Under the pieces are notes generated by a model. It searched no databases. It worked only from the letters and a program-made list of their open reading frames with translations, and was not told where the DNA came from. Both the position numbers and the translations under genes were made by a program. From Rhizobiales bacterium Y(2018) (GTDB taxonomy: Bacteria > Pseudomonadota > Alphaproteobacteria > Rhizobiales > Aestuariivirgaceae), in contig SCPD01000002.1 in NCBI GenBank assembly GCA_005502925.1, forward strand, positions 372,001 to 436,000: 64,000 nucleotides of DNA. Reading direction: 5' to 3'. Position 1 is the first letter of the stretch. Every line of letters begins with the position of its first letter. Below, piece by piece: positions 1-64,000 of the stretch.

Positions 1-429
1 GACATCATGCCGACCATCCTCGACTGGCTGGGCGCTGACATTCCGCGGAGCTGCGACGGGCGCTCGCTGCTGCCGTTCCTCGAAGGCCGGACACCGGATC
101 GCTGGCGCGACGCGGTGTTCTTCGAGCATGACTTCCGCAATGTGCGCAGCCAAAGGGTGGAGCAGGCTTTGGACATCCCGTCGGATGAATGTTCCTACGC
201 CGTGGTCCGCGACAGCAATTACAAATATGTGCATTTCGCCGCCCTGCCGCCGCTCTTCTTCGACGTCGTGAATGATCCGCATGAATTCACCAATCTGGCC
301 GGGCGGCCCGAGCATCTGGGCACCGAACTCCGCTATGCGCAGAAGCTCCTGTCATGGCGGCTCGTCAACCAGGAGCGGCTGCTCACCAACATGCATGTCG
401 GCGAAGGTGGCGTGTTCGAACGAAAATAA
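1..429 (+). CDS. Sulfatase family protein, C-terminal part (5' truncated by window edge)
   Basis: The reading frame is already open at base 1, so this is the last 142 codons of a longer gene. The text DIMPTILDWLG, then DGRSLLPFLEG, is typical of the C-terminal third of alkaline-phosphatase-superfamily sulfatases, where the chain closes after the metal site. The catalytic formylglycine motif lies upstream and is not visible, so substrate and activity cannot be judged. It ends seven bases before the stop of the convergent autotransporter gene. A phosphonate monoester hydrolase of the same superfamily is an alternative. Confidence 0.75.
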   Translation, partial: DIMPTILDWLGADIPRSCDGRSLLPFLEGRTPDRWRDAVFFEHDFRNVRSQRVEQALDIPSDECSYAVVRDSNYKYVHFAALPPLFFDVVNDPHEFTNLAGRPEHLGTELRYAQKLLSWRLVNQERLLTNMHVGEGGVFERK

Positions 430-436
430 TCCAGAA

Positions 437-3160
437 CTAGAAAGCCACGCCGAGCCGCGCCGTGAATCCATTGTCGGCAACGCCGTCGCCGAAACGACCT
501 TGATAGGCGCCGCCAAAATTCACGGTATCGGTCAGCGCCAGATCGAGGCCCGCCTCGAGAAGCGCGCTGTCGCGTGCCATCGACACGCCGCGAATGGTGA
601 AATCGTCCCCGCCGGCAAAGGTAAGGCGGCTTTCGGACGCGATATCGCCGAAGGCATGTTGCCAGCCGATGAGGCCTCTGACGCGCATCGCCATATCGCC
701 AAGCGCGAAACGTGCTTCGGGCCTCAGCCCCAGTGTCGTCGAAAGATTGTCGGTGCTGTCTGATCCGGAGGCGAGCGCGGCACTGCCGCCCGTCTCCGCG
801 AAGCTGTCGATATGGAGATTGACATAAGCGGCCTGGAGGAAGGGCGTCAGTGTCAGCCCGCCGAGCTCGGCGTCATAGGCGATCTCGCCGAAGAGCTGCG
901 CGGTGCCGGCGCCATAATCGGCATCGAGCTCCTGATCGACCGGATTTGTGATGCGGCGCCGGGTCTCGATATCGTTCCAGCTATAGGCGGCGCCCGCCTG
1001 GAACACGAAGCCTTGCCAATCGGTGCCGCCATACAGCCCGATATGATAACCCTCGGCGCTGCCGGTGGAGTTGCGCGCATCGACATCGAAGCTCGTATGG
1101 CTGTAACCGCCCATGAGACCCAGCCGCCAGCTGCCCAGTTCCGTATCGGCGCCGATGAAACCTCCCCCGGCAGAGCGCTCGAAGGACGCCGCATTGCTGT
1201 CGCCATCCCAATTTCCCCACGCGCCGTAGCCCGACATCCAGAAGCCGGAAGAGGGCCGAGCCACGCTGAGATCGGCCACAGGCTCGATCCTGCCGCCGGC
1301 CGTCATGGCGGCGGCGTCGGTTGTCGAATCGCTTTTGAGCGACCGCAGGCGTCCCGAAACGGCCTGGCGCAGAAAGCGGCTGTCCTCGCTGAGCATGGTC
1401 CGGGCCGAGGCATGGATTTCGCCCGACAGCTGGTCGAAGGCGTCCGCGACATCCGCATCGGCGAGCAGCAGAATGGCGTCATAAAGCTCATGGCCGAAGC
1501 CAAGGCTTTCGGCGCCATTGGCCGTGGCGATCTGATTGCGCGTCGACGCCTTGTCGGCGAAGTCGATGTCATTGCGCAGGAGCGTCAGCCGCACGTCATT
1601 GCCGACATAAAGGAGATCGGGCGTCAGAAAGGCGAAATCAGAGGTCACACCCCCGAATATGCCGTCGAGCCCGCCATCGGCGGTGAGGATCGTATAGGTG
1701 GAGAAGGGCTTGTACGAGCCATTGGCGCCGATATGAACGACGGAGCCGCCGGAAAGCGTCGCCGTGCCGGTGACATGGAGGAGGCTGCTGTCGGTCGGGG
1801 CAGGATCGACCTCGACGTCGTAACGGGAACCACTGTTGAAAGTGAGGTCGCCGCTGACGGTGAGCGTGGTGGCGGGACCGCCGGCCCGGATCGCCGCGCC
1901 GGAATTGAGCGTGGTGGCGCCGACCGTGCCTTTGCCCATCAGGGTCGCGCCATCTTCGACGGTGACGGTCGAAGCAGCGATCGATCCGTCGACGACGAGA
2001 ATGCCTTCGGCCACGCTTGTGGCGCCGGTATAGGTGCTGGTGCCGGTGAGGGTGAGCTTTCCGGTGCCGTCTTTGGTCAAGGCGAGAGCACCGTCACCGC
2101 CATCTTCGATCACACCTTTGAACAGCGAATCTCCCAGCTCGGACGTATCGACGGTGAGCGTGGCATCATCCTCGCCGCCGTTTCTGATCGTGCCCGTGCC
2201 CGAGAACATGTTGGAGAGCTTGCCGACTTCGGTGCTGTGGCCGTTGAGCACGAGGGCGCTGCCGGCCGAGCCGAACTGGATCTCGGTCTCATTGGTGAGG
2301 GCATTGGTGGTGCCGATCTGCACATCAGCGCTGCCCGACAGCATCACGACGATGTCGCCGAGCGTGCCGGTCGCCGTGGCATTGAGCGTGCTGGTGCCCT
2401 GGAAGGCCTGTATGCCGCCACTCACGGCATTGGCGACAGATGCATTGAGCGTGCTGTAGCCACTGAAGATCTGCACACCGCCGCTCACCGCATTCGCGGC
2501 TCTCGCATCGAGTGTGCTGTCGTCATTGAAGAACTGCATGCCGCCGCTGACCGCGTTGGCGGCCGAGGCATCGAGCTTGCTGCTGTCGTTGAAATATTGC
2601 TCGCCGCCATTGAGGGCATTGGCGGCAGACGCTTCGAGCGAGCTGCTGTCATAGAAGTATTGGCTGCCGCCGGTGATGGCGTTGCCGACGGATGCCTTGA
2701 GGATGCTGTCGTCGAAGAAGTCCGGAGAATTGGCGGCCGTCAGAGCATCCGCCGCGAGAGCGTTGAAGATGCTGTTGTCGTGGAATTGCTGAATTCCCCC
2801 GCTGATCGCGTTGGAGGCGGTTACATTGAGGGTGGCGTCATCGTTGAATATCTGCCGTCCGCCGCTGAGCGCGCCGGCGACAGAGGCGTTGAGCACACTG
2901 CTATCATTGAGATTCTGCTGTCCGCCGCTCGCGGCATTGGCCGTATCCGCGTTGAACTTGCTGCTGTCCCAGAAGTTCTGGCTGCCGCTGGCGAAGGGGC
3001 CGGAAGTCTCCTGGCTGCCGGTGAAGGTTTGCGCCTTGGCGCTGGGCGTAAGGAGCAGAAGCGTCGCCACGGCAGTCGAGGCGAACCGGGGCCATATTGC
3101 CCGATCACCTGTTTTTGAACCGCGACGCTTGCACGCCGCGCTGGAAATTCCCGCCGCCAT
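437..3160 (-). CDS. Autotransporter (type Va secretion) with tandem passenger repeats
   Basis: This 907-residue protein is predicted to carry its passenger to the cell surface through its own C-terminal barrel. A long signal peptide ends near residue 43 (LLLLTPSAKAQ). Residues about 58-262 are tandem repeats of about 21 residues built on ANAxSGGxQxFxD. Around residues 366-393 lies an autotransporter-associated beta-strand repeat (GKLTLTGTSTYTGATS). Residues about 640-907 form the beta-barrel (GFWMSGYGAWG, IGADTELGSWRLG) and end in phenylalanine, as outer-membrane barrels do. Adhesion is the usual role of such passengers, but the ligand is unknown. The AraC gene is divergent and shares the promoter region. 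Confidence 0.9.
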   Translation of the reverse strand: MAAGISSAACKRRGSKTGDRAIWPRFASTAVATLLLLTPSAKAQTFTGSQETSGPFASGSQNFWDSSKFNADTANAASGGQQNLNDSSVLNASVAGALSGGRQIFNDDATLNVTASNAISGGIQQFHDNSIFNALAADALTAANSPDFFDDSILKASVGNAITGGSQYFYDSSSLEASAANALNGGEQYFNDSSKLDASAANAVSGGMQFFNDDSTLDARAANAVSGGVQIFSGYSTLNASVANAVSGGIQAFQGTSTLNATATGTLGDIVVMLSGSADVQIGTTNALTNETEIQFGSAGSALVLNGHSTEVGKLSNMFSGTGTIRNGGEDDATLTVDTSELGDSLFKGVIEDGGDGALALTKDGTGKLTLTGTSTYTGATSVAEGILVVDGSIAASTVTVEDGATLMGKGTVGATTLNSGAAIRAGGPATTLTVSGDLTFNSGSRYDVEVDPAPTDSSLLHVTGTATLSGGSVVHIGANGSYKPFSTYTILTADGGLDGIFGGVTSDFAFLTPDLLYVGNDVRLTLLRNDIDFADKASTRNQIATANGAESLGFGHELYDAILLLADADVADAFDQLSGEIHASARTMLSEDSRFLRQAVSGRLRSLKSDSTTDAAAMTAGGRIEPVADLSVARPSSGFWMSGYGAWGNWDGDSNAASFERSAGGGFIGADTELGSWRLGLMGGYSHTSFDVDARNSTGSAEGYHIGLYGGTDWQGFVFQAGAAYSWNDIETRRRITNPVDQELDADYGAGTAQLFGEIAYDAELGGLTLTPFLQAAYVNLHIDSFAETGGSAALASGSDSTDNLSTTLGLRPEARFALGDMAMRVRGLIGWQHAFGDIASESRLTFAGGDDFTIRGVSMARDSALLEAGLDLALTDTVNFGGAYQGRFGDGVADNGFTARLGVAF
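2375..2989 (-). repeat. Tandem coding repeats, about 63 bp (21 residues) each, in the autotransporter passenger
   Basis: The GGxQ core recurs at residues near 79, 100, 121, 164, 185, 206, 227 and 248, a spacing of 21. The unit near residue 142 is degenerate (TAANSPDFFDD replaces the GGxQ core) and adds one residue. The repeats alternate a hydrophobic/Asn strand with a Gly-Gly turn, as expected for beta-helix coils. Copy number could change by slipped pairing. Confidence 0.85.
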
Positions 3161-3223
3161 ATCGACCCCCAGCTTGAAAGATGTTATGAATCAACAGCTT
3201 CGCTGCGGAAAGCGCCATGGCAT

Positions 3224-3256
3224 GGCGTCTCAAAGCGTGGTCAAGACGTCTCAAGG
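3224..3256 (+). promoter_or_regulatory. Direct repeat, candidate AraC-family binding sites
   Basis: The core CGTCTCAA occurs at 3226 and at 3247 in the same orientation, exactly 21 bp (two helical turns) apart, with matching flanks G(G/A)CGTCTCAA(A/G)G. AraC-type activators commonly bind such direct repeats. The site lies between the divergent autotransporter and AraC genes, close to the AraC start. Binding is inferred. Confidence 0.5.
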
Positions 3257-3277
3257 GATCTCGCTCGGCGTAAATTC

Positions 3278-4249
3278 ATGTCCGCTTTTTTTGCTGAATT
3301 CACCACTGATGACGTGCCGGCGTGCGAGCGCGGCGACTATTGGGGCCGCCAGGTTCTCCAGCGCATGACGATCGCCAGATCCGTGCGCGATCAGAGTTTT
3401 GCCGCGCGGCTGCGCCGCTTGCGGGGATCTGAAGGTGAATTCTGGGACCATTTCTCGGACGAGCTGCCGGTCATGCGCGATGGCGCGCGCTGCCGCCGCG
3501 ATGGCGGTGACGAGATTTATGTCGGCATGCTGCTCGATGGGCATTCCGATGTCAGCCAGGCCGGCCGTGATCAGCGGCTCGGTCCGGGGCGTCTTTATGT
3601 CGTCGATATGAGCCGGCCGGTCCGGGCGCATTGGGCGCGGCATCGCGAGGTCGCGATCGTGCTCAAGCGCAAGCAGGTGGCGGCATGCCTCGGTGGGCCG
3701 CTCGACGGCCTCGCCGGCCTTGTGCTGCCGCGCCAGGGCATGACGGAATTGCTTGCCTCGCACCTGCGGCTTCTAGCGCTGGGACTTCCGACGCTGACGG
3801 CTCAGGAGCGCAATGTGGCCCTCGCGACGGCGGTCGCCATGACCTGTTCGGCTTTGCGGTCAGGCATTGAGGCGGAAGTCACGCCCGAAGGGCCCAAGGC
3901 CGCGGTGCGTCTCGTCATTCAGCGCCGTTATGCCGATCCCGGGCTTTCTCCAGGTCAGATCGCGGCAACGCTCGGCTGCTCGCGCGCGCAGCTCTATCGC
4001 GCCTTTGCCGACGAGGCGGTCTCGATTGCCGGTCTCATCCGCGAGACACGCCTCGTGCGAGCCCGCGAGATGCTGGTTCACGCCGCGCCCGCGCCCGAGA
4101 CGGTCACCCGGATCGCCGAGCTTTGCGGCTTCCTCGACCCGTCGAATTTCAGCCGCATGTTCAAGGCCCGTTTCGGCGTCAGGCCGCAGCAATTGCGCGA
4201 CGAGATTACGGCCGCAGCTTCTGGAAGCGCTCGGCCAGGAAATCGATGA
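3278..4249 (+). CDS. AraC family transcriptional regulator
   Basis: The protein has 323 residues. Its N-terminal two thirds resemble the AraC-binding-like cupin domain of XylS/FeaR-type regulators. Residues about 215-315 hold the double helix-turn-helix: first helix pair at LSPGQIAATLGCSRAQLYRAF, second at ITRIAELCGF-type text (VTRIAELCGFLDPSNFSRMFK), ending with GVRPQQLR. It is divergent from the autotransporter, with a 21-bp-spaced direct repeat in the shared region, so it probably controls that gene and itself. Its 3' end overlaps the convergent LysR gene by 44 bp. The effector is unknown. Confidence 0.88.
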   Translation: MSAFFAEFTTDDVPACERGDYWGRQVLQRMTIARSVRDQSFAARLRRLRGSEGEFWDHFSDELPVMRDGARCRRDGGDEIYVGMLLDGHSDVSQAGRDQRLGPGRLYVVDMSRPVRAHWARHREVAIVLKRKQVAACLGGPLDGLAGLVLPRQGMTELLASHLRLLALGLPTLTAQERNVALATAVAMTCSALRSGIEAEVTPEGPKAAVRLVIQRRYADPGLSPGQIAATLGCSRAQLYRAFADEAVSIAGLIRETRLVRAREMLVHAAPAPETVTRIAELCGFLDPSNFSRMFKARFGVRPQQLRDEITAAASGSARPGNR

Positions 4250-5096
4250 AGACCCGGACCTTGGCGGCGAGGAAGCGGGTCGGCGGATAGATGGCATAAA
4301 GCGTGATCGGTTTCGGCTCGAATCCGTCGAGCAGCGTCACCAGAGATCCTTTCTGGACCTCATCGCGCACCAGGAAGGCCGGGATCATGGCGATGCCGAG
4401 TCCCGCGACCGCGGCTACGCGCAGCGCGTCGCCATTGTTGGAACAGAGGCGATAGCGGATCGCGACCGACGGCTCGGAGGCGCCGCGCAGGGTCCATTCG
4501 GGATTGGCGGCCGGGCGGCCGTAATGCAGCGCCCAGTGCGATTTGAGGTCCCTGGGCTCGCGTGGCCGGCCGTGTTTCTCGATGTAAGAGGGCGCCGCAT
4601 AGAGGCCCATTTCGACCAGCGCCAGCTTGCGGGCGGCGAGGCTTGAATCCTCCAATTCGCCGATACGCAAGGTGACGTCGAATCCTTCCTCATAAGGGTC
4701 GACGAAACGGTCATTGAGGATGAGCGCCACCTGGAGATCGGGATAGCGGGTCATGAAATCGGCCACCGCCGGGGCGGCATGGCTGACGCCGAAGGACATC
4801 GGCGCATTGATCTTGAGCAGGCCCCTGGGCTCGTTGTGCAGCGCCGCCACCGCCCGGTCCGCCTCATCGAGATCGGCGAGGAGCGCCCGGCAGCGCTCAA
4901 GATAGGCATAGCCCGAGTCGGTGAGCTTCACGCTGCGGGTCGAGCGCTTGAGGAGCTGGGCGCCGAGTGCTTCTTCCAGGGCGGATATCTGCCGGCTGGC
5001 GGCCGATTTCGACAGGCCGAGCTCCTGTGCCGCTGCGGAGAAGCCACCTTCCTCCGCCACCGAGACGAAAACCCTGATTGCCGCCAGCCTGTCCAT
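4206..5096 (-). CDS. LysR family transcriptional regulator (pirin/reductase operon)
   Basis: A standard 296-residue LysR protein. The N-terminal winged helix-turn-helix (residues 1-60) reads FSAAAQELGLSKSAASRQISALE, and residues about 90-290 form the periplasmic-binding-like effector domain. It is transcribed away from the pirin and FMN-reductase genes, an arrangement seen for many regulators of quinone or electrophile-responsive reductases. A perfect palindrome directly abuts the ATG, and no Shine-Dalgarno sequence is visible before it, so the transcript may be leaderless. Autorepression with control of the divergent operon is likely. Confidence 0.9.
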   Translation of the reverse strand: MDRLAAIRVFVSVAEEGGFSAAAQELGLSKSAASRQISALEEALGAQLLKRSTRSVKLTDSGYAYLERCRALLADLDEADRAVAALHNEPRGLLKINAPMSFGVSHAAPAVADFMTRYPDLQVALILNDRFVDPYEEGFDVTLRIGELEDSSLAARKLALVEMGLYAAPSYIEKHGRPREPRDLKSHWALHYGRPAANPEWTLRGASEPSVAIRYRLCSNNGDALRVAAVAGLGIAMIPAFLVRDEVQKGSLVTLLDGFEPKPITLYAIYPPTRFLAAKVRVFIDFLAERFQKLRP

Positions 5097-5119
5097 ATTG
5101 TTGCGTTTGTAGCAACAAT
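5097..5119. promoter_or_regulatory. Perfect inverted repeat, LysR-type operator
   Basis: ATTGTTGC, a 7-nt spacer, then GCAACAAT: an 8-bp perfect dyad fitting the T-N11-A rule of LysR boxes. It begins at the base next to the lysR ATG and sits about 75 bp upstream of the pirin start, so one bound dimer could act on both genes. Confidence 0.7.
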
Positions 5120-5194
5120 AAGTTCCAAAGAGAATAGATTGTTCTGTCAGGCGCCGTGAATATCTTGATAGGCATCACCTCAAGGAGACCCACC

Positions 5195-5893
5195 ATGATC
5201 ATTCACCGCAAAGCCAATGAACGGGGCCATGCCGATTTCGGCTGGCTCGACAGCCATCACAGCTTCTCCTTCGGCCAGTATTACGACCCCGAGCATATGG
5301 GTTTCGGGGCGCTGCGCGTCATCAATGACGACCGGGTCGCCGCAGGCGGCGGCTTCGACACCCATGGCCATAAGGATATGGAGATCGTGTCTTATGTGCT
5401 CGATGGCGCCCTGGCGCACCGGGATTCCCTCGGCAGCGGCTCGGTGATCCGTCCGGGTGATGTGCAGGTCATGTCGGCCGGGACCGGCATCCGTCATTCG
5501 GAGTTCAACGCGTCGAAGACCGATCCCGTCCATTTCCTCCAGATCTGGATCATCCCGGAGAAACAGGGGCTGAAGCCATCCTATGCCGAGAAGCATTTCC
5601 CGGAAGCGGAGCGCCTGGGCCAATTGCGCATGATCGCATCGCCCGATGGCCGCGACGGTTCGCTCACGATCCGGCAGGACGCCTCGATCCATACCGCGGT
5701 GCTCGACGCTGGGACCGATCTGACCCATCCCCTGGCGGAAGGGCGGCGGTACTGGCTCCAGGTCGCCAAAGGCAGCCTTGACGTGAATGGCAAGACTGTC
5801 CTGGAAGGAGACGGGCTCGCCATCGTAGAAGAAGCGAGCCTCACCCTCAGGGCCACCTCCCGGTCCGAGATCCTGCTTTTCGATCTGCAATAG
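5195..5893 (+). CDS. Pirin family protein (YhhW/YhaK-like bicupin)
   Basis: The 232-residue protein starts MIIHRKANERGHADFGWLDSHH. Pirins are bicupins that bind one metal in the N-terminal cupin. The metal-ligand region is visible as GGFDTHGHKDMEIVSYVL. Some bacterial members (E. coli YhhW) show quercetinase activity, but most have no settled substrate. I place the start at the ATG preceded by AAGGAGA rather than 13 codons upstream. It is 11 bp ahead of the FMN reductase gene, so the two form an operon opposite the LysR gene; a role in quinone or flavonoid stress is inferred. Confidence 0.9.
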   Translation: MIIHRKANERGHADFGWLDSHHSFSFGQYYDPEHMGFGALRVINDDRVAAGGGFDTHGHKDMEIVSYVLDGALAHRDSLGSGSVIRPGDVQVMSAGTGIRHSEFNASKTDPVHFLQIWIIPEKQGLKPSYAEKHFPEAERLGQLRMIASPDGRDGSLTIRQDASIHTAVLDAGTDLTHPLAEGRRYWLQVAKGSLDVNGKTVLEGDGLAIVEEASLTLRATSRSEILLFDLQ

Positions 5894-5904
5894 GAGACCA
5901 CGGT

Positions 5905-6441
5905 ATGAAGATCCTCGCCATCAGCGGCGCACTCCGCAAGGACAGCACCAACACGCAGCTTCTCCGCGCGGTGCGCGAGCTGGCGCCCAAAGGCATGGAG
6001 ATCGAGATCGTCACCTTGCACGGCATCCCGCTCTATGATGGCGATGAGGAAGACAAGCATGGCGTGCCTGAGAGCGTGAAAGCGCTCCAGGCCCGCGTGC
6101 GCGACGCCGACGGCATCATCATCTCGACGCCCGAATACAATTTCTCGATCGCCGGAGTACTGAAGAACGGCCTCGACTGGCTGTCGCGTTCAGGCAATCC
6201 GTTCAAATGGAAGCGGGTGGGCGTGATGGGCGCCTCGGGCGGCCCGGTCGGCACGGCACGCGCCCAATATCATCTGCGCCAGAATCTCGTCGGCCTCGAG
6301 GCGATCAGCATGCCGAAGCCCGAAATCTTCGTCGGCAATGCCGAAACGAAGTTTTCCGGCGGCAAGCTCACCGACGAGGAGACGAAGAAGGTGATCAAGA
6401 CCTGGCTCGCCGCCTTCCAGGAATGGGTGGCCAAGGGCTGA
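5905..6441 (+). CDS. NADPH-dependent FMN reductase (ChrR/YieF-type quinone reductase)
   Basis: A 178-residue flavodoxin-like reductase. The FMN phosphate loop is at the N-terminus (SGALRKDSTNTQLLRA), and the family motif PEYNFSIAGVLKNGLDWLSR is near residue 75. GASGGPVGTARAQYHLRQ is also characteristic of ChrR/YieF proteins, which make two-electron reductions of quinones, chromate or azo dyes with NAD(P)H in the cytosol. It is the second gene of the pirin operon. The physiological substrate is not shown by the sequence. Confidence 0.9.
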   Translation: MKILAISGALRKDSTNTQLLRAVRELAPKGMEIEIVTLHGIPLYDGDEEDKHGVPESVKALQARVRDADGIIISTPEYNFSIAGVLKNGLDWLSRSGNPFKWKRVGVMGASGGPVGTARAQYHLRQNLVGLEAISMPKPEIFVGNAETKFSGGKLTDEETKKVIKTWLAAFQEWVAKG

Positions 6442-6451
6442 TCCATGGCTT

Positions 6452-6476
6452 CCCCTCTCTCATGGCGAGAGAGGGG
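6452..6476. terminator. Convergent-gene hairpin terminator
   Basis: CCCCTCTCTC, loop ATGGC, GAGAGAGGGG: a perfect 10-bp stem between the 3' ends of the FMN reductase gene and the convergent small secreted protein gene. No T-run follows, so efficiency is uncertain. Confidence 0.55.
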
Positions 6477-6486
6477 AGCGCCGATC

Positions 6487-6789
6487 CTACTGCACCACAT
6501 AGAGGCAGGGCTTCGCCTTCACGATGCAGTAGAACTTCGTGCCGGTCCAATTACAGTTCTGCGATTTCGACGCGGCGATATTCCAGACCGACCAGGAGAG
6601 GTCGTATTTGTTCTTGGCCGCCTGCGACCAGAAGGCCTTCGCCGATTTCGCCGCCTGGAATTTGAGATTGCCGAGGGCTTCGGCTTGCACATAGGTGGTC
6701 TTGCATTGATAGGCTTGCGCGCCGCCCGTCATCGCGACGAGGGCAAAAAGAGTGGCGGCGCAGGCAAGAGTCCGATGGGTGATGGACAT
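6487..6789 (-). CDS. Small secreted protein of unknown function
   Basis: A 100-residue product with a clear signal peptide (TLACAATLFALVAMTGGAQA, cleavage after AQA). The mature part of about 75 residues has four cysteines (CKT, NCNW, FYCIV, KPCLY), consistent with two periplasmic disulfides. I start it at MSITHRT, which has a GGAG 11 nt upstream; an in-frame start 15 codons earlier would put a charged tail before the signal. No family recognised. It stands alone between two promoter regions. Confidence 0.7.
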   Translation of the reverse strand: MSITHRTLACAATLFALVAMTGGAQAYQCKTTYVQAEALGNLKFQAAKSAKAFWSQAAKNKYDLSWSVWNIAASKSQNCNWTGTKFYCIVKAKPCLYVVQ

Positions 6790-6957
6790 GGATGGTGCTC
6801 CAGAGATGAGAGTGCCCCCTCTCTCGGGTTGCACGGCATTCGACCGTGAATGACGCTAGGTTAAATCTCCCGGCATGTCGGCGGGCTGAAGCAGGCCTTC
6901 ATGGAGGGTTCAGTTTGGCCGATCTGACGCAGCAATTCGTCCTGCTTGCGTAAATCT

Positions 6958-6986
6958 GCGTCAGGTTTCTGAAGCCCGCGAAATTG
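6958..6986 (+). promoter_or_regulatory. Bipartite motif GCGTCAGG-N12-GCGAAATTG, candidate XRE-regulator operator
   Basis: GCGTCAGG at 6958 and GCGAAATTG at 6978 are separated by 12 nt. The identical pair with the identical spacing lies upstream of the ABC transporter operon (16694-16722). A mirrored copy, TGACGC, is at 6925, so CTGACGCA and TGCGTCAG also form a wide inverted repeat here. It lies 57-85 bp ahead of the following gene. Confidence 0.55.
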
Positions 6987-7042
6987 AACGGCCGATGCCG
7001 CGATGCTTCAATGCCGCCGATACCGCAACTTACGGAGACATG

Positions 7043-7750
7043 ATGTCCGCCTCTCATAACAAGACCAGGGACCTGGCCTTCGCCGATGACTTCATCCATG
7101 CGGTGCTGGTCGACACCCCGCGCGATTACAAGGTCGAGGACGGCATCGTCGTCAATCTTTCAGCGAAGCCGATGATCACCTCAGGCGGCAAGGTGCCGGC
7201 GATCGTGCCGGCCTGGAAATCGACCATCCTGCGCGGTGCGACGATCGTCGAGGCCGAGCGCGCCGCGATCCTTAAGATGCGCAAGGTGACCAATCTGGGC
7301 GGTGTGCCCTTCCGCGGCTGGGACTGGCTCGGCAACCGCATCAAGAGCTTTCCGCGCGACACGCCGCTCTACATCTCGGCGCAGGACACCGTGGGTGAGG
7401 TGACGACCGATCCACTGGCTTTCACCAATGAGAAGCCGACCGGAATCGCGGCCCAGCGCTTCACCTTGAAGCTTAATCTGTGGTGGTCACCCGGCACGAC
7501 CGACTGCTTCATCCACAATGAGCACCCCTTCCTCGAAGTGCATACGCAGATCCATGGTCTCGGCCGCATGCAGAAATTCCACGAACGGCGCGAGGAGACG
7601 ATCTACGAAGACGTGCTGATGCCGGTCGGCTACACGCATGATCCGTTCTGCCGCGTCATCGGCAAGAATCAGTGGGAGTATCCCTGGCACCGCTATTACG
7701 CCGACACGGATTCGGTTTGGCTCGCCATCGAGCTGCATCCGGTTGGGTGA
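7043..7750 (+). CDS. Uncharacterised protein, possible cupin-type metalloprotein
   Basis: A 235-residue soluble protein that I do not recognise by name. The C-terminal half contains a histidine-rich stretch (DCFIHNEHPFLEVHTQIHG, then MQKFHERREE and EYPWHRYY). This suggests a metal-binding beta-barrel of the cupin kind, but no classical cupin motif is complete. I choose the second of two adjacent ATGs because GGAG lies 5 nt before it. Its promoter carries the motif shared with the ABC/ThDP locus, so it probably belongs to that pathway although separated from it by the minus-strand operon. Confidence 0.65.
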   Translation: MSASHNKTRDLAFADDFIHAVLVDTPRDYKVEDGIVVNLSAKPMITSGGKVPAIVPAWKSTILRGATIVEAERAAILKMRKVTNLGGVPFRGWDWLGNRIKSFPRDTPLYISAQDTVGEVTTDPLAFTNEKPTGIAAQRFTLKLNLWWSPGTTDCFIHNEHPFLEVHTQIHGLGRMQKFHERREETIYEDVLMPVGYTHDPFCRVIGKNQWEYPWHRYYADTDSVWLAIELHPVG

Positions 7751-7765
7751 CGAGCGCTCTGAGAT

Positions 7766-7797
7766 CTCCCTCCGCCGCGCGAAGCGCGGGGAGGGAG
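7766..7797. terminator. Bidirectional hairpin between convergent genes
   Basis: CTCCCTCCGCCGCGC and GCGCGGGGAGGGAG pair with a GAA loop and one bulged G. It fills the 61-bp gap between the unknown protein and the last gene of the minus-strand operon. Confidence 0.55.
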
Positions 7798-7811
7798 CAG
7801 TTGGGCCTAGC

Positions 7812-8882
7812 CTACTCCGGTACCTTGATCTCGACGCTCTTGCGCGTCTTCACCGCGCGCGCCACGGCCTCGGCACCAGCGAGAGACGCGAGCCCGTCGC
7901 GGCCTGTCGCGCGCGGTTCGCCGCGGCCTTCGATCGCCGCCAGGAACTGCTCCACCGTATCCGCATAAATGTCATTGGCGCGCAACGGAATCGCCTCATT
8001 GCGGCCGCGCAGGCGCCGGACGAGCGTGCCGGTCGATCTCTGCGCCAGCGTGCCGGTTGCGATGAGGATGCCTTCCGAGCCATAGGCCATGACCTGGCTT
8101 TCGACATCCGGCGTCACGAAGCTTTCATTCACCTGCACGAAGGCGCCGCCGCTCATGCGCAGCGCATACATCGTGTGGTCATGCGCTGAGGCGTCGCCGA
8201 GCGCCAGCGCGTCGCCGATGCCGATTGCGGTCAGGGGCTGCTGCTGCAGCAGGAAGCTCGCGAGGTCGATGTCATGGACGCTGAGATCGAGATAGATGGC
8301 GCCTTCATCCGGATCTTTGATGCGCCAGGTCTGCAGCACCGGCCGCAGCAGCCCGGCATGAATGATGATGAGGGAACGCACCTCGCCAATATCGCCGGCG
8401 GCAATCATCCGCCGCATCGTCTGATGCACCGGTGACGAGCGGAAATGATGATTGACCGCCAGCACGACGCCGGCCTTGTCGCAGGCCTTGACCATCTTGA
8501 GCGCATCGGCGGCACGCGTGGCGAGCGGCTTGTCGCAGAGAATATGCTTGCCGGCCTGTGCCGCCTTGATCACTTGCGGCCGGTGCAGCGAATTGATCGA
8601 GCTGACATAGACGGCTTTCACCCGCTCATCCGCCAGCATGCCGGCGAGCTCGGCGCTGTGCTGCGGAATGCCGAGCTCATGCGCGAAGCCTGCCCGATGT
8701 GTATCGTCGCGGCTCATCAGCCAGAGCGGCTCGCCGCCGGTGCGCCGGATGGCGTCCACCATATATTCGCGCGCGATCGTGCTGGCGCCGATCACGCCCC
8801 AGCCGATCGGGGCGGCGTCCTTCGTCGTCACGCTGTCCGTCACGTCTTCCGAAAGATCGCGTTTCACCGGATCTGCACCCAT
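7812..8882 (-). CDS. Gfo/Idh/MocA family oxidoreductase
   Basis: A 356-residue NAD(P)-dependent sugar or polyol dehydrogenase of the Gfo/Idh/MocA type. The Rossmann fold begins IGWGVIGASTIAREYMVDAI. The conserved CDKPLATRA (the EKP-type motif near residue 110) supplies the lysine used in hydride transfer. The C-terminal domain follows from about residue 150. It is the last gene of a five-gene operon, and its start overlaps the stop of the preceding dehydrogenase by 19 bp. The exact substrate is unknown. Confidence 0.88.
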   Translation of the reverse strand: MGADPVKRDLSEDVTDSVTTKDAAPIGWGVIGASTIAREYMVDAIRRTGGEPLWLMSRDDTHRAGFAHELGIPQHSAELAGMLADERVKAVYVSSINSLHRPQVIKAAQAGKHILCDKPLATRAADALKMVKACDKAGVVLAVNHHFRSSPVHQTMRRMIAAGDIGEVRSLIIIHAGLLRPVLQTWRIKDPDEGAIYLDLSVHDIDLASFLLQQQPLTAIGIGDALALGDASAHDHTMYALRMSGGAFVQVNESFVTPDVESQVMAYGSEGILIATGTLAQRSTGTLVRRLRGRNEAIPLRANDIYADTVEQFLAAIEGRGEPRATGRDGLASLAGAEAVARAVKTRKSVEIKVPE

Positions 8883-10027
8883 TGCCGGAGTTTCGAGGAT
8901 TCGAGGCAGGCATCGACGATCTGCGCAATGTGATGGCCGCTTTCGAAAGTCGGCCACATCGCTTCGCCGGTCGCGATCGAGCGCACCACTTCGGCGACCT
9001 CGATCATCTTCGACTCGTTATAGCCGAGAGCGAAATTCGGGATCGGCAGGAAAGCGGCGTAATTGGCGTTCTCCGGTCCCACATCGATCTCCCGGTAGCC
9101 CTGGCGGCCGAGCCTGTCGGTGCTCGAATAGAAGCGCAGCCGATTCACCTCGTCGTAATTGTAAACCAGGCTGCCCTTGGTGCCATAGATCTCATAGGTC
9201 TGCAGGAACTTGCGCCCCGTCGCCACACGGCTGAAATCGATGAGGCCCATGGCACCGTTCTCGAAATGACAGATGAGATTGGCGGCATCGGGATTGGTCA
9301 CTTCCGCCATCGGCTCGTTGCCGGTGAGCTCGGCGCCTTTGCCGTAGTTGAAGCCGCTGACCACCGGGCGCTTCGCCGTCACCACCCTGCAATCGGCGAT
9401 GAGCTCGGAGACGCGGCCGATGAGACGCTCCATGAAGCTGAAGACATGCGAGCCGGTATCGCCGACAATGCCGGTGGGCGCCAGCTTGCCGTCGGCCCGC
9501 CACATGAAGGGCGCGTTCGGATCGCCCAGCACGTCGACATGCTGCGATGCCTTGAACATCTTGATGTCACCGATCTCGCCCCCATCGATGATGCTCTTGG
9601 CAACGTCGTGAATGGGATTGCGCGGAAAAGCGTGGCCGACCCGGGTAATGCGGCCCCGGGCCTTGGCGAGGTCGGCGAGCTCGCGCGCCTCCGGCGCCGT
9701 GTTGGTCAGCGGTTTTTCGCAATAGACATGTTTGCCGGCCAAAAGTGCCGCCTTCGCCGCTTCATAATGAAGCTGGTCGGGCAGGCAGATATCGACGAGA
9801 TCGACGGAGGGATCTGCGACCGCATCGCGCCAGTCGGTCGAGCTTCTGGCGCCGGGAATGATCGCGGCCGCCTTGGCGAGGCCCATGGGGTCGCCATCGA
9901 CCAGCCAGGCGATCTCGGCGGTGCCCTTGTCGGAACCGAAGAGAAACGGGATATTCTGATAGGCCATGCTATGGACCTTGCCCATCCAGCCGCAGGCGCC
10001 CAATACCGCCACTCTCGTCTTTTTCAT
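8864..10027 (-). CDS. Gfo/Idh/MocA family oxidoreductase
   Basis: A 387-residue dehydrogenase paralogous to its downstream neighbour. It has the Rossmann motif VAVLGACGWMGKVHSMAY and the catalytic EKPLTNTAPEA. The larger C-terminal alpha/beta domain (DVLGDPNAPFMWR, GDTGSHVFSFMERLIG) resembles members acting on inositols or hexose derivatives. Its ATG overlaps the stop of the GMC gene by 4 bp (ATGA), so translation is coupled. Two such dehydrogenases in one operon suggest successive or reversible keto-sugar steps. Confidence 0.9.
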   Translation of the reverse strand: MKKTRVAVLGACGWMGKVHSMAYQNIPFLFGSDKGTAEIAWLVDGDPMGLAKAAAIIPGARSSTDWRDAVADPSVDLVDICLPDQLHYEAAKAALLAGKHVYCEKPLTNTAPEARELADLAKARGRITRVGHAFPRNPIHDVAKSIIDGGEIGDIKMFKASQHVDVLGDPNAPFMWRADGKLAPTGIVGDTGSHVFSFMERLIGRVSELIADCRVVTAKRPVVSGFNYGKGAELTGNEPMAEVTNPDAANLICHFENGAMGLIDFSRVATGRKFLQTYEIYGTKGSLVYNYDEVNRLRFYSSTDRLGRQGYREIDVGPENANYAAFLPIPNFALGYNESKMIEVAEVVRSIATGEAMWPTFESGHHIAQIVDACLESSKLRQWVQIR

Positions 10028-11538
10028 GTCGTGCTCCTGCTGCCGCTGGCGCGGTCGATCTCACTGCGAAGATGGTCGGCGGCGCGCATGGTGACGGCCG
10101 CGATGGTGAGCGCCGGATTGACCGCCGCCGAGGTCGGCAGCACGCTCGCATCCATGATGTGGAGATTCTCGACGTCATGAGCCCGGCACCAGGGGTTGAC
10201 CACCGAGGTCGCCGGGTTCGTCCCCATGCGGGCGGTGCCGCATTGATGCGACGGCGTGCGCCGGTCGAAGGCGCGGGCGAGCACGATCGGGAAACCCGCG
10301 GCGCGGAACACCTCGCGGCTGCGCTCGACCAGCGCGGCATGGCCCTTCATATTGGAGCGCTGCCAGTCGAGGACGATCCGGTCGTCCTTCAGCATCACGC
10401 GGCTCTCCGGGTTCGGCAGATCCTCGCTCATCACATACCAGTCGAAACTGTAGCTGGCGAGAAGACGGGTCGCGAATTCCGGCACCGACGGCAGATTGGC
10501 CTTGAAGATCGGGCCGGTGATCTTGCCGAGCGCCTGGACATTGCCGAGCGGAAAGCCGGTCTTCGGGTCCTTCAGATAGAAGTCGTTGAAGCCGAAGGTC
10601 TTCTGATGGACCGAACGGTTGCGCAGGCGCGGATCGAGGGTAATCATCGCCGTGCAATTGTGGTTCATGAAATTGCGGCCGAGCTGGTCGGAGTTATTGG
10701 CGAGGCCCTTCGAACGCAGAAGCAAGGCGGTCGAGTTTACCGCGCCCGCCGCCAGGATGAAGTGTTTCGCTTTGACCTTCGTCACGCGATCGCCCAGCCG
10801 GACACTGGCGGCGTCGATAGACTTGCCGTCGGGCGTCGCCTCGAACCGCAAGACCTGCGCGCCGGTGAGAAGCCTTACGTTCTCATGCGTCAGCGCTTTA
10901 TGCAGCGGTCCGGTCTCCGCGTCGATCTTGCCGGTGAACGTATCGGGGAAGGCGTCCCACGGCGTCTGCGCCCGGGCGAGCCATGCCTCGATGTCGATGG
11001 CGATCGGCAGCGAGCTGGCATTGATGCCCTGCCGCTTGAGCCTGTCGCGCACCACGGCGAGCGACGGCTCATCGGCGATCGCCGGATAGGGATAGGGCGA
11101 CGAATGGCGCGGCTCGGTCGGATCATCGCCGATGGCGCCGCGTACCTGATAGAGCTGTTCGGCCTTGCCATACCAGGGCTCGATCTCGTCATAGGAGAAG
11201 GGCCAGCCCGGTGTCGCGCCTTCCATATGTTCCATCACGCCAAAATCTTGCGAGCGAAAGCGATAGAGGATGGCACCGTAATATTTCGAGTTGCCACCGA
11301 CATTGTAATAGTTATTGGGGCTGAAGGCCTCGCCCTTGGCGTCGAGCCATTGCTCCTTGGGACGGAAGAAGCCCTTCTGGAAGATGGCGCGGTCGTCGCG
11401 TGTCTCTGGGCTATCCGTGATCCGCTTGCCGCGCTCGAGGATGAGGATCTTGGCGCCCGTCGGCGCCAGCATGAAAGCCGCCGTGGCGCCGCCGATGCCG
11501 GAGCCGATGATCACGATATCGGCGGTAATATTCTCCAT
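10024..11538 (-). CDS. GMC family FAD-dependent oxidoreductase
   Basis: A 504-residue flavoprotein that oxidises an alcohol, typically a sugar or polyol hydroxyl. The FAD dinucleotide motif is at the start (ADIVIIGSGIGGATAAFML). The C-terminal GMC signature has the catalytic His and Asn region (HQCGTARMG, then SAAVNPALTIAA). It resembles the membrane-linked gluconate/2-keto-gluconate dehydrogenase branch more than choline dehydrogenase. The ATG shares one base with the stop of the HpsN-like gene (TGATG), so the start 137 codons upstream is rejected. No signal peptide is visible. Confidence 0.9.
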   Translation of the reverse strand: MENITADIVIIGSGIGGATAAFMLAPTGAKILILERGKRITDSPETRDDRAIFQKGFFRPKEQWLDAKGEAFSPNNYYNVGGNSKYYGAILYRFRSQDFGVMEHMEGATPGWPFSYDEIEPWYGKAEQLYQVRGAIGDDPTEPRHSSPYPYPAIADEPSLAVVRDRLKRQGINASSLPIAIDIEAWLARAQTPWDAFPDTFTGKIDAETGPLHKALTHENVRLLTGAQVLRFEATPDGKSIDAASVRLGDRVTKVKAKHFILAAGAVNSTALLLRSKGLANNSDQLGRNFMNHNCTAMITLDPRLRNRSVHQKTFGFNDFYLKDPKTGFPLGNVQALGKITGPIFKANLPSVPEFATRLLASYSFDWYVMSEDLPNPESRVMLKDDRIVLDWQRSNMKGHAALVERSREVFRAAGFPIVLARAFDRRTPSHQCGTARMGTNPATSVVNPWCRAHDVENLHIMDASVLPTSAAVNPALTIAAVTMRAADHLRSEIDRASGSRSTT

Positions 11539-12848
11539 CACACCGCTTCGACCGCCTGGGCATAACCGACATTGCGCTGGCCATAGCGCCGGACCCGCAC
11601 ATTGGCCTGTTCGGCATGGCCGGAGAAGCCTTCCATCATGCAGAGCCTGGAGCAATATTCGCCGATCGACGCCGAGGCCGCATCGGTCAGGATCTTCTGA
11701 TAGGTGCAGGTTTTTAGGAACTTGCCGACCCACAGGCCGCCGGTGTAGCGCGCCGCCCGCTTGGTCGGCAGCGTGTGGTTGGTGCCGATCACCTTGTCGC
11801 CATAGGCGACGGTGGTGCGGGCGCCTAAGAACAGGGCACCGTAATTGACGAGATTCTCCAGGAAATAATCGGGATCGGCGGTCATCACCTGCACATGCTC
11901 GGAGGCGATGAGATTGGCTTCGGCCAGCATCTCGTCCAGCGTGTCGCACAGGATGATCTCACCGCAATCTTCCCAGGCCTTGCCGGCGATCTTCGCGGTC
12001 GGAAGGATGGCGAGCAGCCGGTCGATCTCGGCGAGAGTTTCACGCGCCAGCTTCTCGGAGTTGGTGATGAGCACGGCCGGCGAGTTCACGCCATGCTCGG
12101 CCTGGCCGAGAAGGTCAGTGGCGCAGAGCTCGGCATCGCTCGTCTCATCCGCGATGATCAGTGTCTCGGTCGGGCCGGCGAAGAGATCTATGCCGACCTG
12201 GCCGAAGAGCAGGCGCTTGGCTTCGGCGACATAGGCATTGCCGGGGCCGGCGATCATGTCGACCGGCTGGATGCTCTCGGTGCCATAGGCCATGGCGGCG
12301 ATCGCTTGCACGCCACCCAGGCAATAGATCTCATCGGCGCCGGCAAGATGCTGGGCGGCGACGATCAAAGGCGCCGGCTCACCTTTGAAAGGCGGCGCGG
12401 CAGTGATGACGCGGTCACAGCCGGCGACCTTGGCGGTCAGGACCGACATATGGGCGGAAGCGAGGAGGGGATATTGCCCGCCCGGCACATAGCAGCCGAC
12501 ATTGCTGATCGGGATATTGCGATGGCCGAGGATGACGCCGGGCAGCGTCTCGACTTCGATGTCGGTGAGCGCGTTCTTCTGGGCGATGGCGAAATTGCGC
12601 ACCTGCGTTTGCGCGAATTCCATGTCGTCGCGCTCGCGCACCGTCATGCGGTCGAGGCAGGCCTGAATCTCAGCCTTGCTGAGAAGATAGGACTTGCGGT
12701 CGAGCCCATCGAACTTGATCGCAAGCTCGCGTACCGCCGCATCGCCGCGTGTCTCGACATCGGCGAGCAGCACCTCGACGGTTTCGGTGAGGCGGCGATC
12801 CTTGGAGATCGCCGCCACCGGCTTTGCCGCTTTGACACGTCTGATCAT
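11538..12848 (-). CDS. HpsN-like NAD-dependent dehydrogenase (histidinol dehydrogenase family)
   Basis: A 436-residue member of the histidinol dehydrogenase family. The central text [20 protein letters not shown] and [13 protein letters not shown] matches HpsN-type catabolic homologues better than biosynthetic HisD. Zinc-ligand candidates are kept: the Gln and His in LLGQAEHG, the Asp in [10 protein letters not shown], and a His in GFSGHAEQ. HpsN oxidises (R)-2,3-dihydroxypropanesulfonate to sulfolactate; other homologues oxidise other vicinal diols to carboxylates. No his genes are nearby, and the neighbours are carbohydrate enzymes, so histidine synthesis is unlikely. A sulfonate substrate is only a possibility. 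Confidence 0.85.
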
Positions 12849-12899
12849 CGGTAAACCTGCAAAAGACTAAGGGTTAGGCGTGCCGCGGCGGCAGCGAGT

Positions 12900-14702
12900 T
12901 TACATATGCTGCTCGAGGGCGCGGCCGGCCGAATATTCGGCCTGTTCCTTGCTGTAATAAGCGGGCGAGGGGAAATCCCACCAGCCGGTGACGAAGGGGC
13001 CCGCAGCATCGCGCGACGTCGTGACTTCGACCAAGGCCGGGCCGCCGCAATCGAGCGCCTTTTTCAGCGTCTTCTCGAGCTGATCGGACTCCTCGACCTT
13101 CCAGGCTTCCATGCCGAAGTTCTTCGCCACTTCCGTGATATTGGCGGAGTAGGGCTCGCCATTGCCCTTGTGACGGTTGAACTCGCTGGCGATATGGCGG
13201 CCCATGAATTTGCGCTGGCCGCCGCGGATCGACATATAGCCGCGATTATTCTGGACCAGGAACACGGCGGGAATGCCGTTCATCACCGCGGTGCCCATTT
13301 CGGGCAGCGACATCATGAAGTCGCCATCGCCCACCACCGCCACGATCTGGCGGTCGGGCTGCGCCAGCTTGGCGCCGAGCGCGGCCGGCACCGCCCAGCC
13401 CATCGGTGAGAAGGAGCCCGAAGTGATGTGCGTGCGCGGCTCATAGACCGGGAAAGTCTGCTTGACCGCGCCCTGTGTGTTGCCGGAGCCGGCGAGGATG
13501 ATGCCGCTGCGATCCATCACCTTGCGCAGCGCGCCCAAAGGACGCTGCGAAGTGAAGGGCGCCTCATGCGAGTCGCGCCGGGGCGCCAGCATTGCTTCCC
13601 ATAGGGCCTTGGCGGTACGGATATCGGCGAGGAATTTCTCGCGGCGCGCCAAAGCGCGGGCCGATTGCTGGTCGGAGATCGCGGCGATGAGCGCTTCCAG
13701 CGTGGCGCGCGCATCGGCGACGATGCCGACCTCGGTCGGATAGTTCTTGCCAATCTCGTGATGATCGAGATCGATATGGATGAGCTTGCCGGGCGGGATC
13801 GAGAAGCTCGTGCCTTTCCGATAGCTCGACGCCGACCAGTCGGTGAAGCGGCAGCCGACCGACATCACGACATCGGCGCTGGCGGTGATCTGGTTGCCGC
13901 AGGACGTGCCGGTCTGGCCGACGGCGCCGATCGCCAGCGGATGATCCTCGGAAATCGCGCCTTTGCCGTTCCAGGTGGAGGAGACGGCGGCGCCGACCTT
14001 CTCGGCGAGCACGGTGAGAGCCGCCGAGGCATTGGCGCTGATGGCGCCGCCGCCGGCGACGATCACCGGGCGTTCGGCCGAAAGGAGGAGGGCGGCCGCT
14101 TTCTCGACCGCGACCGGATCGGGATAGGCGACGCCGACCGCCATGCGATGGGCGAGGGGATGGATCTCGACATCGGCCGCTTCGGTCTGGATGTCCATCG
14201 GCACTTCGACATGGACGGGACCCGGACGGCCCGACAGCATGGTGTTGAAGGCGCGATGCATGATGAAGGGCAACTCGTCGACGCGGCCGGCCTTGTAGGC
14301 GCGTTTGGTCACCTGCTCGGTGATGCGGGGAAAGGCGTTTTCCTGCTGGCGCTCGAGCTCCTGCATCACGCCATGACCTTTCATATGGGTGGCGGGGCCG
14401 CCCGAGACATAGAAGGCCGGGATCGAGTCGGTGTAGCAGGTGGCGAGGCCGATGATGGTGTTGGTGGCGCCCGGTCCGATCGAGGTCGAGCAGGCCATGG
14501 GCCGCCCGCTGGCGCGGAAATAGCCGTCTGCCATATGCACCGCACTCTGCTCATGCATCACCTGGATGAAGGGGATCTCGGAGCCCTTTTCGAGGAAGGC
14601 GTCAAACAGCGACCAGATGCCGTGTCCAGGCACGCCCGCCACATAGTCGACGCCATATTCCTTAAGCGCGCGCGCTACGATCTGTCCGCCGGTGAGCTTC
14701 AT
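12900..14702 (-). CDS. Thiamine diphosphate-dependent enzyme (acetolactate synthase large-subunit-like)
   Basis: A 600-residue ThDP enzyme with the three usual domains. The N-terminal Pyr domain holds the activating glutamate (VMHEQSAVHMADGY, E51) and the loop SIGPGATNTI. A central FAD/ADP-fold domain follows. The C-terminal domain has the ThDP/Mg site GDGDFMMSLPEMG...NN. No regulatory subunit gene is adjacent, and the context is catabolic, so this is probably not the isoleucine/valine enzyme. A carboligase, a decarboxylase, or an IolD-like ring hydrolase are alternatives. It is the first gene of the operon and divergent from the XRE regulator. Confidence 0.85.
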   Translation of the reverse strand: MKLTGGQIVARALKEYGVDYVAGVPGHGIWSLFDAFLEKGSEIPFIQVMHEQSAVHMADGYFRASGRPMACSTSIGPGATNTIIGLATCYTDSIPAFYVSGGPATHMKGHGVMQELERQQENAFPRITEQVTKRAYKAGRVDELPFIMHRAFNTMLSGRPGPVHVEVPMDIQTEAADVEIHPLAHRMAVGVAYPDPVAVEKAAALLLSAERPVIVAGGGAISANASAALTVLAEKVGAAVSSTWNGKGAISEDHPLAIGAVGQTGTSCGNQITASADVVMSVGCRFTDWSASSYRKGTSFSIPPGKLIHIDLDHHEIGKNYPTEVGIVADARATLEALIAAISDQQSARALARREKFLADIRTAKALWEAMLAPRRDSHEAPFTSQRPLGALRKVMDRSGIILAGSGNTQGAVKQTFPVYEPRTHITSGSFSPMGWAVPAALGAKLAQPDRQIVAVVGDGDFMMSLPEMGTAVMNGIPAVFLVQNNRGYMSIRGGQRKFMGRHIASEFNRHKGNGEPYSANITEVAKNFGMEAWKVEESDQLEKTLKKALDCGGPALVEVTTSRDAAGPFVTGWWDFPSPAYYSKEQAEYSAGRALEQHM

Positions 14703-14784
14703 GGGATTTAACCTCTCCTGTCTTGCTGGGGCTTAAGCCTGTGCCCGCTTCAACATCAAGTTTCCGGAAAAGCCGTGCGCATGA

Positions 14785-14813
14785 CAATTTCGCACGCACT
14801 TGATTACTGAAGC
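14785..14813 (-). promoter_or_regulatory. Minus-strand copy of the bipartite motif, ThDP-operon promoter region
   Basis: Read on the minus strand this is GCTTCAGT-N12-GCGAAATTG: the 9-mer is exact, the spacing is exact, and the first half matches GCGTCAGG at 6 of 8 bases. It lies in the 159-bp divergent region between the ThDP gene and the XRE regulator and is oriented toward the ThDP operon. A plus-strand GCGTCAGG also lies at 14841. Confidence 0.5.
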
Positions 14814-14861
14814 GGCTTAGCGCATGTTGTGCGCCACCTCGCGTCAGGATTGCCGCTTTTT

Positions 14862-15686
14862 ATGGAACAGCCTTCGGATCAGATCGTCAATTTTGCCGCG
14901 AATCTGCGCCTTCTCTGCGAGCGCCAGGGCTCGATCTCGGCGGTCTGCCGCAAGATCAATCTGAACCGGCAGCAATTCAACAAATATCTGTCCGGGCTGC
15001 ATATGCCCTCGTCACAGAATTTGCGCCAGATCGCGAATTTCTTCGGGCTGAGCGTGCCGATCCTGTTCACCGATCATGCCGAATTCCGCACGCTCGTCGA
15101 GGGTAATTTTTTCCACGCGATGGAGACGGTGCGTTCTTCGCCCGAGCTCAACCGCTTCATCGAGAGCATGATCGTCGAGGCGAGCGCCGATCATAAGGAT
15201 ATATTGGGCGTCTATGACCGCTATCAATACTCCTCGATCTATAAGGGTTTCGTGCTGCGTTCGGCGCTGTGCATCTACAAGAACCGCGAATTCCTGCAGC
15301 ATTATTACATCGAGCGTTTCCCGAGCCACGACGATCCGACCAAGACCGAATATGTGTTCAAATATTATGGTTTCGTTTTCCCGGTCGCCGGCCGCCTGTT
15401 CACTGTCGATTTCGAAGGCATCCAGAACAACGAGATGACCTTCGGGGTCTTCGCGCCGGTCAAGCGCAGCTCCAACAATTTCATGTTCGGCATCGGCAGC
15501 GGCATCGCCGCCACCATGTTCCGCCAGCCTTATTCGACTAAGGTGGCGCTGCATTATCGCGGCCCCGGCCTCATCACCCGCGAGCATCTCGACAAGCTGA
15601 CCGTGCTCGACCGCGGCGACCCGTCCATCCCGCGCGAGGCGATGCAGTTTTTGGGCGATGCGTCCGAGATGATTCATCTGGGGTGA
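14862..15686 (+). CDS. XRE-type helix-turn-helix transcriptional regulator
   Basis: A 274-residue protein. Residues about 10-60 form a Cro/XRE helix-turn-helix (VCRKINLNRQQFNKYLSG, then LRQIANFFGLSVPIL). The remaining 200 residues are a ligand-sensing region I do not recognise. I place the start at the ATG 12 nt after AGGA; a GTG 11 codons upstream is possible. Its position between the divergent catabolic and transport operons makes it the natural regulator of the locus, with the shared GCGAAATTG motif as its likely operator. Confidence 0.85.
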   Translation: MEQPSDQIVNFAANLRLLCERQGSISAVCRKINLNRQQFNKYLSGLHMPSSQNLRQIANFFGLSVPILFTDHAEFRTLVEGNFFHAMETVRSSPELNRFIESMIVEASADHKDILGVYDRYQYSSIYKGFVLRSALCIYKNREFLQHYYIERFPSHDDPTKTEYVFKYYGFVFPVAGRLFTVDFEGIQNNEMTFGVFAPVKRSSNNFMFGIGSGIAATMFRQPYSTKVALHYRGPGLITREHLDKLTVLDRGDPSIPREAMQFLGDASEMIHLG

Positions 15687-15804
15687 ATCTGACGCACTGC
15701 GACGCAAATTCCGCGTTGAGTCACGCCAATAAAGCAGCGGTCGCGCAATGGCATTGGTCACGCGCCCGACCTATGGTCGAGCAGAGGAAGAGTGAGAAAT
15801 CCTG

Positions 15805-16659
15805 ATGACCATCAGCACCATGATGCCTTTTTCGAATGTAGCGCATCTCGCTTTCGACGATAAATTGAAGGCGACGCGATTGGCGGGCTTCGCCGAATTG
15901 TCGCTGATGCCGATCGAGGTGGAGCGCATTCTGGCAGGTGGGCTCTCCTTCACCGACATGAAGGCCAAGGCCGCCGATCACGGCGTGCGCATTACGAGGC
16001 TCGATCCGCTCAACACCTGGCCGCGCCTCTGGCGGCCCGATAATATGGACGAGGCCTATATTCGCACCGTCGACACGACGCCCGACGCTTTCTTCAGGCT
16101 CGCGGATGGGCTCGGCATTACCCAGATGAGCCTCAATGCGACTTTCCCGCGCAATGCAATGCCGGTGGCCGAGATCACCGAGCATTACGCCAATATCTGC
16201 AAAAGGGCGCGCGAGCACGGGCTTGTCTGTGACCTCGAATTCATCCCGCTCTGGGGCGTGCCGACGCTCGATCTCGCCTGGGAGATCGTGAAGGGCGCCG
16301 CTGCGCCCAATGGCGGTCTCGTCTTTGATGTCTGGCACTTTGTGCGCGGCGGCTCGAAAGCCGATCTGTTGCACGAGATTCCCGGCCATCTAATCCACTG
16401 CGTCCAGCTCAATGACGGCCCGCTCGTTTTGCCCGAAGGTGTGTCGATCAAGGATGATTGCTACAACCGTTTCTTCCCGGGTGACGGCGAATTTCCCAAT
16501 GTCGAGCTCGTCCGCATCCTCGCCGACACTGGCGGGCTCAATGGTGTGGGACCGGAGGTCTTTTCGCCGATGCTGGCGAAAATGAGCGTCGAAGAGGTCG
16601 CGCGCAAATCGGCGGACTCTGTCGCTCGCGTACTTCGCACCGCCTGTGTCGCCGCCTGA
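15805..16659 (+). CDS. Sugar phosphate isomerase/epimerase family protein (TIM barrel)
   Basis: A 284-residue AP-endonuclease-2-type TIM barrel. Likely metal-binding residues lie on successive strands: the Glu in CDLEFIPLWG, the Asp and His in LVFDVWHFVRGG, and the His and Asp in LIHCVQLNDGP. Such proteins isomerise or epimerise keto-sugars or inosose derivatives. It stands between the regulator gene and the ABC operon. The 118-bp gap before it contains TGACGC and GCGTTGAGTCACGC, loosely like the locus motif, but not the full bipartite site. Confidence 0.82.
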   Translation: MTISTMMPFSNVAHLAFDDKLKATRLAGFAELSLMPIEVERILAGGLSFTDMKAKAADHGVRITRLDPLNTWPRLWRPDNMDEAYIRTVDTTPDAFFRLADGLGITQMSLNATFPRNAMPVAEITEHYANICKRAREHGLVCDLEFIPLWGVPTLDLAWEIVKGAAAPNGGLVFDVWHFVRGGSKADLLHEIPGHLIHCVQLNDGPLVLPEGVSIKDDCYNRFFPGDGEFPNVELVRILADTGGLNGVGPEVFSPMLAKMSVEEVARKSADSVARVLRTACVAA

Positions 16660-16693
16660 TGTGAGCAGGCCTGCGCAGTCATCGCGTCATACC

Positions 16694-16722
16694 GCGTCAG
16701 GAATCACCGTTTTGCGAAATTG
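16694..16722 (+). promoter_or_regulatory. Bipartite motif GCGTCAGG-N12-GCGAAATTG, ABC-operon promoter region
   Basis: This is an exact match in both halves and in spacing to the site at 6958-6986. An extra GCGTCA lies 10 bp upstream (16684). It sits 108-136 bp before the first permease gene. Confidence 0.6.
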
Positions 16723-16801
16723 TGAGACGTGCCGTTCCGCGTGACTATTCCTGCCAATGAGCAGGGCCGGAGCCCCTGCCGACATTAGGGAGTGGCGAAG
16801 G

Positions 16802-16834
16802 ATGACGGTCGACTACGACGGACTACCGGCATGA
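16802..16834 (+). CDS. Possible 10-codon leader peptide coupled to the permease gene
   Basis: ATG at 16802 opens a reading frame encoding MTVDYDGLPA. Its TGA overlaps the permease ATG as ATGA. A strong AGGGAG lies 9 nt before this ATG, while the permease ATG itself has only a weak GGA. The permease may therefore be translated by coupling from this leader. The alternative is that the permease starts at the GTG at 16792. Confidence 0.35.
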   Translation: MTVDYDGLPA

Positions 16835-17706
16835 GCCTGTCCAAGTCAGTGACGGGTTCCCTGCTCTCCGCGCCCACCGTCCTTTACATGGCGGTGTTCT
16901 TCATCGTCCCCAGCCTCATCCTCTTCGCCTACAGCTTCTGGTCGGCGGCGTCCTATCAGGTCGTGCCGGATTTCGTGCTCAAGAATTATCTGGGCTCGCT
17001 GACTTCGCCGCTGTTCTGGAAGGTGACCTTCAACGCCATCTCCATCGGCCTCTGGACCGCGACGATCACACTCATTCTGGCGATCCCGGTCGCTTATTAC
17101 CTCGTTTATGTCGCGCGCTCGCAGACTATTCTTTATCTCATCCTGCTGACCTGGTTCTCGAGCTATCTGGTGCGCATCTATGCCTGGCGCACGCTGCTCG
17201 GCACCAATGGCGTTCTCAATACGGTGCTCCTGCAGCTCGGCATCATCGATCATCCGGTCGGCGCCTTCCTGTTCAGCTCCTTCGCCGTCACCATCACGCT
17301 CGTCCATATCTATCTGCCCTTCTGCATCCTGCTGGTCGTCGCTTCGCTGAGCGAGATCAAGCGCGACCTGATCGATGCGGCGCGTGATCTCGGCACCTCG
17401 TCGATCGGCGCCTTCTGCAAGGTGATCGCGCCAAATGCCGCCAATGGCCTCATCGGCGCCTTCATGCTGACCTTCATTCTGGTGGCGGGCGACTATGTGA
17501 CGCCACAGATGCTGGGTGGTTCCTCAGGCCAGACCACTGGCCTTCTGATCGCCGATCAGTTCCGCAAGACCGGCAACTGGCCGCTCGGCGCGGCGCAGGC
17601 TTTCCTCATGTTCCTGGTGTCGCTCGCCATTTACTTCGCGCTCCTCACGGCGGGCCGCATGTCCGGCCTCGTCGTTCATCGCCCGCGCAAGAAGAAGGAG
17701 GCGTGA
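16831..17706 (+). CDS. ABC transporter permease, PotB-like
   Basis: A 291-residue inner-membrane permease of the spermidine/putrescine type (PotB/MalF-like fold, about six helices). The first helix is VLYMAVFFIVPSLILFAYSF. The cytoplasmic EAA loop that contacts the ATPase reads IDAARDLGTSSIGAFCKVIAP near residue 190. The stop is followed directly by the second permease. Together with that protein, the ATPase and the binding protein it forms one importer. PotABCD-type systems carry many solutes besides polyamines; the enzymes here point to a sugar acid, polyol or related compound. Confidence 0.92.
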   Translation: MSLSKSVTGSLLSAPTVLYMAVFFIVPSLILFAYSFWSAASYQVVPDFVLKNYLGSLTSPLFWKVTFNAISIGLWTATITLILAIPVAYYLVYVARSQTILYLILLTWFSSYLVRIYAWRTLLGTNGVLNTVLLQLGIIDHPVGAFLFSSFAVTITLVHIYLPFCILLVVASLSEIKRDLIDAARDLGTSSIGAFCKVIAPNAANGLIGAFMLTFILVAGDYVTPQMLGGSSGQTTGLLIADQFRKTGNWPLGAAQAFLMFLVSLAIYFALLTAGRMSGLVVHRPRKKKEA

Positions 17707-18495
17707 ATGCTGCTCCGTCTCGTCGTCTGGACCATCCTCGCTTTCCTTGTGGCACCGCTGATCATTATCGTGCTGTTCAGCTTCCACGCCTCGGCCTCGC
17801 TTTCCTTCCCCTTCACCGGCTTCAGCCTGCGCTGGTATCAGGAGATCTTCGGCAATACACAACTCGCCGGCGCGGTGACGAAGAGTCTGATCATCGCTTT
17901 CTTCACCGCGTTGATCACGCTGGTTCTTGGCGCCTCGGCTTCGCTCGGCTGGCTCCGCCTCGACCGCATCGGCCGCGCCGTCATCGAGGCCATGTCGGTC
18001 ACGCCGATCGCCCTGCCGGGCCTGTTCGTGGGCGTTTCGCTGCTGGTGCTTTTCGCCCAGGCCGGCATCCGGCTGTCGACTCTCACCATCGTGATCTCGC
18101 ATGTCGTCATCGCCCTTCCGATCCTTATCGTGGCCATGAAGGCGAGGCTCGCTCTATTCGATCCTTCTCTCGAAGAGGCGGCGCGCGATCTGGGCGCCAG
18201 CCAGCGCCAGACCTTCGCGCGGGTGACCTTGCCGCTCATCGCGCCGACGCTCATTTCCTCGGCGATCCTCGCTTTCGCCGTCTCCTTCGATGAGTTCGTG
18301 GTGACCTCTTTCGTCGCCGGCACGGAGACGACCTTGCCCATGTATATCTGGTCGATGATGCGGCGCACCGTCACGCCGATGGTCAACGCCATCTCGACGC
18401 TCGTTCTCCTCTTCTCTGTCGCCATCCTGCTGGGCGCCTGGCTCATCGGCCGCTTGCGCCGCCAGTCCGCCATTTCCGCCCGCGCCGAACCCTGA
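17707..18495 (+). CDS. ABC transporter permease, PotC-like
   Basis: A 262-residue second permease. AAGGAGG sits at the end of the upstream gene, and the ATG follows its stop without a gap. The EAA loop is EEAARDLGASQRQTFARVTLP. The product has six predicted helices and a basic C-terminus (IGRLRRQSAIS). It pairs with the upstream permease to make the membrane channel. Confidence 0.92.
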   Translation: MLLRLVVWTILAFLVAPLIIIVLFSFHASASLSFPFTGFSLRWYQEIFGNTQLAGAVTKSLIIAFFTALITLVLGASASLGWLRLDRIGRAVIEAMSVTPIALPGLFVGVSLLVLFAQAGIRLSTLTIVISHVVIALPILIVAMKARLALFDPSLEEAARDLGASQRQTFARVTLPLIAPTLISSAILAFAVSFDEFVVTSFVAGTETTLPMYIWSMMRRTVTPMVNAISTLVLLFSVAILLGAWLIGRLRRQSAISARAEP

Positions 18496-18506
18496 AGGAA
18501 GCAGAC

Positions 18507-19595
18507 ATGAAAGCTCCCACTCCCATCATCGAGATCCGCGACGGCAAGAAGAGCTTCGGCTCCTTCGTGGCGCTGGAGAATATCAATCTCACCATCCATG
18601 AGGGTGAGATCCTGACGCTGCTCGGGCCGTCGGGTTGCGGCAAGACTACCCTGATGCGCCTGATCGCCGGCTTCGAGGGCCTCACCTCCGGCACCTTGCG
18701 CGTCAGTGGTGAGGATGTCGCCGCCGTGCCGCCGGAGCGCCGCCCGGTGAACATGGTGTTCCAGCGTTATGCGCTGTTCCCGCATCTCGATGTTTTCGAG
18801 AATGTCGCCTTTGGGCTCAAGGTGAAGGGTCTCGCCAAATCGGAAATCACCGAGCGGGTGAAACGCATGCTGCATATCGTGCAGCTCGAGAGCCTGGCCA
18901 ACCGGTATATCGACGAATTGAGCGGTGGCCAATGCCAGCGCGTGGCGCTCGCCCGGGCGCTGGTCAACGAGCCCAAGGTCCTGCTGCTCGATGAGCCGCT
19001 GGCGGCCCTCGATCTCAAGATCCGTCAGCATATGCTGGCCGAGATGAAGCGCATCCACGCCGAGACTGGCGCCACCTTCATCTATGTCACTCATGACCAG
19101 GACGAGGCGATGATCCTCTCCGACCGCGTGGTGCTGATGGAGAAGGGACGCATCGTCCAGATCGACCGGCCGGAAGACATGTATGCGCGTCCCAAGAGCC
19201 TGTTCGCCGCGAAATTCTTGGGCGAAACCAATCTCTTCGAGACGGCGGTCGCCGATAGCGGCGCCCAGGGCACAGTGGCGAAGACCGCGTCCGGCATCGG
19301 TTTCCTCAGCCGTAATGGGGCGGGACACAAGGCCGGCGATAAGGTCGTCGTGTCGATCCGCCCGGAATCCTTCAGCTTCGCCAATAATGACGAAGGCTCG
19401 TCGCAGAAGACGCAAGGCCAGGTCGAGGATGTCGTCTTCATCGGCAGCCGTTCCTTCTACACGGTCCGTCTCGATGATCAGGCCAAGATACGTATCCAGG
19501 TGCAGCGCAATGGTCGGGTGAAGCCGCCGGAGCCCGGCAGCCGCGCGACCATCTATTGGGACGCCGACAATGTCGTGATGCTGCCGCAGGCCTGA
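18507..19595 (+). CDS. ABC transporter ATP-binding protein, PotA-like
   Basis: A 362-residue ATPase. Walker A is GPSGCGKTT near residue 40, Walker B is VLLLDEPLAALD, and the switch His is in YVTHDQDEA. The signature reads LSGGQCQRVALARAL, with Cys where most homologues have Gln. A TOBE domain occupies residues from about 240 to the end, as in PotA and MalK. It follows the permeases after 11 bp and has a good GGAAG ribosome site. It supplies energy to the importer. Confidence 0.93.
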   Translation: MKAPTPIIEIRDGKKSFGSFVALENINLTIHEGEILTLLGPSGCGKTTLMRLIAGFEGLTSGTLRVSGEDVAAVPPERRPVNMVFQRYALFPHLDVFENVAFGLKVKGLAKSEITERVKRMLHIVQLESLANRYIDELSGGQCQRVALARALVNEPKVLLLDEPLAALDLKIRQHMLAEMKRIHAETGATFIYVTHDQDEAMILSDRVVLMEKGRIVQIDRPEDMYARPKSLFAAKFLGETNLFETAVADSGAQGTVAKTASGIGFLSRNGAGHKAGDKVVVSIRPESFSFANNDEGSSQKTQGQVEDVVFIGSRSFYTVRLDDQAKIRIQVQRNGRVKPPEPGSRATIYWDADNVVMLPQA

Positions 19596-19651
19596 GCCTG
19601 TCGCACTCTGAAGCACAAAACGCACAAGCGAGCGCCGACTATCTGGCCTTT

Positions 19652-19660
19652 GCGAAATTG
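19652..19660 (+). promoter_or_regulatory. GCGAAATTG half-site upstream of the binding-protein gene
   Basis: This is an exact copy of the 9-mer found in the other promoters of the locus, in the 132-bp gap before the binding-protein gene. The upstream half (GCGCCGAC at 19632) matches GCGTCAGG at only 4 of 8 bases. The site suggests that the binding protein and downstream enzymes have their own promoter. Confidence 0.45.
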
Positions 19661-19727
19661 CCGGGTCCGGGTCACCGCCACATAATCCGCCTACTGAACG
19701 TCAACCAATAATCAATGGGGAGTTGAA

Positions 19728-20876
19728 ATGAAGACCATCTGGTCACCCGAACAAATCATGCAGGCCGCCGCGATGAGCCGCCGGTCGTTCCTGGGCGGCG
19801 CCGCCGCGGTAACCGGCGGCCTCGTCGCCGGCCCCTTCCTTCCCAATGCCGCGCAGGCGGCCGCCTCGGGCGATATCCAGATCATGGCCTGGGAAGGCTG
19901 GGAGCTGGTCGATGAACTGAAAGAGTGGCGTGAGAAGAACAATGTCTCCATCGAAGTGAGCGCCATGGGCAATCAGGACGATGTGACCAACAAGTTCAAC
20001 ATGCCCAATCCGCCGGCTTTCGATGCCGCCGAATACAATCAGGGTTATTCCGATCTCTATATTGACGTGATCAAGATCACCAAGCCCTTGGACAAGAGCA
20101 AGCTGCCGAATTACAGCGCCGACAATCTCTTCGACGTCTTCTATGACAAGCCGACCTGGTATCGTGACGGCAAGCTGCATGGCGTGCCCTATGCCTGGGG
20201 CCTCAACACCATCGTCTATAACCCGGCGCTGATGGAGAAGCCGACCTCCTATCAGGATCTCCTCAAGCCCGAGCTCAAGGGCAAGATCGTGCTGGTCGAC
20301 GATACGCTCGTCACCTGGCCGGTGGCGGCGACCTTGGCGGGCCTCGGCGCCAAGTTCCCGAACCTGACCAAGGAGGAAATGGCGCAGACCTTCGAGCATC
20401 TGAAGCAATATCGCGCCCAGGCCCGCCTGATCAGCCTCACTTACGGCGACGTCGTCTCGCTGATGGTGTCGGGCGAGGTCCTCGCCTGCTTCGCCGGCTG
20501 GACCGGCATTCCCACCGAAACCGCCAAGCAGGGCGTCAAGACCGAATACACGATTCCCAAAGAGGGTGCCGCGACCTGGTGCGATGCCTGGTTCATGCCG
20601 CCTTCGGTCGACAATGAAGAAACGGCCTATGAATTCTGCAATCTGGCGATCTCGCCCGAGGTGCAGGCCAAGATCGCCACCCGCAATGCCGCCGGTGTCG
20701 TATCGTCCAAGGCGGTCGAGCTGCTGCCGCCCGAGACCAAGGCGTTGTTCGACTATTCCGATGTCGACGGCATCTTCAAGTCCTCGCCGCTGCTCGGCAT
20801 TCCGCCGCTCGAGTCGACGGAGCATGCCACTTATGCCGACTGGGTCGCGGCCTGGAACGAGTTCAAGGCCGGCTGA
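19728..20876 (+). CDS. ABC transporter substrate-binding protein, PotD-like, Tat-exported
   Basis: A 382-residue periplasmic binding protein. The N-terminus holds a twin-arginine signal (MSRRSFLGGAAAVTGG, cleavage near AQAA), so it is exported folded. The mature protein begins SGDIQIMAWEGWELVDELKEW and follows the extracellular solute-binding family 1/PotD layout. The ligand cannot be read from the sequence. It lies after the transporter genes, with a gap carrying the regulon motif, and 11 bp ahead of a GMC oxidoreductase likely to act on the imported compound. Confidence 0.92.
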   Translation: MKTIWSPEQIMQAAAMSRRSFLGGAAAVTGGLVAGPFLPNAAQAAASGDIQIMAWEGWELVDELKEWREKNNVSIEVSAMGNQDDVTNKFNMPNPPAFDAAEYNQGYSDLYIDVIKITKPLDKSKLPNYSADNLFDVFYDKPTWYRDGKLHGVPYAWGLNTIVYNPALMEKPTSYQDLLKPELKGKIVLVDDTLVTWPVAATLAGLGAKFPNLTKEEMAQTFEHLKQYRAQARLISLTYGDVVSLMVSGEVLACFAGWTGIPTETAKQGVKTEYTIPKEGAATWCDAWFMPPSVDNEETAYEFCNLAISPEVQAKIATRNAAGVVSSKAVELLPPETKALFDYSDVDGIFKSSPLLGIPPLESTEHATYADWVAAWNEFKAG

Positions 20877-20887
20877 TCGCTCGTTCC

Positions 20888-22489
20888 ATGCCCGACTACA
20901 TCGTCGTGGGCGGCGGCTCCGCAGGATGCGTGGTCGCCTCCCGTCTTTCCGAAGATGCGACGAGTTCGGTGCTGCTGCTCGAAGAAGGTCCCGAAGACCG
21001 CAGCATCACCATTCATCTGCCGGTGATGGTCTATAAGACCGCCACCGGCAACCTGCTGCAGCGCCTTGAGCAGGAGCCGACGGCGGAGAACCCCAAAGCG
21101 AAGCCACCGACCATGGTGCAGGCGCGGGTTCTGGGCGGCGGCAGCTCGGTCAATGCGATGCTTTATGTGCGTGGCATCCCGTCCGACTATGATCGCTGGG
21201 CGGAAGAGGGCGCCGAAGGCTGGGCCTATGAAGATGTCCTGCCCTTCTTCAAACGCGCCGAGGACAATGACTCCTTGAGCGGACCCGCGCATGCGACCGG
21301 CGGCCCGCTCAAAGTATCGAATCCCGAATATGTGAGTCCGCTGACGCGCGTCTGGCTGAAAGCCTGCCAGGAGCGCGGCATTCCGCCGGTGCCTGACTTC
21401 AACAGTGGCAACCAGGCGGGCTCGGGTCTCTACCAGCTCACCTTGCGCAATGGCCGCCGCGCCAGCGCCGCGGTCTGCTATCTGAAGCCAGCACGCAAAC
21501 GGCCCAATCTCACGGTCTCGACCAACAGCCGCGCTGTGCGGCTCATCGTCGAGAACAGACGAGTCACCGGCGTCGAATATATGAAAGGCGGTGAGCGTAT
21601 GATCGCCAGAGCGGAGCGCGAGGTGATCGTGGCGGCGGGCGCCATCAACTCTCCGCGCCTGCTGATGGTGTCGGGCATCGGTCCCGGAAAACATCTGAGC
21701 GAGATCGGTATTCCGGTCGTCCATGATTTGCCGGGCGTGGGACGCAATCTGCAGGACCATATGGACGTCTATCTCGTCTATGAGCTTTCCGGCGACCACG
21801 GCTACGACAAATACAAGAAGCTCCATTGGAAGGCCTGGGCGGGCCTGCAATATGCGCTGTTCCGCCAGGGGCCGGTCTGCTCCAATATCATCGAAGGCGG
21901 TGCCTTCTGGCGCGTGAATCCGGATGATCCTCACGCCGATGTGCAATATGCCTTTCTCGCAGGCTCGGGCGTCGAAGAAGGTGTCAGGCCCGTGAAGGGC
22001 GCCAGCGGCTGCACGCTCAATGCCTGCCAGATCCGACCGCGCTCGCGTGGTTTCGTCGAATTGCGCTCGCCCGATCCATTTGCACCGCCGCGCATCGTGC
22101 CCAATTATCTTTCCGATCCTTATGATCTCGAGGCCATGGCGCGTGCGGTGAAGCTCGGCCGCGAGATCATGAGCCAGCCGGTGCTCAAGCCTTACATGAG
22201 GCGCGAGATTCTGCCCGAACATCCGCTGGAGACAGCGGAAGACTACCGCCAATATGTGAAGGACCAGGCGCAGGGTGCTCTGCATCCGACCGGCACCTGC
22301 AGGATCGGCACCGACCCGATGGCGGTGGTTGACAACAAGTTGAGGGTGCACGGGCTGTCGGGCCTGCGTATCGCCGATGCCTCGATCATGCCCTATGTGC
22401 CGTCCGGCAACACCAACGCGCCCGCGATCATGGTCGGCGAGCGCGCCGCCGATTTCATCCGCGCTGGCCGCAACGATCTGAGGGACTGA
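20888..22489 (+). CDS. GMC family FAD-dependent oxidoreductase (choline dehydrogenase-like)
   Basis: A 533-residue flavoenzyme. The FAD motif is DYIVVGGGSAGCVVASRLS, the GMC signature is around ARVLGGGSSVNAMLYVRG, and the C-terminal catalytic His and Asn lie in ALHPTGTCRIG and SGNTNAPAIM. It oxidises a primary or secondary alcohol with FAD. It is close in layout to choline/alcohol dehydrogenases and clearly different from the GMC protein of the minus-strand operon. The stop overlaps the next ATG by one base (TGATG). Confidence 0.92.
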   Translation: MPDYIVVGGGSAGCVVASRLSEDATSSVLLLEEGPEDRSITIHLPVMVYKTATGNLLQRLEQEPTAENPKAKPPTMVQARVLGGGSSVNAMLYVRGIPSDYDRWAEEGAEGWAYEDVLPFFKRAEDNDSLSGPAHATGGPLKVSNPEYVSPLTRVWLKACQERGIPPVPDFNSGNQAGSGLYQLTLRNGRRASAAVCYLKPARKRPNLTVSTNSRAVRLIVENRRVTGVEYMKGGERMIARAEREVIVAAGAINSPRLLMVSGIGPGKHLSEIGIPVVHDLPGVGRNLQDHMDVYLVYELSGDHGYDKYKKLHWKAWAGLQYALFRQGPVCSNIIEGGAFWRVNPDDPHADVQYAFLAGSGVEEGVRPVKGASGCTLNACQIRPRSRGFVELRSPDPFAPPRIVPNYLSDPYDLEAMARAVKLGREIMSQPVLKPYMRREILPEHPLETAEDYRQYVKDQAQGALHPTGTCRIGTDPMAVVDNKLRVHGLSGLRIADASIMPYVPSGNTNAPAIMVGERAADFIRAGRNDLRD

Positions 22490-23256
22490 TGCGCCTTTCC
22501 GCCTGTATCGAGATGCTGTTCGTTCAGGAAACGCCTGACTTCGTCCAGCGCATGCGGCTTGCCGCCGAGGCGGGATTCGACAGGGTCGAGTTCTGGCACT
22601 GGCGCAACAAGGACATTGAGGCCATCGACAAAGCGCGCCGCGAGCACGGACTCGCGATCGCCGGTCTGCTGGCCGAGCCGGTGGCCGATCTGACCGATAC
22701 CGCTTGCCATGATGATTTTCTCGCCGGTCTCGAGCAGAGCATCGCCGTGGCGGGGCGTCTCGCGGCACCGATGCTGATCGCGCAGGCCGGTAATGAGCTG
22801 CCGGGAAGGCCCCGCGCCGAACAGCATCAGGCGATCATCGTCGCGCTCGGCCGCGCCGCCGACCTTCTTGCCGGTACTGGTGTGGTCCTGGCGCTCGAGC
22901 CTTTGAACACACGCATCGATCATCCGGGTTATTATCTCTCCTCGACCGAGGAGGGGCTCGATATCATCGACGCCGTCGGCCGCCCGGAGATCAAGCTGCT
23001 CTACGACATCTATCATTCGATGGTGATGGGCGAAGAGCCATCTCGTGTGCTGGCGGGCCGGATCGACCGCATCGCGCATCTGCATGTCGCCGATCATCCG
23101 GGCCGGCATCAGCCGGGCACCGGCGGGCTCGCTTTGGCCGAGGCGCTCGCCTGGATCGAAGGTCAGGGTTATGCCGGCGCGGCGGGCCTGGAATTCGTGC
23201 CCAAGGGGGCGACGCTACCGGCGGTTGCCGAAGCGCGCGCTCATCTCGCGACGTGA
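22489..23256 (+). CDS. Hydroxypyruvate isomerase-like TIM-barrel protein
   Basis: A 255-residue protein of the Hyi/IolI type. Metal-binding residues are visible in ALEPLNTRIDHPGYYL (Glu), LLYDIYHSMVMG (Asp, His), HLHVADHPGRH and the final GLEFVPKG (Glu). Hydroxypyruvate isomerase converts hydroxypyruvate to tartronate semialdehyde; related proteins act on 2-oxo-tetronates, so a C3-C4 sugar-acid step is plausible. It is translationally coupled to the GMC gene and ends the locus. Confidence 0.85.
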   Translation: MRLSACIEMLFVQETPDFVQRMRLAAEAGFDRVEFWHWRNKDIEAIDKARREHGLAIAGLLAEPVADLTDTACHDDFLAGLEQSIAVAGRLAAPMLIAQAGNELPGRPRAEQHQAIIVALGRAADLLAGTGVVLALEPLNTRIDHPGYYLSSTEEGLDIIDAVGRPEIKLLYDIYHSMVMGEEPSRVLAGRIDRIAHLHVADHPGRHQPGTGGLALAEALAWIEGQGYAGAAGLEFVPKGATLPAVAEARAHLAT

Positions 23257-23312
23257 CGCTGGCGCGGCTTTTCCGACTCGGCTAGCGTTGGCCGGCCGGG
23301 AAGGGGTCGATC

Positions 23313-23795
23313 ATGTCCAGCTATGTTTGGATTCTCACGGTCGTGCATACGCTTCTGAGCTTCATCGCCATCGGCTTCGGCATCGGCGCAACCTCAGGGC
23401 TGTTCGGCGGACACCATTCAACCGTCTGGACAAGGTGGTTCTTTTTTACGGCCGTCGCCGTCACCTTGACCGGCTTCATCTTTCCCTTCACCGGCATCAC
23501 GCCGGCCTTCGCAACCGGTCTCGTGTCGACGGTGATCCTCATCGCCTGGCTCATTGCGCATCGGCAAGGCCGCGTCGGCCCCTGGCGATGGATCTATGCC
23601 GTCGGCATCGTGGCGAGCCTTTACTTGCTGATCTTCGTCACGATCGCCCAGGCTTTCCAGAAGATTCCGTTCCTGCGCGCTCTGGCGCCGACCGGAGCCG
23701 AGGCACCTTTCGCCGTGGCGCAGGTCATTGCGCTCATCGCCTTCATCGTCATCGGAATATGCGCGGTGAGCCGCTTCAGGCCGGCGCTCGCTTAG
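23313..23795 (+). CDS. Small integral membrane protein of unknown function
   Basis: A 160-residue protein with about four hydrophobic helices (WILTVVHTLLSFIAIGFGIG; FFFTAVAVTLTGFIF; WIYAVGIVASLYLLIFVTIA; VAQVIALIAFIVIGICAV). No transporter or enzyme motif is visible. The layout resembles short uncharacterised alphaproteobacterial membrane proteins. Its 3' end overlaps the convergent aminotransferase gene by 20 bp. Confidence 0.75.
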   Translation: MSSYVWILTVVHTLLSFIAIGFGIGATSGLFGGHHSTVWTRWFFFTAVAVTLTGFIFPFTGITPAFATGLVSTVILIAWLIAHRQGRVGPWRWIYAVGIVASLYLLIFVTIAQAFQKIPFLRALAPTGAEAPFAVAQVIALIAFIVIGICAVSRFRPALA

Positions 23796-24918
23796 AAGAT
23801 ACGCCGTATTCCTCGGCAAGGAAGTCATCGATCAGCGTGAGTGCTTCACCCAGCGCCTCGGCTTCGCCGCCGATACCGAAGCGCAAATGGTTCTCCATGC
23901 CGAACCAGCTGCCTGCCACCACGAAGACGCTCTTCTTTTCCCTGAGCTTGCGGCAGAGATTCTCCGACGTGTCGGGCAGCGTGTAGCGCAGGAAGGCCAT
24001 GGCGCCGGCCTGGGGCGGCACCCAGCTGAACAGCTCCGGCCGGCCTTCGATCCACTGCCGCATCTGGTCCAGATTGCCGGCGAGCACGTCGCGATTGCGC
24101 GCCAGGATCCTGGCGCGTTTTTCCGGCTGCAAAGCATGGAGCGCCACGCGCTGGCCCGGAATATTGCTGCCGATCGTCGTATAGTCCTGATGCCGCATGG
24201 CCTTCTCGATGACGGGCTCGGGCGCCACCATCCAGCCGATCCGCAAACCCGCCAGTGCCATGCCCTTGGCGGTACCGCCGGTGACGATCGTCTTGGGCGC
24301 CGCGCCATGGAGCGTTAATATCTCGTCACCCGCAAGCTCGGTACCGCGATAGATCTCGTCCGAATGGAGATGGACATCGCGCTCGGCGCAGAGAGCAATC
24401 AGGGCGGCGCGTTCGTCAATGCCCAGGATCGAACCGGTCGGGTTGTTGGGATTGCACAGGCTGATCAGGCGCGTCTTGCTGCTGAGTTTCCGGCCCAATT
24501 CATCGAAATCGAGGGTCCACCGGTCGCGGTCGAGCCGCAGCGGGCAGAGATGCACCGTCGCACCCAAGGCTTTGGCGAGGCCGGGCGCCTGCATGAAGGT
24601 CGGCGTGATGATGATGGCTTCATCATCGGAGTCCAGCGTGCTCATCACCGTCAGCATATTTGCCTCACTGCTGCCGGTGGTGACGAGGACATTCTCCGCC
24701 GTCGCTCCCGGATGCAGAGAAGCGATGGCCGCGCGCAGAGCCGGCTCGCCTTCGGTATGGCCATAACCGAGTGGCAAATCGAGCAGCGCCTCGATCTCGT
24801 CGCCCGAGAGAATTTCACGCAGCGTGAAGGGATGCAGCCCGCTTTCGGTAAGATTGTATTTGACCGTGTTCTCCCAGATCGACTGGTTTCTTTCGAGCTC
24901 GAACAGGTCAATGCGCAT
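23776..24918 (-). CDS. PLP-dependent aminotransferase, class I/II
   Basis: A 380-residue fold-type I aminotransferase. The substrate and PLP regions are visible as SGSEANMLTV-type text (VTTGSSEANML), LCNPNNPTGS, HSDEIYRG, and the Schiff-base lysine in VTGGTAKGMALAGLRIGW near residue 240. Substrate cannot be assigned; similar enzymes are annotated as aspartate or arginine-derivative aminotransferases. It is divergent from the aldehyde dehydrogenase gene, with a 180-bp region between that has no clear operator. Its context suggests a role in the amino-compound pathway to the right. Confidence 0.87.
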   Translation of the reverse strand: MRIDLFELERNQSIWENTVKYNLTESGLHPFTLREILSGDEIEALLDLPLGYGHTEGEPALRAAIASLHPGATAENVLVTTGSSEANMLTVMSTLDSDDEAIIITPTFMQAPGLAKALGATVHLCPLRLDRDRWTLDFDELGRKLSSKTRLISLCNPNNPTGSILGIDERAALIALCAERDVHLHSDEIYRGTELAGDEILTLHGAAPKTIVTGGTAKGMALAGLRIGWMVAPEPVIEKAMRHQDYTTIGSNIPGQRVALHALQPEKRARILARNRDVLAGNLDQMRQWIEGRPELFSWVPPQAGAMAFLRYTLPDTSENLCRKLREKKSVFVVAGSWFGMENHLRFGIGGEAEALGEALTLIDDFLAEEYGVSSKRAPA

Positions 24919-25098
24919 AGGTCACCTTGGAATGAAGCGGGGATGATGGAGAGAGGTAGCGAGGGGCACGAAAGATTTCTCTCGAATCTCGGGAGGGGCC
25001 GGAAACATTCTGCCGAAGCCGCGAAGCAAAACAAAATTGCATGCCGGGCGCGGCGCGTATCACGGGAGCCGAAAATCTTCTTGCAATCGAGAGCGGGC

Positions 25099-26547
25099 AT
25101 GGACAGCAGCACAACCGGGATCAGGCCGAATTACATCAATGGCGAGTGGCGCCCCGCGGAAACCTATAGCGAGCGCCGCAATCCGTCCGATCTCTCGGAG
25201 AGCATCGGACGTTTCGCCATCGCGAGCCCCGCGGACGTCGCCGATGCGGTGACCGCCGCGCATCAGGCGCTGCCGGGCTGGAGCGCCGAAACCCCGCAGA
25301 AGCGCCAGGATATTTTGAACAAGGCGGCGGATATCGTCATCCGCCGCAAGGATGAACTCGCCGTCCTTCTGTCGCGCGAGGAAGGCAAGACCTTGGTGGA
25401 AGCGAAGGCTGAGGTGACGAAAGCCGGCGAGACCTTCCGGTATTTCGCCGGTGAAGCGGTGCGCATGGCGGGTGCCAGCCTGCGCTCGGTGCGTGCGGGC
25501 GTCGATATCGACATGCGCCGCGAGCCGGTCGGTGTCATGGCGCTGATCACGCCGTGGAACTTTCCGTTCTCCATTCCGGTCTGGAAATCGGCGCCGGCGC
25601 TGGCCTATGGCAATTGCGCCATCCTGAAACCCGCCGATCTCACCAACGCCATCGCCTGGGAGCTGGCGAAGATCCTGCATGAGGCGGGTGTGCCGCCGGG
25701 CGTCTTCCAGCTGGTGATGGGTGGGCCTGAGACAGGTGCCGCGCTGGTGTCCGACCAGGGTATCGACGGGGTGAGCTTTACCGGCTCCGGCGTCGTTGGC
25801 CGGCGTATCGCCAAGGATGTCGTCGGGCGTGGTGTCCGCCTCCAGCTCGAGCTCGGCGGCAAGAACCCGCTTTATGTCGCAGGCGACGCCGATATGGCGA
25901 AAGCCGTCGATGCCGCGATCAAGGGCGGTTTCTATTCGACCGGGCAGCGCTGCACCGCGTCAAGCCGCATCATCGTCGACGCCGCCAGTCATGACCGTTT
26001 TGTCGAGGAACTCCTGGCGCGGGCGCGCGCGCTGCGCATCGGTCATGCGCTCAATCCCAACAGCGATATAGGTCCGCTCGCCAGCGCGCCGCAGCTACAG
26101 CGTGTATCGGGTTTCATAGCGCAGGCCGAGCAGGACGGTGCCGAACGCCGTTACGGCGGAGATCGTCTTGAACGCGAGACGGAGGGCTATTTCCTTTCCC
26201 CGGCGATCTTCACGCGCGGCGACATGCACCAGATCATCAATCGCGAGGAAGTCTTCGGTCCGGTCATTTCGATCTTCAAGGCGGAAGACTTCGATGCCGC
26301 GGTGAGGATCGCCAATGCCACCGAATATGGCTTGAGCGCCGGCATCTTCACCGCATCGCATGCCAAAGCGCGCGCCTTCATGCGGGCGAGCACCGCGGGT
26401 ATGGTGATGGTGAACCTCCCGACGGTGGGCTCCGACTATCATGTCCCCTTCGGAGGCCGTGGCGCCTCGGCCTATGGGCCGAAGGAGATGGGGCTCGGCG
26501 CTGTCGAATTCTTCACAGAGACGAAGACCGTTTATATCGCCGACTGA
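25099..26547 (+). CDS. Aldehyde dehydrogenase, alpha-ketoglutaric semialdehyde dehydrogenase-like
   Basis: A 482-residue NAD(P)-dependent aldehyde dehydrogenase. The catalytic Cys285 lies in STGQRCTASSR, the general-base Glu251 in LQLELGGKNP, and the oxyanion/nucleotide region in TPWNFPFSIP. The STGQRCTASSR wording is typical of 2-oxoglutarate semialdehyde dehydrogenases used in hydroxyproline and sugar-acid breakdown. The true start is the ATG at YINGEWRP; an open frame extends 245 codons further upstream but runs through the aminotransferase gene on the other strand. It starts a plus-strand series of catabolic genes. Confidence 0.92.
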   Translation: MDSSTTGIRPNYINGEWRPAETYSERRNPSDLSESIGRFAIASPADVADAVTAAHQALPGWSAETPQKRQDILNKAADIVIRRKDELAVLLSREEGKTLVEAKAEVTKAGETFRYFAGEAVRMAGASLRSVRAGVDIDMRREPVGVMALITPWNFPFSIPVWKSAPALAYGNCAILKPADLTNAIAWELAKILHEAGVPPGVFQLVMGGPETGAALVSDQGIDGVSFTGSGVVGRRIAKDVVGRGVRLQLELGGKNPLYVAGDADMAKAVDAAIKGGFYSTGQRCTASSRIIVDAASHDRFVEELLARARALRIGHALNPNSDIGPLASAPQLQRVSGFIAQAEQDGAERRYGGDRLERETEGYFLSPAIFTRGDMHQIINREEVFGPVISIFKAEDFDAAVRIANATEYGLSAGIFTASHAKARAFMRASTAGMVMVNLPTVGSDYHVPFGGRGASAYGPKEMGLGAVEFFTETKTVYIAD

Positions 26548-26649
26548 GGCGTTGGCTCTGCCTGTTTCATTCCCGCCTGGGCCTGAAAACGGCAAGTTCT
26601 TTCCGACGCCCTGCTTAGTCTGGGCGCGACAAATTCAAGGAGTTGCGTG

Positions 26650-27120
26650 ATGCGCAAGAAGATCAGCCCGATCGACCCGTCGAGCCTCGAGGCGGATACC
26701 AAGTCGACTTATCCCGAAGCCTTCAAGCAGCCGGTGACCGGACGCCGCAAGCGTCGCATCGGGCCGCTCGCCCAGTTGAAACATCTTTCCGCCGTCCATG
26801 TCGAACTGCCGCCCGGCTGCGCCTCGTCACTGCGCGTCTGGCATAGCCATGAGGATGAGCTCATCATCGTCACCGAGGGCGAATTGACGCTCGTCACTGA
26901 TGACGGCGAGGAGATCATGCGCGCCGGCCATATTGCGGGATTCCCGGCTGGGGCCTCCAACGGCCATCAGATCGTCAATCGCAGCGGCCGGCCGGCCGCC
27001 TTCGTCGAGGTGGCGAGTTTCGATGAGCAGAATACCTCGACCTATCCCGACCACGATCTCCTGCAGATTCCGGACGGCCGCGGCCGCCGCTTCGTCCGCA
27101 AGGACGGCACACCTTATTGA
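26650..27120 (+). CDS. Cupin domain protein
   Basis: A 156-residue single-cupin protein. Motif 1 is visible as WHSHEDELIIVTEGELTLV (His, His, Glu) and motif 2 as AGASNGHQIVNRS. AAGGAG lies 7 nt before the ATG. Small cupins of this type bind a divalent metal and may act as isomerases, dioxygenases or sensors. It sits 4 bp ahead of the lyase gene, so the two are probably co-translated. Function unknown. Confidence 0.85.
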   Translation: MRKKISPIDPSSLEADTKSTYPEAFKQPVTGRRKRRIGPLAQLKHLSAVHVELPPGCASSLRVWHSHEDELIIVTEGELTLVTDDGEEIMRAGHIAGFPAGASNGHQIVNRSGRPAAFVEVASFDEQNTSTYPDHDLLQIPDGRGRRFVRKDGTPY

Positions 27121-27124
27121 TCCC

Positions 27125-28627
27125 GTGACCCAGCAGATCTCGCCCCGCCTGTCGGAGCCGCTGGCGCCGGAAATCCTCGATCTGGTTTTCCGGCCGCGTA
27201 TCGAGCGCGAGCTCGGCGGCGGGATCGACGATCTCTGCGCCGTCAACGAGGCGCATCTGATCATGCTGGAACGCATGGGGCTGGTATCGGCACGCGACGC
27301 GCTGAAGCTCGCCGAGGCGCTGACCGCCATCCGTGGCGAGGGACTCTCCGCCCTTCCGCGTGATCCCTCCCGCGAGGACGGCTATTTCAATTTCGAGGCG
27401 GCGCTGATGGCGCGGGCCGGCGCGGAAGCGGGCGGCAGGCTTCATATCGCCCGCAGCCGCAACGACATCAACGCCACGCTCGACCGGCTCGCCATGCGCT
27501 CTTTGCTGGCGGAGATGATCGCCGCCGTGATCGACTGGCGGCGGGTCCTAACCGAGCGTGCCCTGTCTTTCGCCGACATGGTGATGCCGGGCTATACGCA
27601 TCTGCAGCTGGCGCAGCCCATCACCTTCGGCTTCTATCTCGCCGGCATCGCGACGGCGTTGACACGTGACACGGAGCGCCTGTTCCGCGCCTATGAAGCG
27701 GCGAACAGCTGCCCCCTGGGCGCCTGCGCGCTGGCCGGCACGTCCTTCGCGATCGACCGCGATCTGGTCGCCGACCTGCTCGGCTTCGACAATGTGCGCC
27801 TCCATACGCAGGACGCCGTCGCGTCGCGCGATTATGCCTGGGACGCGGCGCTCGCCATGCTGAGTCTCGCTTCGACCTGGGGCCGTTTCGCTCAGGATCT
27901 CTATGTCTGGGCGACGCCGGAATTTGGACTGGTCTCCTTCCCGGACAGCATTGCCGGCATTTCCAGTATCATGCCGCAGAAGAAGAACCCGATCGCCGTC
28001 GAGTTCCTGAAAAGCGCCTCGGGCGAAGTGCTGGGCGGCCTCACTGCGACTTTCACCATTTTCAAAGGTGGTCATTTCAGCCATGCCGGCGACACCAGCC
28101 GTGGCGCTCTGGCGCCGCTCTGGCCGGCGCTGCGCTTGAGCCTGAATGCGGTGAAGATCGCCGCGCTGGTGGCCGACCGCATCGAGCCCAGGCCCGCCAT
28201 CATGGCCAAACGCGCGGCGGAAGGCTTTTCGACCGCGACCGATCTTGCCGATGAACTGGTTCGCCAATGCGGCCTGTCCTTCCGCCAGGCGCATCATGTC
28301 GTCGCCGATCTCGTCCGTGACGCGATGGCGCGGGATCTCGGCGCGATGGATATGCGTGAAAGCGATCTGTGCCAGGCCTTCGAGCGCGTGATGGGCCGGC
28401 CCTTGCCGGTCGCCGCTGCCGATCTGCTCGGCGTCCTCGATCCGGCCAAGGCGGTGCGCCGGCGCCAGTCGGCTGGCTCGGCCTCGCCCGCCGAGACCCG
28501 CAAGCTCTGCGCCACCCTCGAGGAGGAAATCGATCGCGACGCCGATGAGCTGCGTGCACGTTTGTCTGCCGTTACGGCGGCGCGGCAGCGTCTCGAATCG
28601 CAGATTTGCGCCCTCATGAAAAGCTGA
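27125..28627 (+). CDS. Argininosuccinate lyase homologue (fumarase/aspartase superfamily)
   Basis: A 500-residue lyase that starts at a GTG four bases after the cupin stop. Superfamily marks are HIARSRNDINATLDRL and the flexible catalytic loop GISSIMPQKKNP with its serine pair. Argininosuccinate lyase proper would sit with argG or argH genes; here the neighbours are oxidases, an aldehyde dehydrogenase and an aminotransferase. A C-N lyase acting on an N-substituted amino acid, as reported for ethylenediaminedisuccinate lyase, is more likely than arginine synthesis. The C-terminus is longer than in ArgH. Confidence 0.82.
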   Translation: MTQQISPRLSEPLAPEILDLVFRPRIERELGGGIDDLCAVNEAHLIMLERMGLVSARDALKLAEALTAIRGEGLSALPRDPSREDGYFNFEAALMARAGAEAGGRLHIARSRNDINATLDRLAMRSLLAEMIAAVIDWRRVLTERALSFADMVMPGYTHLQLAQPITFGFYLAGIATALTRDTERLFRAYEAANSCPLGACALAGTSFAIDRDLVADLLGFDNVRLHTQDAVASRDYAWDAALAMLSLASTWGRFAQDLYVWATPEFGLVSFPDSIAGISSIMPQKKNPIAVEFLKSASGEVLGGLTATFTIFKGGHFSHAGDTSRGALAPLWPALRLSLNAVKIAALVADRIEPRPAIMAKRAAEGFSTATDLADELVRQCGLSFRQAHHVVADLVRDAMARDLGAMDMRESDLCQAFERVMGRPLPVAAADLLGVLDPAKAVRRRQSAGSASPAETRKLCATLEEEIDRDADELRARLSAVTAARQRLESQICALMKS

Positions 28628-28715
28628 GGAATCCTGAAGCGCTTTTGGAAGAATTTGCCGCGTTTCAGGCTCTCTTCGACACAAAGCGGCGCGCGGCAGA
28701 CGCTTAGATGAGCGC

Positions 28716-29030
28716 ATGAAAGAACAAGTTGGAAGCAGCCAGTTCGTGCGGCTCGGCGAGCTCGCGCGGCCTGCCCTCGAGATCAAGATCGATGGCAAGC
28801 GGTTTGCCTGCCTTGCCGGCGACACGGTGCTCACCGCGGTGCTGCTCGCCGGGCGGCATCTGCGCCAGTCGGAATTCGGTGACGGTACGCGTGCCGGTTT
28901 CTGCAATATGGGGGCCTGCCAGGATTGCTGGATATATCGCGCCGATGGCGAGCGCATCCGCGCCTGCACGACCTATGTCGAGGGGGGAATGGACGTCTAC
29001 ACGGCCGACCCGCAGCATCATGTCGCTTGA
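28716..29030 (+). CDS. [2Fe-2S] small subunit of an HcnABC/opine-oxidase-like enzyme
   Basis: A 104-residue ferredoxin-like subunit. The cluster ligands are C63, C68, C71 and C84 in the pattern C-x4-C-x2-C-x12-C (GFCNMGACQDC). Size and layout match HcnA of hydrogen cyanide synthase and the small subunits of octopine/nopaline oxidases and D-hydroxyproline dehydrogenase. Its 3' end overlaps the next gene by 11 bp. It passes electrons between the flavin subunits. Confidence 0.88.
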   Translation: MKEQVGSSQFVRLGELARPALEIKIDGKRFACLAGDTVLTAVLLAGRHLRQSEFGDGTRAGFCNMGACQDCWIYRADGERIRACTTYVEGGMDVYTADPQHHVA

Positions 29031-30441
29031 GAAGATCGTCATCATCGGCAGTGGCCCGGCCGGCACGCGCGCGGCCGAGACTTTACTCCGCCAGGGATGC
29101 CGGAACATCACCGTCATCAGCGAGGCGCCGGCGAGCGGCGGCCAGATCTACCGGCGTCAGCCTCAGGGATTCGGGCGCCAGGCCGACGAGATCTATGGCA
29201 GCGAGGCGGAGAAAGCGACGGCGCTGCATCGGAGCTTCGACGCGCTCGCCGGCAGCGTCGACTATCGTCCCAATACGCTGGTCTGGAACATCTTCGACCG
29301 CAAGGTCTTCACCAACGGTCCGGATGGCGTCGAGGAAATTCCCTTCGATCGACTGGTGCTCACCACTGGCGCCATGGATCGCATCCTGCCGGTGCCGGGC
29401 TGGACTTTTCCCGGTGTGTTCACGCTGGGTGGCGCCCAGATCGCCTTGAAGCATCAAGCCTGCGCCATCGGACGCCAAGTCGTTTTCGCCGGCGCCGGCC
29501 CGCTGCTTTATCTCGTCGCCTGGCAATATATGAAAGCCGGCGCCCATGTCGTGGCGGTGCTCGACACGTCCGCTTTTGCCAACAAGATGGCGGCAAGCCT
29601 CAAGCTGCTCGCGCTGCCGCGCCTCATGTTCAGGGGCCTCAAATTCCGCCGCGACCTCAAGGCCAAGGGTGTCGCCCTTCATGAAGGCGTCCGCCTCACC
29701 CGCATCGACGGCGACCGGTCTGTGACGGCCATCAACTTCACCAAGAGCGGCGTCACGCAACGTCTCGCTTGCGATGCGGTAGGCCTAGGCTTCGGTCTCA
29801 ATCCCGAGATGCAGATCGCCGAACTTGCCGGCGGCCGCACACGTTTCGATCGCACCTTCCGGCAATGGGTTCTGGCCCATGACGGCGAGGGCCGGGTGGC
29901 CGAGGATGTCTATGTCGCGGGCGACGGTCATGCGATCGGTGGTGCCGATGTCGCCGAGCTCACCGGCGAGCGCGCCGCCTGGGCGGTCCTTGCCGATCTG
30001 GGCCTGCCGGTCTCTGCGGAACGCCAAAGTGTCATTCGCCGCGCGCTCAAGCGCCAGGCGATCTTCCGGCAAGGCATCGAGCAGAGCTTCCCGCTGCCGG
30101 CCGAATGGCTGGTCGATACGCCGGATGAAACCATCCTGTGCCGCTGCGAGAATGTGACCTTCGGCGAAGTGCGCGCCGCCATCACCGAGCTCGAGCCAAA
30201 TGACGTCAACCGGCTCAAGGCCTTTGCGCGGCCGGGCATGGGCCGCTGCCAGGGGCGTGTCTGCGGCCATGTCCTGGCTGAGCTGCTCGCCGCTGAGACC
30301 GGCCGGCCGCTCGAAGAAGTCGGGCGGCTGCGCGGCCAGGCGCCGGTGAAGCCGCTTCACTACAAAGCAGCCGCCGGCATGGCGGAAGCCGGCATTCAGC
30401 AGTGGCTGGAGCAGGCCGACAAGGTTCTGGAAAATGGCTGA
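29020..30441 (+). CDS. FAD/NAD(P)-binding subunit with C-terminal BFD-like [2Fe-2S] domain (HcnB/OoxA-like)
   Basis: A 473-residue subunit. The N-terminal nucleotide fold is IVIIGSGPAGTRAAETLL, and a second nucleotide motif is VVFAGAGPLLYLVAW near residue 160. From about residue 370 a BFD-like domain has paired cysteines in ILCRCENVTFGE and GMGRCQGRVCG. This architecture is specific to HcnB, OoxA/NoxA and related amine dehydrogenases. The chosen ATG overlaps the end of the small-subunit gene; the longer open frame upstream is only that gene's shadow. Confidence 0.9.
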   Translation: MSLEKIVIIGSGPAGTRAAETLLRQGCRNITVISEAPASGGQIYRRQPQGFGRQADEIYGSEAEKATALHRSFDALAGSVDYRPNTLVWNIFDRKVFTNGPDGVEEIPFDRLVLTTGAMDRILPVPGWTFPGVFTLGGAQIALKHQACAIGRQVVFAGAGPLLYLVAWQYMKAGAHVVAVLDTSAFANKMAASLKLLALPRLMFRGLKFRRDLKAKGVALHEGVRLTRIDGDRSVTAINFTKSGVTQRLACDAVGLGFGLNPEMQIAELAGGRTRFDRTFRQWVLAHDGEGRVAEDVYVAGDGHAIGGADVAELTGERAAWAVLADLGLPVSAERQSVIRRALKRQAIFRQGIEQSFPLPAEWLVDTPDETILCRCENVTFGEVRAAITELEPNDVNRLKAFARPGMGRCQGRVCGHVLAELLAAETGRPLEEVGRLRGQAPVKPLHYKAAAGMAEAGIQQWLEQADKVLENG

Positions 30442-31558
30442 GGCGAACGAAACCGATATCGCGATCATCGGCGGCGGCATTGCCGGCGTGGCCTCCGCCT
30501 ATCATCTGGCGCTCGCCGGCAAGCGTGTGACCGTGCTCGAAAAGGGTGCGGTCGGCGCGCAGGCGAGCGGCGTCAATTTCGGCGGCCTGCGCACCAATGG
30601 CCGCGCCATGGCCGAGCTCTCTTTGAGTCTCAGGGCGCGCGAGATCTGGCGGAAACTCAAAGATCTGATCGGTCATGACTGCGAGACCGAATTCACCGGC
30701 CATGTCGAGATCTGCGACCGCGAGGATCATCTGGCGGCGGTGGAGAAATGGGCGCCCGAGGCGAATGCGTTTGGGGTCGGCGCCGAAATGCTGTCGGGCG
30801 CCGCTGTCGCCAGACGCTTTCCCTGGATCGGCCGGCGCATGCTGGGCGGCATTTACGTCGCCACCGACGGCGCCGCCAATCCGCGCCTCGTGACGCCCGT
30901 CTTCGCCCGCGCGGTGCGCAAGCTCGGCGTGACGATCCGCGAGCAGGAGCCGGTGACCTCGGTCGGTTATCACAATGGCCGCTTCGAGATCACGACCGGC
31001 AAGGGCGCGGTCATCCGCAGCCCCATTCTCGTCAATGCCGCGGGCGCCTGGGGCAAGCGTATCGCGCAGCACTTCGGCGAGGACTATCCGCTCGACGTGA
31101 TGGCGCCGCAAATGGTGGTGAGCGAGCCCTTCGCGCGCCAGGTGACGGCGACCGTCGACTATCCGGTCAATGGCCGCTTCTTCTATGTCCGCCAGATCAG
31201 CCGCGGCAATCTGCTGTTCGGGCGGGGGCCGGGCCGTGCCGATCTCGATACGTCGCGCGCCTCTTATGTGCCGCAGAATGTCTTCGACGCCTCGCGCATC
31301 GCGATCGATATCCTCCCCATGCTGAAGGGCCGCACCTTCCTGCGCAGCTGGGCGGGCGTCGAAGGCAAGACGCCGGACTCGCTCCCCATATTGGGGCCGA
31401 GCCCGGTGCGTGATGGCCTCATCCATGCTTTCGGCTTTTCCGGCCATGGCTTCCAGCTCGGGCCGGCGACCGGCGCGGTCGTTACCGATCTGATCCTGAA
31501 AGGAAAGACGGCGACCGACATATCGGGCTTCAGCCCGCGCCGCTTCAAGACATCATGA
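30434..31558 (+). CDS. FAD-dependent amino acid oxidase-like catalytic subunit (DAO family, HcnC/OoxB-like)
   Basis: A 374-residue D-amino-acid/glycine-oxidase-type flavoprotein. The FAD motif is IAIIGGGIAGVASAYHLALAG, followed by the DAO text GVNFGGLRTNGR. The C-terminal region (FSGHGFQLGPATGAVVTDLI) closes the active site. With the two preceding subunits it should form a heterotrimeric dehydrogenase that oxidises a C-N bond. Its start overlaps the upstream gene by 8 bp. The substrate may be glycine, an opine or an N-alkyl amino acid; the sequence does not decide. Confidence 0.9.
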   Translation: MAEANETDIAIIGGGIAGVASAYHLALAGKRVTVLEKGAVGAQASGVNFGGLRTNGRAMAELSLSLRAREIWRKLKDLIGHDCETEFTGHVEICDREDHLAAVEKWAPEANAFGVGAEMLSGAAVARRFPWIGRRMLGGIYVATDGAANPRLVTPVFARAVRKLGVTIREQEPVTSVGYHNGRFEITTGKGAVIRSPILVNAAGAWGKRIAQHFGEDYPLDVMAPQMVVSEPFARQVTATVDYPVNGRFFYVRQISRGNLLFGRGPGRADLDTSRASYVPQNVFDASRIAIDILPMLKGRTFLRSWAGVEGKTPDSLPILGPSPVRDGLIHAFGFSGHGFQLGPATGAVVTDLILKGKTATDISGFSPRRFKTS

Positions 31559-31560
31559 GC

Positions 31561-32103
31561 TCAGGCGACGCGCTTGAGCTCGATCCGGGTCGGGTCCTGC
31601 ACGGGGGCCGGCAGCACCGGCTCGTTCTTGATCTCGCGCAGCACGACGAAGCTGTCATACCGCAAGAACTGCACTTCGCCGGCGAGCATCTCGCGTGACA
31701 ATTCCTCGTAAGCGGCGAGATCAGTGCAATCGAAGCGCAGCATATAGTCATAGGGGCCGGCGAGGCCGAAGCAGCTGGTGATCTCGGTGATCCGGCGCAC
31801 GATGCGCTCGAAAGTCTGGAAGTCGTGCGTGCCGTGATTTTTCAGCGACACCGCCGCCAGGATGGTCACATTGGAATAAAGCTTCGTCCAATAGATCTGG
31901 GCGCGGTAGCCTTTGACGAGGCCCAGCCTCTCGAGCCGGCGCACCCGCTTGTGGCAGGGGCTGGGCGAGATGCCGACCAAAGTGGAGAGGTCCTGGTTGG
32001 TGATCCGGCCGTTCTTCTGCAACTCGACCAGGATTTTGAGGTCGATGCGGTCGACCTTGTTCTGCAGCGGCATTCCTTCGGTTTTCTGAAAATGAGCGTT
32101 CAT
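31561..32103 (-). CDS. Lrp/AsnC family transcriptional regulator
   Basis: A 180-residue regulator. Residues about 18-70 are the AsnC-type helix-turn-helix (LDLKILVELQKNGR-like text: IDLKILVELQKNGR, then VGISPSPCHKRVRRLE). The RAM ligand domain follows (CFGLAGPYDYMLRF). Lrp proteins respond to amino acids, which suits the oxidase genes that end two bases away in the convergent direction. It is divergent from the LysR gene. Direct control of the oxidase cluster is inferred. Confidence 0.9.
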   Translation of the reverse strand: MNAHFQKTEGMPLQNKVDRIDLKILVELQKNGRITNQDLSTLVGISPSPCHKRVRRLERLGLVKGYRAQIYWTKLYSNVTILAAVSLKNHGTHDFQTFERIVRRITEITSCFGLAGPYDYMLRFDCTDLAAYEELSREMLAGEVQFLRYDSFVVLREIKNEPVLPAPVQDPTRIELKRVA

Positions 32104-32192
32104 AGTACTATCCTCACCGGATCTCCCTCAGCATTCTCGCCAAGTCATCACCGGAGCGGCTGGTCAAGCAAACGAAAAGATGGAAGCTCTGA

Positions 32193-33083
32193 ATGAGAAA
32201 TTTGCACTCTGACGTCCCGATGATGGCCTGGCTGCACACGCTGGTCGCCTTCGAGGCGACGGCGCGCCATGGCAGCGTCAAGCAGGCGGCCGACGAGTTG
32301 TCGCTGACGCCGGGCGCCGTCAGCCGTCAGATCAAGCATCTGGAGGAATCGATCCGTGCCGTCCTCTTTCAGCGCGGGCATAATTCGATCGAGCTGACCG
32401 AGGCAGGCAGGGTGTTCCTGGCCAAGGTTAATGTCGCGCTCGCCGCGGTGCGCACCGGTGTGCAGGAAGTCTATGGGCTGGCGACGCGCCTGACCGTCAA
32501 GGTGCCGCTGACGCTGATGCAGCGCTGGCTCATTCCGCGGCTCGGCGAGTTCCGCAAGACGCACCCGGCCACCGATCTGAGATTGCGCACCATGCCGCCG
32601 CCGGCCGGCGACCAGACCGATATCGAGATCGTCTATCTGCGGGGTGAGCCGCGCTTGGATGGCGAATTCGGCGCCTTGTTCCTGCTCGACCGGACGGTGC
32701 CGATCTGCCGCGCCGATCTGATCACGGCGAAGGATGTGCCGCTCGCGCCGGAGCAGCTGATGTCCTATCCGATCCTGCAGGACACACCCGACGGCTGGTC
32801 GTGGCATCAATGGTGTCGGCAGCAGGGCGTCGCCTATCAGCCGCAGAAGAATGTGCTGATCTTCGACACCGACGAGGCCTCGATCGATGCCTGCTTGGCC
32901 GGTCTCGGCATTGCTCAGGCGAATATGGCATTCATCTCACCGATCCTGGCCCGCGACGACCTCGCGATGCCGTGCGGCGCCAAGGGCGCTGTTTTGGGCG
33001 GTTACTATGCGGTGATCCGCAACGCCAATGCAGCGGCGGAGGCTTTCGTTGACTGGCTGAGGACGGCCGGGCTGGAAGATTGA
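32193..33083 (+). CDS. LysR family transcriptional regulator (GcvA-like)
   Basis: A 296-residue regulator. It begins with MAWLHTLVAFEATARHGSVK and the helix-turn-helix QAADELSLTPGAVSRQIKHLEE, the GcvA/AmpR wording. The effector domain covers residues about 100-295. No target gene lies immediately beside it except the divergent Lrp gene 89 bp away. The intergenic region shows no clear dyad. Confidence 0.9.
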   Translation: MRNLHSDVPMMAWLHTLVAFEATARHGSVKQAADELSLTPGAVSRQIKHLEESIRAVLFQRGHNSIELTEAGRVFLAKVNVALAAVRTGVQEVYGLATRLTVKVPLTLMQRWLIPRLGEFRKTHPATDLRLRTMPPPAGDQTDIEIVYLRGEPRLDGEFGALFLLDRTVPICRADLITAKDVPLAPEQLMSYPILQDTPDGWSWHQWCRQQGVAYQPQKNVLIFDTDEASIDACLAGLGIAQANMAFISPILARDDLAMPCGAKGAVLGGYYAVIRNANAAAEAFVDWLRTAGLED

Positions 33084-33105
33084 AGCACACAAGGCCTTAC
33101 TTAGA

Positions 33106-33300
33106 TTCCCCTTCTCCCGCTTGCGGGAGAAGGTGGCCGAAGGCCGGATGAGGGTGTTCTCTCCGCGTCTACACGGCTGAAAGCATAGGAAAGTGTTGGA
33201 GTCTTGCTCCCTTGTTAGCCTGAAGCACTGTCGCAAGCTGAGCCAACATCCTCATCCGCCCTGTCGGGCACCTTCTCCCGCAAGCGGGAGAAGGGGGAGT
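33106..33300. repeat. Pair of inverted palindromic elements (rhizobial REP-like) with terminator hairpins
   Basis: CTTCTCCCGC-TT-GCGGGAGAAG lies at 33112-33133 and CTTCTCCCGC-AA-GCGGGAGAAG at 33272-33293. Their flanks (GGCCGGATGAGGGTG in one, CATCCTCATCCGCC in the other) are in opposite orientation, so the elements face each other. They lie in the 259-bp gap between the convergent LysR and rpe genes and could end transcription from both sides. A related hairpin is at 63261. Confidence 0.7.
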
Positions 33301-33342
33301 AATGAGATGAGCGCTCGGCTTAGAGTAAAGGTGCGGACTGGA

Positions 33343-34017
33343 TCACGCGGCGATGCTGGTGGCGCTGGTCCGGATCGACGAGATGTTGCGGCTATAGGCC
33401 TTGGCGTCGCCCTTGAACACGGCGGAGCCGGCGACCAGCGCATTGGCACCGGCTTTGACGACGAGCGGCGCCGTTTCGGCGGTGATGCCGCCATCAACCT
33501 CGATGTCGATATCGCGGCCCTGCACGAGATCGCGCGTCTCGCGGATCTTCTCGATCATCGCAGGGATGAAGCTCTGGCCGCCGAAGCCCGGATTGACCGT
33601 CATCACCAGGATGAGGTCGAGACGGTCGAGCACATGTTTGATATGGGCGACCGGCGTCGACGGGTTGAGCGCCACGCCGGCTTTTTTGCCGAGCGCCTTG
33701 ATCGTCTGCAAGGAGCGGTCGAGATGCGGCCCCGCTTCGGCATGCACGGTGATGATATCGGCGCCGGCCTTGGCGAAGGCCTCGAGATAGAGATCGACCG
33801 GCGCGATCATCAGATGCACGTCGAAGATTTTCCTGGTCACCGGCCGGATCGCCGCCATCACCGGCGGACCGAAAGTGATGTTGGGCACGAAATGCCCGTC
33901 CATCACGTCGATATGGATCCAGTCGGCGCCCGCTTTATCGATCGTGCGCACCTCCTCGCCGAGCCTGGCGAAATCGGCGGAGAGGATGGACGGCGCGATA
34001 TGAAGCGGACGGGCCAT
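33343..34017 (-). CDS. rpe: Ribulose-phosphate 3-epimerase
   Basis: A 224-residue TIM barrel that interconverts ribulose 5-phosphate and xylulose 5-phosphate. All family marks are present: [35 protein letters not shown] (catalytic Asp and metal His), [15 protein letters not shown] and EVDGGI (second catalytic Asp). Length is normal. It follows gap on the same strand after 16 bp, so the two are likely co-transcribed. Confidence 0.97.
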
Positions 34018-34033
34018 GGTCGAGCTTGCCTGA

Positions 34034-35041
34034 TCAGATAAGCTTGCTCACGGCGACGGCGGTGTCGGCCATGCGGTTGGAGAAGCCCCATTCATTGTCG
34101 TACCAGGCGAGCACGCGCACCAGCGTGCCGTCCATGACCTTTGTCTGGTCCATATGGAAGGTCGACGAATTCGGGTTGTGATTGAAGTCGATCGAGACAT
34201 TGGGCTCGTTGGTATAGCCGAGGATGCCCTTGAGCTGCTGATCGGCGGCGCGCTGGATGGCGCCGTTGACTTCCTCGACGCTGGTGGCGCGCTTGGCGAC
34301 GAATTTGAAGTCGACCACCGACACGTTGGGGGTCGGCACGCGGATCGAGACGCCGTCGAGACGGCCTTTGAGCTCGGGCAGCACCAGGCCCACGGCCTTG
34401 GCCGCACCGGTCGAGGTCGGGATCATCGACAGCGCCGCGGCGCGGGCGCGATAGAGATCCTTGTGCATCGTGTCGAGCGTCGGCTGGTCGCCGGTATAGG
34501 CATGGATCGTCGTCATGAAGCCCTTGTCGATGCCGATCGCGTCATTCAGCACCTTGGCGACGGGCGCCAGGCAGTTCGTCGTGCAGGACGCGTTCGAGAT
34601 GACGACATGGTCCTTGGTGAGCTTGTCGTGATTGACGCCATAGACGACGGTGAGGTCGGCATTGTCGGCGGGGGCCGAGACGATCACGCGCTTGGCGCCG
34701 GCGGTGAGATGGGCCGAGGCCTTCTCCTTGGAAGTGAAGATGCCGGTGCATTCGAGCGCGATGTCGACGCCGAGCTCCTTCCAGGGCAGCTGTGCCGGGT
34801 CCTTGATGGCGGTGACCTTGAACTTTTCCTTGCCGATCGAGATCGTGTCGCCGGAAACCGTCACGTCATGCGGGAAGCGGCCATGCACACTATCGTAACG
34901 TAAGAGATGGGCATTGGTCTCGACCGGGCCGAGATCGTTGACGGCCACGACATCGATGTCCTTGCGTCCCGATTCGAAGATGGCCCGCACGATATTGCGG
35001 CCAATTCGGCCAAATCCGTTGATCGCGACGCGTACAGCCAT
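34034..35041 (-). CDS. gap: Glyceraldehyde-3-phosphate dehydrogenase, type I
   Basis: A 335-residue enzyme that oxidises glyceraldehyde 3-phosphate to 1,3-bisphosphoglycerate with NAD. The NAD fold is [16 protein letters not shown], the catalytic Cys153 is in [12 protein letters not shown], and the usual [12 protein letters not shown] closes the protein. Asp (VAVNDLG) after the second strand fits NAD preference. The next gene is rpe rather than pgk, an unusual partner. No regulator motif is evident in the 190-bp region shared with the divergent marR gene apart from the palindrome near marR. Confidence 0.97.
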
Positions 35042-35196
35042 GTCTCTCTCTCCTCTTCGGCAGACTTAAATGAGCAGGGCCCGCTTTATAGACGACTGGC
35101 CGGCGGGGGGAAGGGAAAATGGCCAAGGCGGGACGAAGCGCCGCCCATGCCAAGCGTCATGCGCCGGAAACATAGCTGAGCTTACATTAGCTATAG

Positions 35197-35220
35197 ATAA
35201 TATAAGCTTGCTTATTATAT
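35197..35220. promoter_or_regulatory. AT-rich imperfect palindrome, candidate MarR operator
   Basis: ATAATATAAGC, two bases, then GCTTATTATAT: 9 of 11 base pairs match. The 24-bp site ends 13 bp before the marR ATG and stands out as AT-rich in a GC-rich region. MarR proteins typically bind such dyads and repress their own efflux operon. Confidence 0.6.
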
Positions 35221-35233
35221 GCCGGAACCTTAG

Positions 35234-35719
35234 ATGTCCGTCGCTATGAAACCCGAACATGCATCCATTGGCCTTCTGCTGATCGATACCGGCCGCCTCT
35301 TACGCAAGCGGTTCGAGCAGAATGTCCGCGGCACCGGTCTGACCCGCGCGCAGTGGCAGCTCCTCAGAGAGATCTATCTCAAGGAAGGCCTCAACCAGGG
35401 CGCCCTGGCCGAGCTTCTCGAGGTCGAGCCGATCACCGTCGGCCGCCTGGTCGACCGGTTGGAGCAGGCCGGCCTCATCGAGCGCCGCCCGCACCCGACC
35501 GACCGCCGCGCCTGGTCACTTTATTTACTGCCGGCCGCGCATCCGCTTCTGGAGACCCTCAAGCACATTGCCGGCGAGACCCGCGCCGAGCTCCTCCAGG
35601 GTATGAGCGACACGGAAATCGACGAGGCGATGCGCCTCTTCGCCAAGATGAAAGACAATCTCATCGCCATCATGAGTGATGCGGGCGACGAGAGGAGAGT
35701 TGGAAATGGCCGCCGTTGA
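35234..35719 (+). CDS. MarR family transcriptional regulator of the efflux operon
   Basis: A 161-residue winged-helix repressor. It has the MarR text LTRAQWQLLREIYLKEGLNQGALAELLEV, the recognition helix EPITVGRLVDRLEQAGLIERR and the wing HPTDRRAWSLYLLP. It is first in an operon with EmrA- and EmrB-like genes and overlaps the second by 14 bp. Relief of repression by a lipophilic or phenolic compound is the usual mode. Confidence 0.93.
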   Translation: MSVAMKPEHASIGLLLIDTGRLLRKRFEQNVRGTGLTRAQWQLLREIYLKEGLNQGALAELLEVEPITVGRLVDRLEQAGLIERRPHPTDRRAWSLYLLPAAHPLLETLKHIAGETRAELLQGMSDTEIDEAMRLFAKMKDNLIAIMSDAGDERRVGNGRR

Positions 35720-36854
35720 AGCAAAGACAGAAAAGCGTGAGACCCTCGAAGCGCGTGAACCCGCCAAGGTCGTAGACCTGCCGGTCGCGCCGAAGCGGCG
35801 CAACAAGCGCAAGCTGTTGCGCATCAGCCTCCTCACTTTGGGTCCGCTCGTGGCCTTGGCCGTCGCCGGCGAGATGTATCTGGCGGGCGGTCGTTATGTC
35901 GAAACCGACAATGCCTATATCCAGGCGGCGATCATGAATGTCGCGACCGACGTGCCGGGCACAGTCGCCGCGGTCGCCGTGCATGAAAATGAAGTTGTCG
36001 AGAAGGGCGCGCTTCTGTTCAAGCTCGACGACGAGCCCTTCCGCATTACTCTCGCCGGCGCCGAAGCGCAGATCGCCATGGTGCGCAACGATCTGACTGC
36101 GCTGCAGGCCACCTATCGGCAAAATCTCTCGGCAATCGATCAAGCGAAGTCGTCGCTCGATTATGCCCAGACGACCTATGACCGCCAGCTCAACCTGCAG
36201 CAGCGCGGCGTCGCCGCCCAGGCCTCGCTCGATCAGGCGCGCCGCGATCTCGATACTGCCAGGGAACAGCTGCGCGGCGCCCAGCGTGCCGCCGATGCCA
36301 CGCTCTCGCAACTGGGTGGCAATGCCGATGGCCCGGTCGACAATCATCCGCGCATGCTCGAGGCCAAGTCGGCGATCGACAAGGCGCAGCGCGATCTGAC
36401 CCGCTCCACTATCCTGGCGCCCTGGTCCGGCACCGTCGCCAATGTTGAGAATCTGCGCGTCGGCTCCTATGTCACGGTCGGCCAGCCGGCGCTGAGCCTC
36501 GTCGCCAGCAACGATCTCTGGGTCGAGGCCAATCCGAAGGAAACCGACCTCACCTATCTCAAAGTGGGCGACGATGCCGAAGTCAGCGTCGATGCCTATC
36601 CGGGCAAGACGTGGAAGGCGAAGGTCACCAGCCTCAGCCCCGCGACCGGGTCCGAATTCTCCGTGCTGCCGCCGCAGAACGCCACCGGCAACTGGGTGAA
36701 GGTCGTCCAGCGCGTGCCGGTGAAGCTTGTCATCGAGAATGAAGCGGACGCGCCGCGCCTCACCTCCGGCATGAGCGTCGATGTGTCGATCGACACCGGC
36801 CATAGCCGCAGCCTGTGGTCGCTCTTCGGCTCGCCGGCCAAGGCAGCGGAGTAA
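35706..36854 (+). CDS. HlyD/EmrA family efflux periplasmic adaptor
   Basis: A 382-residue membrane-fusion protein. A single N-terminal helix (ISLLTLGPLVALAVAGEMYL) is followed by the EmrA hallmark GRYVETDNAYIQA. Next comes a lipoyl half-motif (VHENEVVEKGALLFKLDD), a coiled-coil hairpin over residues about 110-235, and a barrel domain (ILAPWSGTVANVENLRVG). I start at MAAVEAKTEKRE inside the end of marR. It links the inner-membrane pump to an outer-membrane channel, which is not encoded here. Confidence 0.93.
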   Translation: MAAVEAKTEKRETLEAREPAKVVDLPVAPKRRNKRKLLRISLLTLGPLVALAVAGEMYLAGGRYVETDNAYIQAAIMNVATDVPGTVAAVAVHENEVVEKGALLFKLDDEPFRITLAGAEAQIAMVRNDLTALQATYRQNLSAIDQAKSSLDYAQTTYDRQLNLQQRGVAAQASLDQARRDLDTAREQLRGAQRAADATLSQLGGNADGPVDNHPRMLEAKSAIDKAQRDLTRSTILAPWSGTVANVENLRVGSYVTVGQPALSLVASNDLWVEANPKETDLTYLKVGDDAEVSVDAYPGKTWKAKVTSLSPATGSEFSVLPPQNATGNWVKVVQRVPVKLVIENEADAPRLTSGMSVDVSIDTGHSRSLWSLFGSPAKAAE

Positions 36855-36869
36855 TCCAGGGACCTCAAG

Positions 36870-38393
36870 ATGAACGAGGCCGTCCCACATCGAGGCATCA
36901 TCACCGTTTGCGTGATGCTCGCCACCATCATGCAGGCGCTCGACACGACCATCGCCAATGTCGCGCTGCCTTACATGATGGGCTCGCTGTCGGCCACGCT
37001 CGACCAGATCAACTGGGTTCTCACCTCCTATATCGTCGCCGCCGCCATCATGATCCCGGTGACCGGCTTCCTGGTGACGCGTTTCGGCCGCAAGCCGGTT
37101 TTCGTGATCGCCGTCTTGGGCTTCACCGTCGCCTCCGTCCTGTGCGGTCTCGCCGCCTCGCTCGAGCAGATGGTGCTCTATCGCCTGCTGCAGGGCGTCT
37201 TCGGCGCGCCGCTGGTGCCGCTGTCACAGTCGGTGCTGCTCGACTCCTATCCGCGCGAGAGGCATGGCTCGGCCATGGCCATCTGGGGCGTCGGCGTCAT
37301 GGTCGGTCCGATCCTGGGTCCCACTCTGGGCGGCTGGCTCACCGAATACTACAACTGGCGCTGGGTGTTCTTCATCAACGTGCCGGTCGGCATTCTGACC
37401 ATTGCCGGCCTCATGACCTATCTCACCGACTCGCCCCGCACCAAAGCGAGTTTCGACTGGACCGGCTTCCTGCTGCTGGCCTTCTCGATCGGCGGTCTGC
37501 AGATGATGCTCGACCGCGGCGAGAATCTCGACTGGTTCTCCTCCGTCGAAATCATGATCGAGGCCGGCATCGCCATCACCGCCTTCTATATGTTCATCGT
37601 CCACATGATGACGGCGGACAATCCGTTCATTGACCCGAAGATCTTCGCCGACCGCAATTTCTCCATCGGCCTCATCGCCATCTTCATTGTCGGCATCATA
37701 TTGCTCGCCACCATGGCGCTGCTCACCCCGTTCTTGCAGCAGATCATGGGTTATCCGGTGCTGACCGCCGGTCTCGTGATGGCACCGCGCGGCATCGGCA
37801 CCATGGTTGCCATGATGATCGTCGGCCGGGTGATCACGCGCATCGACCCGCGCTTCCTCTTCGCCTTCGGTCTCGTGCTGATCGCCTTCACTTTGTGGGA
37901 GATGATGTATTATACGACCGACGTGTCGCAGGCGACGATCATCCGCACCGGCATCATCCAGGGCGCGGGCTTAGGCTTCGTCTTCGTGCCGCTGTCGACC
38001 ATCACCTTCGCCACCCTCGATCCGCGCTATCGTACCCAGGCGACGTCATTGTTCAGCCTGATGCGCAATATCGGCTCGAGCATCGGCATTTCGATCGTCA
38101 TCTTCATGCTGACCCGCAACACCGTGATCGTGCATGCCGATCTCGCCGCCCAGGTGACGCCGTTCAATCTCGGCCTCCATATGCCGGGGCTGACCCATAT
38201 CTGGGACATGACGACGCTGTCCGGCAAAGCGGCCCTCAATGCCGAGGTGACCAAGCAATCGGCCGTCGTCGCTTATGCCAATGACTATCTGCTGATGATG
38301 TATGTAGCGCTCGCCACGCTGCCCTTGGCTTTCCTGCTGTCGAAGCCGTCCAAGCGGGGCGGCGGTGGCGCTCCGGCGGTCGCGGCGGATTGA
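36870..38393 (+). CDS. DHA2-family MFS multidrug efflux pump, EmrB-like
   Basis: A 507-residue, 14-helix drug:proton antiporter. Helix 1 carries the DHA2 mark LDTTIANVALPYM, motif A is GFLVTRFGRKPVF, and motif C (antiporter) is GVGVMVGPILGPTLGGWL. It follows the adaptor gene after 15 bp. With the adaptor it exports hydrophobic toxic compounds. The C-terminus is short and polar. Confidence 0.94.
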   Translation: MNEAVPHRGIITVCVMLATIMQALDTTIANVALPYMMGSLSATLDQINWVLTSYIVAAAIMIPVTGFLVTRFGRKPVFVIAVLGFTVASVLCGLAASLEQMVLYRLLQGVFGAPLVPLSQSVLLDSYPRERHGSAMAIWGVGVMVGPILGPTLGGWLTEYYNWRWVFFINVPVGILTIAGLMTYLTDSPRTKASFDWTGFLLLAFSIGGLQMMLDRGENLDWFSSVEIMIEAGIAITAFYMFIVHMMTADNPFIDPKIFADRNFSIGLIAIFIVGIILLATMALLTPFLQQIMGYPVLTAGLVMAPRGIGTMVAMMIVGRVITRIDPRFLFAFGLVLIAFTLWEMMYYTTDVSQATIIRTGIIQGAGLGFVFVPLSTITFATLDPRYRTQATSLFSLMRNIGSSIGISIVIFMLTRNTVIVHADLAAQVTPFNLGLHMPGLTHIWDMTTLSGKAALNAEVTKQSAVVAYANDYLLMMYVALATLPLAFLLSKPSKRGGGGAPAVAAD

Positions 38394-38420
38394 CGGCGGG
38401 AAGCAGGGAAAATCGAGGGC

Positions 38421-38480
38421 GGAATACAGGGGATTACAGGGATTTTCAGGGAAATTTCAGAAAAATAAAATTCAGGGAAT
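38421..38480 (+). repeat. Short tandem CAGGG-type repeat downstream of the efflux operon
   Basis: TACAGGGGAT, TACAGGGATT and TTCAGGGAAA follow each other at a 10-bp period (CAGG at 38427, 38437, 38447). Partial copies are at 38458 and 38473, and an earlier one at 38404. It lies in the 188-bp gap between emrB and the convergent DUF1272 gene. No role is known to me. Confidence 0.55.
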
Positions 38481-38581
38481 TTTGCGTCGCACCCAGACAA
38501 CGGCCCGGACGCATCTTTCCATTCTGAAATTCTCCAACTCTCATGATATCGCCCACCACTGCAAGGCGTCGGAAACCGGCA

Positions 38582-38893
38582 TCATCGCTGCTCGGGCGGA
38601 ATGTCCCTGATCCGGCGGCTATGGGCTTCGATGTCCGCGGGACTGTAGGACAGCGACATGCGCTTCTGCGAGGCGGGGCGCTTGGCGAGCGAGAGGCCGG
38701 GCCGCCATTCGGTCTTGGGCCGGATCGGCCGCGGCGCGAAGCCACCGCCGCAATTCGGGCAGACATTGGCGAGCACCTTCTCGGCGCAATCGGCGCAGAA
38801 GGTGCATTCATAGGTGCAGATCCGCGCCAGCGTCGAGGCGGGCGGCAGGTCCTTGTCGCAATATTCGCAGTTCGGGCGCAATTCCAGGGCCAT
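38582..38893 (-). CDS. DUF1272 domain protein (cysteine-rich zinc-binding)
   Basis: A 103-residue protein. Residues 1-60 contain CEYCDKDLPP, CTYECTFCADCAE and CPNCGGG, an arrangement of zinc knuckles typical of DUF1272. The remainder is basic and low in structure. I begin at MALELRPNCEYC; an ATG five codons earlier is possible. Function is unknown. It stands alone, divergent from the GlxA-type regulator. Confidence 0.85.
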   Translation of the reverse strand: MALELRPNCEYCDKDLPPASTLARICTYECTFCADCAEKVLANVCPNCGGGFAPRPIRPKTEWRPGLSLAKRPASQKRMSLSYSPADIEAHSRRIRDIPPEQR

Positions 38894-38948
38894 CAGGATG
38901 ATCCTCATTCGTGACAGGCGCAGGTTATCCCTCTATGATCTGGCGTGA

Positions 38949-39947
38949 ATGCCAAAGAACCCTCGAATTCCGCCAAAGCCTCGGTTGGTCGAGATCGTCG
39001 CTTTTCCGGATCTTCAATTGCTCGATGTCGCCGGCCCCTTGCAGGTCTTCGCCTCGGCCAATGATTTCGAACGTCAGGCCGGACGCCCGCTGCCTTACGA
39101 CATCAAGGTCGTGGCGCGCACATCGCCCGTGAATACCTCCGCCGGTCTTCCGCTGGTGGCCGCGCGTATTCCGCCGCCGGGCAAACCGGTAGACACCTTG
39201 ATCATTGCCGGCGGATCCAGCGTTCATGACGCCTGCCTGGACAAGCCTCTGATCCGTTGGCTCACCGTACGTGCGAGCAAGGCGCGACGCGTCGCCTCGG
39301 TCTGCACCGGTGCATTCCTTCTGGGCGCGGCGGGTCTGCTCGATGGCCGGCGCGCCGTGACCCACTGGTCCGATTGCGAACGGCTTGCCAGGAATTTCCC
39401 GACGGCACGCGTCGACATGAACGCCATCTTCGTGCGCGACGGGGCTTTATGGACCTCGGCCGGCGTCACGACCGGCATCGATATGTCGCTGGCGCTGGTC
39501 GAAGAGGATCTAGGTCATGCTGCCGCCGCCGCGGTCGCGCGCGAGCTCGTGGTGTTTCTCAAGCGTCCGGGCGGTCAGGCGCAATTCTCGACCGTGCTGA
39601 CCTATCAGGAGCGCGATGACACATTCGACGCGCTGCATGGTTGGATAGCGGGCAATCTCGCCCAGGATCTCTCCGTGCCGACGCTGGCCAAGCGCGCCGG
39701 CATGAGCGAGCGTAGCCTGTTGCGGCATTATCGGACCCATCTGGGCGTCACGCCGGCACGTGCCGTCGAGAAGATGCGGGTCGAGGCGGCTTGTCAGCTT
39801 CTCGCCACGACGCGCGATCCTGTGAAGCGCATCGCCCGGCGCTGCGGCTTCGGATCGGAAGAGACCATGCGGCGCAGCTTCTTCCGCCAGATGGCGATCG
39901 CTCCGCATGATTACCGGGCGCGTTTCTCCTCACCGGCAAAGCTCTGA
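38949..39947 (+). CDS. GlxA family regulator (DJ-1/PfpI domain plus AraC HTH)
   Basis: A 332-residue regulator. Residues about 10-190 form a DJ-1/PfpI-like domain (VEIVAFPDLQLLDVAGPLQVF; nucleophile-elbow Cys119 in ASVCTGAFLLGAAGLLDG). Residues about 225-325 are an AraC helix-turn-helix (LAKRAGMSERSLLRHY; IARRCGFGSEETMRRSFF). GlxA-type proteins regulate arginine, choline or carnitine genes in proteobacteria. No obvious target adjoins it. The convergent rmuC gene ends 6 bp away. Confidence 0.92.
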   Translation: MPKNPRIPPKPRLVEIVAFPDLQLLDVAGPLQVFASANDFERQAGRPLPYDIKVVARTSPVNTSAGLPLVAARIPPPGKPVDTLIIAGGSSVHDACLDKPLIRWLTVRASKARRVASVCTGAFLLGAAGLLDGRRAVTHWSDCERLARNFPTARVDMNAIFVRDGALWTSAGVTTGIDMSLALVEEDLGHAAAAAVARELVVFLKRPGGQAQFSTVLTYQERDDTFDALHGWIAGNLAQDLSVPTLAKRAGMSERSLLRHYRTHLGVTPARAVEKMRVEAACQLLATTRDPVKRIARRCGFGSEETMRRSFFRQMAIAPHDYRARFSSPAKL

Positions 39948-39953
39948 GAAGAT

Positions 39954-41114
39954 TCAGCGTCCCTGCACGAGCCGCAACTGGGCTTCGTCGCTGGCGATTT
40001 TCGCCGGCTCCTCGACATCGAGCTGCTCGATGCGCAGGCCGCGTTTGGTGATCTTGTCGGCCGACAGGCCGAGTTTTTCGAGATCGCTGTTCGCCTGGCC
40101 GAAATGGCGCTGCAGGTCGAGCACCCGGTCCTTGAGCCGGCCGACATCCTCGAGCAGCCGCACAACCTCGATCTTGATAACGCCCGCCTGCTCGCGCATG
40201 CGCGCGTCCTTGAAGATCGCCTGCATGGTCTGGATCAGCAGCATCAATATATTGGGCGAGGCGATGATGACGCGCTCGCGATGCGCTTTCTGCAGCACAT
40301 CCTCGAAACGCTCATGGAGATCGGCATAGATCGATTCCGACGGCACGAACATGATCGCCGTCTCATGCGTTTCGCCGGCGATGAGATATTTGCCGGCGAT
40401 GTCCTTCACATGCAGGGTGACGTCGCGCCGCAGCCGCGTCTCGGCGGCGCGGATTTCGGCCTCGCCGGTCGCGGCCTTCAGTGCGTTGAAGGCCTCGAGC
40501 GGGAATTTCGCGTCGAGCACCAGGCGCAATTCGGATTCGGGCAGCTTGATCACGCAGTCGGGACGCGAGCCGTTCGACAAGGTCGCCTGGAACTCATAGG
40601 CCTTGGCATGCAGCCCGTCGCGGATGATCGCCTCCATGCGGCCTTGTCCATACGCTCCACGCGCCTGCTTGTTGGACAGGATGTCCTTGAGCGAGACCAT
40701 CTCGGAGGAGAGCTGGGTGAGATTGGCTTGCGCCGTGTCGATGACCGCCAGCCTCTCATAGAGATGCTTCAGCGACTGGTGGGTGCGCTCGGCCTGCTCG
40801 TTGAGGCCGCGGCCGACCCGGTGGCTCACCTGGTCGAGGCGCTCATCGAGGGTGCGCGCCAGATGCTGCTGGCCGCTCGCCGCCTGGTCGGTGAAACTCC
40901 TGAGCTGGCCCGCCATCTCGGCGAGGCGGAATTCAAGCTCGGACGCCCGGCGCATGGTCTCGAGACCTTCCTCGCGACGCTGCTTCTGGCCACGCCACGC
41001 CATCACCGCGGTGACGATGAGGAGAAGGAGGGCCAAGGCGGCGCCGGCGAGCAGGATCTGGCCCAGGCTGAAGGCCTGGCCGCCGATCTGGAGAACGGTC
41101 TGGTCGAGGGTCAT
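39954..41114 (-). CDS. rmuC: DNA recombination protein RmuC
   Basis: A 386-residue RmuC homologue. An N-terminal membrane helix (LGQILLAGAALALLLLIVTAVMAW) is followed by a long coiled coil to about residue 130. The RmuC nuclease-like domain follows (DCVIKLPESELRLVLDAKFPLEAF; MFVPSESIYADLHE). RmuC limits inversions at short inverted repeats. It is a single gene. Confidence 0.95.
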   Translation of the reverse strand: MTLDQTVLQIGGQAFSLGQILLAGAALALLLLIVTAVMAWRGQKQRREEGLETMRRASELEFRLAEMAGQLRSFTDQAASGQQHLARTLDERLDQVSHRVGRGLNEQAERTHQSLKHLYERLAVIDTAQANLTQLSSEMVSLKDILSNKQARGAYGQGRMEAIIRDGLHAKAYEFQATLSNGSRPDCVIKLPESELRLVLDAKFPLEAFNALKAATGEAEIRAAETRLRRDVTLHVKDIAGKYLIAGETHETAIMFVPSESIYADLHERFEDVLQKAHRERVIIASPNILMLLIQTMQAIFKDARMREQAGVIKIEVVRLLEDVGRLKDRVLDLQRHFGQANSDLEKLGLSADKITKRGLRIEQLDVEEPAKIASDEAQLRLVQGR

Positions 41115-41228
41115 GGCTCATCCTACGCGATTCGGGCGGTTAAATACAAAACATGAACGACTATATCCTTCGTAATGTCACAAAGCTGGCAGGATTCGGG
41201 ATAACATGAGGGCAGAAGGAGATCCGCC

Positions 41229-41636
41229 ATGCTGCGCCCCTTGTTTCTGTCTCTGATGATCGCGCTCACGGCTTCCACCGCCGGGGCAGCGGAGATCACC
41301 GGCCGCTACGTGCTGGAAAAGGTCGAGCAGGGCTTTCTGCGGCTCGATTCCGAGACCGGCGTGATGTCGCTCTGCGCGGTCTCCTCAGGCGTGTGGGAAT
41401 GCACCGCCGTCAAGGACGAAGGCCTTGATGGGACTAAGGAATTGGGTCGGTTGCGAGATGAAAATGAGAGCCTGAAGAAGCGCCTGGCCGAGCTCGAAAA
41501 GGGGGGCGCCACGACCAAGCTGCCGAGCGATCAGGAAGTCGATCGCATGATGGACATCTTCGGCAAGATGTTCGACCGCTTCCTCGATTTCGCCCGCGAA
41601 ATGGACGGCAAGGACAAGAGCGGCACCCAGCTCTAA
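41229..41636 (+). CDS. Small exported protein with coiled coil, unknown function
   Basis: A 135-residue protein with a signal peptide (LFLSLMIALTASTAGAAE). A short folded region has two cysteines (MSLCAVSSGVWECTA). A charged coiled coil follows (LGRLRDENESLKKRLAELEKG), and an acidic/basic tail ends DKSGTQL. An AGGAG lies 6 nt before the ATG. Homologous short proteins are common in Rhizobiales, but I know of no assigned role. Confidence 0.75.
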   Translation: MLRPLFLSLMIALTASTAGAAEITGRYVLEKVEQGFLRLDSETGVMSLCAVSSGVWECTAVKDEGLDGTKELGRLRDENESLKKRLAELEKGGATTKLPSDQEVDRMMDIFGKMFDRFLDFAREMDGKDKSGTQL

Positions 41637-41729
41637 TCCCGCTTTCACAACAGATCGGAATGGCAGGCTGCGGTCGGCGCTCCCGGCCCAGTTATGAATC
41701 TGCTTGTGGAATGAAGGGCTTAGTAAAAG

Positions 41730-41802
41730 TGTCGACATATATTGCGATAAAGGCGAGTATTCGTTAGATTAGGTGTAAATAAATCCATATTGTGTCGACA
41801 TA
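41730..41802 (+). promoter_or_regulatory. Two TGTCGACATA sites upstream of prpD, candidate GntR operators
   Basis: TGTCGACATA occurs at 41730-41739 and 41793-41802, 63 bp apart (six helical turns); each contains the palindrome TGTCGACA. They lie 26 to 98 bp before the prpD GTG in an AT-rich region. The GntR/FadR-type gene at the other end of the operon is the likely ligand. Two such sites could support DNA looping. Confidence 0.55.
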
Positions 41803-41827
41803 ATCAACTGCAGGGAGGGGCGGCTTC

Positions 41828-43279
41828 GTGTCTGTTTCGATCAATAATGAGCGTCCGGCGCCGGATGGCGTGCTTGTCGACATTGCCGACTATGTCTTGA
41901 ACTATCGCGTCGACAGCGCCCTGGCCTATGAGACGGCGCGCAACTGCCTGATCGACACGCTGGGCTGCGGTCTCGAGGCGCTCGATTATCCAGCCTGCAC
42001 CAAGCTCTTGGGTCCGGTCGTTCCGGGCACCATCGTTCCCCATGGCGCGCGCGTGCCGGGCACGCCTTATCAGCTCGATCCCATCCAGGCCGCCCTCAAT
42101 ATCGGCACCATGATCCGCTGGCTCGACTTCAACGATTGCTGGCTCGCGGCGGAATGGGGGCATCCTTCCGACAATCTCGGCGGCATCCTCGCCGTCGCCG
42201 ACTGGCTGTCGCGCACCGCTGTCGCCGCCGGGCGACCGCCTCTGACGATGCGCGACGTCCTCACTGCGATGATCAAGGCGCATGAGATCCAGGGCTGCTT
42301 CGCGCTTGAGAACTCGTTCAACAAGGTCGGCATCGACCATGTGATCCTGGTCAAGCTCGCCTCGACCGCCGTCGTCTCTGGTCTGCTCGGCCTCACCCGC
42401 AACGAGATCATCAACGCCCTGTCGCTCGTCTTCGTCGATGGCCAGGCGCTGCGCACCTATCGCCATGCGCCCAATGCCGGCTCGCGCAAGAGCTGGGCGG
42501 CTGGTGATGCGACGAGCCGCGCCGTGCGTCTGGCGCTCACCGCAAAGACCGGCGAGATGGGCTACCCCTCGGCGCTCACCGCCAAGACCTGGGGCTTCTA
42601 TGACGTCTCCTTCCGCGGCCAGCGCTTCCGCTTCCAGCGCCCCTATGGCTCCTATGTCATGGAGAACGTGCTGTTCAAGATTTCCTACCCGGCCGAATTC
42701 CATGCCCAGACTGCGGTCGAGGCGGCGATGTCCTTCCATGCGCAACTGAAGCGGATGGGCCGCAGCAGCGACGACATCGCCAAGATCCGCATCCGCACCC
42801 ATGAAGCGGCGATCCGCATCATCGACAAGCGCGGGCCGCTGCATAATCCCGCCGATCGCGATCACACGATGCAATATATGGTCGCTATCCCGCTGCTCTT
42901 CGGGCGGCTGACCGCCGCCGATTATGAGGATGGCATCGCCGCCGATCCGCGCGTCGATACGTTGCGCGCCAGGATGGAATGCGTCGAGGACGAGGCCTTC
43001 ACCCGCGACTATCACGATCCCGACAAACGCTCGATCTCGAATGCCATGACGCTGACGCTCAATGACGGCACCGTGCTGCCCGAGATCATGGTCGAATATC
43101 CGATTGGCCATAAGCGCCGCCGCACCGACGGCATTCCGCTGCTCGAGGCGAAGTTCCGCACCAATCTCGCACGCCGCTTCGTCGAGAAGCGCCAGCGCCA
43201 GATTCTCGATGTCTCGCTCGACCAGAAGCGGCTCGAGAGCATGACCGTCAACGACTATGTCGATCTTTATGTGAGCTGA
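41828..43279 (+). CDS. prpD: 2-Methylcitrate dehydratase
   Basis: A 483-residue MmgE/PrpD-family enzyme, the same length as E. coli PrpD and very like it throughout (LDTLGCGLEAL, MIRWLDFNDCWLAAEWGHPS, ALRTYRHAPNAGSRKSWAAG, RFQRPYGSYVMENVLFK). It dehydrates 2-methylcitrate to 2-methyl-cis-aconitate in the cytosol. Translation begins at GTG after AGGGAGGGG. It leads an operon with prpB and a tripartite transporter. No prpC or acnD is in the window, so an unlinked aconitase must do the hydration step. Confidence 0.93.
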   Translation: MSVSINNERPAPDGVLVDIADYVLNYRVDSALAYETARNCLIDTLGCGLEALDYPACTKLLGPVVPGTIVPHGARVPGTPYQLDPIQAALNIGTMIRWLDFNDCWLAAEWGHPSDNLGGILAVADWLSRTAVAAGRPPLTMRDVLTAMIKAHEIQGCFALENSFNKVGIDHVILVKLASTAVVSGLLGLTRNEIINALSLVFVDGQALRTYRHAPNAGSRKSWAAGDATSRAVRLALTAKTGEMGYPSALTAKTWGFYDVSFRGQRFRFQRPYGSYVMENVLFKISYPAEFHAQTAVEAAMSFHAQLKRMGRSSDDIAKIRIRTHEAAIRIIDKRGPLHNPADRDHTMQYMVAIPLLFGRLTAADYEDGIAADPRVDTLRARMECVEDEAFTRDYHDPDKRSISNAMTLTLNDGTVLPEIMVEYPIGHKRRRTDGIPLLEAKFRTNLARRFVEKRQRQILDVSLDQKRLESMTVNDYVDLYVS

Positions 43280-43288
43280 GAAAGCCTC

Positions 43289-44221
43289 ATGCCGTATCTT
43301 CTCGGAACCGATATTCCGGATCAACCCGCGGGCGAGCGTTTCCGCGCGCTCGTCGCGGCGGGCGGCATCGTCCGGATGCCCGGCGCTCACAATGGCATGG
43401 CGGCACTTCAGGCGAAGGCCGCCGGCTTCAAAGCGCTTTATCTGTCGGGGGCAGCGATGACCGCCTCGATGGGCTTGCCCGACCTCGGCATCATCACCGT
43501 CGACGAAGTCGTCTTCTTCATCCGCCAGATCGTGCGGGCATCGGGCCTGCCGGTATTGGTCGATGGCGACACCGGCTATGGCGAAGCTCTCAATGTCATG
43601 CACATGGTGCGCGCCTTCGAAGAGGCCGGTGCCGGTGCTGTACAGATCGAGGACCAGCTCCTGCCGAAGAAATGCGGCCATCTCAACGACAAGAAGCTCG
43701 CCGAGGCCAATGATATGGCGGCCAAGGTTGCCGCCGCCAGGCGCGCCCGCCGCCATCTCTATATCATCGCACGCACCGACGCGGCGGCGAGCGAAGGCAT
43801 CGACGGCGCCGTGGCGCGCGCCAGGCTATATCTCGAGGCCGGCGCCGACGCGATCTTCCCCGAGGCGCTGACCTCGGCCGAGATGTTCCGTGAATTTGCC
43901 CGGCGCATGCCGGGTGTGAAGCTGCTCGCCAATATGACCGAGTTCGGCCGCACGCCCTTCTTCACGGCGTCCGAATTCGAGGAGATGGGTTACCGGATGG
44001 TGATCTGGCCGGTCTCCTCGTTGCGCGTCGCCAACAGGGCGCAGGAGAAGCTTTATGCGGCGCTCGCAAAGGACGGCGGCACGCATGCCATGATCGATGA
44101 GATGCAGACGCGCGCCGAGCTCTACGAGGCCATCGGCCTCAATGACTATGAAGCGCTCGATGCCTCGATCGTCGCGACCATCACGCCCGAAAGCATGCCG
44201 CAGCGCTCACGCGGCAAGTGA
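43289..44221 (+). CDS. prpB: 2-Methylisocitrate lyase
   Basis: A 310-residue member of the isocitrate lyase/PEP mutase family. The active-site loop is KKCGH (Cys129). Metal-site text includes VDGDTGYGE and QIEDQ. SGAAMTASMGLPDLG marks the substrate region. It cleaves 2-methylisocitrate to pyruvate and succinate. It follows prpD after 9 bp. Dimethylmalate lyases share these motifs, but adjacency to a true PrpD favours methylisocitrate. Confidence 0.92.
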   Translation: MPYLLGTDIPDQPAGERFRALVAAGGIVRMPGAHNGMAALQAKAAGFKALYLSGAAMTASMGLPDLGIITVDEVVFFIRQIVRASGLPVLVDGDTGYGEALNVMHMVRAFEEAGAGAVQIEDQLLPKKCGHLNDKKLAEANDMAAKVAAARRARRHLYIIARTDAAASEGIDGAVARARLYLEAGADAIFPEALTSAEMFREFARRMPGVKLLANMTEFGRTPFFTASEFEEMGYRMVIWPVSSLRVANRAQEKLYAALAKDGGTHAMIDEMQTRAELYEAIGLNDYEALDASIVATITPESMPQRSRGK

Positions 44222-44315
44222 TTGCAACCATAACGGCCTCCGCGCCTGGCGCGGCAACAAGATGACCAGCCTAGGACAGTCCAAAGGCGGCATGAAAACA
44301 AAAGATGAGGAGACG

Positions 44316-45266
44316 ATGCTCAAAAGATCATTTCTGACCGGCGTTATCGCGCTGGCCTTCAGCGCAGGGTTGGCCGCGGCCGAACCGGCGAAAGTCCTGA
44401 TCCCGGCCAATCCGGGCGGCGGCTGGGATGGCGCCGGCCGTGAGACCATGGCGGCCTTCAACAAATCCGGCGTGTTCACCGACGGTGTGTCCTTTACCAA
44501 CAAGGGTGGTGCCGCCGGCACCATCGGACTCGCCGAGTTCGTCCGCACCGCCGAGGGCGACGACAATGCACTCCTGGTGACGGGCGTCATCATGGTGGGC
44601 GGCGCGATCAGCAACAAGACGCCGGTCTCGCTCGACAACACCACGCCTCTGGCGCGCATGACCAACGAATATAACGCGATCGCCGTTCCGGCCGACTCGG
44701 CGATCAAGACGCCGCAGGATTTCCTGGCGGCGCTCAAGGCAGATCCGGGCGCGTTGTCGGTCGGCGGCGGCTCCGCCGGCGGCGTCGATCACGTGCTGCT
44801 GGCACTTCTCGCCAAGCAGGCGGGGGCGCCGGTCGACAAGATCAATTTCGTCTCCTTCTCCGGCGGCGAGATCCTGGCGTCCCTGGGCGGCGGCAAGATC
44901 AAGGCTGCGATCTCAGGCGCCTCCGAATTCCGCGACTTTGCCAAATCGGGCCGTATCCGCATCATCGCCGTCACCGGCCCGAACCGTGTCGAGGGCCTCG
45001 ACGTGCCGACCCTCAAGGAAACAGGCATCCCGATCGAGATCGGCAACTGGCGTGGCTTCGTCGGCGCGCCCGGCATGAGCGAGGCCGGCCGCAAGACCTG
45101 GCTCGATCGTTTCGAGAAGCTGCATGCGAGCGATGCCTGGAAGGAAACGCTCAAGGCGCATGGCTGGGAAGACGCTTACCTCGCCGGTGACGAGTTCAAG
45201 GCCTTCATCAAGGCGGAAGAATCGAACTGGACGGCGGCGCTCAAGGATGTCGGTATCTTGAAGTGA
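44316..45266 (+). CDS. tctC: Tripartite tricarboxylate transporter substrate-binding protein, TctC-like
   Basis: A 316-residue periplasmic binding protein with a signal peptide (LTGVIALAFSAGLAAAEP). The mature form starts VLIPANPGGGWDGAGRETM, the usual BUG/TctC opening for carboxylate binding. I start at the ATG preceded by GAGGAGACG; another ATG lies 8 codons upstream. It is followed by a strong hairpin and then tctB. In this context it would capture citrate-like acids, perhaps methylcitrate. Confidence 0.9.
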   Translation: MLKRSFLTGVIALAFSAGLAAAEPAKVLIPANPGGGWDGAGRETMAAFNKSGVFTDGVSFTNKGGAAGTIGLAEFVRTAEGDDNALLVTGVIMVGGAISNKTPVSLDNTTPLARMTNEYNAIAVPADSAIKTPQDFLAALKADPGALSVGGGSAGGVDHVLLALLAKQAGAPVDKINFVSFSGGEILASLGGGKIKAAISGASEFRDFAKSGRIRIIAVTGPNRVEGLDVPTLKETGIPIEIGNWRGFVGAPGMSEAGRKTWLDRFEKLHASDAWKETLKAHGWEDAYLAGDEFKAFIKAEESNWTAALKDVGILK

Positions 45267-45271
45267 TCTTG

Positions 45272-45304
45272 ATGCCCCGCCAGCATTACGCCGGCGGGGC
45301 ATCA
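45272..45304 (+). terminator. Intercistronic hairpin between tctC and tctB
   Basis: GATGCCCCGCC and GGCGGGGCATC form a perfect 11-bp stem with an 11-nt loop, and no T-run follows. Placed just after the binding-protein gene, it may protect that transcript end and lower expression of the membrane subunits. Confidence 0.55.
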
Positions 45305-45332
45305 CCCTTCAGGTGGAACGACAGGAGTCGTC

Positions 45333-45824
45333 ATGTCTTCTCTTGATCAGCGCAAGGCCGCGCGTCCGTGGTGGCTGGGTGTCGCTATCTTCGCGATGGG
45401 CGCGCTCTGGCTTTATGGCGCGGCAGGCATCGCCTCGACGACCAATTATATCGGCCTCGGGCCGGCGGCGATGGTTCAGGTCGCGGGCGGCGGCTTGGCG
45501 ATCCTCGGCATCCTCCTGGTCATCCAGGCTCTGCGCGGCGAGACTTTCGCAGCCCAGGACGAAGAGGGTGCCGATGCCGCAGCGCCACCTTCGCGCCCGG
45601 CCTTTCTGCTGGCGCTCGCCGGCGTGGCGATGCCTTTGCTGACCATGAAGATGCTGGGCTTCCCGATCACGGCGATGCTCGCCTTCACCTTGGTGACGCA
45701 TGCCTTCGGCTCGCGCCGCACACTTCTCGATCTCGCCATCGGTGCGCTGATCGGGACGCTCTCCTGGTATGGTTTCGAGCTGCTCGGCATCGAGCTCGGG
45801 CCCTTCATTCCTCTGCTCCGGTGA
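45333..45824 (+). CDS. tctB: Tripartite tricarboxylate transporter small membrane subunit, TctB-like
   Basis: A 163-residue protein with four predicted helices ([69 protein letters not shown]). Position between the binding protein and the large subunit, and the size, fit TctB. Sequence conservation in this subunit is low across the family, so the call rests partly on context. Confidence 0.88.
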
Positions 45825-45828
45825 GATG

Positions 45829-47331
45829 ATGGACATTCTGCAGCAGCTCCTTGCCGGCTTTGCCATCGCCCTTCAGCCGATCAATCTGTTCTGGGCGCTG
45901 GTCGGCTGCCTGCTCGGCACCGCGATAGGCGTGCTGCCGGGTATCGGCCCGGCGCTGACCATCGCGCTGCTCCTGCCGGTGACGGCGCAGGTGGCGCCCG
46001 AATCCGCCTTCATCATGTTCGCCGGCATTCTCTATGGCGCGCTCTATGGCGGCTCGACCACCTCGATCCTCCTCAACATGCCGGGCGAGAGCGGCTCGGT
46101 GATGACCGCCATCGAAGGCAATCGCATGGCGCGCAATGGCCGCGGCGCCGCGGCCTTGGCGACATCGGCGATCGGCTCCTTCGTGGCCGGGACCCTCGGC
46201 ACGCTGGCTTTGACCTTCCTGGCGCCCACCATCGCCGAGCTCGCTTTCATCTTCGGGCCTGAGGATTATTTCGCCCTGATGATCCTGTCCTTCACCTCGG
46301 TCGCGGTGGTGATGGGAACATCGAGGGTCAGGGGCTTCACGGCACTTTTCTTCGGCCTGGCCCTCGGCACCATCGGCATCGACACGCAGACTGGCCAGTC
46401 GCGCATGACCTTCGGCACACTCGAGCTGCTCGACGGCATTTCCTTCACCGTCGTGCTGGTCTCGCTCTTCGCCGTTGGCGAGACGCTTTACGTGGCGAGC
46501 CGCCAGGCGCGCACCGCCGGCGTCGTCTATCCGCTCAAGGGCGGCGCCTGGATGACGCGCGAGGACTGGAAACGCTCGTGGAAGCCGTGGCTGCGCGGCG
46601 CCCTCATCGGCTTCCCGATCGGCTCGCTGCCGGCGGGCGGCACGGAAATTCCGACCTTCCTCTCTTATACGGTGGAGCGCCGCCTCAGCGAGAAGCCCGA
46701 GGAATTCGGCAATGGCGCCATCGAAGGCGTGGCCGGGCCCGAGGCCGCCAACAACGCCGCGGCGGCCGGCATATTGGTGCCGCTTCTGACCCTCGGTCTG
46801 CCTTCGACCGCGACGGCGGCGGTGCTGCTCGCCGCCTTCCAGAATTACGGCCTGCAGCCGGGGCCGCTGCTCTTCGCCACCAATCCCGGCCTGCTCTGGG
46901 GCCTGATCGCCTCGCTGTTCGTCGGCAATGTCATCCTGCTCATCCTCAATCTGCCATTGGTCGGCATGTGGGTGCGCCTGCTGCTGATCCCGCGGCCTTA
47001 CATCTATGGCGGCATCGTCATCTTCGCGCTGGTCGGGGTGTGGGGCCTGTCGACGTCCTGGATGGACCTCTTATTGATGTGCGGCATCGGTCTCATCGGC
47101 TATGTGGCGCGCGTTTATGATTTTCCCATAGCGCCGGCGCTGATCGGTCTCATTCTGGGACCGCAGGCCGAGATTCAACTGCGCCGCGCTTTGGCGGTGA
47201 GCCAGGGCGACTGGAGCGTGCTGGTCGGCACGCCGATCGCGGCTACATTGCTGGCGATCGCGGCTTTGGTGATTTTCCTGCCGTTCTTCGTCGCGAAATT
47301 CCGTGGGGCAATGCATGAGTCCAAGGCGTGA
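45829..47331 (+). CDS. tctA: Tripartite tricarboxylate transporter large membrane subunit, TctA-like
   Basis: A 500-residue, roughly 12-helix permease. It has the TctA hallmarks [17 protein letters not shown] and [19 protein letters not shown] near the N-terminus and a matching [13 protein letters not shown]-like repeat ([14 protein letters not shown]) in the second half. Two adjacent ATGs follow the tctB stop; I take the second for ribosome spacing. Substrate entry is driven by the ion gradient. The stop codon lies inside the terminator stem. Confidence 0.93.
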
Positions 47332-47361
47332 CAGCATCTGGCTGTCACGTCTTGGCTTTTT
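47327..47361 (+). terminator. Rho-independent terminator of the prp-tct operon
   Basis: CGTGACAGC, loop ATCTG, GCTGTCACG, then a run of T at 47357-47361. The stem includes the tctA stop codon and ends just before the stop of the convergent gntR gene. Confidence 0.75.
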
Positions 47362-48085
47362 ATTCGACAGCCTTGGCCAATTGAGCCGAGCGGATCCGCC
47401 GTGACGGACGCTGGCTCTCAGCTGCTGCCGCGAGCGCCGTCTGCAGCGCCACCTTGGCGGACCGGATGTGGCGGCGCATGAGGATCTCGGCGAGCTCGCC
47501 GTCGCGCTGGACGATGGCATCGGTGATGCGCAGATGTTCCTTCCAGGCCTCGCGACCGCGCCCCGGCACGGTGCGGTGCAGGCGCCGGCATAGTCTCAGG
47601 CGCGGATAAAAGTCGTCGCACAGCAGCTTCGACAGGATGAGATTGCCGCTGCCCCTGGCGATGCGGATGTGGAAATCCGTATCGGGCTCTTCCTGCAGAT
47701 AGGCGCCGAGCGGATTGCGCTCGATCTCGCCGCGATGGCCGGCGACCAGCTGCTCGAGCGCCGCGACGTCGTCTTCGGCCATATTGCTGGCGGCAAGCCT
47801 TGCGGCCATGCCTTCGAGCGCCTCGCGCACATCGAGAAGGGCGAGGAACTCAGCGCCCGTCGGCTGCGAGACCCGCACCCCTTGATTGGCGACATAGGTC
47901 ACGAGCCCGCGCTCCTGGAGCCGGCGGATGGCCTCGCGCACGGGTGCGCGACTCGCCCCATGCTGCGCTGCGATAGCGGGCTCGCTCAGTTTTTCGCCAG
48001 GCTGGATCTCACCGGCGAGAATAGCCCGGGTGAGTTCGTCATAGAGGCGCACCGTGAGGCCGAGTGAAGCCGCGTTGTCCTGCAT
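47360..48085 (-). CDS. GntR family transcriptional regulator (FadR/FCD type)
   Basis: A 241-residue regulator. Residues about 10-75 are the GntR winged helix (LYDELTRAILAGEIQPGEKLSE; APVREAIRRLQERGLV). Residues about 85-215 are an FCD helical ligand domain with metal-site histidines (FHIRIARGSGN; HLRITDAI; MRRHI). It is convergent with tctA and probably controls the prp-tct operon in response to a carboxylic acid. Confidence 0.92.
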   Translation of the reverse strand: MQDNAASLGLTVRLYDELTRAILAGEIQPGEKLSEPAIAAQHGASRAPVREAIRRLQERGLVTYVANQGVRVSQPTGAEFLALLDVREALEGMAARLAASNMAEDDVAALEQLVAGHRGEIERNPLGAYLQEEPDTDFHIRIARGSGNLILSKLLCDDFYPRLRLCRRLHRTVPGRGREAWKEHLRITDAIVQRDGELAEILMRRHIRSAKVALQTALAAAAESQRPSRRIRSAQLAKAVE

Positions 48086-48565
48086 AATGTCCTTCAGCCT
48101 GCAAACCCAATCATCGGGACAATATAGAGCATCGGACCCAAAAGCGCGCGGCGGTTTTCAGTAAATCACGACGTATAAACAAAGAAATAGGTGGCTGGCG
48201 CAAAGGTCCCGACGTGTTTTCTTCAGCGCTATTGTATGATTAAAATCACAAATTTGTCAGGCTCTTCACCTGTTTGTGACTTGAAACTGGACGGTGGTCC
48301 AGAAAAAGTGAGACCCGTCCATCCTCACGGGACGGACGGGTCCTTGGCACACGCAAGCTCGGGACGGCGACAGGAGCCGCGCGCGCCAACTGGTTCATAC
48401 GAAGGATCACTATAGGAAGCTTTTGCTTCCCCGGCACATCAAGTCCCTGATGATCCCCCGCTGGATCGAGAGGCAGGTTGATCTCCGTTCGTGGTCACTT
48501 CGGGGTGAGACTGTGGCAAACATCGGGCATATTCGCGTCAGCACCAAGGACATTTGGTTGAATAT
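48086..48565. other. 480-bp intergenic region, AT-richer than its surroundings
   Basis: No complete gene is visible. From left to right it holds the gntR promoter region (AT-rich to about 48300), a hairpin at 48312-48342, and sequence with no recognised function to 48510. It ends in a short stretch resembling the start of a resolvase. Composition and the fragment suggest an old insertion scar. Confidence 0.5.
48312..48342. terminator. Hairpin in the gntR/pip gap, possible terminator or remnant
   Basis: GACCCGTCC and GGACGGGTC form a 9-bp stem around a 13-nt loop. It is not next to a gene end and has no T-run. A smaller dyad (GGACGGTGGTCC) precedes it. Confidence 0.35.
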
Positions 48566-48572
48566 TCAACTA
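48513..48572 (+). pseudogene. Possible remnant of a serine resolvase/invertase N-terminus
   Basis: Translation from the GTG gives VANIGHIRVSTKDIWLNIQ, which resembles the opening IGYIRVSTKDQNxxxQ of Tn3-type resolvases, including the catalytic serine. The resemblance ends after about 19 codons, where the frame runs into the 3' end of the convergent peptidase gene. This would be a decayed mobile-element scar; chance similarity cannot be excluded. Confidence 0.4.
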
Positions 48573-49516
48573 AAAGCATCCGTAACGTTAATAAGCACAG
48601 AGGCTAGACCCGGTTCGGTGCCCGTATGTCCGGCTTCGGTGACGAGCTCGAAACGCGCTGTCGGCCAGGCTTTGTGCAGCGCCCAGGCGCTCGCCATGGG
48701 GGTTACCACGTCATAACGGCCCTGGATGATGGCGCCCGGAATGTCCTTCACGCGCCAAACATCCTTCAGCAGCTGCCCATCTTCGCGGAAGAAGCCGCGA
48801 TTGACGAAATAATGGCATTCGATGCGGGCGAAGGCATAGGCGAACCGGTCATCGGCGGCCTGGGCGATGCGTTCTTTGTTCGGCAGCAGCGAAAGACAGG
48901 TGCTCTCCCACACGCTCCAGGCGCGCGCGCAGGCCAGCAGGACGGCTTCATCCTTGCCGGTGAGGCGCTTGTGATAGGCGGCGATCATGTCATGCCGCTC
49001 GGCCTCGGGGATGGGCGCCTGATAGGCCTCGAAAGCATCGGGGAATAGCCAGCCGGCGCCGTCCTGATAGAACCAGCGCAGCTCCGCATCGCGCAACAGG
49101 AAGACGCTGCGCAGGATGAGCTCGCTCACCCGCTCCGGATAGGTTTCGGCATAAACGAGGCCCAGCGTCGATCCCCAGGAGCCGCCCAGCACTTGCCAGC
49201 GCTCGATACCGAGCAGCTTGCGCAGCGCCTCCATGTCGGCGACGAGATCCCACGTCGTGTTTTCGGCGAGCTCGCCGAACGGCGTCGATTTCCCGCAGCC
49301 GCGCTGATCGAACAGGATGATGCGATAGGCCCGCGGATTGTGGAATCGGCGCAGGAAGGGCACGATGCCGCCGCCCGGCCCGCCATGCAGCACGACCACC
49401 GGCTTTCCGGTGGGATTGCCGCATTCTTCATAATAGATTTCATGCAGGTCCGAGACCTTGAGCCTGCCGGTACGATAGGGCTCGATTTCGGGATAGAGCA
49501 GTCTGTGGGCGTTCAT
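48566..49516 (-). CDS. pip: Proline iminopeptidase
   Basis: A 316-residue alpha/beta-hydrolase that removes N-terminal proline from peptides. The oxyanion motif is VLHGGPGGG, followed by FDQRGCGKSTP. The nucleophile is the serine of LGGSWGSTLGL, and late Asp (GRYDVVTP) and His (EAGHTG) complete the triad. These are diagnostic of family S33 Pip. I start at MNAHRLLYPEIEPY, not at the open frame 34 codons upstream. It is divergent from the response-regulator gene. Confidence 0.94.
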   Translation of the reverse strand: MNAHRLLYPEIEPYRTGRLKVSDLHEIYYEECGNPTGKPVVVLHGGPGGGIVPFLRRFHNPRAYRIILFDQRGCGKSTPFGELAENTTWDLVADMEALRKLLGIERWQVLGGSWGSTLGLVYAETYPERVSELILRSVFLLRDAELRWFYQDGAGWLFPDAFEAYQAPIPEAERHDMIAAYHKRLTGKDEAVLLACARAWSVWESTCLSLLPNKERIAQAADDRFAYAFARIECHYFVNRGFFREDGQLLKDVWRVKDIPGAIIQGRYDVVTPMASAWALHKAWPTARFELVTEAGHTGTEPGLASVLINVTDAFS

Positions 49517-49611
49517 GCGGGCGAGCCTTGGCCTTTCGGAAGTGAAGCGATAGATTGCGGAAAAACAGAAAATGCCTGCCGGATTGGCCGGTGATGGGAG
49601 GAATAGGCGCA

Positions 49612-50268
49612 ATGCCAATTTATAGGGTCATCATCGTCGATGATCATCCATTGTTTCGCGCCGCCTTGAAACAGGCCCTGAGCGGCGCCTTCAAGGGCAT
49701 CGAGCTCGACGAGGCGGGAACCCTCGACGCCGTGACGGCGCGCCTCGACCGTGACAGCGATGTCGATCTGGTTCTGCTCGACCTCAAGATGCCGGGTGTC
49801 CAGGGCCTTTCCGGCCTCATGTTTCTGCGCGCCCAATATCCGGCCGTTCCGATTGCCATCGTCTCGGCGAGCGACGAGCCCCATATTATCCGCCGCGCCC
49901 TCGATCTCGGCGCTTCGGGCTTCATCCCGAAATCGCTCGCCGTCGAGGAGATGCGCCGGGCGGTTGCCGCCATTCTCGAAGGCGGCGTCTGGGCCCCGGA
50001 AGGTGTCGACGCCGCGAGCCCTGCCGACCGCGAAGGCGATGCACTAGCCCAGCGCGTCGCCAGCCTGACGCCGCAGCAGATGCGCGTCCTCATGATGCTG
50101 AAGGAGGGATTGCTCAACAAGCAGATCGCCTTCCAGCTCGGTGTTTCGGAAGCGACCGTCAAGGCGCATGTCTCCGCCATATTGCAGAAGCTCGATGTCG
50201 GCAGCCGCACCCAGGCAGTCATTGCCGCCGGCCGCATCGACGGCGAAAATCACGTGACGATGACATAG
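49612..50268 (+). CDS. crbR: LuxR-family response regulator, CrbR/ErdR-like
   Basis: A 218-residue NarL-type regulator. The receiver domain has acidic residues in VIIVDDHPLF and the phosphorylation site Asp57 in LVLLDLKMPG. The C-terminal helix-turn-helix is LTPQQMRVLMMLKEGL, then IAFQLGVSEATVKAHV. Size and sequence style match CrbR/ErdR, which activates acetyl-CoA synthetase genes. The partner kinase is encoded 0.5 kb away in the convergent direction. The symbol rests on architecture and neighbour, not on a database match. Confidence 0.85.
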   Translation: MPIYRVIIVDDHPLFRAALKQALSGAFKGIELDEAGTLDAVTARLDRDSDVDLVLLDLKMPGVQGLSGLMFLRAQYPAVPIAIVSASDEPHIIRRALDLGASGFIPKSLAVEEMRRAVAAILEGGVWAPEGVDAASPADREGDALAQRVASLTPQQMRVLMMLKEGLLNKQIAFQLGVSEATVKAHVSAILQKLDVGSRTQAVIAAGRIDGENHVTMT

Positions 50269-50269
50269 C

Positions 50270-50734
50270 TTACAGGTCGCGAATCATGAGGGCCTGCGCG
50301 ACGCCATGAGACACGAAGCGCTCGGCAACACGCCATCCGCACTTCAGATAGAGGTCTTCCGCATCGACCGTATATAAATGCAGCTTGCGCATGCCATTGC
50401 GACGCGCATGCTCTTCGATGGTTCGGATCAGATCGCGTGCCAAGCCCAGTCCGCGGAATTCAGGAGTGACATAAAGGCTGGCGAGCCACGGCGAGACGTT
50501 ATGCAGAGGTTCGAGCTCGTGGAGAACCAGCAGGCAGATTCCGGCAACCTGACCGTCGGCGCGGGCGATGAGGGCGGTCTCGCATCCCTCGGGCGCTGTT
50601 GCGAGCTGGCCAAGCTGCGCTTCGCTGTCCGCGATAGAAAACCCATCGTCCTTCAAGAATGCTTCATATCGCCATAGGGCGGTTATCCGCAGCTCTTCGG
50701 AACCGGCTTCGAGGGGGCTGATCGTAACTCGCAT
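50270..50734 (-). CDS. GNAT family N-acetyltransferase
   Basis: A 154-residue GNAT protein. The acetyl-CoA loop lies in ASLYVTPEFRGLGLARDLIRTIEEHA (V/I-x-P-x-x-R-G-x-G pattern). The last strand reads YLKCGWRVAERF. The start at MRVTISPLEAG avoids an arginine-rich extension that overlaps the kinase gene. It lies 7 bp downstream of the kinase gene and is probably co-transcribed. It is tempting to link protein acetylation to the acetate switch, but the substrate is unknown. Confidence 0.88.
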   Translation of the reverse strand: MRVTISPLEAGSEELRITALWRYEAFLKDDGFSIADSEAQLGQLATAPEGCETALIARADGQVAGICLLVLHELEPLHNVSPWLASLYVTPEFRGLGLARDLIRTIEEHARRNGMRKLHLYTVDAEDLYLKCGWRVAERFVSHGVAQALMIRDL

Positions 50735-50741
50735 CCGGCTC

Positions 50742-53700
50742 CTACTCCGCCGCCTGCGCCTGCGCCGCGAATTGCGCCAGCGCGGCACGCAGCGCCGCGG
50801 GCTTCACCGGCTTGCGCAGATACTGGACGCCTTGTTCGGCGGCGTTCTCCTGAACCAGGCGCGAGCGGTCGGCGGTGATGAGGATCGCCGGCACCTGCCG
50901 TCCCGCCTTGGCGCGCAGGTGTTCGATCAGCTTGAGCCCGTCGTCGCTGTGGAGATGATAATCGGCGAGGATCACGTCGACCCTGTCGGCTTCCGCCGCG
51001 AAGCGGTCGAGCGCCTCGGCGGCACTGCGCGCGGTGATCACGCGCGCGTCCCAGCCGCCGAGCAGCGCCTGCATGGCCTCGAGGATCTGCGGCTCGTTGT
51101 CGACGACAAAAATGGTGAGCCCGCCGATGCGGTTGCTGAGCCGGGACACGGCGCGCGGGCTGGTCTCCACCAGCTCGGTGCGCGCCGCGCGCGGCACGGT
51201 GATGGCGAAGCAGGAGCCATGACCGGGCCGCGAGACGAGGCGGAGCGGATGACCGAGCATCCTGGCGATGCGCTCGACAATCGAAAGGCCGAGGCCCAGG
51301 CCCGGCTCGACGCCCTTGTCCTGACCCAGGCGCTCGAATTCCTGAAAGATCACCGCTTGACTGTGCTCGGCGATGCCGGGGCCTGAATCATGCACCTCGA
51401 TGCGTAAAGCATCGCCCTTGCGGCGGCAGCCCATCAGCACTCGGCCGCTGCGTGTATATTTGATCGCATTGGAAACGAGATTCTGCAGGACGCGGCGCAG
51501 CATCCGGCGGTCAGTATGCACCACCAGCGAGCAGGGGATGACGGTCAGCGTAAGGCCGCGCTCGAGCGCCGCCGGGGCGAATTCGAGCTTGAGCGCCTTG
51601 AGCAGGTCGTCGATCAGGAACACCGAGGGCTCGGGCTTGAGCGCGCCCGCATCGAGGCGCGATATGTCCAGGAGGGCTGAGAGAATGTCTTCGACGGCGC
51701 CGAGCGAGGCATCGACATTGCGCACCAGTTCACCGCTTTCGCCCCTGACCTTGCGCTCGACGAGACTCGCGGTGAAGAGCCGCGCTGCATTGAGCGGCTG
51801 CAATATGTCGTGGCTCGCCGCCGCGATGAATCTGGTCTTGCCGAGATTCGCGGCTTCCGCTTCCGACTTGGCATGCGCCAGCTCGCTGTTGAGCCGGGTC
51901 AGCTCCGCCGTGCGTTCCTCGACCCGCCGCTCCAGCGTTTCATTGGCGCGTTTCAAGGCTTCGGCCGCCTGCACCGACTGGGTGATGTCGGTGAAGGTCA
52001 CCACATAGCCGCCATCTTCCGGCATCTTGCTGGCATGGAGATCGAGCACCATGCCGCGCCGGTCGAGATGCTCGACGAGCGGACCGCGTGTCGCGGTGAT
52101 CCGGTTCAAGCGGTCGAGGCGCATCTGCGGCAGGCGCGCCGGATCGATCGCCTGGGCGCGCAGCATCACATCGATCACTTCCTCGAGCGGCGTGCCGATG
52201 CGGCTCATATCGGCGGGCAGAGCGAGCAAGGTGCAGAAGCGCTCGTTCCAGCAGACGAGCCTGCCTTCGCTGTCGAACACCGCGATCCCCTGGCCGACAT
52301 TGTCGATCGCCGATTGCAGCAGGTCGCGGTTATATTGGATGGCGGCCGAGGCGTCGTCGAGGAGCTTCATGGCGCCGCGCGGGTTCTTGGAATGGCGCTC
52401 GAGCAGCAGCGCCATCACCAGCCGCGACGATGCGGTGCCGACCGCGCTCGCCAGCAGGTGCTCGGCGAAGCGCAGCATGCGGATATCGGCTTCCGATTTG
52501 CGGTCATGCGCTATCTCGCGCGCCGCCGCGGCTTCAGCGAACGCACGGGATGTACGTTCGACCCCCAGATACCGCGCCACCGTCGCCTCGACCTCGCCGA
52601 CCGTCACCGCCGTGCGCCATAGCCGGAAGCCGGGAGCGACGCTGAGCGGCATGTCGCGGGTGAGGAAGACCGCTGCCTGCATGCGCTCGATCGGCGACGG
52701 CGCCCTGAGCAGCGACACCGCGACATAGACGGCGCTGTTGACGAGGAGGCTCCAGATCACGCCATGGGTCAAGGGATCGAAGGCGAGGTTGAACAGCATG
52801 CGCGGGCGGAACAGGCCGATGCCGAAGGGCCCATCGGTGATGAGGCTCCGGTCGATCCAGCCGGCATCGGCGAAGGAGGGCAGGAACAGCGTATAGGCCC
52901 ACAGGGCGAAGCCGGCGGTGACGCCGGCCATGGCGCCCCGCGCCGTGCCGCGCTTCCATACGAGGCCGCCGAAGAAGGCGGGCGCGAACTGCGCCACCGC
53001 GGCGAAAGAGATGAGGCCGATCTGGGCGAGCGCCGCGGTCGAGCCGATCATGCGGTAATAGCTGTAAGCGAGGAGCAGGATGACGGCGATGGCGATGCGC
53101 CTTATGGCGATCAGCACCCAGCCCATGTCGTGATGGATCTGCGCCCGCTCCATGCGCCGGCGCAGCATGATCGGCATCACCAGATTGTTGCAGACCATGA
53201 TCGACAGCGCCACCGCCTCGACGATGACCATCGCGGTCGCCGCCGACAATCCGCCCAGAAAGGCGATGAGCGCGAAGGTCGGGCTGCCGGCAAGAACCGG
53301 CAGAGCGAGCACGAAAGTATCGCCATCGGTGACACCAGGCTGGAAATGCGCAAGCCCGGCAATGGCGATCGGCACCACGAAGATATTGATGGCGACGAGA
53401 TAGAGCGGGAACAGCCAGGCGGCGCGCTTGATGTCGCGCGAACTCGCATTCTCCACCACGGTCACATGGAACTGGCGCGGCAGCAGCATGATGGCGATCA
53501 TGGCAAGCAGCGTCTGGGTGAGCCACGAGCCGCCGGCGAAACCTTTGCTGAACAGAGCGGAGATATCGGCCGTCTGCCGGACATGCTCGATGAGGGCGGA
53601 GGGACCGCCCATCATCGCGAAGGTGATGAAGAGACCCGCCGCGATGAAGGCGAAGAGCTTGACCACCGATTCGACCGCGATCGCCATGATCAGCCCGTCC

Positions 53701-54275
53701 TGGTGCTCGGTCGTGTCGATATGGCGGGTGCCGAACAGCATGGCGAAGGCGGCCATGGCGGCGGTGACGAAAAAGGCGATGTCCTCGGTGACCGGCAAGG
53801 GAACGGCGCCAGCCGTCGACCAGCCGGGCGCCGCCATCATGGTCTCGAGCGCGAAGGACACCGCTTTGAGCTGGATCGAGATGTAAGGAATGATGCCGAC
53901 CGCGGCGATGAGGGCGACGATCGCCCCCAGCATCTCGTTCTTGCCGTAGCGCGCGGAGATGAAATCGGCGATCGAGGTGATGTTCTGGCGCTTGGAGATG
54001 TCGACAATGGTCTGCAACAGCTTCCAGCCGACCACGAAGACCAGTATCGGGCCGATATAGATGGGCAGGAAATCGAGCCCCGAGCGCGAGGCGACGCCGA
54101 CGCTGCCGAAATAGGTCCAGGAAGTGCAGTATACTCCAAGCGACAGGGCATAGATGAAGGGCCGGGGCGTTCCGGGCGCGCGCCCACGCGCCTGGCGGTC
54201 GCCGAAGCTCGCCACCGCGAACAGCAGGCCGACATAGGCGAGGCCGGCGAATAATACGGTCCAGCTATGGAACAT
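50742..54275 (-). CDS. crbS: Hybrid histidine kinase with sodium/solute-symporter domain, CrbS/MxtR-like
   Basis: A 1177-residue membrane sensor. Residues about 1-480 are a sodium:solute symporter-like domain with many helices (SLGVYCTSWTYFGSVGVA). A PAS-like region follows (VDNVGQGIAVFDSEGRLVCWN text). The kinase core has His near 821 (AAASHDILQPLNAA), the N box LVSNAIKYT, and G boxes DSGPGIAE and GLGLGLSIVE. A receiver domain at the end has Asp near 1105 (VILADYHLHSDDG). CrbS/MxtR proteins have this exact order and control acetate use through CrbR, which is encoded nearby. Confidence 0.92.
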   Translation of the reverse strand: MFHSWTVLFAGLAYVGLLFAVASFGDRQARGRAPGTPRPFIYALSLGVYCTSWTYFGSVGVASRSGLDFLPIYIGPILVFVVGWKLLQTIVDISKRQNITSIADFISARYGKNEMLGAIVALIAAVGIIPYISIQLKAVSFALETMMAAPGWSTAGAVPLPVTEDIAFFVTAAMAAFAMLFGTRHIDTTEHQDGLIMAIAVESVVKLFAFIAAGLFITFAMMGGPSALIEHVRQTADISALFSKGFAGGSWLTQTLLAMIAIMLLPRQFHVTVVENASSRDIKRAAWLFPLYLVAINIFVVPIAIAGLAHFQPGVTDGDTFVLALPVLAGSPTFALIAFLGGLSAATAMVIVEAVALSIMVCNNLVMPIMLRRRMERAQIHHDMGWVLIAIRRIAIAVILLLAYSYYRMIGSTAALAQIGLISFAAVAQFAPAFFGGLVWKRGTARGAMAGVTAGFALWAYTLFLPSFADAGWIDRSLITDGPFGIGLFRPRMLFNLAFDPLTHGVIWSLLVNSAVYVAVSLLRAPSPIERMQAAVFLTRDMPLSVAPGFRLWRTAVTVGEVEATVARYLGVERTSRAFAEAAAAREIAHDRKSEADIRMLRFAEHLLASAVGTASSRLVMALLLERHSKNPRGAMKLLDDASAAIQYNRDLLQSAIDNVGQGIAVFDSEGRLVCWNERFCTLLALPADMSRIGTPLEEVIDVMLRAQAIDPARLPQMRLDRLNRITATRGPLVEHLDRRGMVLDLHASKMPEDGGYVVTFTDITQSVQAAEALKRANETLERRVEERTAELTRLNSELAHAKSEAEAANLGKTRFIAAASHDILQPLNAARLFTASLVERKVRGESGELVRNVDASLGAVEDILSALLDISRLDAGALKPEPSVFLIDDLLKALKLEFAPAALERGLTLTVIPCSLVVHTDRRMLRRVLQNLVSNAIKYTRSGRVLMGCRRKGDALRIEVHDSGPGIAEHSQAVIFQEFERLGQDKGVEPGLGLGLSIVERIARMLGHPLRLVSRPGHGSCFAITVPRAARTELVETSPRAVSRLSNRIGGLTIFVVDNEPQILEAMQALLGGWDARVITARSAAEALDRFAAEADRVDVILADYHLHSDDGLKLIEHLRAKAGRQVPAILITADRSRLVQENAAEQGVQYLRKPVKPAALRAALAQFAAQAQAAE

Positions 54276-54404
54276 CGGACCTCAGGGACAGGTTTCTGGC
54301 ACTTTAGCTATTTGCAGCCATGGCTTTCAACCGGAGCGTGACTGAGGTACAAATTCCTGGTTTGGGGGCCGGGCCAACCGGCGCGCATCTGAAAGGCAAA
54401 CAAG

Positions 54405-54818
54405 ATGAGCATGTGGCAAGAATTCAAGAGTTTCGCTTTCAAGGGCAATGCCTTCGATCTCGCGGTGGGCGTGATCATCGGCGCGGCGTTCGGCAAGATC
54501 GTCCAATCCATCGTCGACGACCTGATCATGCCGATCATAGGGTCCTTCGGCAGCCTGGATTTCAACAACTATTTCTTCGGCCTGTCCTCGGCCGTGAACG
54601 CGACCACCCTGGCCGCCGCCAGGGATCAGGGGCCGGTCCTCGCTTATGGCAGCTTCATCACCGCTCTGGTCAACTTCCTGATCGTGGCCTTCATCCTGTT
54701 CCAGCTGGTGAAGGTCTCCAATCGCATGCGCAAGGCCGAACCGCCGTCACCGCCTCCGGCGCCGACGCCCAGTGAGAAGCTTCTGGGCGAGATCCGCGAC
54801 GCGCTGGTCAAGAAGTAG
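54405..54818 (+). CDS. mscL: Large-conductance mechanosensitive channel
   Basis: A 137-residue inner-membrane channel that opens under osmotic downshock. The N-terminal amphipathic helix and first membrane helix read [20 protein letters not shown], and the second helix is [21 protein letters not shown] proline-rich linker ([13 protein letters not shown]) precedes the C-terminal helix bundle. It is a single gene with its own terminator. The 129-bp region before it has no evident regulator site. Confidence 0.97.
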
Positions 54819-54842
54819 GCTTCCCGATATGCAATCCACCGG

Positions 54843-54872
54843 ACCCGGGTGCTTGCCACCCGGGTTCTTTTT
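54843..54872 (+). terminator. Rho-independent terminator of mscL
   Basis: ACCCGGGTG, loop CTTGC, CACCCGGGT, followed by TTCTTTTT. The 9-bp GC stem with a T-run is a textbook intrinsic terminator, and it lies only 16 bp before the next start codon. Confidence 0.85.
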
Positions 54873-54887
54873 GGCCGGGACCTTCCG

Positions 54888-56090
54888 ATGACCTCTCTTT
54901 CCGCCTCAGCCCTTCTCGACAGCATCACCAAGGCCAGCCGCGACGAGCCCGATTCAGGCATCATGGCGGCGGTCAATCACGGCATCGGGAGGCCCGACAT
55001 CATCCCGCTGTGGTCGGGCGAGGGCAATCTGCCGACGCCGGAAGCCTTTTGCCGCCCGGCGATCGAGAGCCTGCTCAAGGGCGAGACGTTTTATACGTGG
55101 CAGCGCGGCATTCCGCCCTTGCGCGAGGCGCTGGCCCGTTATCACAGCCGCCATTTTGGCCGTGCTTTCGAGGCGGAGAGTTTCTTCGTCACCGGCGGCG
55201 GCATGCAGGCGATCCAGACCATCCTGCAGATGATCGCCGGCGAGGGCGACGAGATCGTCCTGCCGACGCCGGCCTGGCCCAATTATGCCGGGCCCATGCG
55301 GCTCATGGGCGCCAAGCCTGTCGAGGTGGCGCTCGATTTCGCCAATGGCCGCTGGCATCTCGATCTCGACAAGCTCTTCGCGGCGATCACGCCCAAGAGC
55401 AAGGCGATCGTGCTCAACTCGCCCTCCAATCCGGTGGGCTGGACGGCGAGCCTCGATGATCTGAAAGCGGTGCGCGACGAATGCCGCAAGCGTGGCCTGT
55501 GGATCGTCGGCGACGAGGTCTATTTGCGCTTCTACTATGGCGACAAAGGCGAGCCCCGGGCGCCGTCCTTTCTCGATATCTGCGACACCGAGGAACGGCT
55601 CCTCCTCGCCAACACCTTCTCCAAGAATTGGGCGATGACCGGCTGGCGGGTCGGCTGGCTGCAGGCGCCCAAGGCTGTGGGTCCCGCCATCGAGCGCATC
55701 ATCCAGTACAACACGTCGGGCACCGCCGCCTTCCTGCAGCAGGGCTGCGCCGTGGCCCTCGATGAGGGCGAGGATTTCATCGCCGCGCAGGTCGCCAAGG
55801 CGCGCGCCAACCGCGATCTCGTCGCCGCCGCCTTGCGCGCGCACCCGCAGATCCGTTTTGAACTGCCCCGCGGCGCCTTTTACATGTTCTTCGCGCTCGA
55901 CGGCATGACCGACTCGCTTGCCACCACCTATCGCATCATCGACGAGGCCGGCATCGGGCTCGCCCCCGGCGGCACATTCGGCCCGGGCGGCGAAGGCTTT
56001 CTGCGCATGTGTTTCCTGCGCAATCCGGCGAAGCTCGGCGAAGCCATGGACCGCTTCGGCAAATGGCTGAAGACGTCGAAGCCGGTTTGA
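54888..56090 (+). CDS. PLP-dependent aminotransferase, class I/II
   Basis: A 400-residue aminotransferase. Family text includes FFVTGGGMQAIQTILQMI, NSPSNPVGWTA, VGDEVYLRFYYG, and the PLP lysine in NTFSKNWAMTGWRVGWL near residue 245. It belongs to the aspartate/aromatic group of fold-type I; the amino donor is not clear. It stands alone. The start ATG lacks a strong ribosome site, and the mscL terminator directly precedes it. Confidence 0.9.
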   Translation: MTSLSASALLDSITKASRDEPDSGIMAAVNHGIGRPDIIPLWSGEGNLPTPEAFCRPAIESLLKGETFYTWQRGIPPLREALARYHSRHFGRAFEAESFFVTGGGMQAIQTILQMIAGEGDEIVLPTPAWPNYAGPMRLMGAKPVEVALDFANGRWHLDLDKLFAAITPKSKAIVLNSPSNPVGWTASLDDLKAVRDECRKRGLWIVGDEVYLRFYYGDKGEPRAPSFLDICDTEERLLLANTFSKNWAMTGWRVGWLQAPKAVGPAIERIIQYNTSGTAAFLQQGCAVALDEGEDFIAAQVAKARANRDLVAAALRAHPQIRFELPRGAFYMFFALDGMTDSLATTYRIIDEAGIGLAPGGTFGPGGEGFLRMCFLRNPAKLGEAMDRFGKWLKTSKPV

Positions 56091-56420
56091 TCAAAACTTT
56101 TGCAGGCGCGAAGGCATGCTGCCCGAACGGGCGTTGCATTGCACAATGCGAAGGCATAGGGGTGATTTTCGGGTCCTGCCTCCGATTTTTGGATTTTGAG
56201 TTTTATTATTTAATATCAAGTTGATATAAGAATTTTCGAGACCCTCGATCAGTCTGGCACGACCGTTGCTATGCATACTGCATCGCAATATGTCGATTGG
56301 GGTTCCTCCCATCTCCTCAGGAAGCAATTGCGCAAACTCAGGTGCTCATGGGTTCCCCCCAACTTTGCACCAGGGGGCAGGCAGGTGAATGGTTGCGCCG
56401 GTCTGCCCCCGCCCATTTTT
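56091..56420. other. 330-bp intergenic region with an AT-rich block and a candidate sRNA unit
   Basis: No protein gene is supported here. An AT-rich block spans about 56185-56245 and includes the 7-bp dyad ATATCAA-G-TTGATAT (56213-56227). It is followed by a sigma-54 promoter consensus, a hairpin, and a terminator on the plus strand. The flanking genes converge on this region, so it is not a promoter for either of them. Confidence 0.7.
56254..56270 (+). promoter_or_regulatory. Sigma-54 (RpoN) promoter, perfect consensus
   Basis: CTGGCACGACCGTTGCT fits the full RpoN consensus YTGGCACG-N4-TTGCW with no mismatch, giving correct -24 GG and -12 GC spacing and a predicted start at 56281. The AT-rich block and dyad just upstream fit an IHF or activator region. 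There is no protein gene downstream on this strand. Confidence 0.65.
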
Positions 56421-56421
56421 T
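56281..56421 (+). ncRNA. Candidate sigma-54-dependent small RNA, about 141 nt
   Basis: Predicted from the promoter start to an intrinsic terminator: GGGGGCAG (56373) pairs with CTGCCCCC (56403), and six T follow at 56416-56421. Near the 5' end, TTCCT (56303) and AGGAA (56319) close a loop CCCATCTCCTC that is complementary to ribosome binding sites. This resembles the anti-Shine-Dalgarno hairpins of several rhizobial trans-acting sRNAs. CCCCCC at 56355 could also pair with the terminator's G-run, an alternative fold. A 78-codon open frame starting at 56271 exists but looks non-coding. Confidence 0.4.
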
Positions 56422-57368
56422 CACGAAATGCTCTGCCGGATGTCCTTGGCGATGGCTTTCTGCGCATCGAACTGGGCGCGCCGCCGCGCGATCTCTTCGG
56501 GCGATAGCCTGTCGATATTGCAGTAGTCGAGCTTCCACGCGACCGAGTTGCTCCAGCGCAAGGGCGATTGCACCGTGGTTCTGGCCGCCGGCGCGTTCTC
56601 GAGAAGCTCCAGCGCCAGATCGAGCGTGAAATCCTGGGATGCCTCGTCCTTCGGCCGCCCGGCTGAATTGCCGAGCGGAAAGTCCGAGAACAGGAAGCGC
56701 GGCACGCCGACATATTCGACGATGTCCTTGGCCGCGCCCATGACGACCGTCGCGATGCCTTCTGCTTCGAGCGTCCGTGCCGCGAGGCTCACCGTCTGAT
56801 GGCAGACCGGGCAGTTCGGCACCAGGATCGCCGCGTCGGCCTTGTCCGCGCGGCAGTGCCGGACGATCTCCGGACAGTCGGTTTCGAGCGTCGCGCGGTG
56901 GCTGCGATTGGTCGGCGCGCCATGGAAGCGTTCCGCCAGCGCGCCGAACCGGCCGCGCGCCTGCGCCCGCCGCATCGCGGCAAGCGGGAAATAGGCGCCC
57001 TGATCTTCCGCCGTCGTATGGGCGCGGTCGATGGCGACATGCGAGATGCGCAGATCGTGGTCTTGCGCCGTGTCGCCGGAATAGACCTGATAGAATTTCG
57101 CCGCCGCATTATAGGCAGCCCCCGGTCCCTGATCGCCCTTGTCCGGCTGATAGGGAGCGGCGGTGGTGATGAGCGCGATGCGGCAGTCGGTCAAGGGCCG
57201 GCTCAAGCGCGCGAAGGGCGCATCCGCATAATGCGCCCAGCGATAGGGTGCGCCATAGCCCAGGGCCGAATAATAATCGCGTATCCGGTCAAGATAGGGA
57301 ATGGGCGCATCGAGCGCATCGGCGAAACCGAACTCCTCGCGCTCGTCTGTTCGATCCGTGCTGGTCAT
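56421..57368 (-). CDS. GrdB-like protein (glycine/sarcosine/betaine reductase selenoprotein B family), Cys form
   Basis: A 315-residue protein related to the substrate-specific B subunit of glycine/sarcosine/betaine reductases. The selenocysteine region of GrdB corresponds here to DAAILVPNCPVCHQT, with Cys186 and Cys189 and no UGA. KGDQGPGAAYN and LTTAAPYQ-type text (LITTAAPYQPDKG) also fit the family. Such Cys homologues occur in aerobes without the rest of the reductase, so their reaction is unknown; redox or methylamine chemistry is possible. I start at MTSTDRTDEREE; the frame upstream overlaps the divergent gene. Confidence 0.8.
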   Translation of the reverse strand: MTSTDRTDEREEFGFADALDAPIPYLDRIRDYYSALGYGAPYRWAHYADAPFARLSRPLTDCRIALITTAAPYQPDKGDQGPGAAYNAAAKFYQVYSGDTAQDHDLRISHVAIDRAHTTAEDQGAYFPLAAMRRAQARGRFGALAERFHGAPTNRSHRATLETDCPEIVRHCRADKADAAILVPNCPVCHQTVSLAARTLEAEGIATVVMGAAKDIVEYVGVPRFLFSDFPLGNSAGRPKDEASQDFTLDLALELLENAPAARTTVQSPLRWSNSVAWKLDYCNIDRLSPEEIARRRAQFDAQKAIAKDIRQSIS

Positions 57369-57385
57369 GTTAGGAGCTTGCCACT

Positions 57386-58246
57386 GTGGCGGACGGGGTG
57401 CAAATGGCGGCGGCGATGATACGGAGCATCGATCAGGGCATGGATGAGGCGGTGGTCGCGCGCATCGAGGCGCGTCTCGCCGATATAGGCCGCGACCACC
57501 GGGTGGCAATCCCGCTCGCCATCGAAAGCGGCAGCCGGGCCTGGGGCTTTCCCTCGCCCGACAGCGACTATGACTGCCGTTTCGTCTTCGTCCGGCCGCT
57601 CGATCATTATCTGTCCCCGTGGCAGCGCCGCGATGTCATCGAGACGCCGATGGACGGGATTCTCGACGTCAATGGCTGGGATCTCGGCAAGGCCCTCAAG
57701 CTGTTGCTCAAAGGCAATGCGGTGATCATCGAATGGCTGAATTCACCGATCGCCTATGGTGTCGATCCGGGCTTCCGCCAGGAGTTCCTGGATCTCGCCC
57801 GCGACGTCGCCGATCGCCGCCTGGTGGCGCGTCACTATCTGCATCTGGGCGAGCGCCAGCGGCGTGAGTATTTCGGTGACGACCGCATCGTCGCGCTGAA
57901 GAAGATATTCTATGCGCTCCGCCCGGCCGCCGCCTTGCGCTGGCTGCGCCATCATCCGCAACAGGCGGTGGCGCCCATGCATTTTTCGACCTTGCTCAAG
58001 GGGTGCGAGGCGCCCGCCGCGGTCGTCGAAATCATCGAGGACCTGATGGCGCGCAAGGCGGTCACGCGCGAGCTGGGCTCCGGCCCGCTGCCCGAGCCGG
58101 TGCGCGCCTTCATCGATGCGGAGTTCGAGGAAAGTCGGAACGCGTTTCCCCAGAAGCCGCAGGCCATCAACCCGGACTCCCGTGCCCGCGCCGAGGCCTT
58201 CTTCCAGACCACGATCCGGCGCTTCTCCGAAAATCCCTCACCCTGA
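57386..58246 (+). CDS. RlaP-type nucleotidyltransferase (DNA polymerase beta superfamily)
   Basis: A 286-residue protein of the YcgL/RlaP family. The nucleotidyltransferase motif appears as ESGSRAWGFPSPDSDYDCRF, with the metal-binding aspartates in SDYD. The rest is helical. RlaP members are often linked to RNA-ligase or repair loci, but no such partner is here. I start at GTG, 9 nt after AGGAG; in-frame ATGs lie 6 and 10 codons later. It is divergent from the GrdB-like gene by 17 bp. Confidence 0.82.
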   Translation: MADGVQMAAAMIRSIDQGMDEAVVARIEARLADIGRDHRVAIPLAIESGSRAWGFPSPDSDYDCRFVFVRPLDHYLSPWQRRDVIETPMDGILDVNGWDLGKALKLLLKGNAVIIEWLNSPIAYGVDPGFRQEFLDLARDVADRRLVARHYLHLGERQRREYFGDDRIVALKKIFYALRPAAALRWLRHHPQQAVAPMHFSTLLKGCEAPAAVVEIIEDLMARKAVTRELGSGPLPEPVRAFIDAEFEESRNAFPQKPQAINPDSRARAEAFFQTTIRRFSENPSP

Positions 58247-58345
58247 GGCGCCCGGCGCAGCCGGGCCTCGAAGGGTATGCTTCAGCGCTCTCGCTCTATC
58301 CTGATGGACGCTTCGAGGGCCGCTGCGCGGCCACCTCAGCGTGAG
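58243..58345. repeat. Compound palindromic repeat element in the RlaP/MttB gap
   Basis: Two hairpins, CCCGGC-GCA-GCCGGG (58251-58265) and GGCCGC-TGC-GCGGCC (58318-58332), sit within a larger inverted repeat formed by CCTCGAAG (58266) and CTTCGAGG (58311). The outer bases are CCTGAGG and CCTCAGCGTGAGG. This is the layout of rhizobial intergenic repeats. It separates two convergent genes and may end both transcripts. Confidence 0.7.
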
Positions 58346-58364
58346 GAGTGTAGGAAGCCACGCG

Positions 58365-59939
58365 CTAATTCACGCTGTTCGGCAATTCCCGCTCACGCCT
58401 CGCGATGAAGTCGCGCAAAGCCTCGTCGACCGCTTCGTCGAGCTTCGGCTCTTCATATTGGGCGAGCATCGCGCTCGCCTTCTCGCGCCCACGCTGGTCA
58501 TGGTCCTTGGCGCCCTCCGCCGACCATTGCTCGAAGGAATTGAAGTCCATGAGGCTCGGCATGAAAAAGGCGCTCTCGAAATGCTCGAGCGTATGCTGGG
58601 TGCCGAGGAAATGGCCGGCCGGGCCCACTTCGCGCACCGCCTGCATGGCGTCCTTGAAATCGGCGAAGGAAAGGCCCTGACCATATTTGTACCAGGAGGC
58701 GAGCTGTTCGGTGTCGGTGACGAATTTGGAATAGCCGGCGCATAGGCCGGCTTCGAGCCAGCCCGCCGCATGCCAGATGTAATGCGCCCCCGACAGGATG
58801 GCGGCATGCATCAGCATATTCGCCTCATAGCCGGCCTGCGCGTCATTCACCTTGGAGCCGATATGGAAGCCCGAGGTACGCCAGGGCAGATTGTACTTCC
58901 GCGCCAGCGCGCCCATCAGATACATCATCTGCGCCGCTTCCGGCGTGCCGCCCATGGGGGCACCCGACTTCATGTCGACCGTCACCATGAACTGGCCGTA
59001 AAGCTGCGGGCTGCCCGGCCGCACCAGCTGTGTGAAAGCGAGACCGGCGAGGGCCTCGGCATTGACCTGCGCCACGGCGCCGACCGACGAGGCCGAGGTC
59101 GAGGCGCCGCACAAAGCGAAGGGCGCCAGGATGCAGGGCTGGTTATGCGCCGCATAGACCTTCAGCGCGTCGAGCATGGTCGCGTCCCAGACCAGCGGCG
59201 AGTTGCAGTTGGTGATCGACACGACGACGGTGTTGTCGCGCACGAATTCATCGCCGAAGACGATGCCCGCCATCTTCATCACATCCTGCGCGCGCTCCTT
59301 GGCGGTGACGATGCCCATGAAGGGCTTGTCGGAATATTTGAGCGCCGAATGGATGATGTGGAGATGCCGCTTCGGCACCGGGACTTCCATCGGCTCGCAG
59401 ATGATCGAGCTCGAGGAGTGGAGCGTCGGCGACATATAGGCGAGCTTGTGGAAATTATTGAGATCGGTGAGCGAGCCATAGCGGCGCTGATTGTCGAGAT
59501 CGCGCACATAGGGGGCGCCATACATGGGCACGAAGACGGAATTCTTGCCGCCGATGGTCACCGAACGGTCGGGGTTGCGCGCATGCTGGGTGAATTCGGA
59601 CGGGATCTGGCGGACCAGCTCCATGAGCAATGCGCGGTCGATGCGCACCCGCGTCTCGCGCACATCGGCGCCCGCCTTCTTCCACATGGCGATCGCTTCG
59701 CCATCGCGGAACTCGCAACCCACCTCTTCGAGGATCTTCAGCGATTCCTCGTGGATGAGCTCGATCGCCTCCTGCGGCACGATCTCATAGACGGGAATAT
59801 TGCGGGTGAGCGCTGGAAAAGACGGCACCGCCTTGGCGCGCAAGGACCGCCGGCCCTCGCGCCCGCCGCTGCGCCGCCCCTGGGCCGAAACCTGCTTGGA
59901 CATTTCGTTCGTGTCGATGGCGGGTCGGGTGTTTTCCAT
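58365..59939 (-). CDS. MttB family methyltransferase (non-pyrrolysine)
   Basis: A 524-residue trimethylamine methyltransferase-family protein. It opens with a basic low-complexity leader, then the family text IVPQEAIELIHEESLKILEEVGCEF; GIVTAKERAQDVMKMA and MYLMGALARKYNLPWRTSGF follow. The frame is uninterrupted, with no in-frame amber codon, so it is a non-Pyl member. Characterised non-Pyl homologues (MtgB, MtpB, MtyB) demethylate glycine betaine, proline betaine or carnitine-like amines. No corrinoid protein gene is beside it. It lies downstream of the LuxR gene on the same strand. Confidence 0.9.
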   Translation of the reverse strand: MENTRPAIDTNEMSKQVSAQGRRSGGREGRRSLRAKAVPSFPALTRNIPVYEIVPQEAIELIHEESLKILEEVGCEFRDGEAIAMWKKAGADVRETRVRIDRALLMELVRQIPSEFTQHARNPDRSVTIGGKNSVFVPMYGAPYVRDLDNQRRYGSLTDLNNFHKLAYMSPTLHSSSSIICEPMEVPVPKRHLHIIHSALKYSDKPFMGIVTAKERAQDVMKMAGIVFGDEFVRDNTVVVSITNCNSPLVWDATMLDALKVYAAHNQPCILAPFALCGASTSASSVGAVAQVNAEALAGLAFTQLVRPGSPQLYGQFMVTVDMKSGAPMGGTPEAAQMMYLMGALARKYNLPWRTSGFHIGSKVNDAQAGYEANMLMHAAILSGAHYIWHAAGWLEAGLCAGYSKFVTDTEQLASWYKYGQGLSFADFKDAMQAVREVGPAGHFLGTQHTLEHFESAFFMPSLMDFNSFEQWSAEGAKDHDQRGREKASAMLAQYEEPKLDEAVDEALRDFIARRERELPNSVN

Positions 59940-59996
59940 GGGGTGGAGCCTAACCTTGCCGCGCGCCGCCTGTCTTCCGTAAAACGACGTTACGCC

Positions 59997-60845
59997 TCAC
60001 TTCCCGCCTTCGGTGTCGGTATCGAGGCGGCGGGAAATGGAGGCGACGAAGCGCGAGAACAATTCGCCCTGCGAGCCGATGTCGAGCTTCAGATAGATGT
60101 TCTTGCGGTGGATGCGCACGGTTCCGGTGGCGATCCCGAGAATCTTGCCGATCGCTTCCGAGGAATTGCCCTTGAGCACGAGCTCCGCGATCTCGCTCTC
60201 ACGCGGGGTGAGCCGGCCCTCGCCGAAACGGTGGAAGGCTGAGACGAGCAGGCGCTCGGTCGCATCGACCTTCGGATCGGAGCCTCCCGGGCCCGAGAAC
60301 CGGCTGTCGATATCCTTCCAGTGATGGGCTGCGGCGGCGGCGACCAGCGGCGCTACGCTTTGCAGTCTTTTCCGCTCCCTGGTGGCGAAGGCCTGCAGCC
60401 GTCCGGCGTCCCGCATCAGCGAGATGACGATGCGCGTTCCGGCCTTGATCGGAACGAAGAAGGCGATCTCTTCCGAAAGCCCGGTCTGTACATAATAGGA
60501 GCGGAAATATTCGCTTTGTGGAAAGCGGTCCGGCGCCAGGTCGGCGATCCGGTGCGGACCCGGTCCCCAGGTTTCGGGCTTGGCGATGAAAAGGGGATCG
60601 AGCAAATAGGGCCCGGCCTGATAGTCGTCGACGAAGACGCGCCGCTTCACCGCCGGGAAAGTGTCGAACAGGTCGATCGGCCGGGCGCTGTGGCAATAAG
60701 CGAAGATCACGGAATAGTTGAAGGGCGCCACATGTTTGAGCGAGTCGATCAACGTTGGGGCGAAATCGGTCGTGCCGATGGCGGTGACGGTCGCCGCCAG
60801 GCTGTCATTCCAGGCCTTTTCGCCGATATCGGCTACGTTGACCAT
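59997..60845 (-). CDS. LuxR family transcriptional regulator
   Basis: A 282-residue regulator. The N-terminal 200 residues form a GAF- or autoinducer-domain-like sensor with no recognised ligand motif. The C-terminal helix-turn-helix is LTPRESEIAELVLKGNSSEA, then IGKILGIATGTVRIHRKNIY. It is divergent from the transporter operon and upstream of the MttB gene by 57 bp, so it probably governs both. A luxI-type gene is not present. Confidence 0.88.
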   Translation of the reverse strand: MVNVADIGEKAWNDSLAATVTAIGTTDFAPTLIDSLKHVAPFNYSVIFAYCHSARPIDLFDTFPAVKRRVFVDDYQAGPYLLDPLFIAKPETWGPGPHRIADLAPDRFPQSEYFRSYYVQTGLSEEIAFFVPIKAGTRIVISLMRDAGRLQAFATRERKRLQSVAPLVAAAAAHHWKDIDSRFSGPGGSDPKVDATERLLVSAFHRFGEGRLTPRESEIAELVLKGNSSEAIGKILGIATGTVRIHRKNIYLKLDIGSQGELFSRFVASISRRLDTDTEGGK

Positions 60846-60861
60846 CGTCCTATCCCATTTA

Positions 60862-60916
60862 GGATATATACAGTTCAGGCCTCGACTGCGATCATTTTAC
60901 CACTTGTGGGATATAT
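60862..60916 (+). promoter_or_regulatory. GGATATAT direct repeats in the luxR/transporter intergenic region
   Basis: GGATATAT at 60862-60869 and 60909-60916, 47 bp apart, in the 103-bp divergent region. A small dyad, TCCTA-N7-TAGGA (60848-60864), overlaps the first copy next to the luxR start. Candidate binding sites for the LuxR protein. Confidence 0.4.
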
Positions 60917-60948
60917 CGCTAGAGCCTCGTCGCGGATTCATATTGTTC

Positions 60949-62070
60949 ATGACCCAGACAATCGTCCCGGACATCTCCTTCCGCGCCGTGTCGAAACGTT
61001 ATGGCGAGGTGCTCGCCGTCGACCGGGTCGATCTCGATCTGCCCAAAGGCTCCTTCGTCTCGCTGCTGGGACCCTCGGGCTGCGGCAAGACTACCTGCCT
61101 GCGCATGATGGCGGGCTTCGAGCAGCCGAGCGAAGGCGAGGTCTTCATCCGCGGCGACAATGTCACCGGCGTCCCGGCCTATAAGCGCCCGGTCAATATG
61201 GTGTTCCAGCATTATGCGCTGTTCCCGCATCTGAATGTCGCCGACAATGTTTCTTATGGCCTGCGCCAGCGCTCGCCCAAGCCGCCGCGCGAGACGGTCG
61301 CCAAGGCGGTCGACGAGGCGCTGGCGATGGTCCGCTTGCAAGGCTACGGCCAGCGCCGGACCTGGGAATTGTCGGGCGGCCAGCAACAGCGCGTGGCGCT
61401 CGCCCGCGCTTTGATCAACCGTCCCGCCGTGTTGCTGCTCGACGAGCCGCTGGCGGCGCTCGACCGCAAGCTCAGACACGACATGCAGATCGAGCTGCAG
61501 AATCTGCAGCGCAATGTCGGCATCACCTTTCTCCTCGTCACGCATGATCAGGAGGAGGCGCTGTCGATGTCGGACCGCGTCTGCATCATGAAAGACGGCC
61601 GCCTCGTCCAGACCGGCACGCCGCGCGAGCTTTATGACGAGCCGGTCAACGGCTATGTCGCCGATTTCGTCGGCAAGTCGAATTTCTTCGCCGGCATCGC
61701 CGGGAATGCAAGAAGCGGTCTCATCGATGTGGCGCTGGCCGACGGCATGAAGGCGACGGGGCGCGCCTCGCGTTCGACAGTGTCGCCACAGTCCGGGGAG
61801 GCCGTGCTGGTGAGCGTGCGTCCCGAGCAGATCCGGCTCGCCGCCGCCGCGACTGACCTCCCCAATCAGGTGGCCTTCCGCGCCGAAGCAAAGGTGCTCA
61901 ACCGCATCTTCCTCGGCGAGCAGACGGAATATCTGGTGGCGCATGAGAAGCTGGGCGAATTCATGGTCAGGAGCCCGCGCCAGGGCAACCAGGCTTTGGC
62001 CTTCGAGATCGGCGACAAGGTGGCGGTCGGCTGGCCGCCCGATGCCGCTTTGATTCTCGCCAAGGATTGA
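60949..62070 (+). CDS. ABC transporter ATP-binding protein, PotA-like
   Basis: A 373-residue ATPase. Walker A is GPSGCGKTTC, the signature LSGGQQQRVALARAL, Walker B VLLLDEPLAALD, and the switch VTHDQEEA. A TOBE domain lies after residue 280. I start at MTQTIVPDISF, which follows the divergent promoter region; the frame is open far upstream but that part is the luxR shadow. It is the first gene of a second PotABD-type importer. Confidence 0.93.
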   Translation: MTQTIVPDISFRAVSKRYGEVLAVDRVDLDLPKGSFVSLLGPSGCGKTTCLRMMAGFEQPSEGEVFIRGDNVTGVPAYKRPVNMVFQHYALFPHLNVADNVSYGLRQRSPKPPRETVAKAVDEALAMVRLQGYGQRRTWELSGGQQQRVALARALINRPAVLLLDEPLAALDRKLRHDMQIELQNLQRNVGITFLLVTHDQEEALSMSDRVCIMKDGRLVQTGTPRELYDEPVNGYVADFVGKSNFFAGIAGNARSGLIDVALADGMKATGRASRSTVSPQSGEAVLVSVRPEQIRLAAAATDLPNQVAFRAEAKVLNRIFLGEQTEYLVAHEKLGEFMVRSPRQGNQALAFEIGDKVAVGWPPDAALILAKD

Positions 62071-62101
62071 GTGCGTAGAAAGAACAAACAAGGAGGAAAC
62101 A

Positions 62102-63250
62102 ATGGCAGACGACAAGATCATTACGTCGCAGAAATTCATGGAAGAACTGCGCCGTTTTCAGAAGGGCTCGGTCACCCGCCGCCATTTTCTCGGCGTCACC
62201 GGCTTAGGTCTGGCGACAGCGGTATTGGGCGGCGCCATACCGGGTCTCAAGCCCCGCAAGGCCTATGCGGCCTTGTCCGGCACGGTGAATCTCACCACCT
62301 GGCCCAACTACCACAATCAGGAAAATCTCGACGCCTTCACCAAGAAGACCGGCGTCACCATCAATATGAATGTGTTCGGCTCGAATGAGGAGATGCTGGC
62401 CAAGCTTCAGGCGGGCTCGACCGGCTGGGATGTTTTCGTGCCGACCAACTATACGATCAGCACCTATAAGGGCCTCGACCTCATCGAGCCGCTCGATCTC
62501 AAGCTGCTGCCCAACTACGACGTCGCCACGCAAGACCAGCGCTTCACCTCGGAAGGCACGATCGACGGCACCGTCTATGCCGTGCCGAAGAATTGGGGCA
62601 CCACCGGCTTCGTCATCAACACCAAGAACGTCACCCAGAATCCAACGAGCTGGAAGGAGTTCTGGGACCTGGCCAAGGGGCCGCTCACCGGCCGTGTGAT
62701 GGTGCATGACTATCAGCTCACCACCATCGGCAATGCACTCAAAGCTTTCGGCTATTCCTTCAATTCGAATGACGAGAAGCAATTGGCCGAGGCCGAGAAG
62801 CTGTTGCTCGAGGCGAAGCCGCATCTCTTCGCCATCAATTCCGACTATCAGCCCTCGATGCGCAATGGCGATGCCTGGGTGTCGGTGGCCTGGACCGGCG
62901 ATGCGACGCAGCTGCATCGCGACATGCCGGAGATCCAGTATGTGCTGGGCAAGGAAGGCGGCGAGATCTGGACGGACTATTTCGCCATTCCAAAGGGAGC
63001 CGCCAACAAGGACGCCGCTTATGCGCTGATCGACTGGCTGCTGACGCCCGAGATCAACGCCAAGGAAGTCCAGGCGCATGGCTATCCCTCGACCGATGCG
63101 CGCACCAATAAGCTGGTGTCGAAGGAGATGCTGGAGAATCCGATCCTCTATCCGGCCAAGGATCTGCTCACCAGTCTCGAATTCGGCGCCGCGGCGACAC
63201 TGACCAACCCGCTGCGCGCCGAGATCATGGCCCGCTTCAAGTCGGCTTGA
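62102..63250 (+). CDS. ABC transporter substrate-binding protein, PotD-like, Tat-exported
   Basis: A 382-residue binding protein. A twin-arginine signal (VTRRHFLGVTGLGLATAVLGG) follows an unusually long charged leader of about 24 residues. Cleavage is near AYAALSG. The mature part (VNLTTWPNYHNQENLDAFTKK) matches PotD/PotF-type proteins. AAGGAGG sits 7 nt before the ATG. With MttB nearby, the ligand may be a quaternary amine rather than a polyamine. It is followed by a hairpin before the permease gene. Confidence 0.93.
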   Translation: MADDKIITSQKFMEELRRFQKGSVTRRHFLGVTGLGLATAVLGGAIPGLKPRKAYAALSGTVNLTTWPNYHNQENLDAFTKKTGVTINMNVFGSNEEMLAKLQAGSTGWDVFVPTNYTISTYKGLDLIEPLDLKLLPNYDVATQDQRFTSEGTIDGTVYAVPKNWGTTGFVINTKNVTQNPTSWKEFWDLAKGPLTGRVMVHDYQLTTIGNALKAFGYSFNSNDEKQLAEAEKLLLEAKPHLFAINSDYQPSMRNGDAWVSVAWTGDATQLHRDMPEIQYVLGKEGGEIWTDYFAIPKGAANKDAAYALIDWLLTPEINAKEVQAHGYPSTDARTNKLVSKEMLENPILYPAKDLLTSLEFGAAATLTNPLRAEIMARFKSA

Positions 63251-63260
63251 TGCCTGAGTT

Positions 63261-63292
63261 TCCCTTCTCCCGCTAGCAGGCGGGAGAAGGGA
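63261..63292 (+). terminator. Hairpin between binding-protein and permease genes (REP-like)
   Basis: TCCCTTCTCCCG and CGGGAGAAGGGA form a perfect 12-bp stem, extended by one more C-G pair, with a 6-nt loop. The arms share CTTCTCCCG with the elements at 33.1-33.3 kb. It may stabilise the upstream message or cut read-through into the permease gene. Confidence 0.6.
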
Positions 63293-63311
63293 AATATCTG
63301 CCAAGGTCTGC

Positions 63312-64000
63312 ATGTCCCAGCTCGCCCCCGCATCCCGATCGAAGACCGTCACCGCTCTCCTGGTGGCGCCGGCGGGGCTGTTCTTCTTCTTCCTGCTTGT
63401 CCTGCCGCTCATCGTCGTCATCATCTATTCCTTCGGCGCCCGCGCCGATGCCGGCGGTTATGCGCCCGCTTTCACCCTCGACAACTACGCCAACCTGCCG
63501 GCGCGCGGTCAGGCCTTCTTCAACACCCTGACGCTGGCGCCGCTGGGCACGCTGCTCACTGCGCTCTTCGCTTATCCCCTGGCCTATTTCCTGGCCGTCA
63601 AGGCGAGTCCCAAATCACGCACCCTGCTGCTCGTGCTCGTCATCGTGCCGTTCTGGACAAGCCAGCTTTTACGGTATTACGCCTGGATCATGATCCTGGG
63701 CTCCAAGGGCATTCCGAGCTGGCTCGCCTATCTGGGAATAACCGATCTGCGCATCATCAACACACCCTGGGCCGTGTTGATCGGCGCCGTCTATGGTTTC
63801 CTGCCCCTGATGGTGCTGCCGATCTATGTGAGTCTCGAAAAGCTCGACAAACGCCTCCTCGAGGCCTCCGCCGATCTCGGCGCCAATTCCTGGCGCAGCT
63901 TCCTGCAGGTGACGCTGCCTCTGTCGCTGCCGGGTGTCGCCACCGGCTCGATGCTCGTCTTCATCCTGCTGATGGGCGAATATATCCTCCCGCAGCTTCT
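63312..64000 (+). CDS. ABC transporter permease, PotB-like (3' truncated by window edge)
   Basis: The first 229 codons are visible and the frame is open at the edge. Hydrophobic helices include ALLVAPAGLFFFFLLVLPLI and TLLLVLVIVPFWTSQLLRYY. The EAA loop is LEASADLGANSWRSFLQVTLP. GFLPLMVLPIYVSLEKLDKR precedes it, as in PotB and other opine or polyamine permeases. A PotC-like partner is expected just beyond the edge. Confidence 0.92.
   Translation, partial: MSQLAPASRSKTVTALLVAPAGLFFFFLLVLPLIVVIIYSFGARADAGGYAPAFTLDNYANLPARGQAFFNTLTLAPLGTLLTALFAYPLAYFLAVKASPKSRTLLLVLVIVPFWTSQLLRYYAWIMILGSKGIPSWLAYLGITDLRIINTPWAVLIGAVYGFLPLMVLPIYVSLEKLDKRLLEASADLGANSWRSFLQVTLPLSLPGVATGSMLVFILLMGEYILPQL

Follow-up and report, generated by a model that had tools for sequence, protein, structure and literature searches.

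A predicted sigma-54-driven small RNA with an anti-Shine-Dalgarno loop in many genomes of one bacterial family

What does a perfect sigma-54 promoter transcribe when neither flanking gene is placed to use it? Such a promoter occurs in the 64,000-nucleotide stretch analyzed here (the window), which belongs to contig C22 of a 7.1 Mb genome. The -24/-12 element TGGCACGACCGTTGCT (TGGCAC-N5-TTGCT, 56255-56270, + strand) is the sole match without mismatch to TGGCACGNNNNTTGCW within the window, so that the full-consensus RpoN site reported in the initial annotation stands. If up to two mismatches are allowed, seven matches are found, compared with a mean of 11 in shuffled sequences; since mismatched sites are no commoner than in shuffles, only the perfect match stands out. 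The GC of the -12 element at 56268-56269 gives a predicted transcription start at about 56280-56281, in agreement with the earlier prediction of a start near 56281. A class I/II aminotransferase gene (54849-56090, + strand; PF00155 by Pfam match), preceded by mscL, lies upstream as a conserved neighbor outside the RNA, and a convergent ORF (56421-57509, - strand), whose stop codon meets the end of a T run, lies downstream; as had been pointed out, this arrangement leaves neither gene positioned to use the promoter. The convergent ORF has no Pfam family at E ≤ 1e-5, and its relatives are common in Bradyrhizobium and others. Also near the locus are an RlaP-type RNA-repair nucleotidyltransferase gene (PF10127, 57386-58246, + strand) and a trimethylamine methyltransferase gene (MTTB, PF06253, 58365-59939, - strand).

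The initial annotation had regarded loss of promoter and terminator in relatives as evidence against a small RNA at this site; both turn out to be conserved. DNA matches in the four other genomes of the genus span 56243-56253 to 56421-56425, and by DNA comparison all five genomes of the genus and two further genomes of the family carry the locus. A covariance model (R1) made from these seven sequences, with the promoter left out, matched 26 of the 69 family genomes at E ≤ 1. The covariance search in relatives that had been suggested was extended with a second model (R2), also without the promoter, which places the RNA in 34 of the 69 family genomes at E ≤ 0.01. These belong to three of the ten genera: the genus of the window (5 of 5 genomes), g5 (28 of 37) and g6 (1 of 1), with none in the seven other genera. 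A weak second R1 match in G001 (E 0.08) has no sigma-54 site and was not counted. Tandem pairs were found in four genomes (G068, G019, G087 and G061; loci L157, L165, L109 and L119), and G073 has two matches on separate contigs. In G068, G019 and G087 both members of the pair are preceded by a promoter; in G061 the second copy lacks one where it would be expected. To look beyond the family, a strict pattern of promoter plus core was applied to 397 genomes of the order and gave two matches, both within the genus. R2 found no convincing outside member among 297 genomes of the order, in a search whose filters discard weak matches: there were ten matches at E ≤ 0.01, eight in the family and two marginal ones, and about three matches would be expected by chance. 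The two marginal candidates, G109 and G039 (R2 E values of 0.003 and 0.008), were rejected, as they showed no core accompanied by a promoter and a T run. Of 80 loci outside the genus that hold relatives of the downstream gene, 17 were scanned with R1 alongside the window, which alone matched.

A sigma-54-type site is present at the expected place in all 18 independent loci, that is, R1 matches that are absent from the R1 model and have upstream sequence present, compared with 0.85% of random windows (1,695/200,000). The pattern counted was TGG[CT][AC][CT]-N5-[AT]TGC within 55 nucleotides around the RNA start and, like the pattern for the upstream box considered below, it had been widened from the strict consensus after the loci had been read. 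Sites of this type precede the RNA in all 25 compared loci and in 11 further copies, the latter having TGGCA[CT]-N5-TTGC. A chance promoter is excluded because the DNA is conserved in the genus genomes, and together with the family models and the 18 of 18 sites this conservation also rules out a decayed one.

The predicted small RNA, delimited by R1 and R2, is about 141 nucleotides long in the window (56280-56421, + strand) and 113-147 nucleotides long across the 25 loci. It is predicted to fold into a 5′ hairpin (56284-56332), a middle hairpin (56341-56371), which most of the relatives folded also have, with variable sequence, and a terminator hairpin with a T run (56373-56421). The whole RNA is more stable than shuffled sequences (z = -2.49); taken by itself, the 5′ hairpin is not (z = -0.20). 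The loop of the 5′ hairpin is predicted as UUCCUCCCAUCU (56303-56314) and contains the core UCCUCCCAU (56304-56312), which is complementary to ribosome-binding sites. A hairpin with an anti-Shine-Dalgarno loop, as initially described, is thus retained, but the loop lies a few bases 5′ of the CCCATCTCCTC named at that time. The core does not vary among the 36 aligned copies, which had been picked by a search for TCCTCCC, itself part of the core. In minimum-energy folds it is enclosed as a hairpin loop in 30 of the 36 copies, and its mean unpaired probability is 0.88; shuffling the flanks brings these values down to 12% and 0.59. In the remaining six copies the predicted fold does not loop out the core. 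The alignment takes in 36 of the 39 R2 matches and omits G061:504-648, the G073 match on C44, which is cut by the contig start, and the G073 match on C63. The omitted G061:504-648 copy has UUCCUCCCUA as its core and lacks a promoter where one would be expected. The middle hairpin of the window RNA contains a further C-rich stretch, UUCCCCCC (56353-56360), which recalls the UUCCCCUC motif of AbcR; it is not preserved in g5 and varies in the family.

The terminator consists of a hairpin at 56373-56410 (10 base pairs plus an inner 4 base pairs) and six T nucleotides at 56416-56421. The six T nucleotides that had been described are confirmed, but the stem starts about 92 nucleotides past the predicted start rather than 102. 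The gap between stem and T run is five nucleotides in all five genus genomes and one to two nucleotides in most other loci of the family, and a strict terminator scan did not list this terminator because of the five-base gap. Nine of its ten predicted pairs are kept through two-sided changes among 28 sequences, scored on an alignment fitted to the structure of R1 itself. RNAalifold, with either 28 or 36 sequences, recovers only the terminator and a 4-bp stem beneath the loop, so that the outer part of the 5′ hairpin comes from single-sequence folds only.

Could the conserved sequence be something other than an independent RNA, such as a leader peptide, the 3′-terminal part of the aminotransferase mRNA or a transcript antisense to the downstream gene? 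Its position between the aminotransferase gene and the convergent ORF would fit, and the C-termini of the upstream genes identify an aminotransferase in 21 of the 25 loci. Nevertheless, this explanation is very improbable, given a sigma-54-type site ahead of every one of the 25 loci and 11 further copies. The ORFs contained in the RNA (0-39 amino acids) are not shared across genera; no conserved ORF was found within it, and a coding region was ruled out on this ground. The downstream gene differs from genus to genus, and G002 and G009 retain the RNA next to an upstream gene that is not an aminotransferase; in G081 and G082 an mscL-like gene lies directly upstream. Such variation on both sides suggests that the RNA is a unit of its own. 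In G089, a terC RNA (RF03067; L108:1704-1756) occurs about 70 nucleotides downstream of the small RNA. A sigma-54 small RNA with an anti-Shine-Dalgarno loop, as first proposed, is still the best reading, being supported by the conserved promoter, core and terminator; judged from sequence comparison, a sigma-54-driven non-coding RNA of this kind almost certainly exists at the locus, and it has the appearance of a non-coding transcript whose seed is fixed.

Small RNAs driven by sigma-54 are well known in gammaproteobacteria, among them Qrr, which occurs in several copies, GlmY/GlmZ, CrcZ and NrsZ. The RNA described here resembles them in its candidate enhancer, its -24/-12 promoter and its predicted short transcript with a terminator, whereas their sequences, activators and targets differ from those predicted here. 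A phrase search of the open-licence literature for RpoN- or sigma54-dependent sRNAs or small RNAs returned a single paper, on Enterobacteriaceae, and no description of the present RNA was found in the open-licence texts consulted. RpoN motifs have been predicted for some rhizobial small RNAs, according to the accessible part of one study (PMC7143759).

Is the RNA then already known under another name? The prime suspect was MmgR (alpha-r8, RF00519), on account of its core, its regulators and its predicted RpoN motif. In the available excerpts, MmgR is under positive control by NtrC and negative control by PhaR/AniA, with a PhaR site in its promoter (PMC7143759, PMC8401924, PMC12542648), and a table of predicted motifs gives it both RpoD and RpoN (PMC7143759). 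Its anti-Shine-Dalgarno core UUUCCUCCCU has UCCUCCC, seven bases, in common with UCCUCCCAU. In contrast, MmgR is 77 nucleotides long, and the excerpted drawing of its promoter has -35/-10 elements (PMC12542648), whereas the present RNA is longer (113-147 nucleotides) and has a conserved -24/-12 promoter. The host genome carries two other genes that match RF00519 with 60.3 and 43.8 bits (gathering threshold 41), L236:2587-2666 (+ strand, contig C32) and L237:2757-2830 (- strand, contig C22). One adjoins an N-formylglutamate amidohydrolase gene (PF05013), which is also the neighbor of alpha-r8 in the portion of the literature available (PMC12559287), and the other lies just downstream of an aldehyde dehydrogenase gene. 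The present RNA has no RF00519 match at E ≤ 1 in seven of its loci, and a scan of the window gave none either. Identity with MmgR is thus ruled out.

The RNA might instead be a diverged member of the MmgR or AbcR families, and several features speak for this alternative: the shared UCCUCCC, a first AbcR anti-Shine-Dalgarno motif (CUCCUCCC) that likewise lies in a 5′ hairpin loop, three stem-loops, similar regulators, and the RpoD and RpoN motifs predicted for MmgR in the accessible table (PMC7143759). In the sections available, AbcR1 and AbcR2 (alpha-r15) share with the present RNA the three stem-loops and the motif in the 5′ loop, and they act mostly on mRNAs for transport and metabolism (PMC8844928). 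However, we consider membership improbable. The 10-nucleotide MmgR core is absent, as all 36 copies have A at its last U, immediately after CCC, and the length does not correspond to 77 nucleotides. The AbcR/alpha-r15 Rfam models found nothing in 56050-56500 at E ≤ 10 or in the seven loci at E ≤ 1; the sole Rfam match in 56050-56500 at E ≤ 10 is to a snoRNA model (E 1.2), so that the RNA matches no known Rfam family. AbcR has two anti-Shine-Dalgarno motifs, CUCCUCCC and UUCCCCUC, whereas one motif is conserved across the family here, and the same sections have AbcR1 driven by LsrB and AbcR2 by RpoH1 (PMC8844928), in contrast to the predicted sigma-54 site. NfeR1 (alpha-r14) is comparable in its anti-Shine-Dalgarno motif and in nitrogen-linked control, which is predicted for the present RNA, and its validated targets, as given in the extracts, are periplasmic binding proteins (PMC10746234, PMC8844928). 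It differs in having, by the same extracts, three identical CCUCCUCCC motifs rather than one conserved core, and in being repressed by NtrC from a promoter that the available text states to be without a sigma-54 signature (PMC10746234). By the tests made, the present RNA belongs to neither the MmgR nor the AbcR family, although by analogy it may work like both, and it seems to be a small regulatory RNA gene so far undescribed, carried by many members of the family.

The conserved unit also extends upstream of the promoter. In the window, a box TGCATTGCACA, followed by A, at 56135-56145 (+ strand) fits the PhaR/AniA consensus TGCRNYGCASMA and lies about 118 nucleotides ahead of the -24 element. 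That consensus was deduced by footprinting and by aligning promoters of Bradyrhizobium diazoefficiens, as the consulted part of the report has it (PMC6201568). Matches to TGCAYTGCACA in at least 9 of 11 positions were found 106-130 nucleotides before the -24 element, mostly 115-120, in 23 of the 25 loci (the exceptions being G004 and G081), and in 17 of the 18 loci outside R1, compared with 1.2% of random windows. For five of the 11 further copies no box was found within 160 nucleotides, three of these being the first copy of a tandem pair; in G068, G019 and G087 a box within 160 nucleotides occurs only at the second copy. The box resembles the phaP1 and phaP2 sites of Sinorhizobium meliloti in the excerpts available (PMC12542648), while the PhaR sites described in such excerpts are near -35/-10 promoters. 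A PhaR gene (PF07879) is present in all 34 RNA-bearing genomes and the RNA in none of the 14 genomes without PhaR, a co-occurrence that is confounded with phylogeny.

Overlapping the PhaR-like box is a TGC-N11-GCA element with NtrC spacing (56140-56156, + strand), a candidate sigma-54 enhancer; the available text gives this motif for NtrC in S. meliloti (PMC10746234). It is exact in 10 of the 23 loci, and at least two GCA bases are present in 21 of the 23; its right half is degenerate, with the C position invariant in 23 of 23. Between the box and the promoter is an IHF-like site, TATCAAGTTGATA (56214-56226, + strand), matching 8 of 9 informative positions. Counted from the first T of the -24 element, the best IHF-like match falls between -39 and -41 in 18 of the 25 loci, with a mean score of 8.24 of 9 compared with 7.07 in shuffles. 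As the score at the window locus is equalled by 33 of 100 shuffles, single scores are unremarkable, and it is the fixed place that constitutes the evidence. Comparison of the loci thus shows a predicted stand-alone unit, composed of box, IHF-like site, -24/-12 promoter, an RNA with a mostly exposed UCCUCCCAU loop and a terminator, which has been kept while the downstream genes changed.

The same box can be read differently, as a site for NtrC or another enhancer-binding protein of the same sigma-54 RNA, with an accidental likeness to PhaR sites, both motifs containing TGCA. Sigma-54 promoters, which often serve nitrogen control, require an enhancer, the distance is enhancer-like with an IHF-like site between, and TGC-N11-GCA fits the NtrC spacing. 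On the other hand, the best-conserved part is the PhaR-like TGCAYTGCACA and not the right half of the NtrC element, within 23 rows that were themselves chosen by that 11-mer, and the RNA is found only in genomes with PhaR. We regard an enhancer-only box as rather unlikely, though by some way the strongest of the alternatives, and a promoter gated by both nitrogen and PhaR as having about an even chance.

The initial annotation had also suggested target prediction on transporter mRNAs. The pattern ATGGGAGGA-N3-12-ATG, which is complementary to the whole core, has 22 matches in the host genome, whereas the reversed-pattern control has none. An ORF of at least 80 amino acids follows in 20 of the 22, and 11 of these 20 encode solute-binding proteins (SBP_bac_1, 5 or 8, Peripla_BP_4 and TctC). 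The others are an ABC permease, an ABC ATPase, an MFS transporter, a DUF4212 protein, a TetR regulator, a response regulator, an E1 dehydrogenase, a DUF5801 protein and an 82-amino-acid ORF without family. Among control genes with other GGAGG sites, 11 of 73 are of the solute-binding type, one of them an NMT1 domain protein, a lower proportion than among the candidates (11 of 20; P = 6×10−4, Fisher's exact test). These controls were drawn from 864 kb of the host genome with ORFs of at least 150 amino acids, compared with at least 80 for the candidates; 19 of the 73 were looked up singly and the rest classified from a tally listing 25 of 107 families and a reading of N-termini. With the 150-amino-acid cut-off for both sets, 11 of 18 candidates are solute-binding proteins (P = 2×10−4), and with all 22 matches counted, 11 of 22 (P = 1.4×10−3). 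Three of eight control genes with GGGAGGA are solute-binding protein genes, and the enrichment may reflect strong Shine-Dalgarno sites typical of this gene class. Since solute-binding protein genes tend to have strong ribosome-binding sites, the enrichment supports targeting and does not prove it. Labeling of 629 crude gene calls was discarded as unusable, the seeds having been chosen by GGAGG, which made it circular for Shine-Dalgarno strength. Complementary ribosome-binding sites are thus rich in solute-binding proteins, in line with the suggested transporter targets, and whether the RNA acts on transporter genes appears, from this complementarity, close to evenly balanced. Within the window, one candidate target site ATGGGAGGA (49594-49614, + strand), based on complementarity only, precedes the start at 49612 of a LuxR-type response regulator gene.

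Alternatively, the RNA might act mainly by binding a protein or another small RNA. CrcZ and CsrB are protein-sponge RNAs, and sponges of this kind driven by sigma-54 exist. A G/A-rich RNA of Caulobacter acts as a sponge for the alpha-r8 core, according to the portion of the study at hand (PMC12559287). The present RNA has a single conserved unpaired motif and no repeated sites, and its loop, being C-rich like the MmgR core, is unable to pair with that core, yet complements ribosome-binding sites; we would give a sponge only a slight chance. Pairing of the loop with mRNAs is the reading that we retain. A trans-acting small RNA with nitrogen (NtrC) and PhaR input and with solute-binding protein mRNAs as targets is, in our judgment, somewhat probable.

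The mechanism could be as follows. When nitrogen is limiting, an enhancer-binding protein (NtrC being the likeliest) would bind the TGC-N11-GCA element, IHF would bend the DNA, and sigma-54 polymerase would transcribe the RNA. When storage polymer is scarce, PhaR, which senses PHB, would occupy the overlapping TGCAYTGCACAA box and block activation; as polymer accumulates, PhaR would be drawn off the box. The RNA would then be produced during nitrogen shortage combined with carbon surplus. Base pairing of its loop with AUGGGAGGA ribosome-binding sites, chiefly those of genes for solute-binding proteins in uptake systems, would lower translation of the targets, perhaps with Hfq. Precedents in the available excerpts are MmgR for NtrC and PhaR input and AbcR and NfeR1 for transporter targets (PMC7143759, PMC8844928). 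The earlier guess that the RNA ties nitrogen or carbon status to transporters gains some support because a PhaR/NtrC-like box and transporter-rich complementary ribosome-binding sites have now been found. Taken as a whole, a two-signal gate in which the enhancer is overlapped by a PhaR box, controlling an RNA that shuts nutrient uptake and arose independently of MmgR by convergence, is a tentative proposal with somewhat less than an even chance. If true, it would be a convergent solution to one carbon/nitrogen problem in genomes that also keep MmgR genes. With a complete predicted sigma-54 promoter, a defined seed and only a few candidate targets, this family makes it possible to test how nitrogen status and carbon storage might be joined at one small RNA promoter and why MmgR genes and the present RNA coexist in one genome.

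The 11-mer box also occurs elsewhere in the host genome. There are seven occurrences, six of them away from this locus, about as many as the 6.8 estimated from uniform base composition, and the reversed-pattern control has none. One copy immediately precedes the start codon of a G6PDH (zwf)-like gene (L130:1516), and another is upstream of an aldehyde-dehydrogenase-like gene (L133:1618), both genes being named by reading. In the part of the S. meliloti study available, zwf is a weakly bound and mildly repressed PhaR target (PMC12542648), and these two copies are perhaps part of a PhaR regulon. In addition, a second, weaker block, TGCTGCC or TGCTGCTTTTT, is found ahead of the box in many loci (about 56117-56123 in the window) and is possibly a second activator site.
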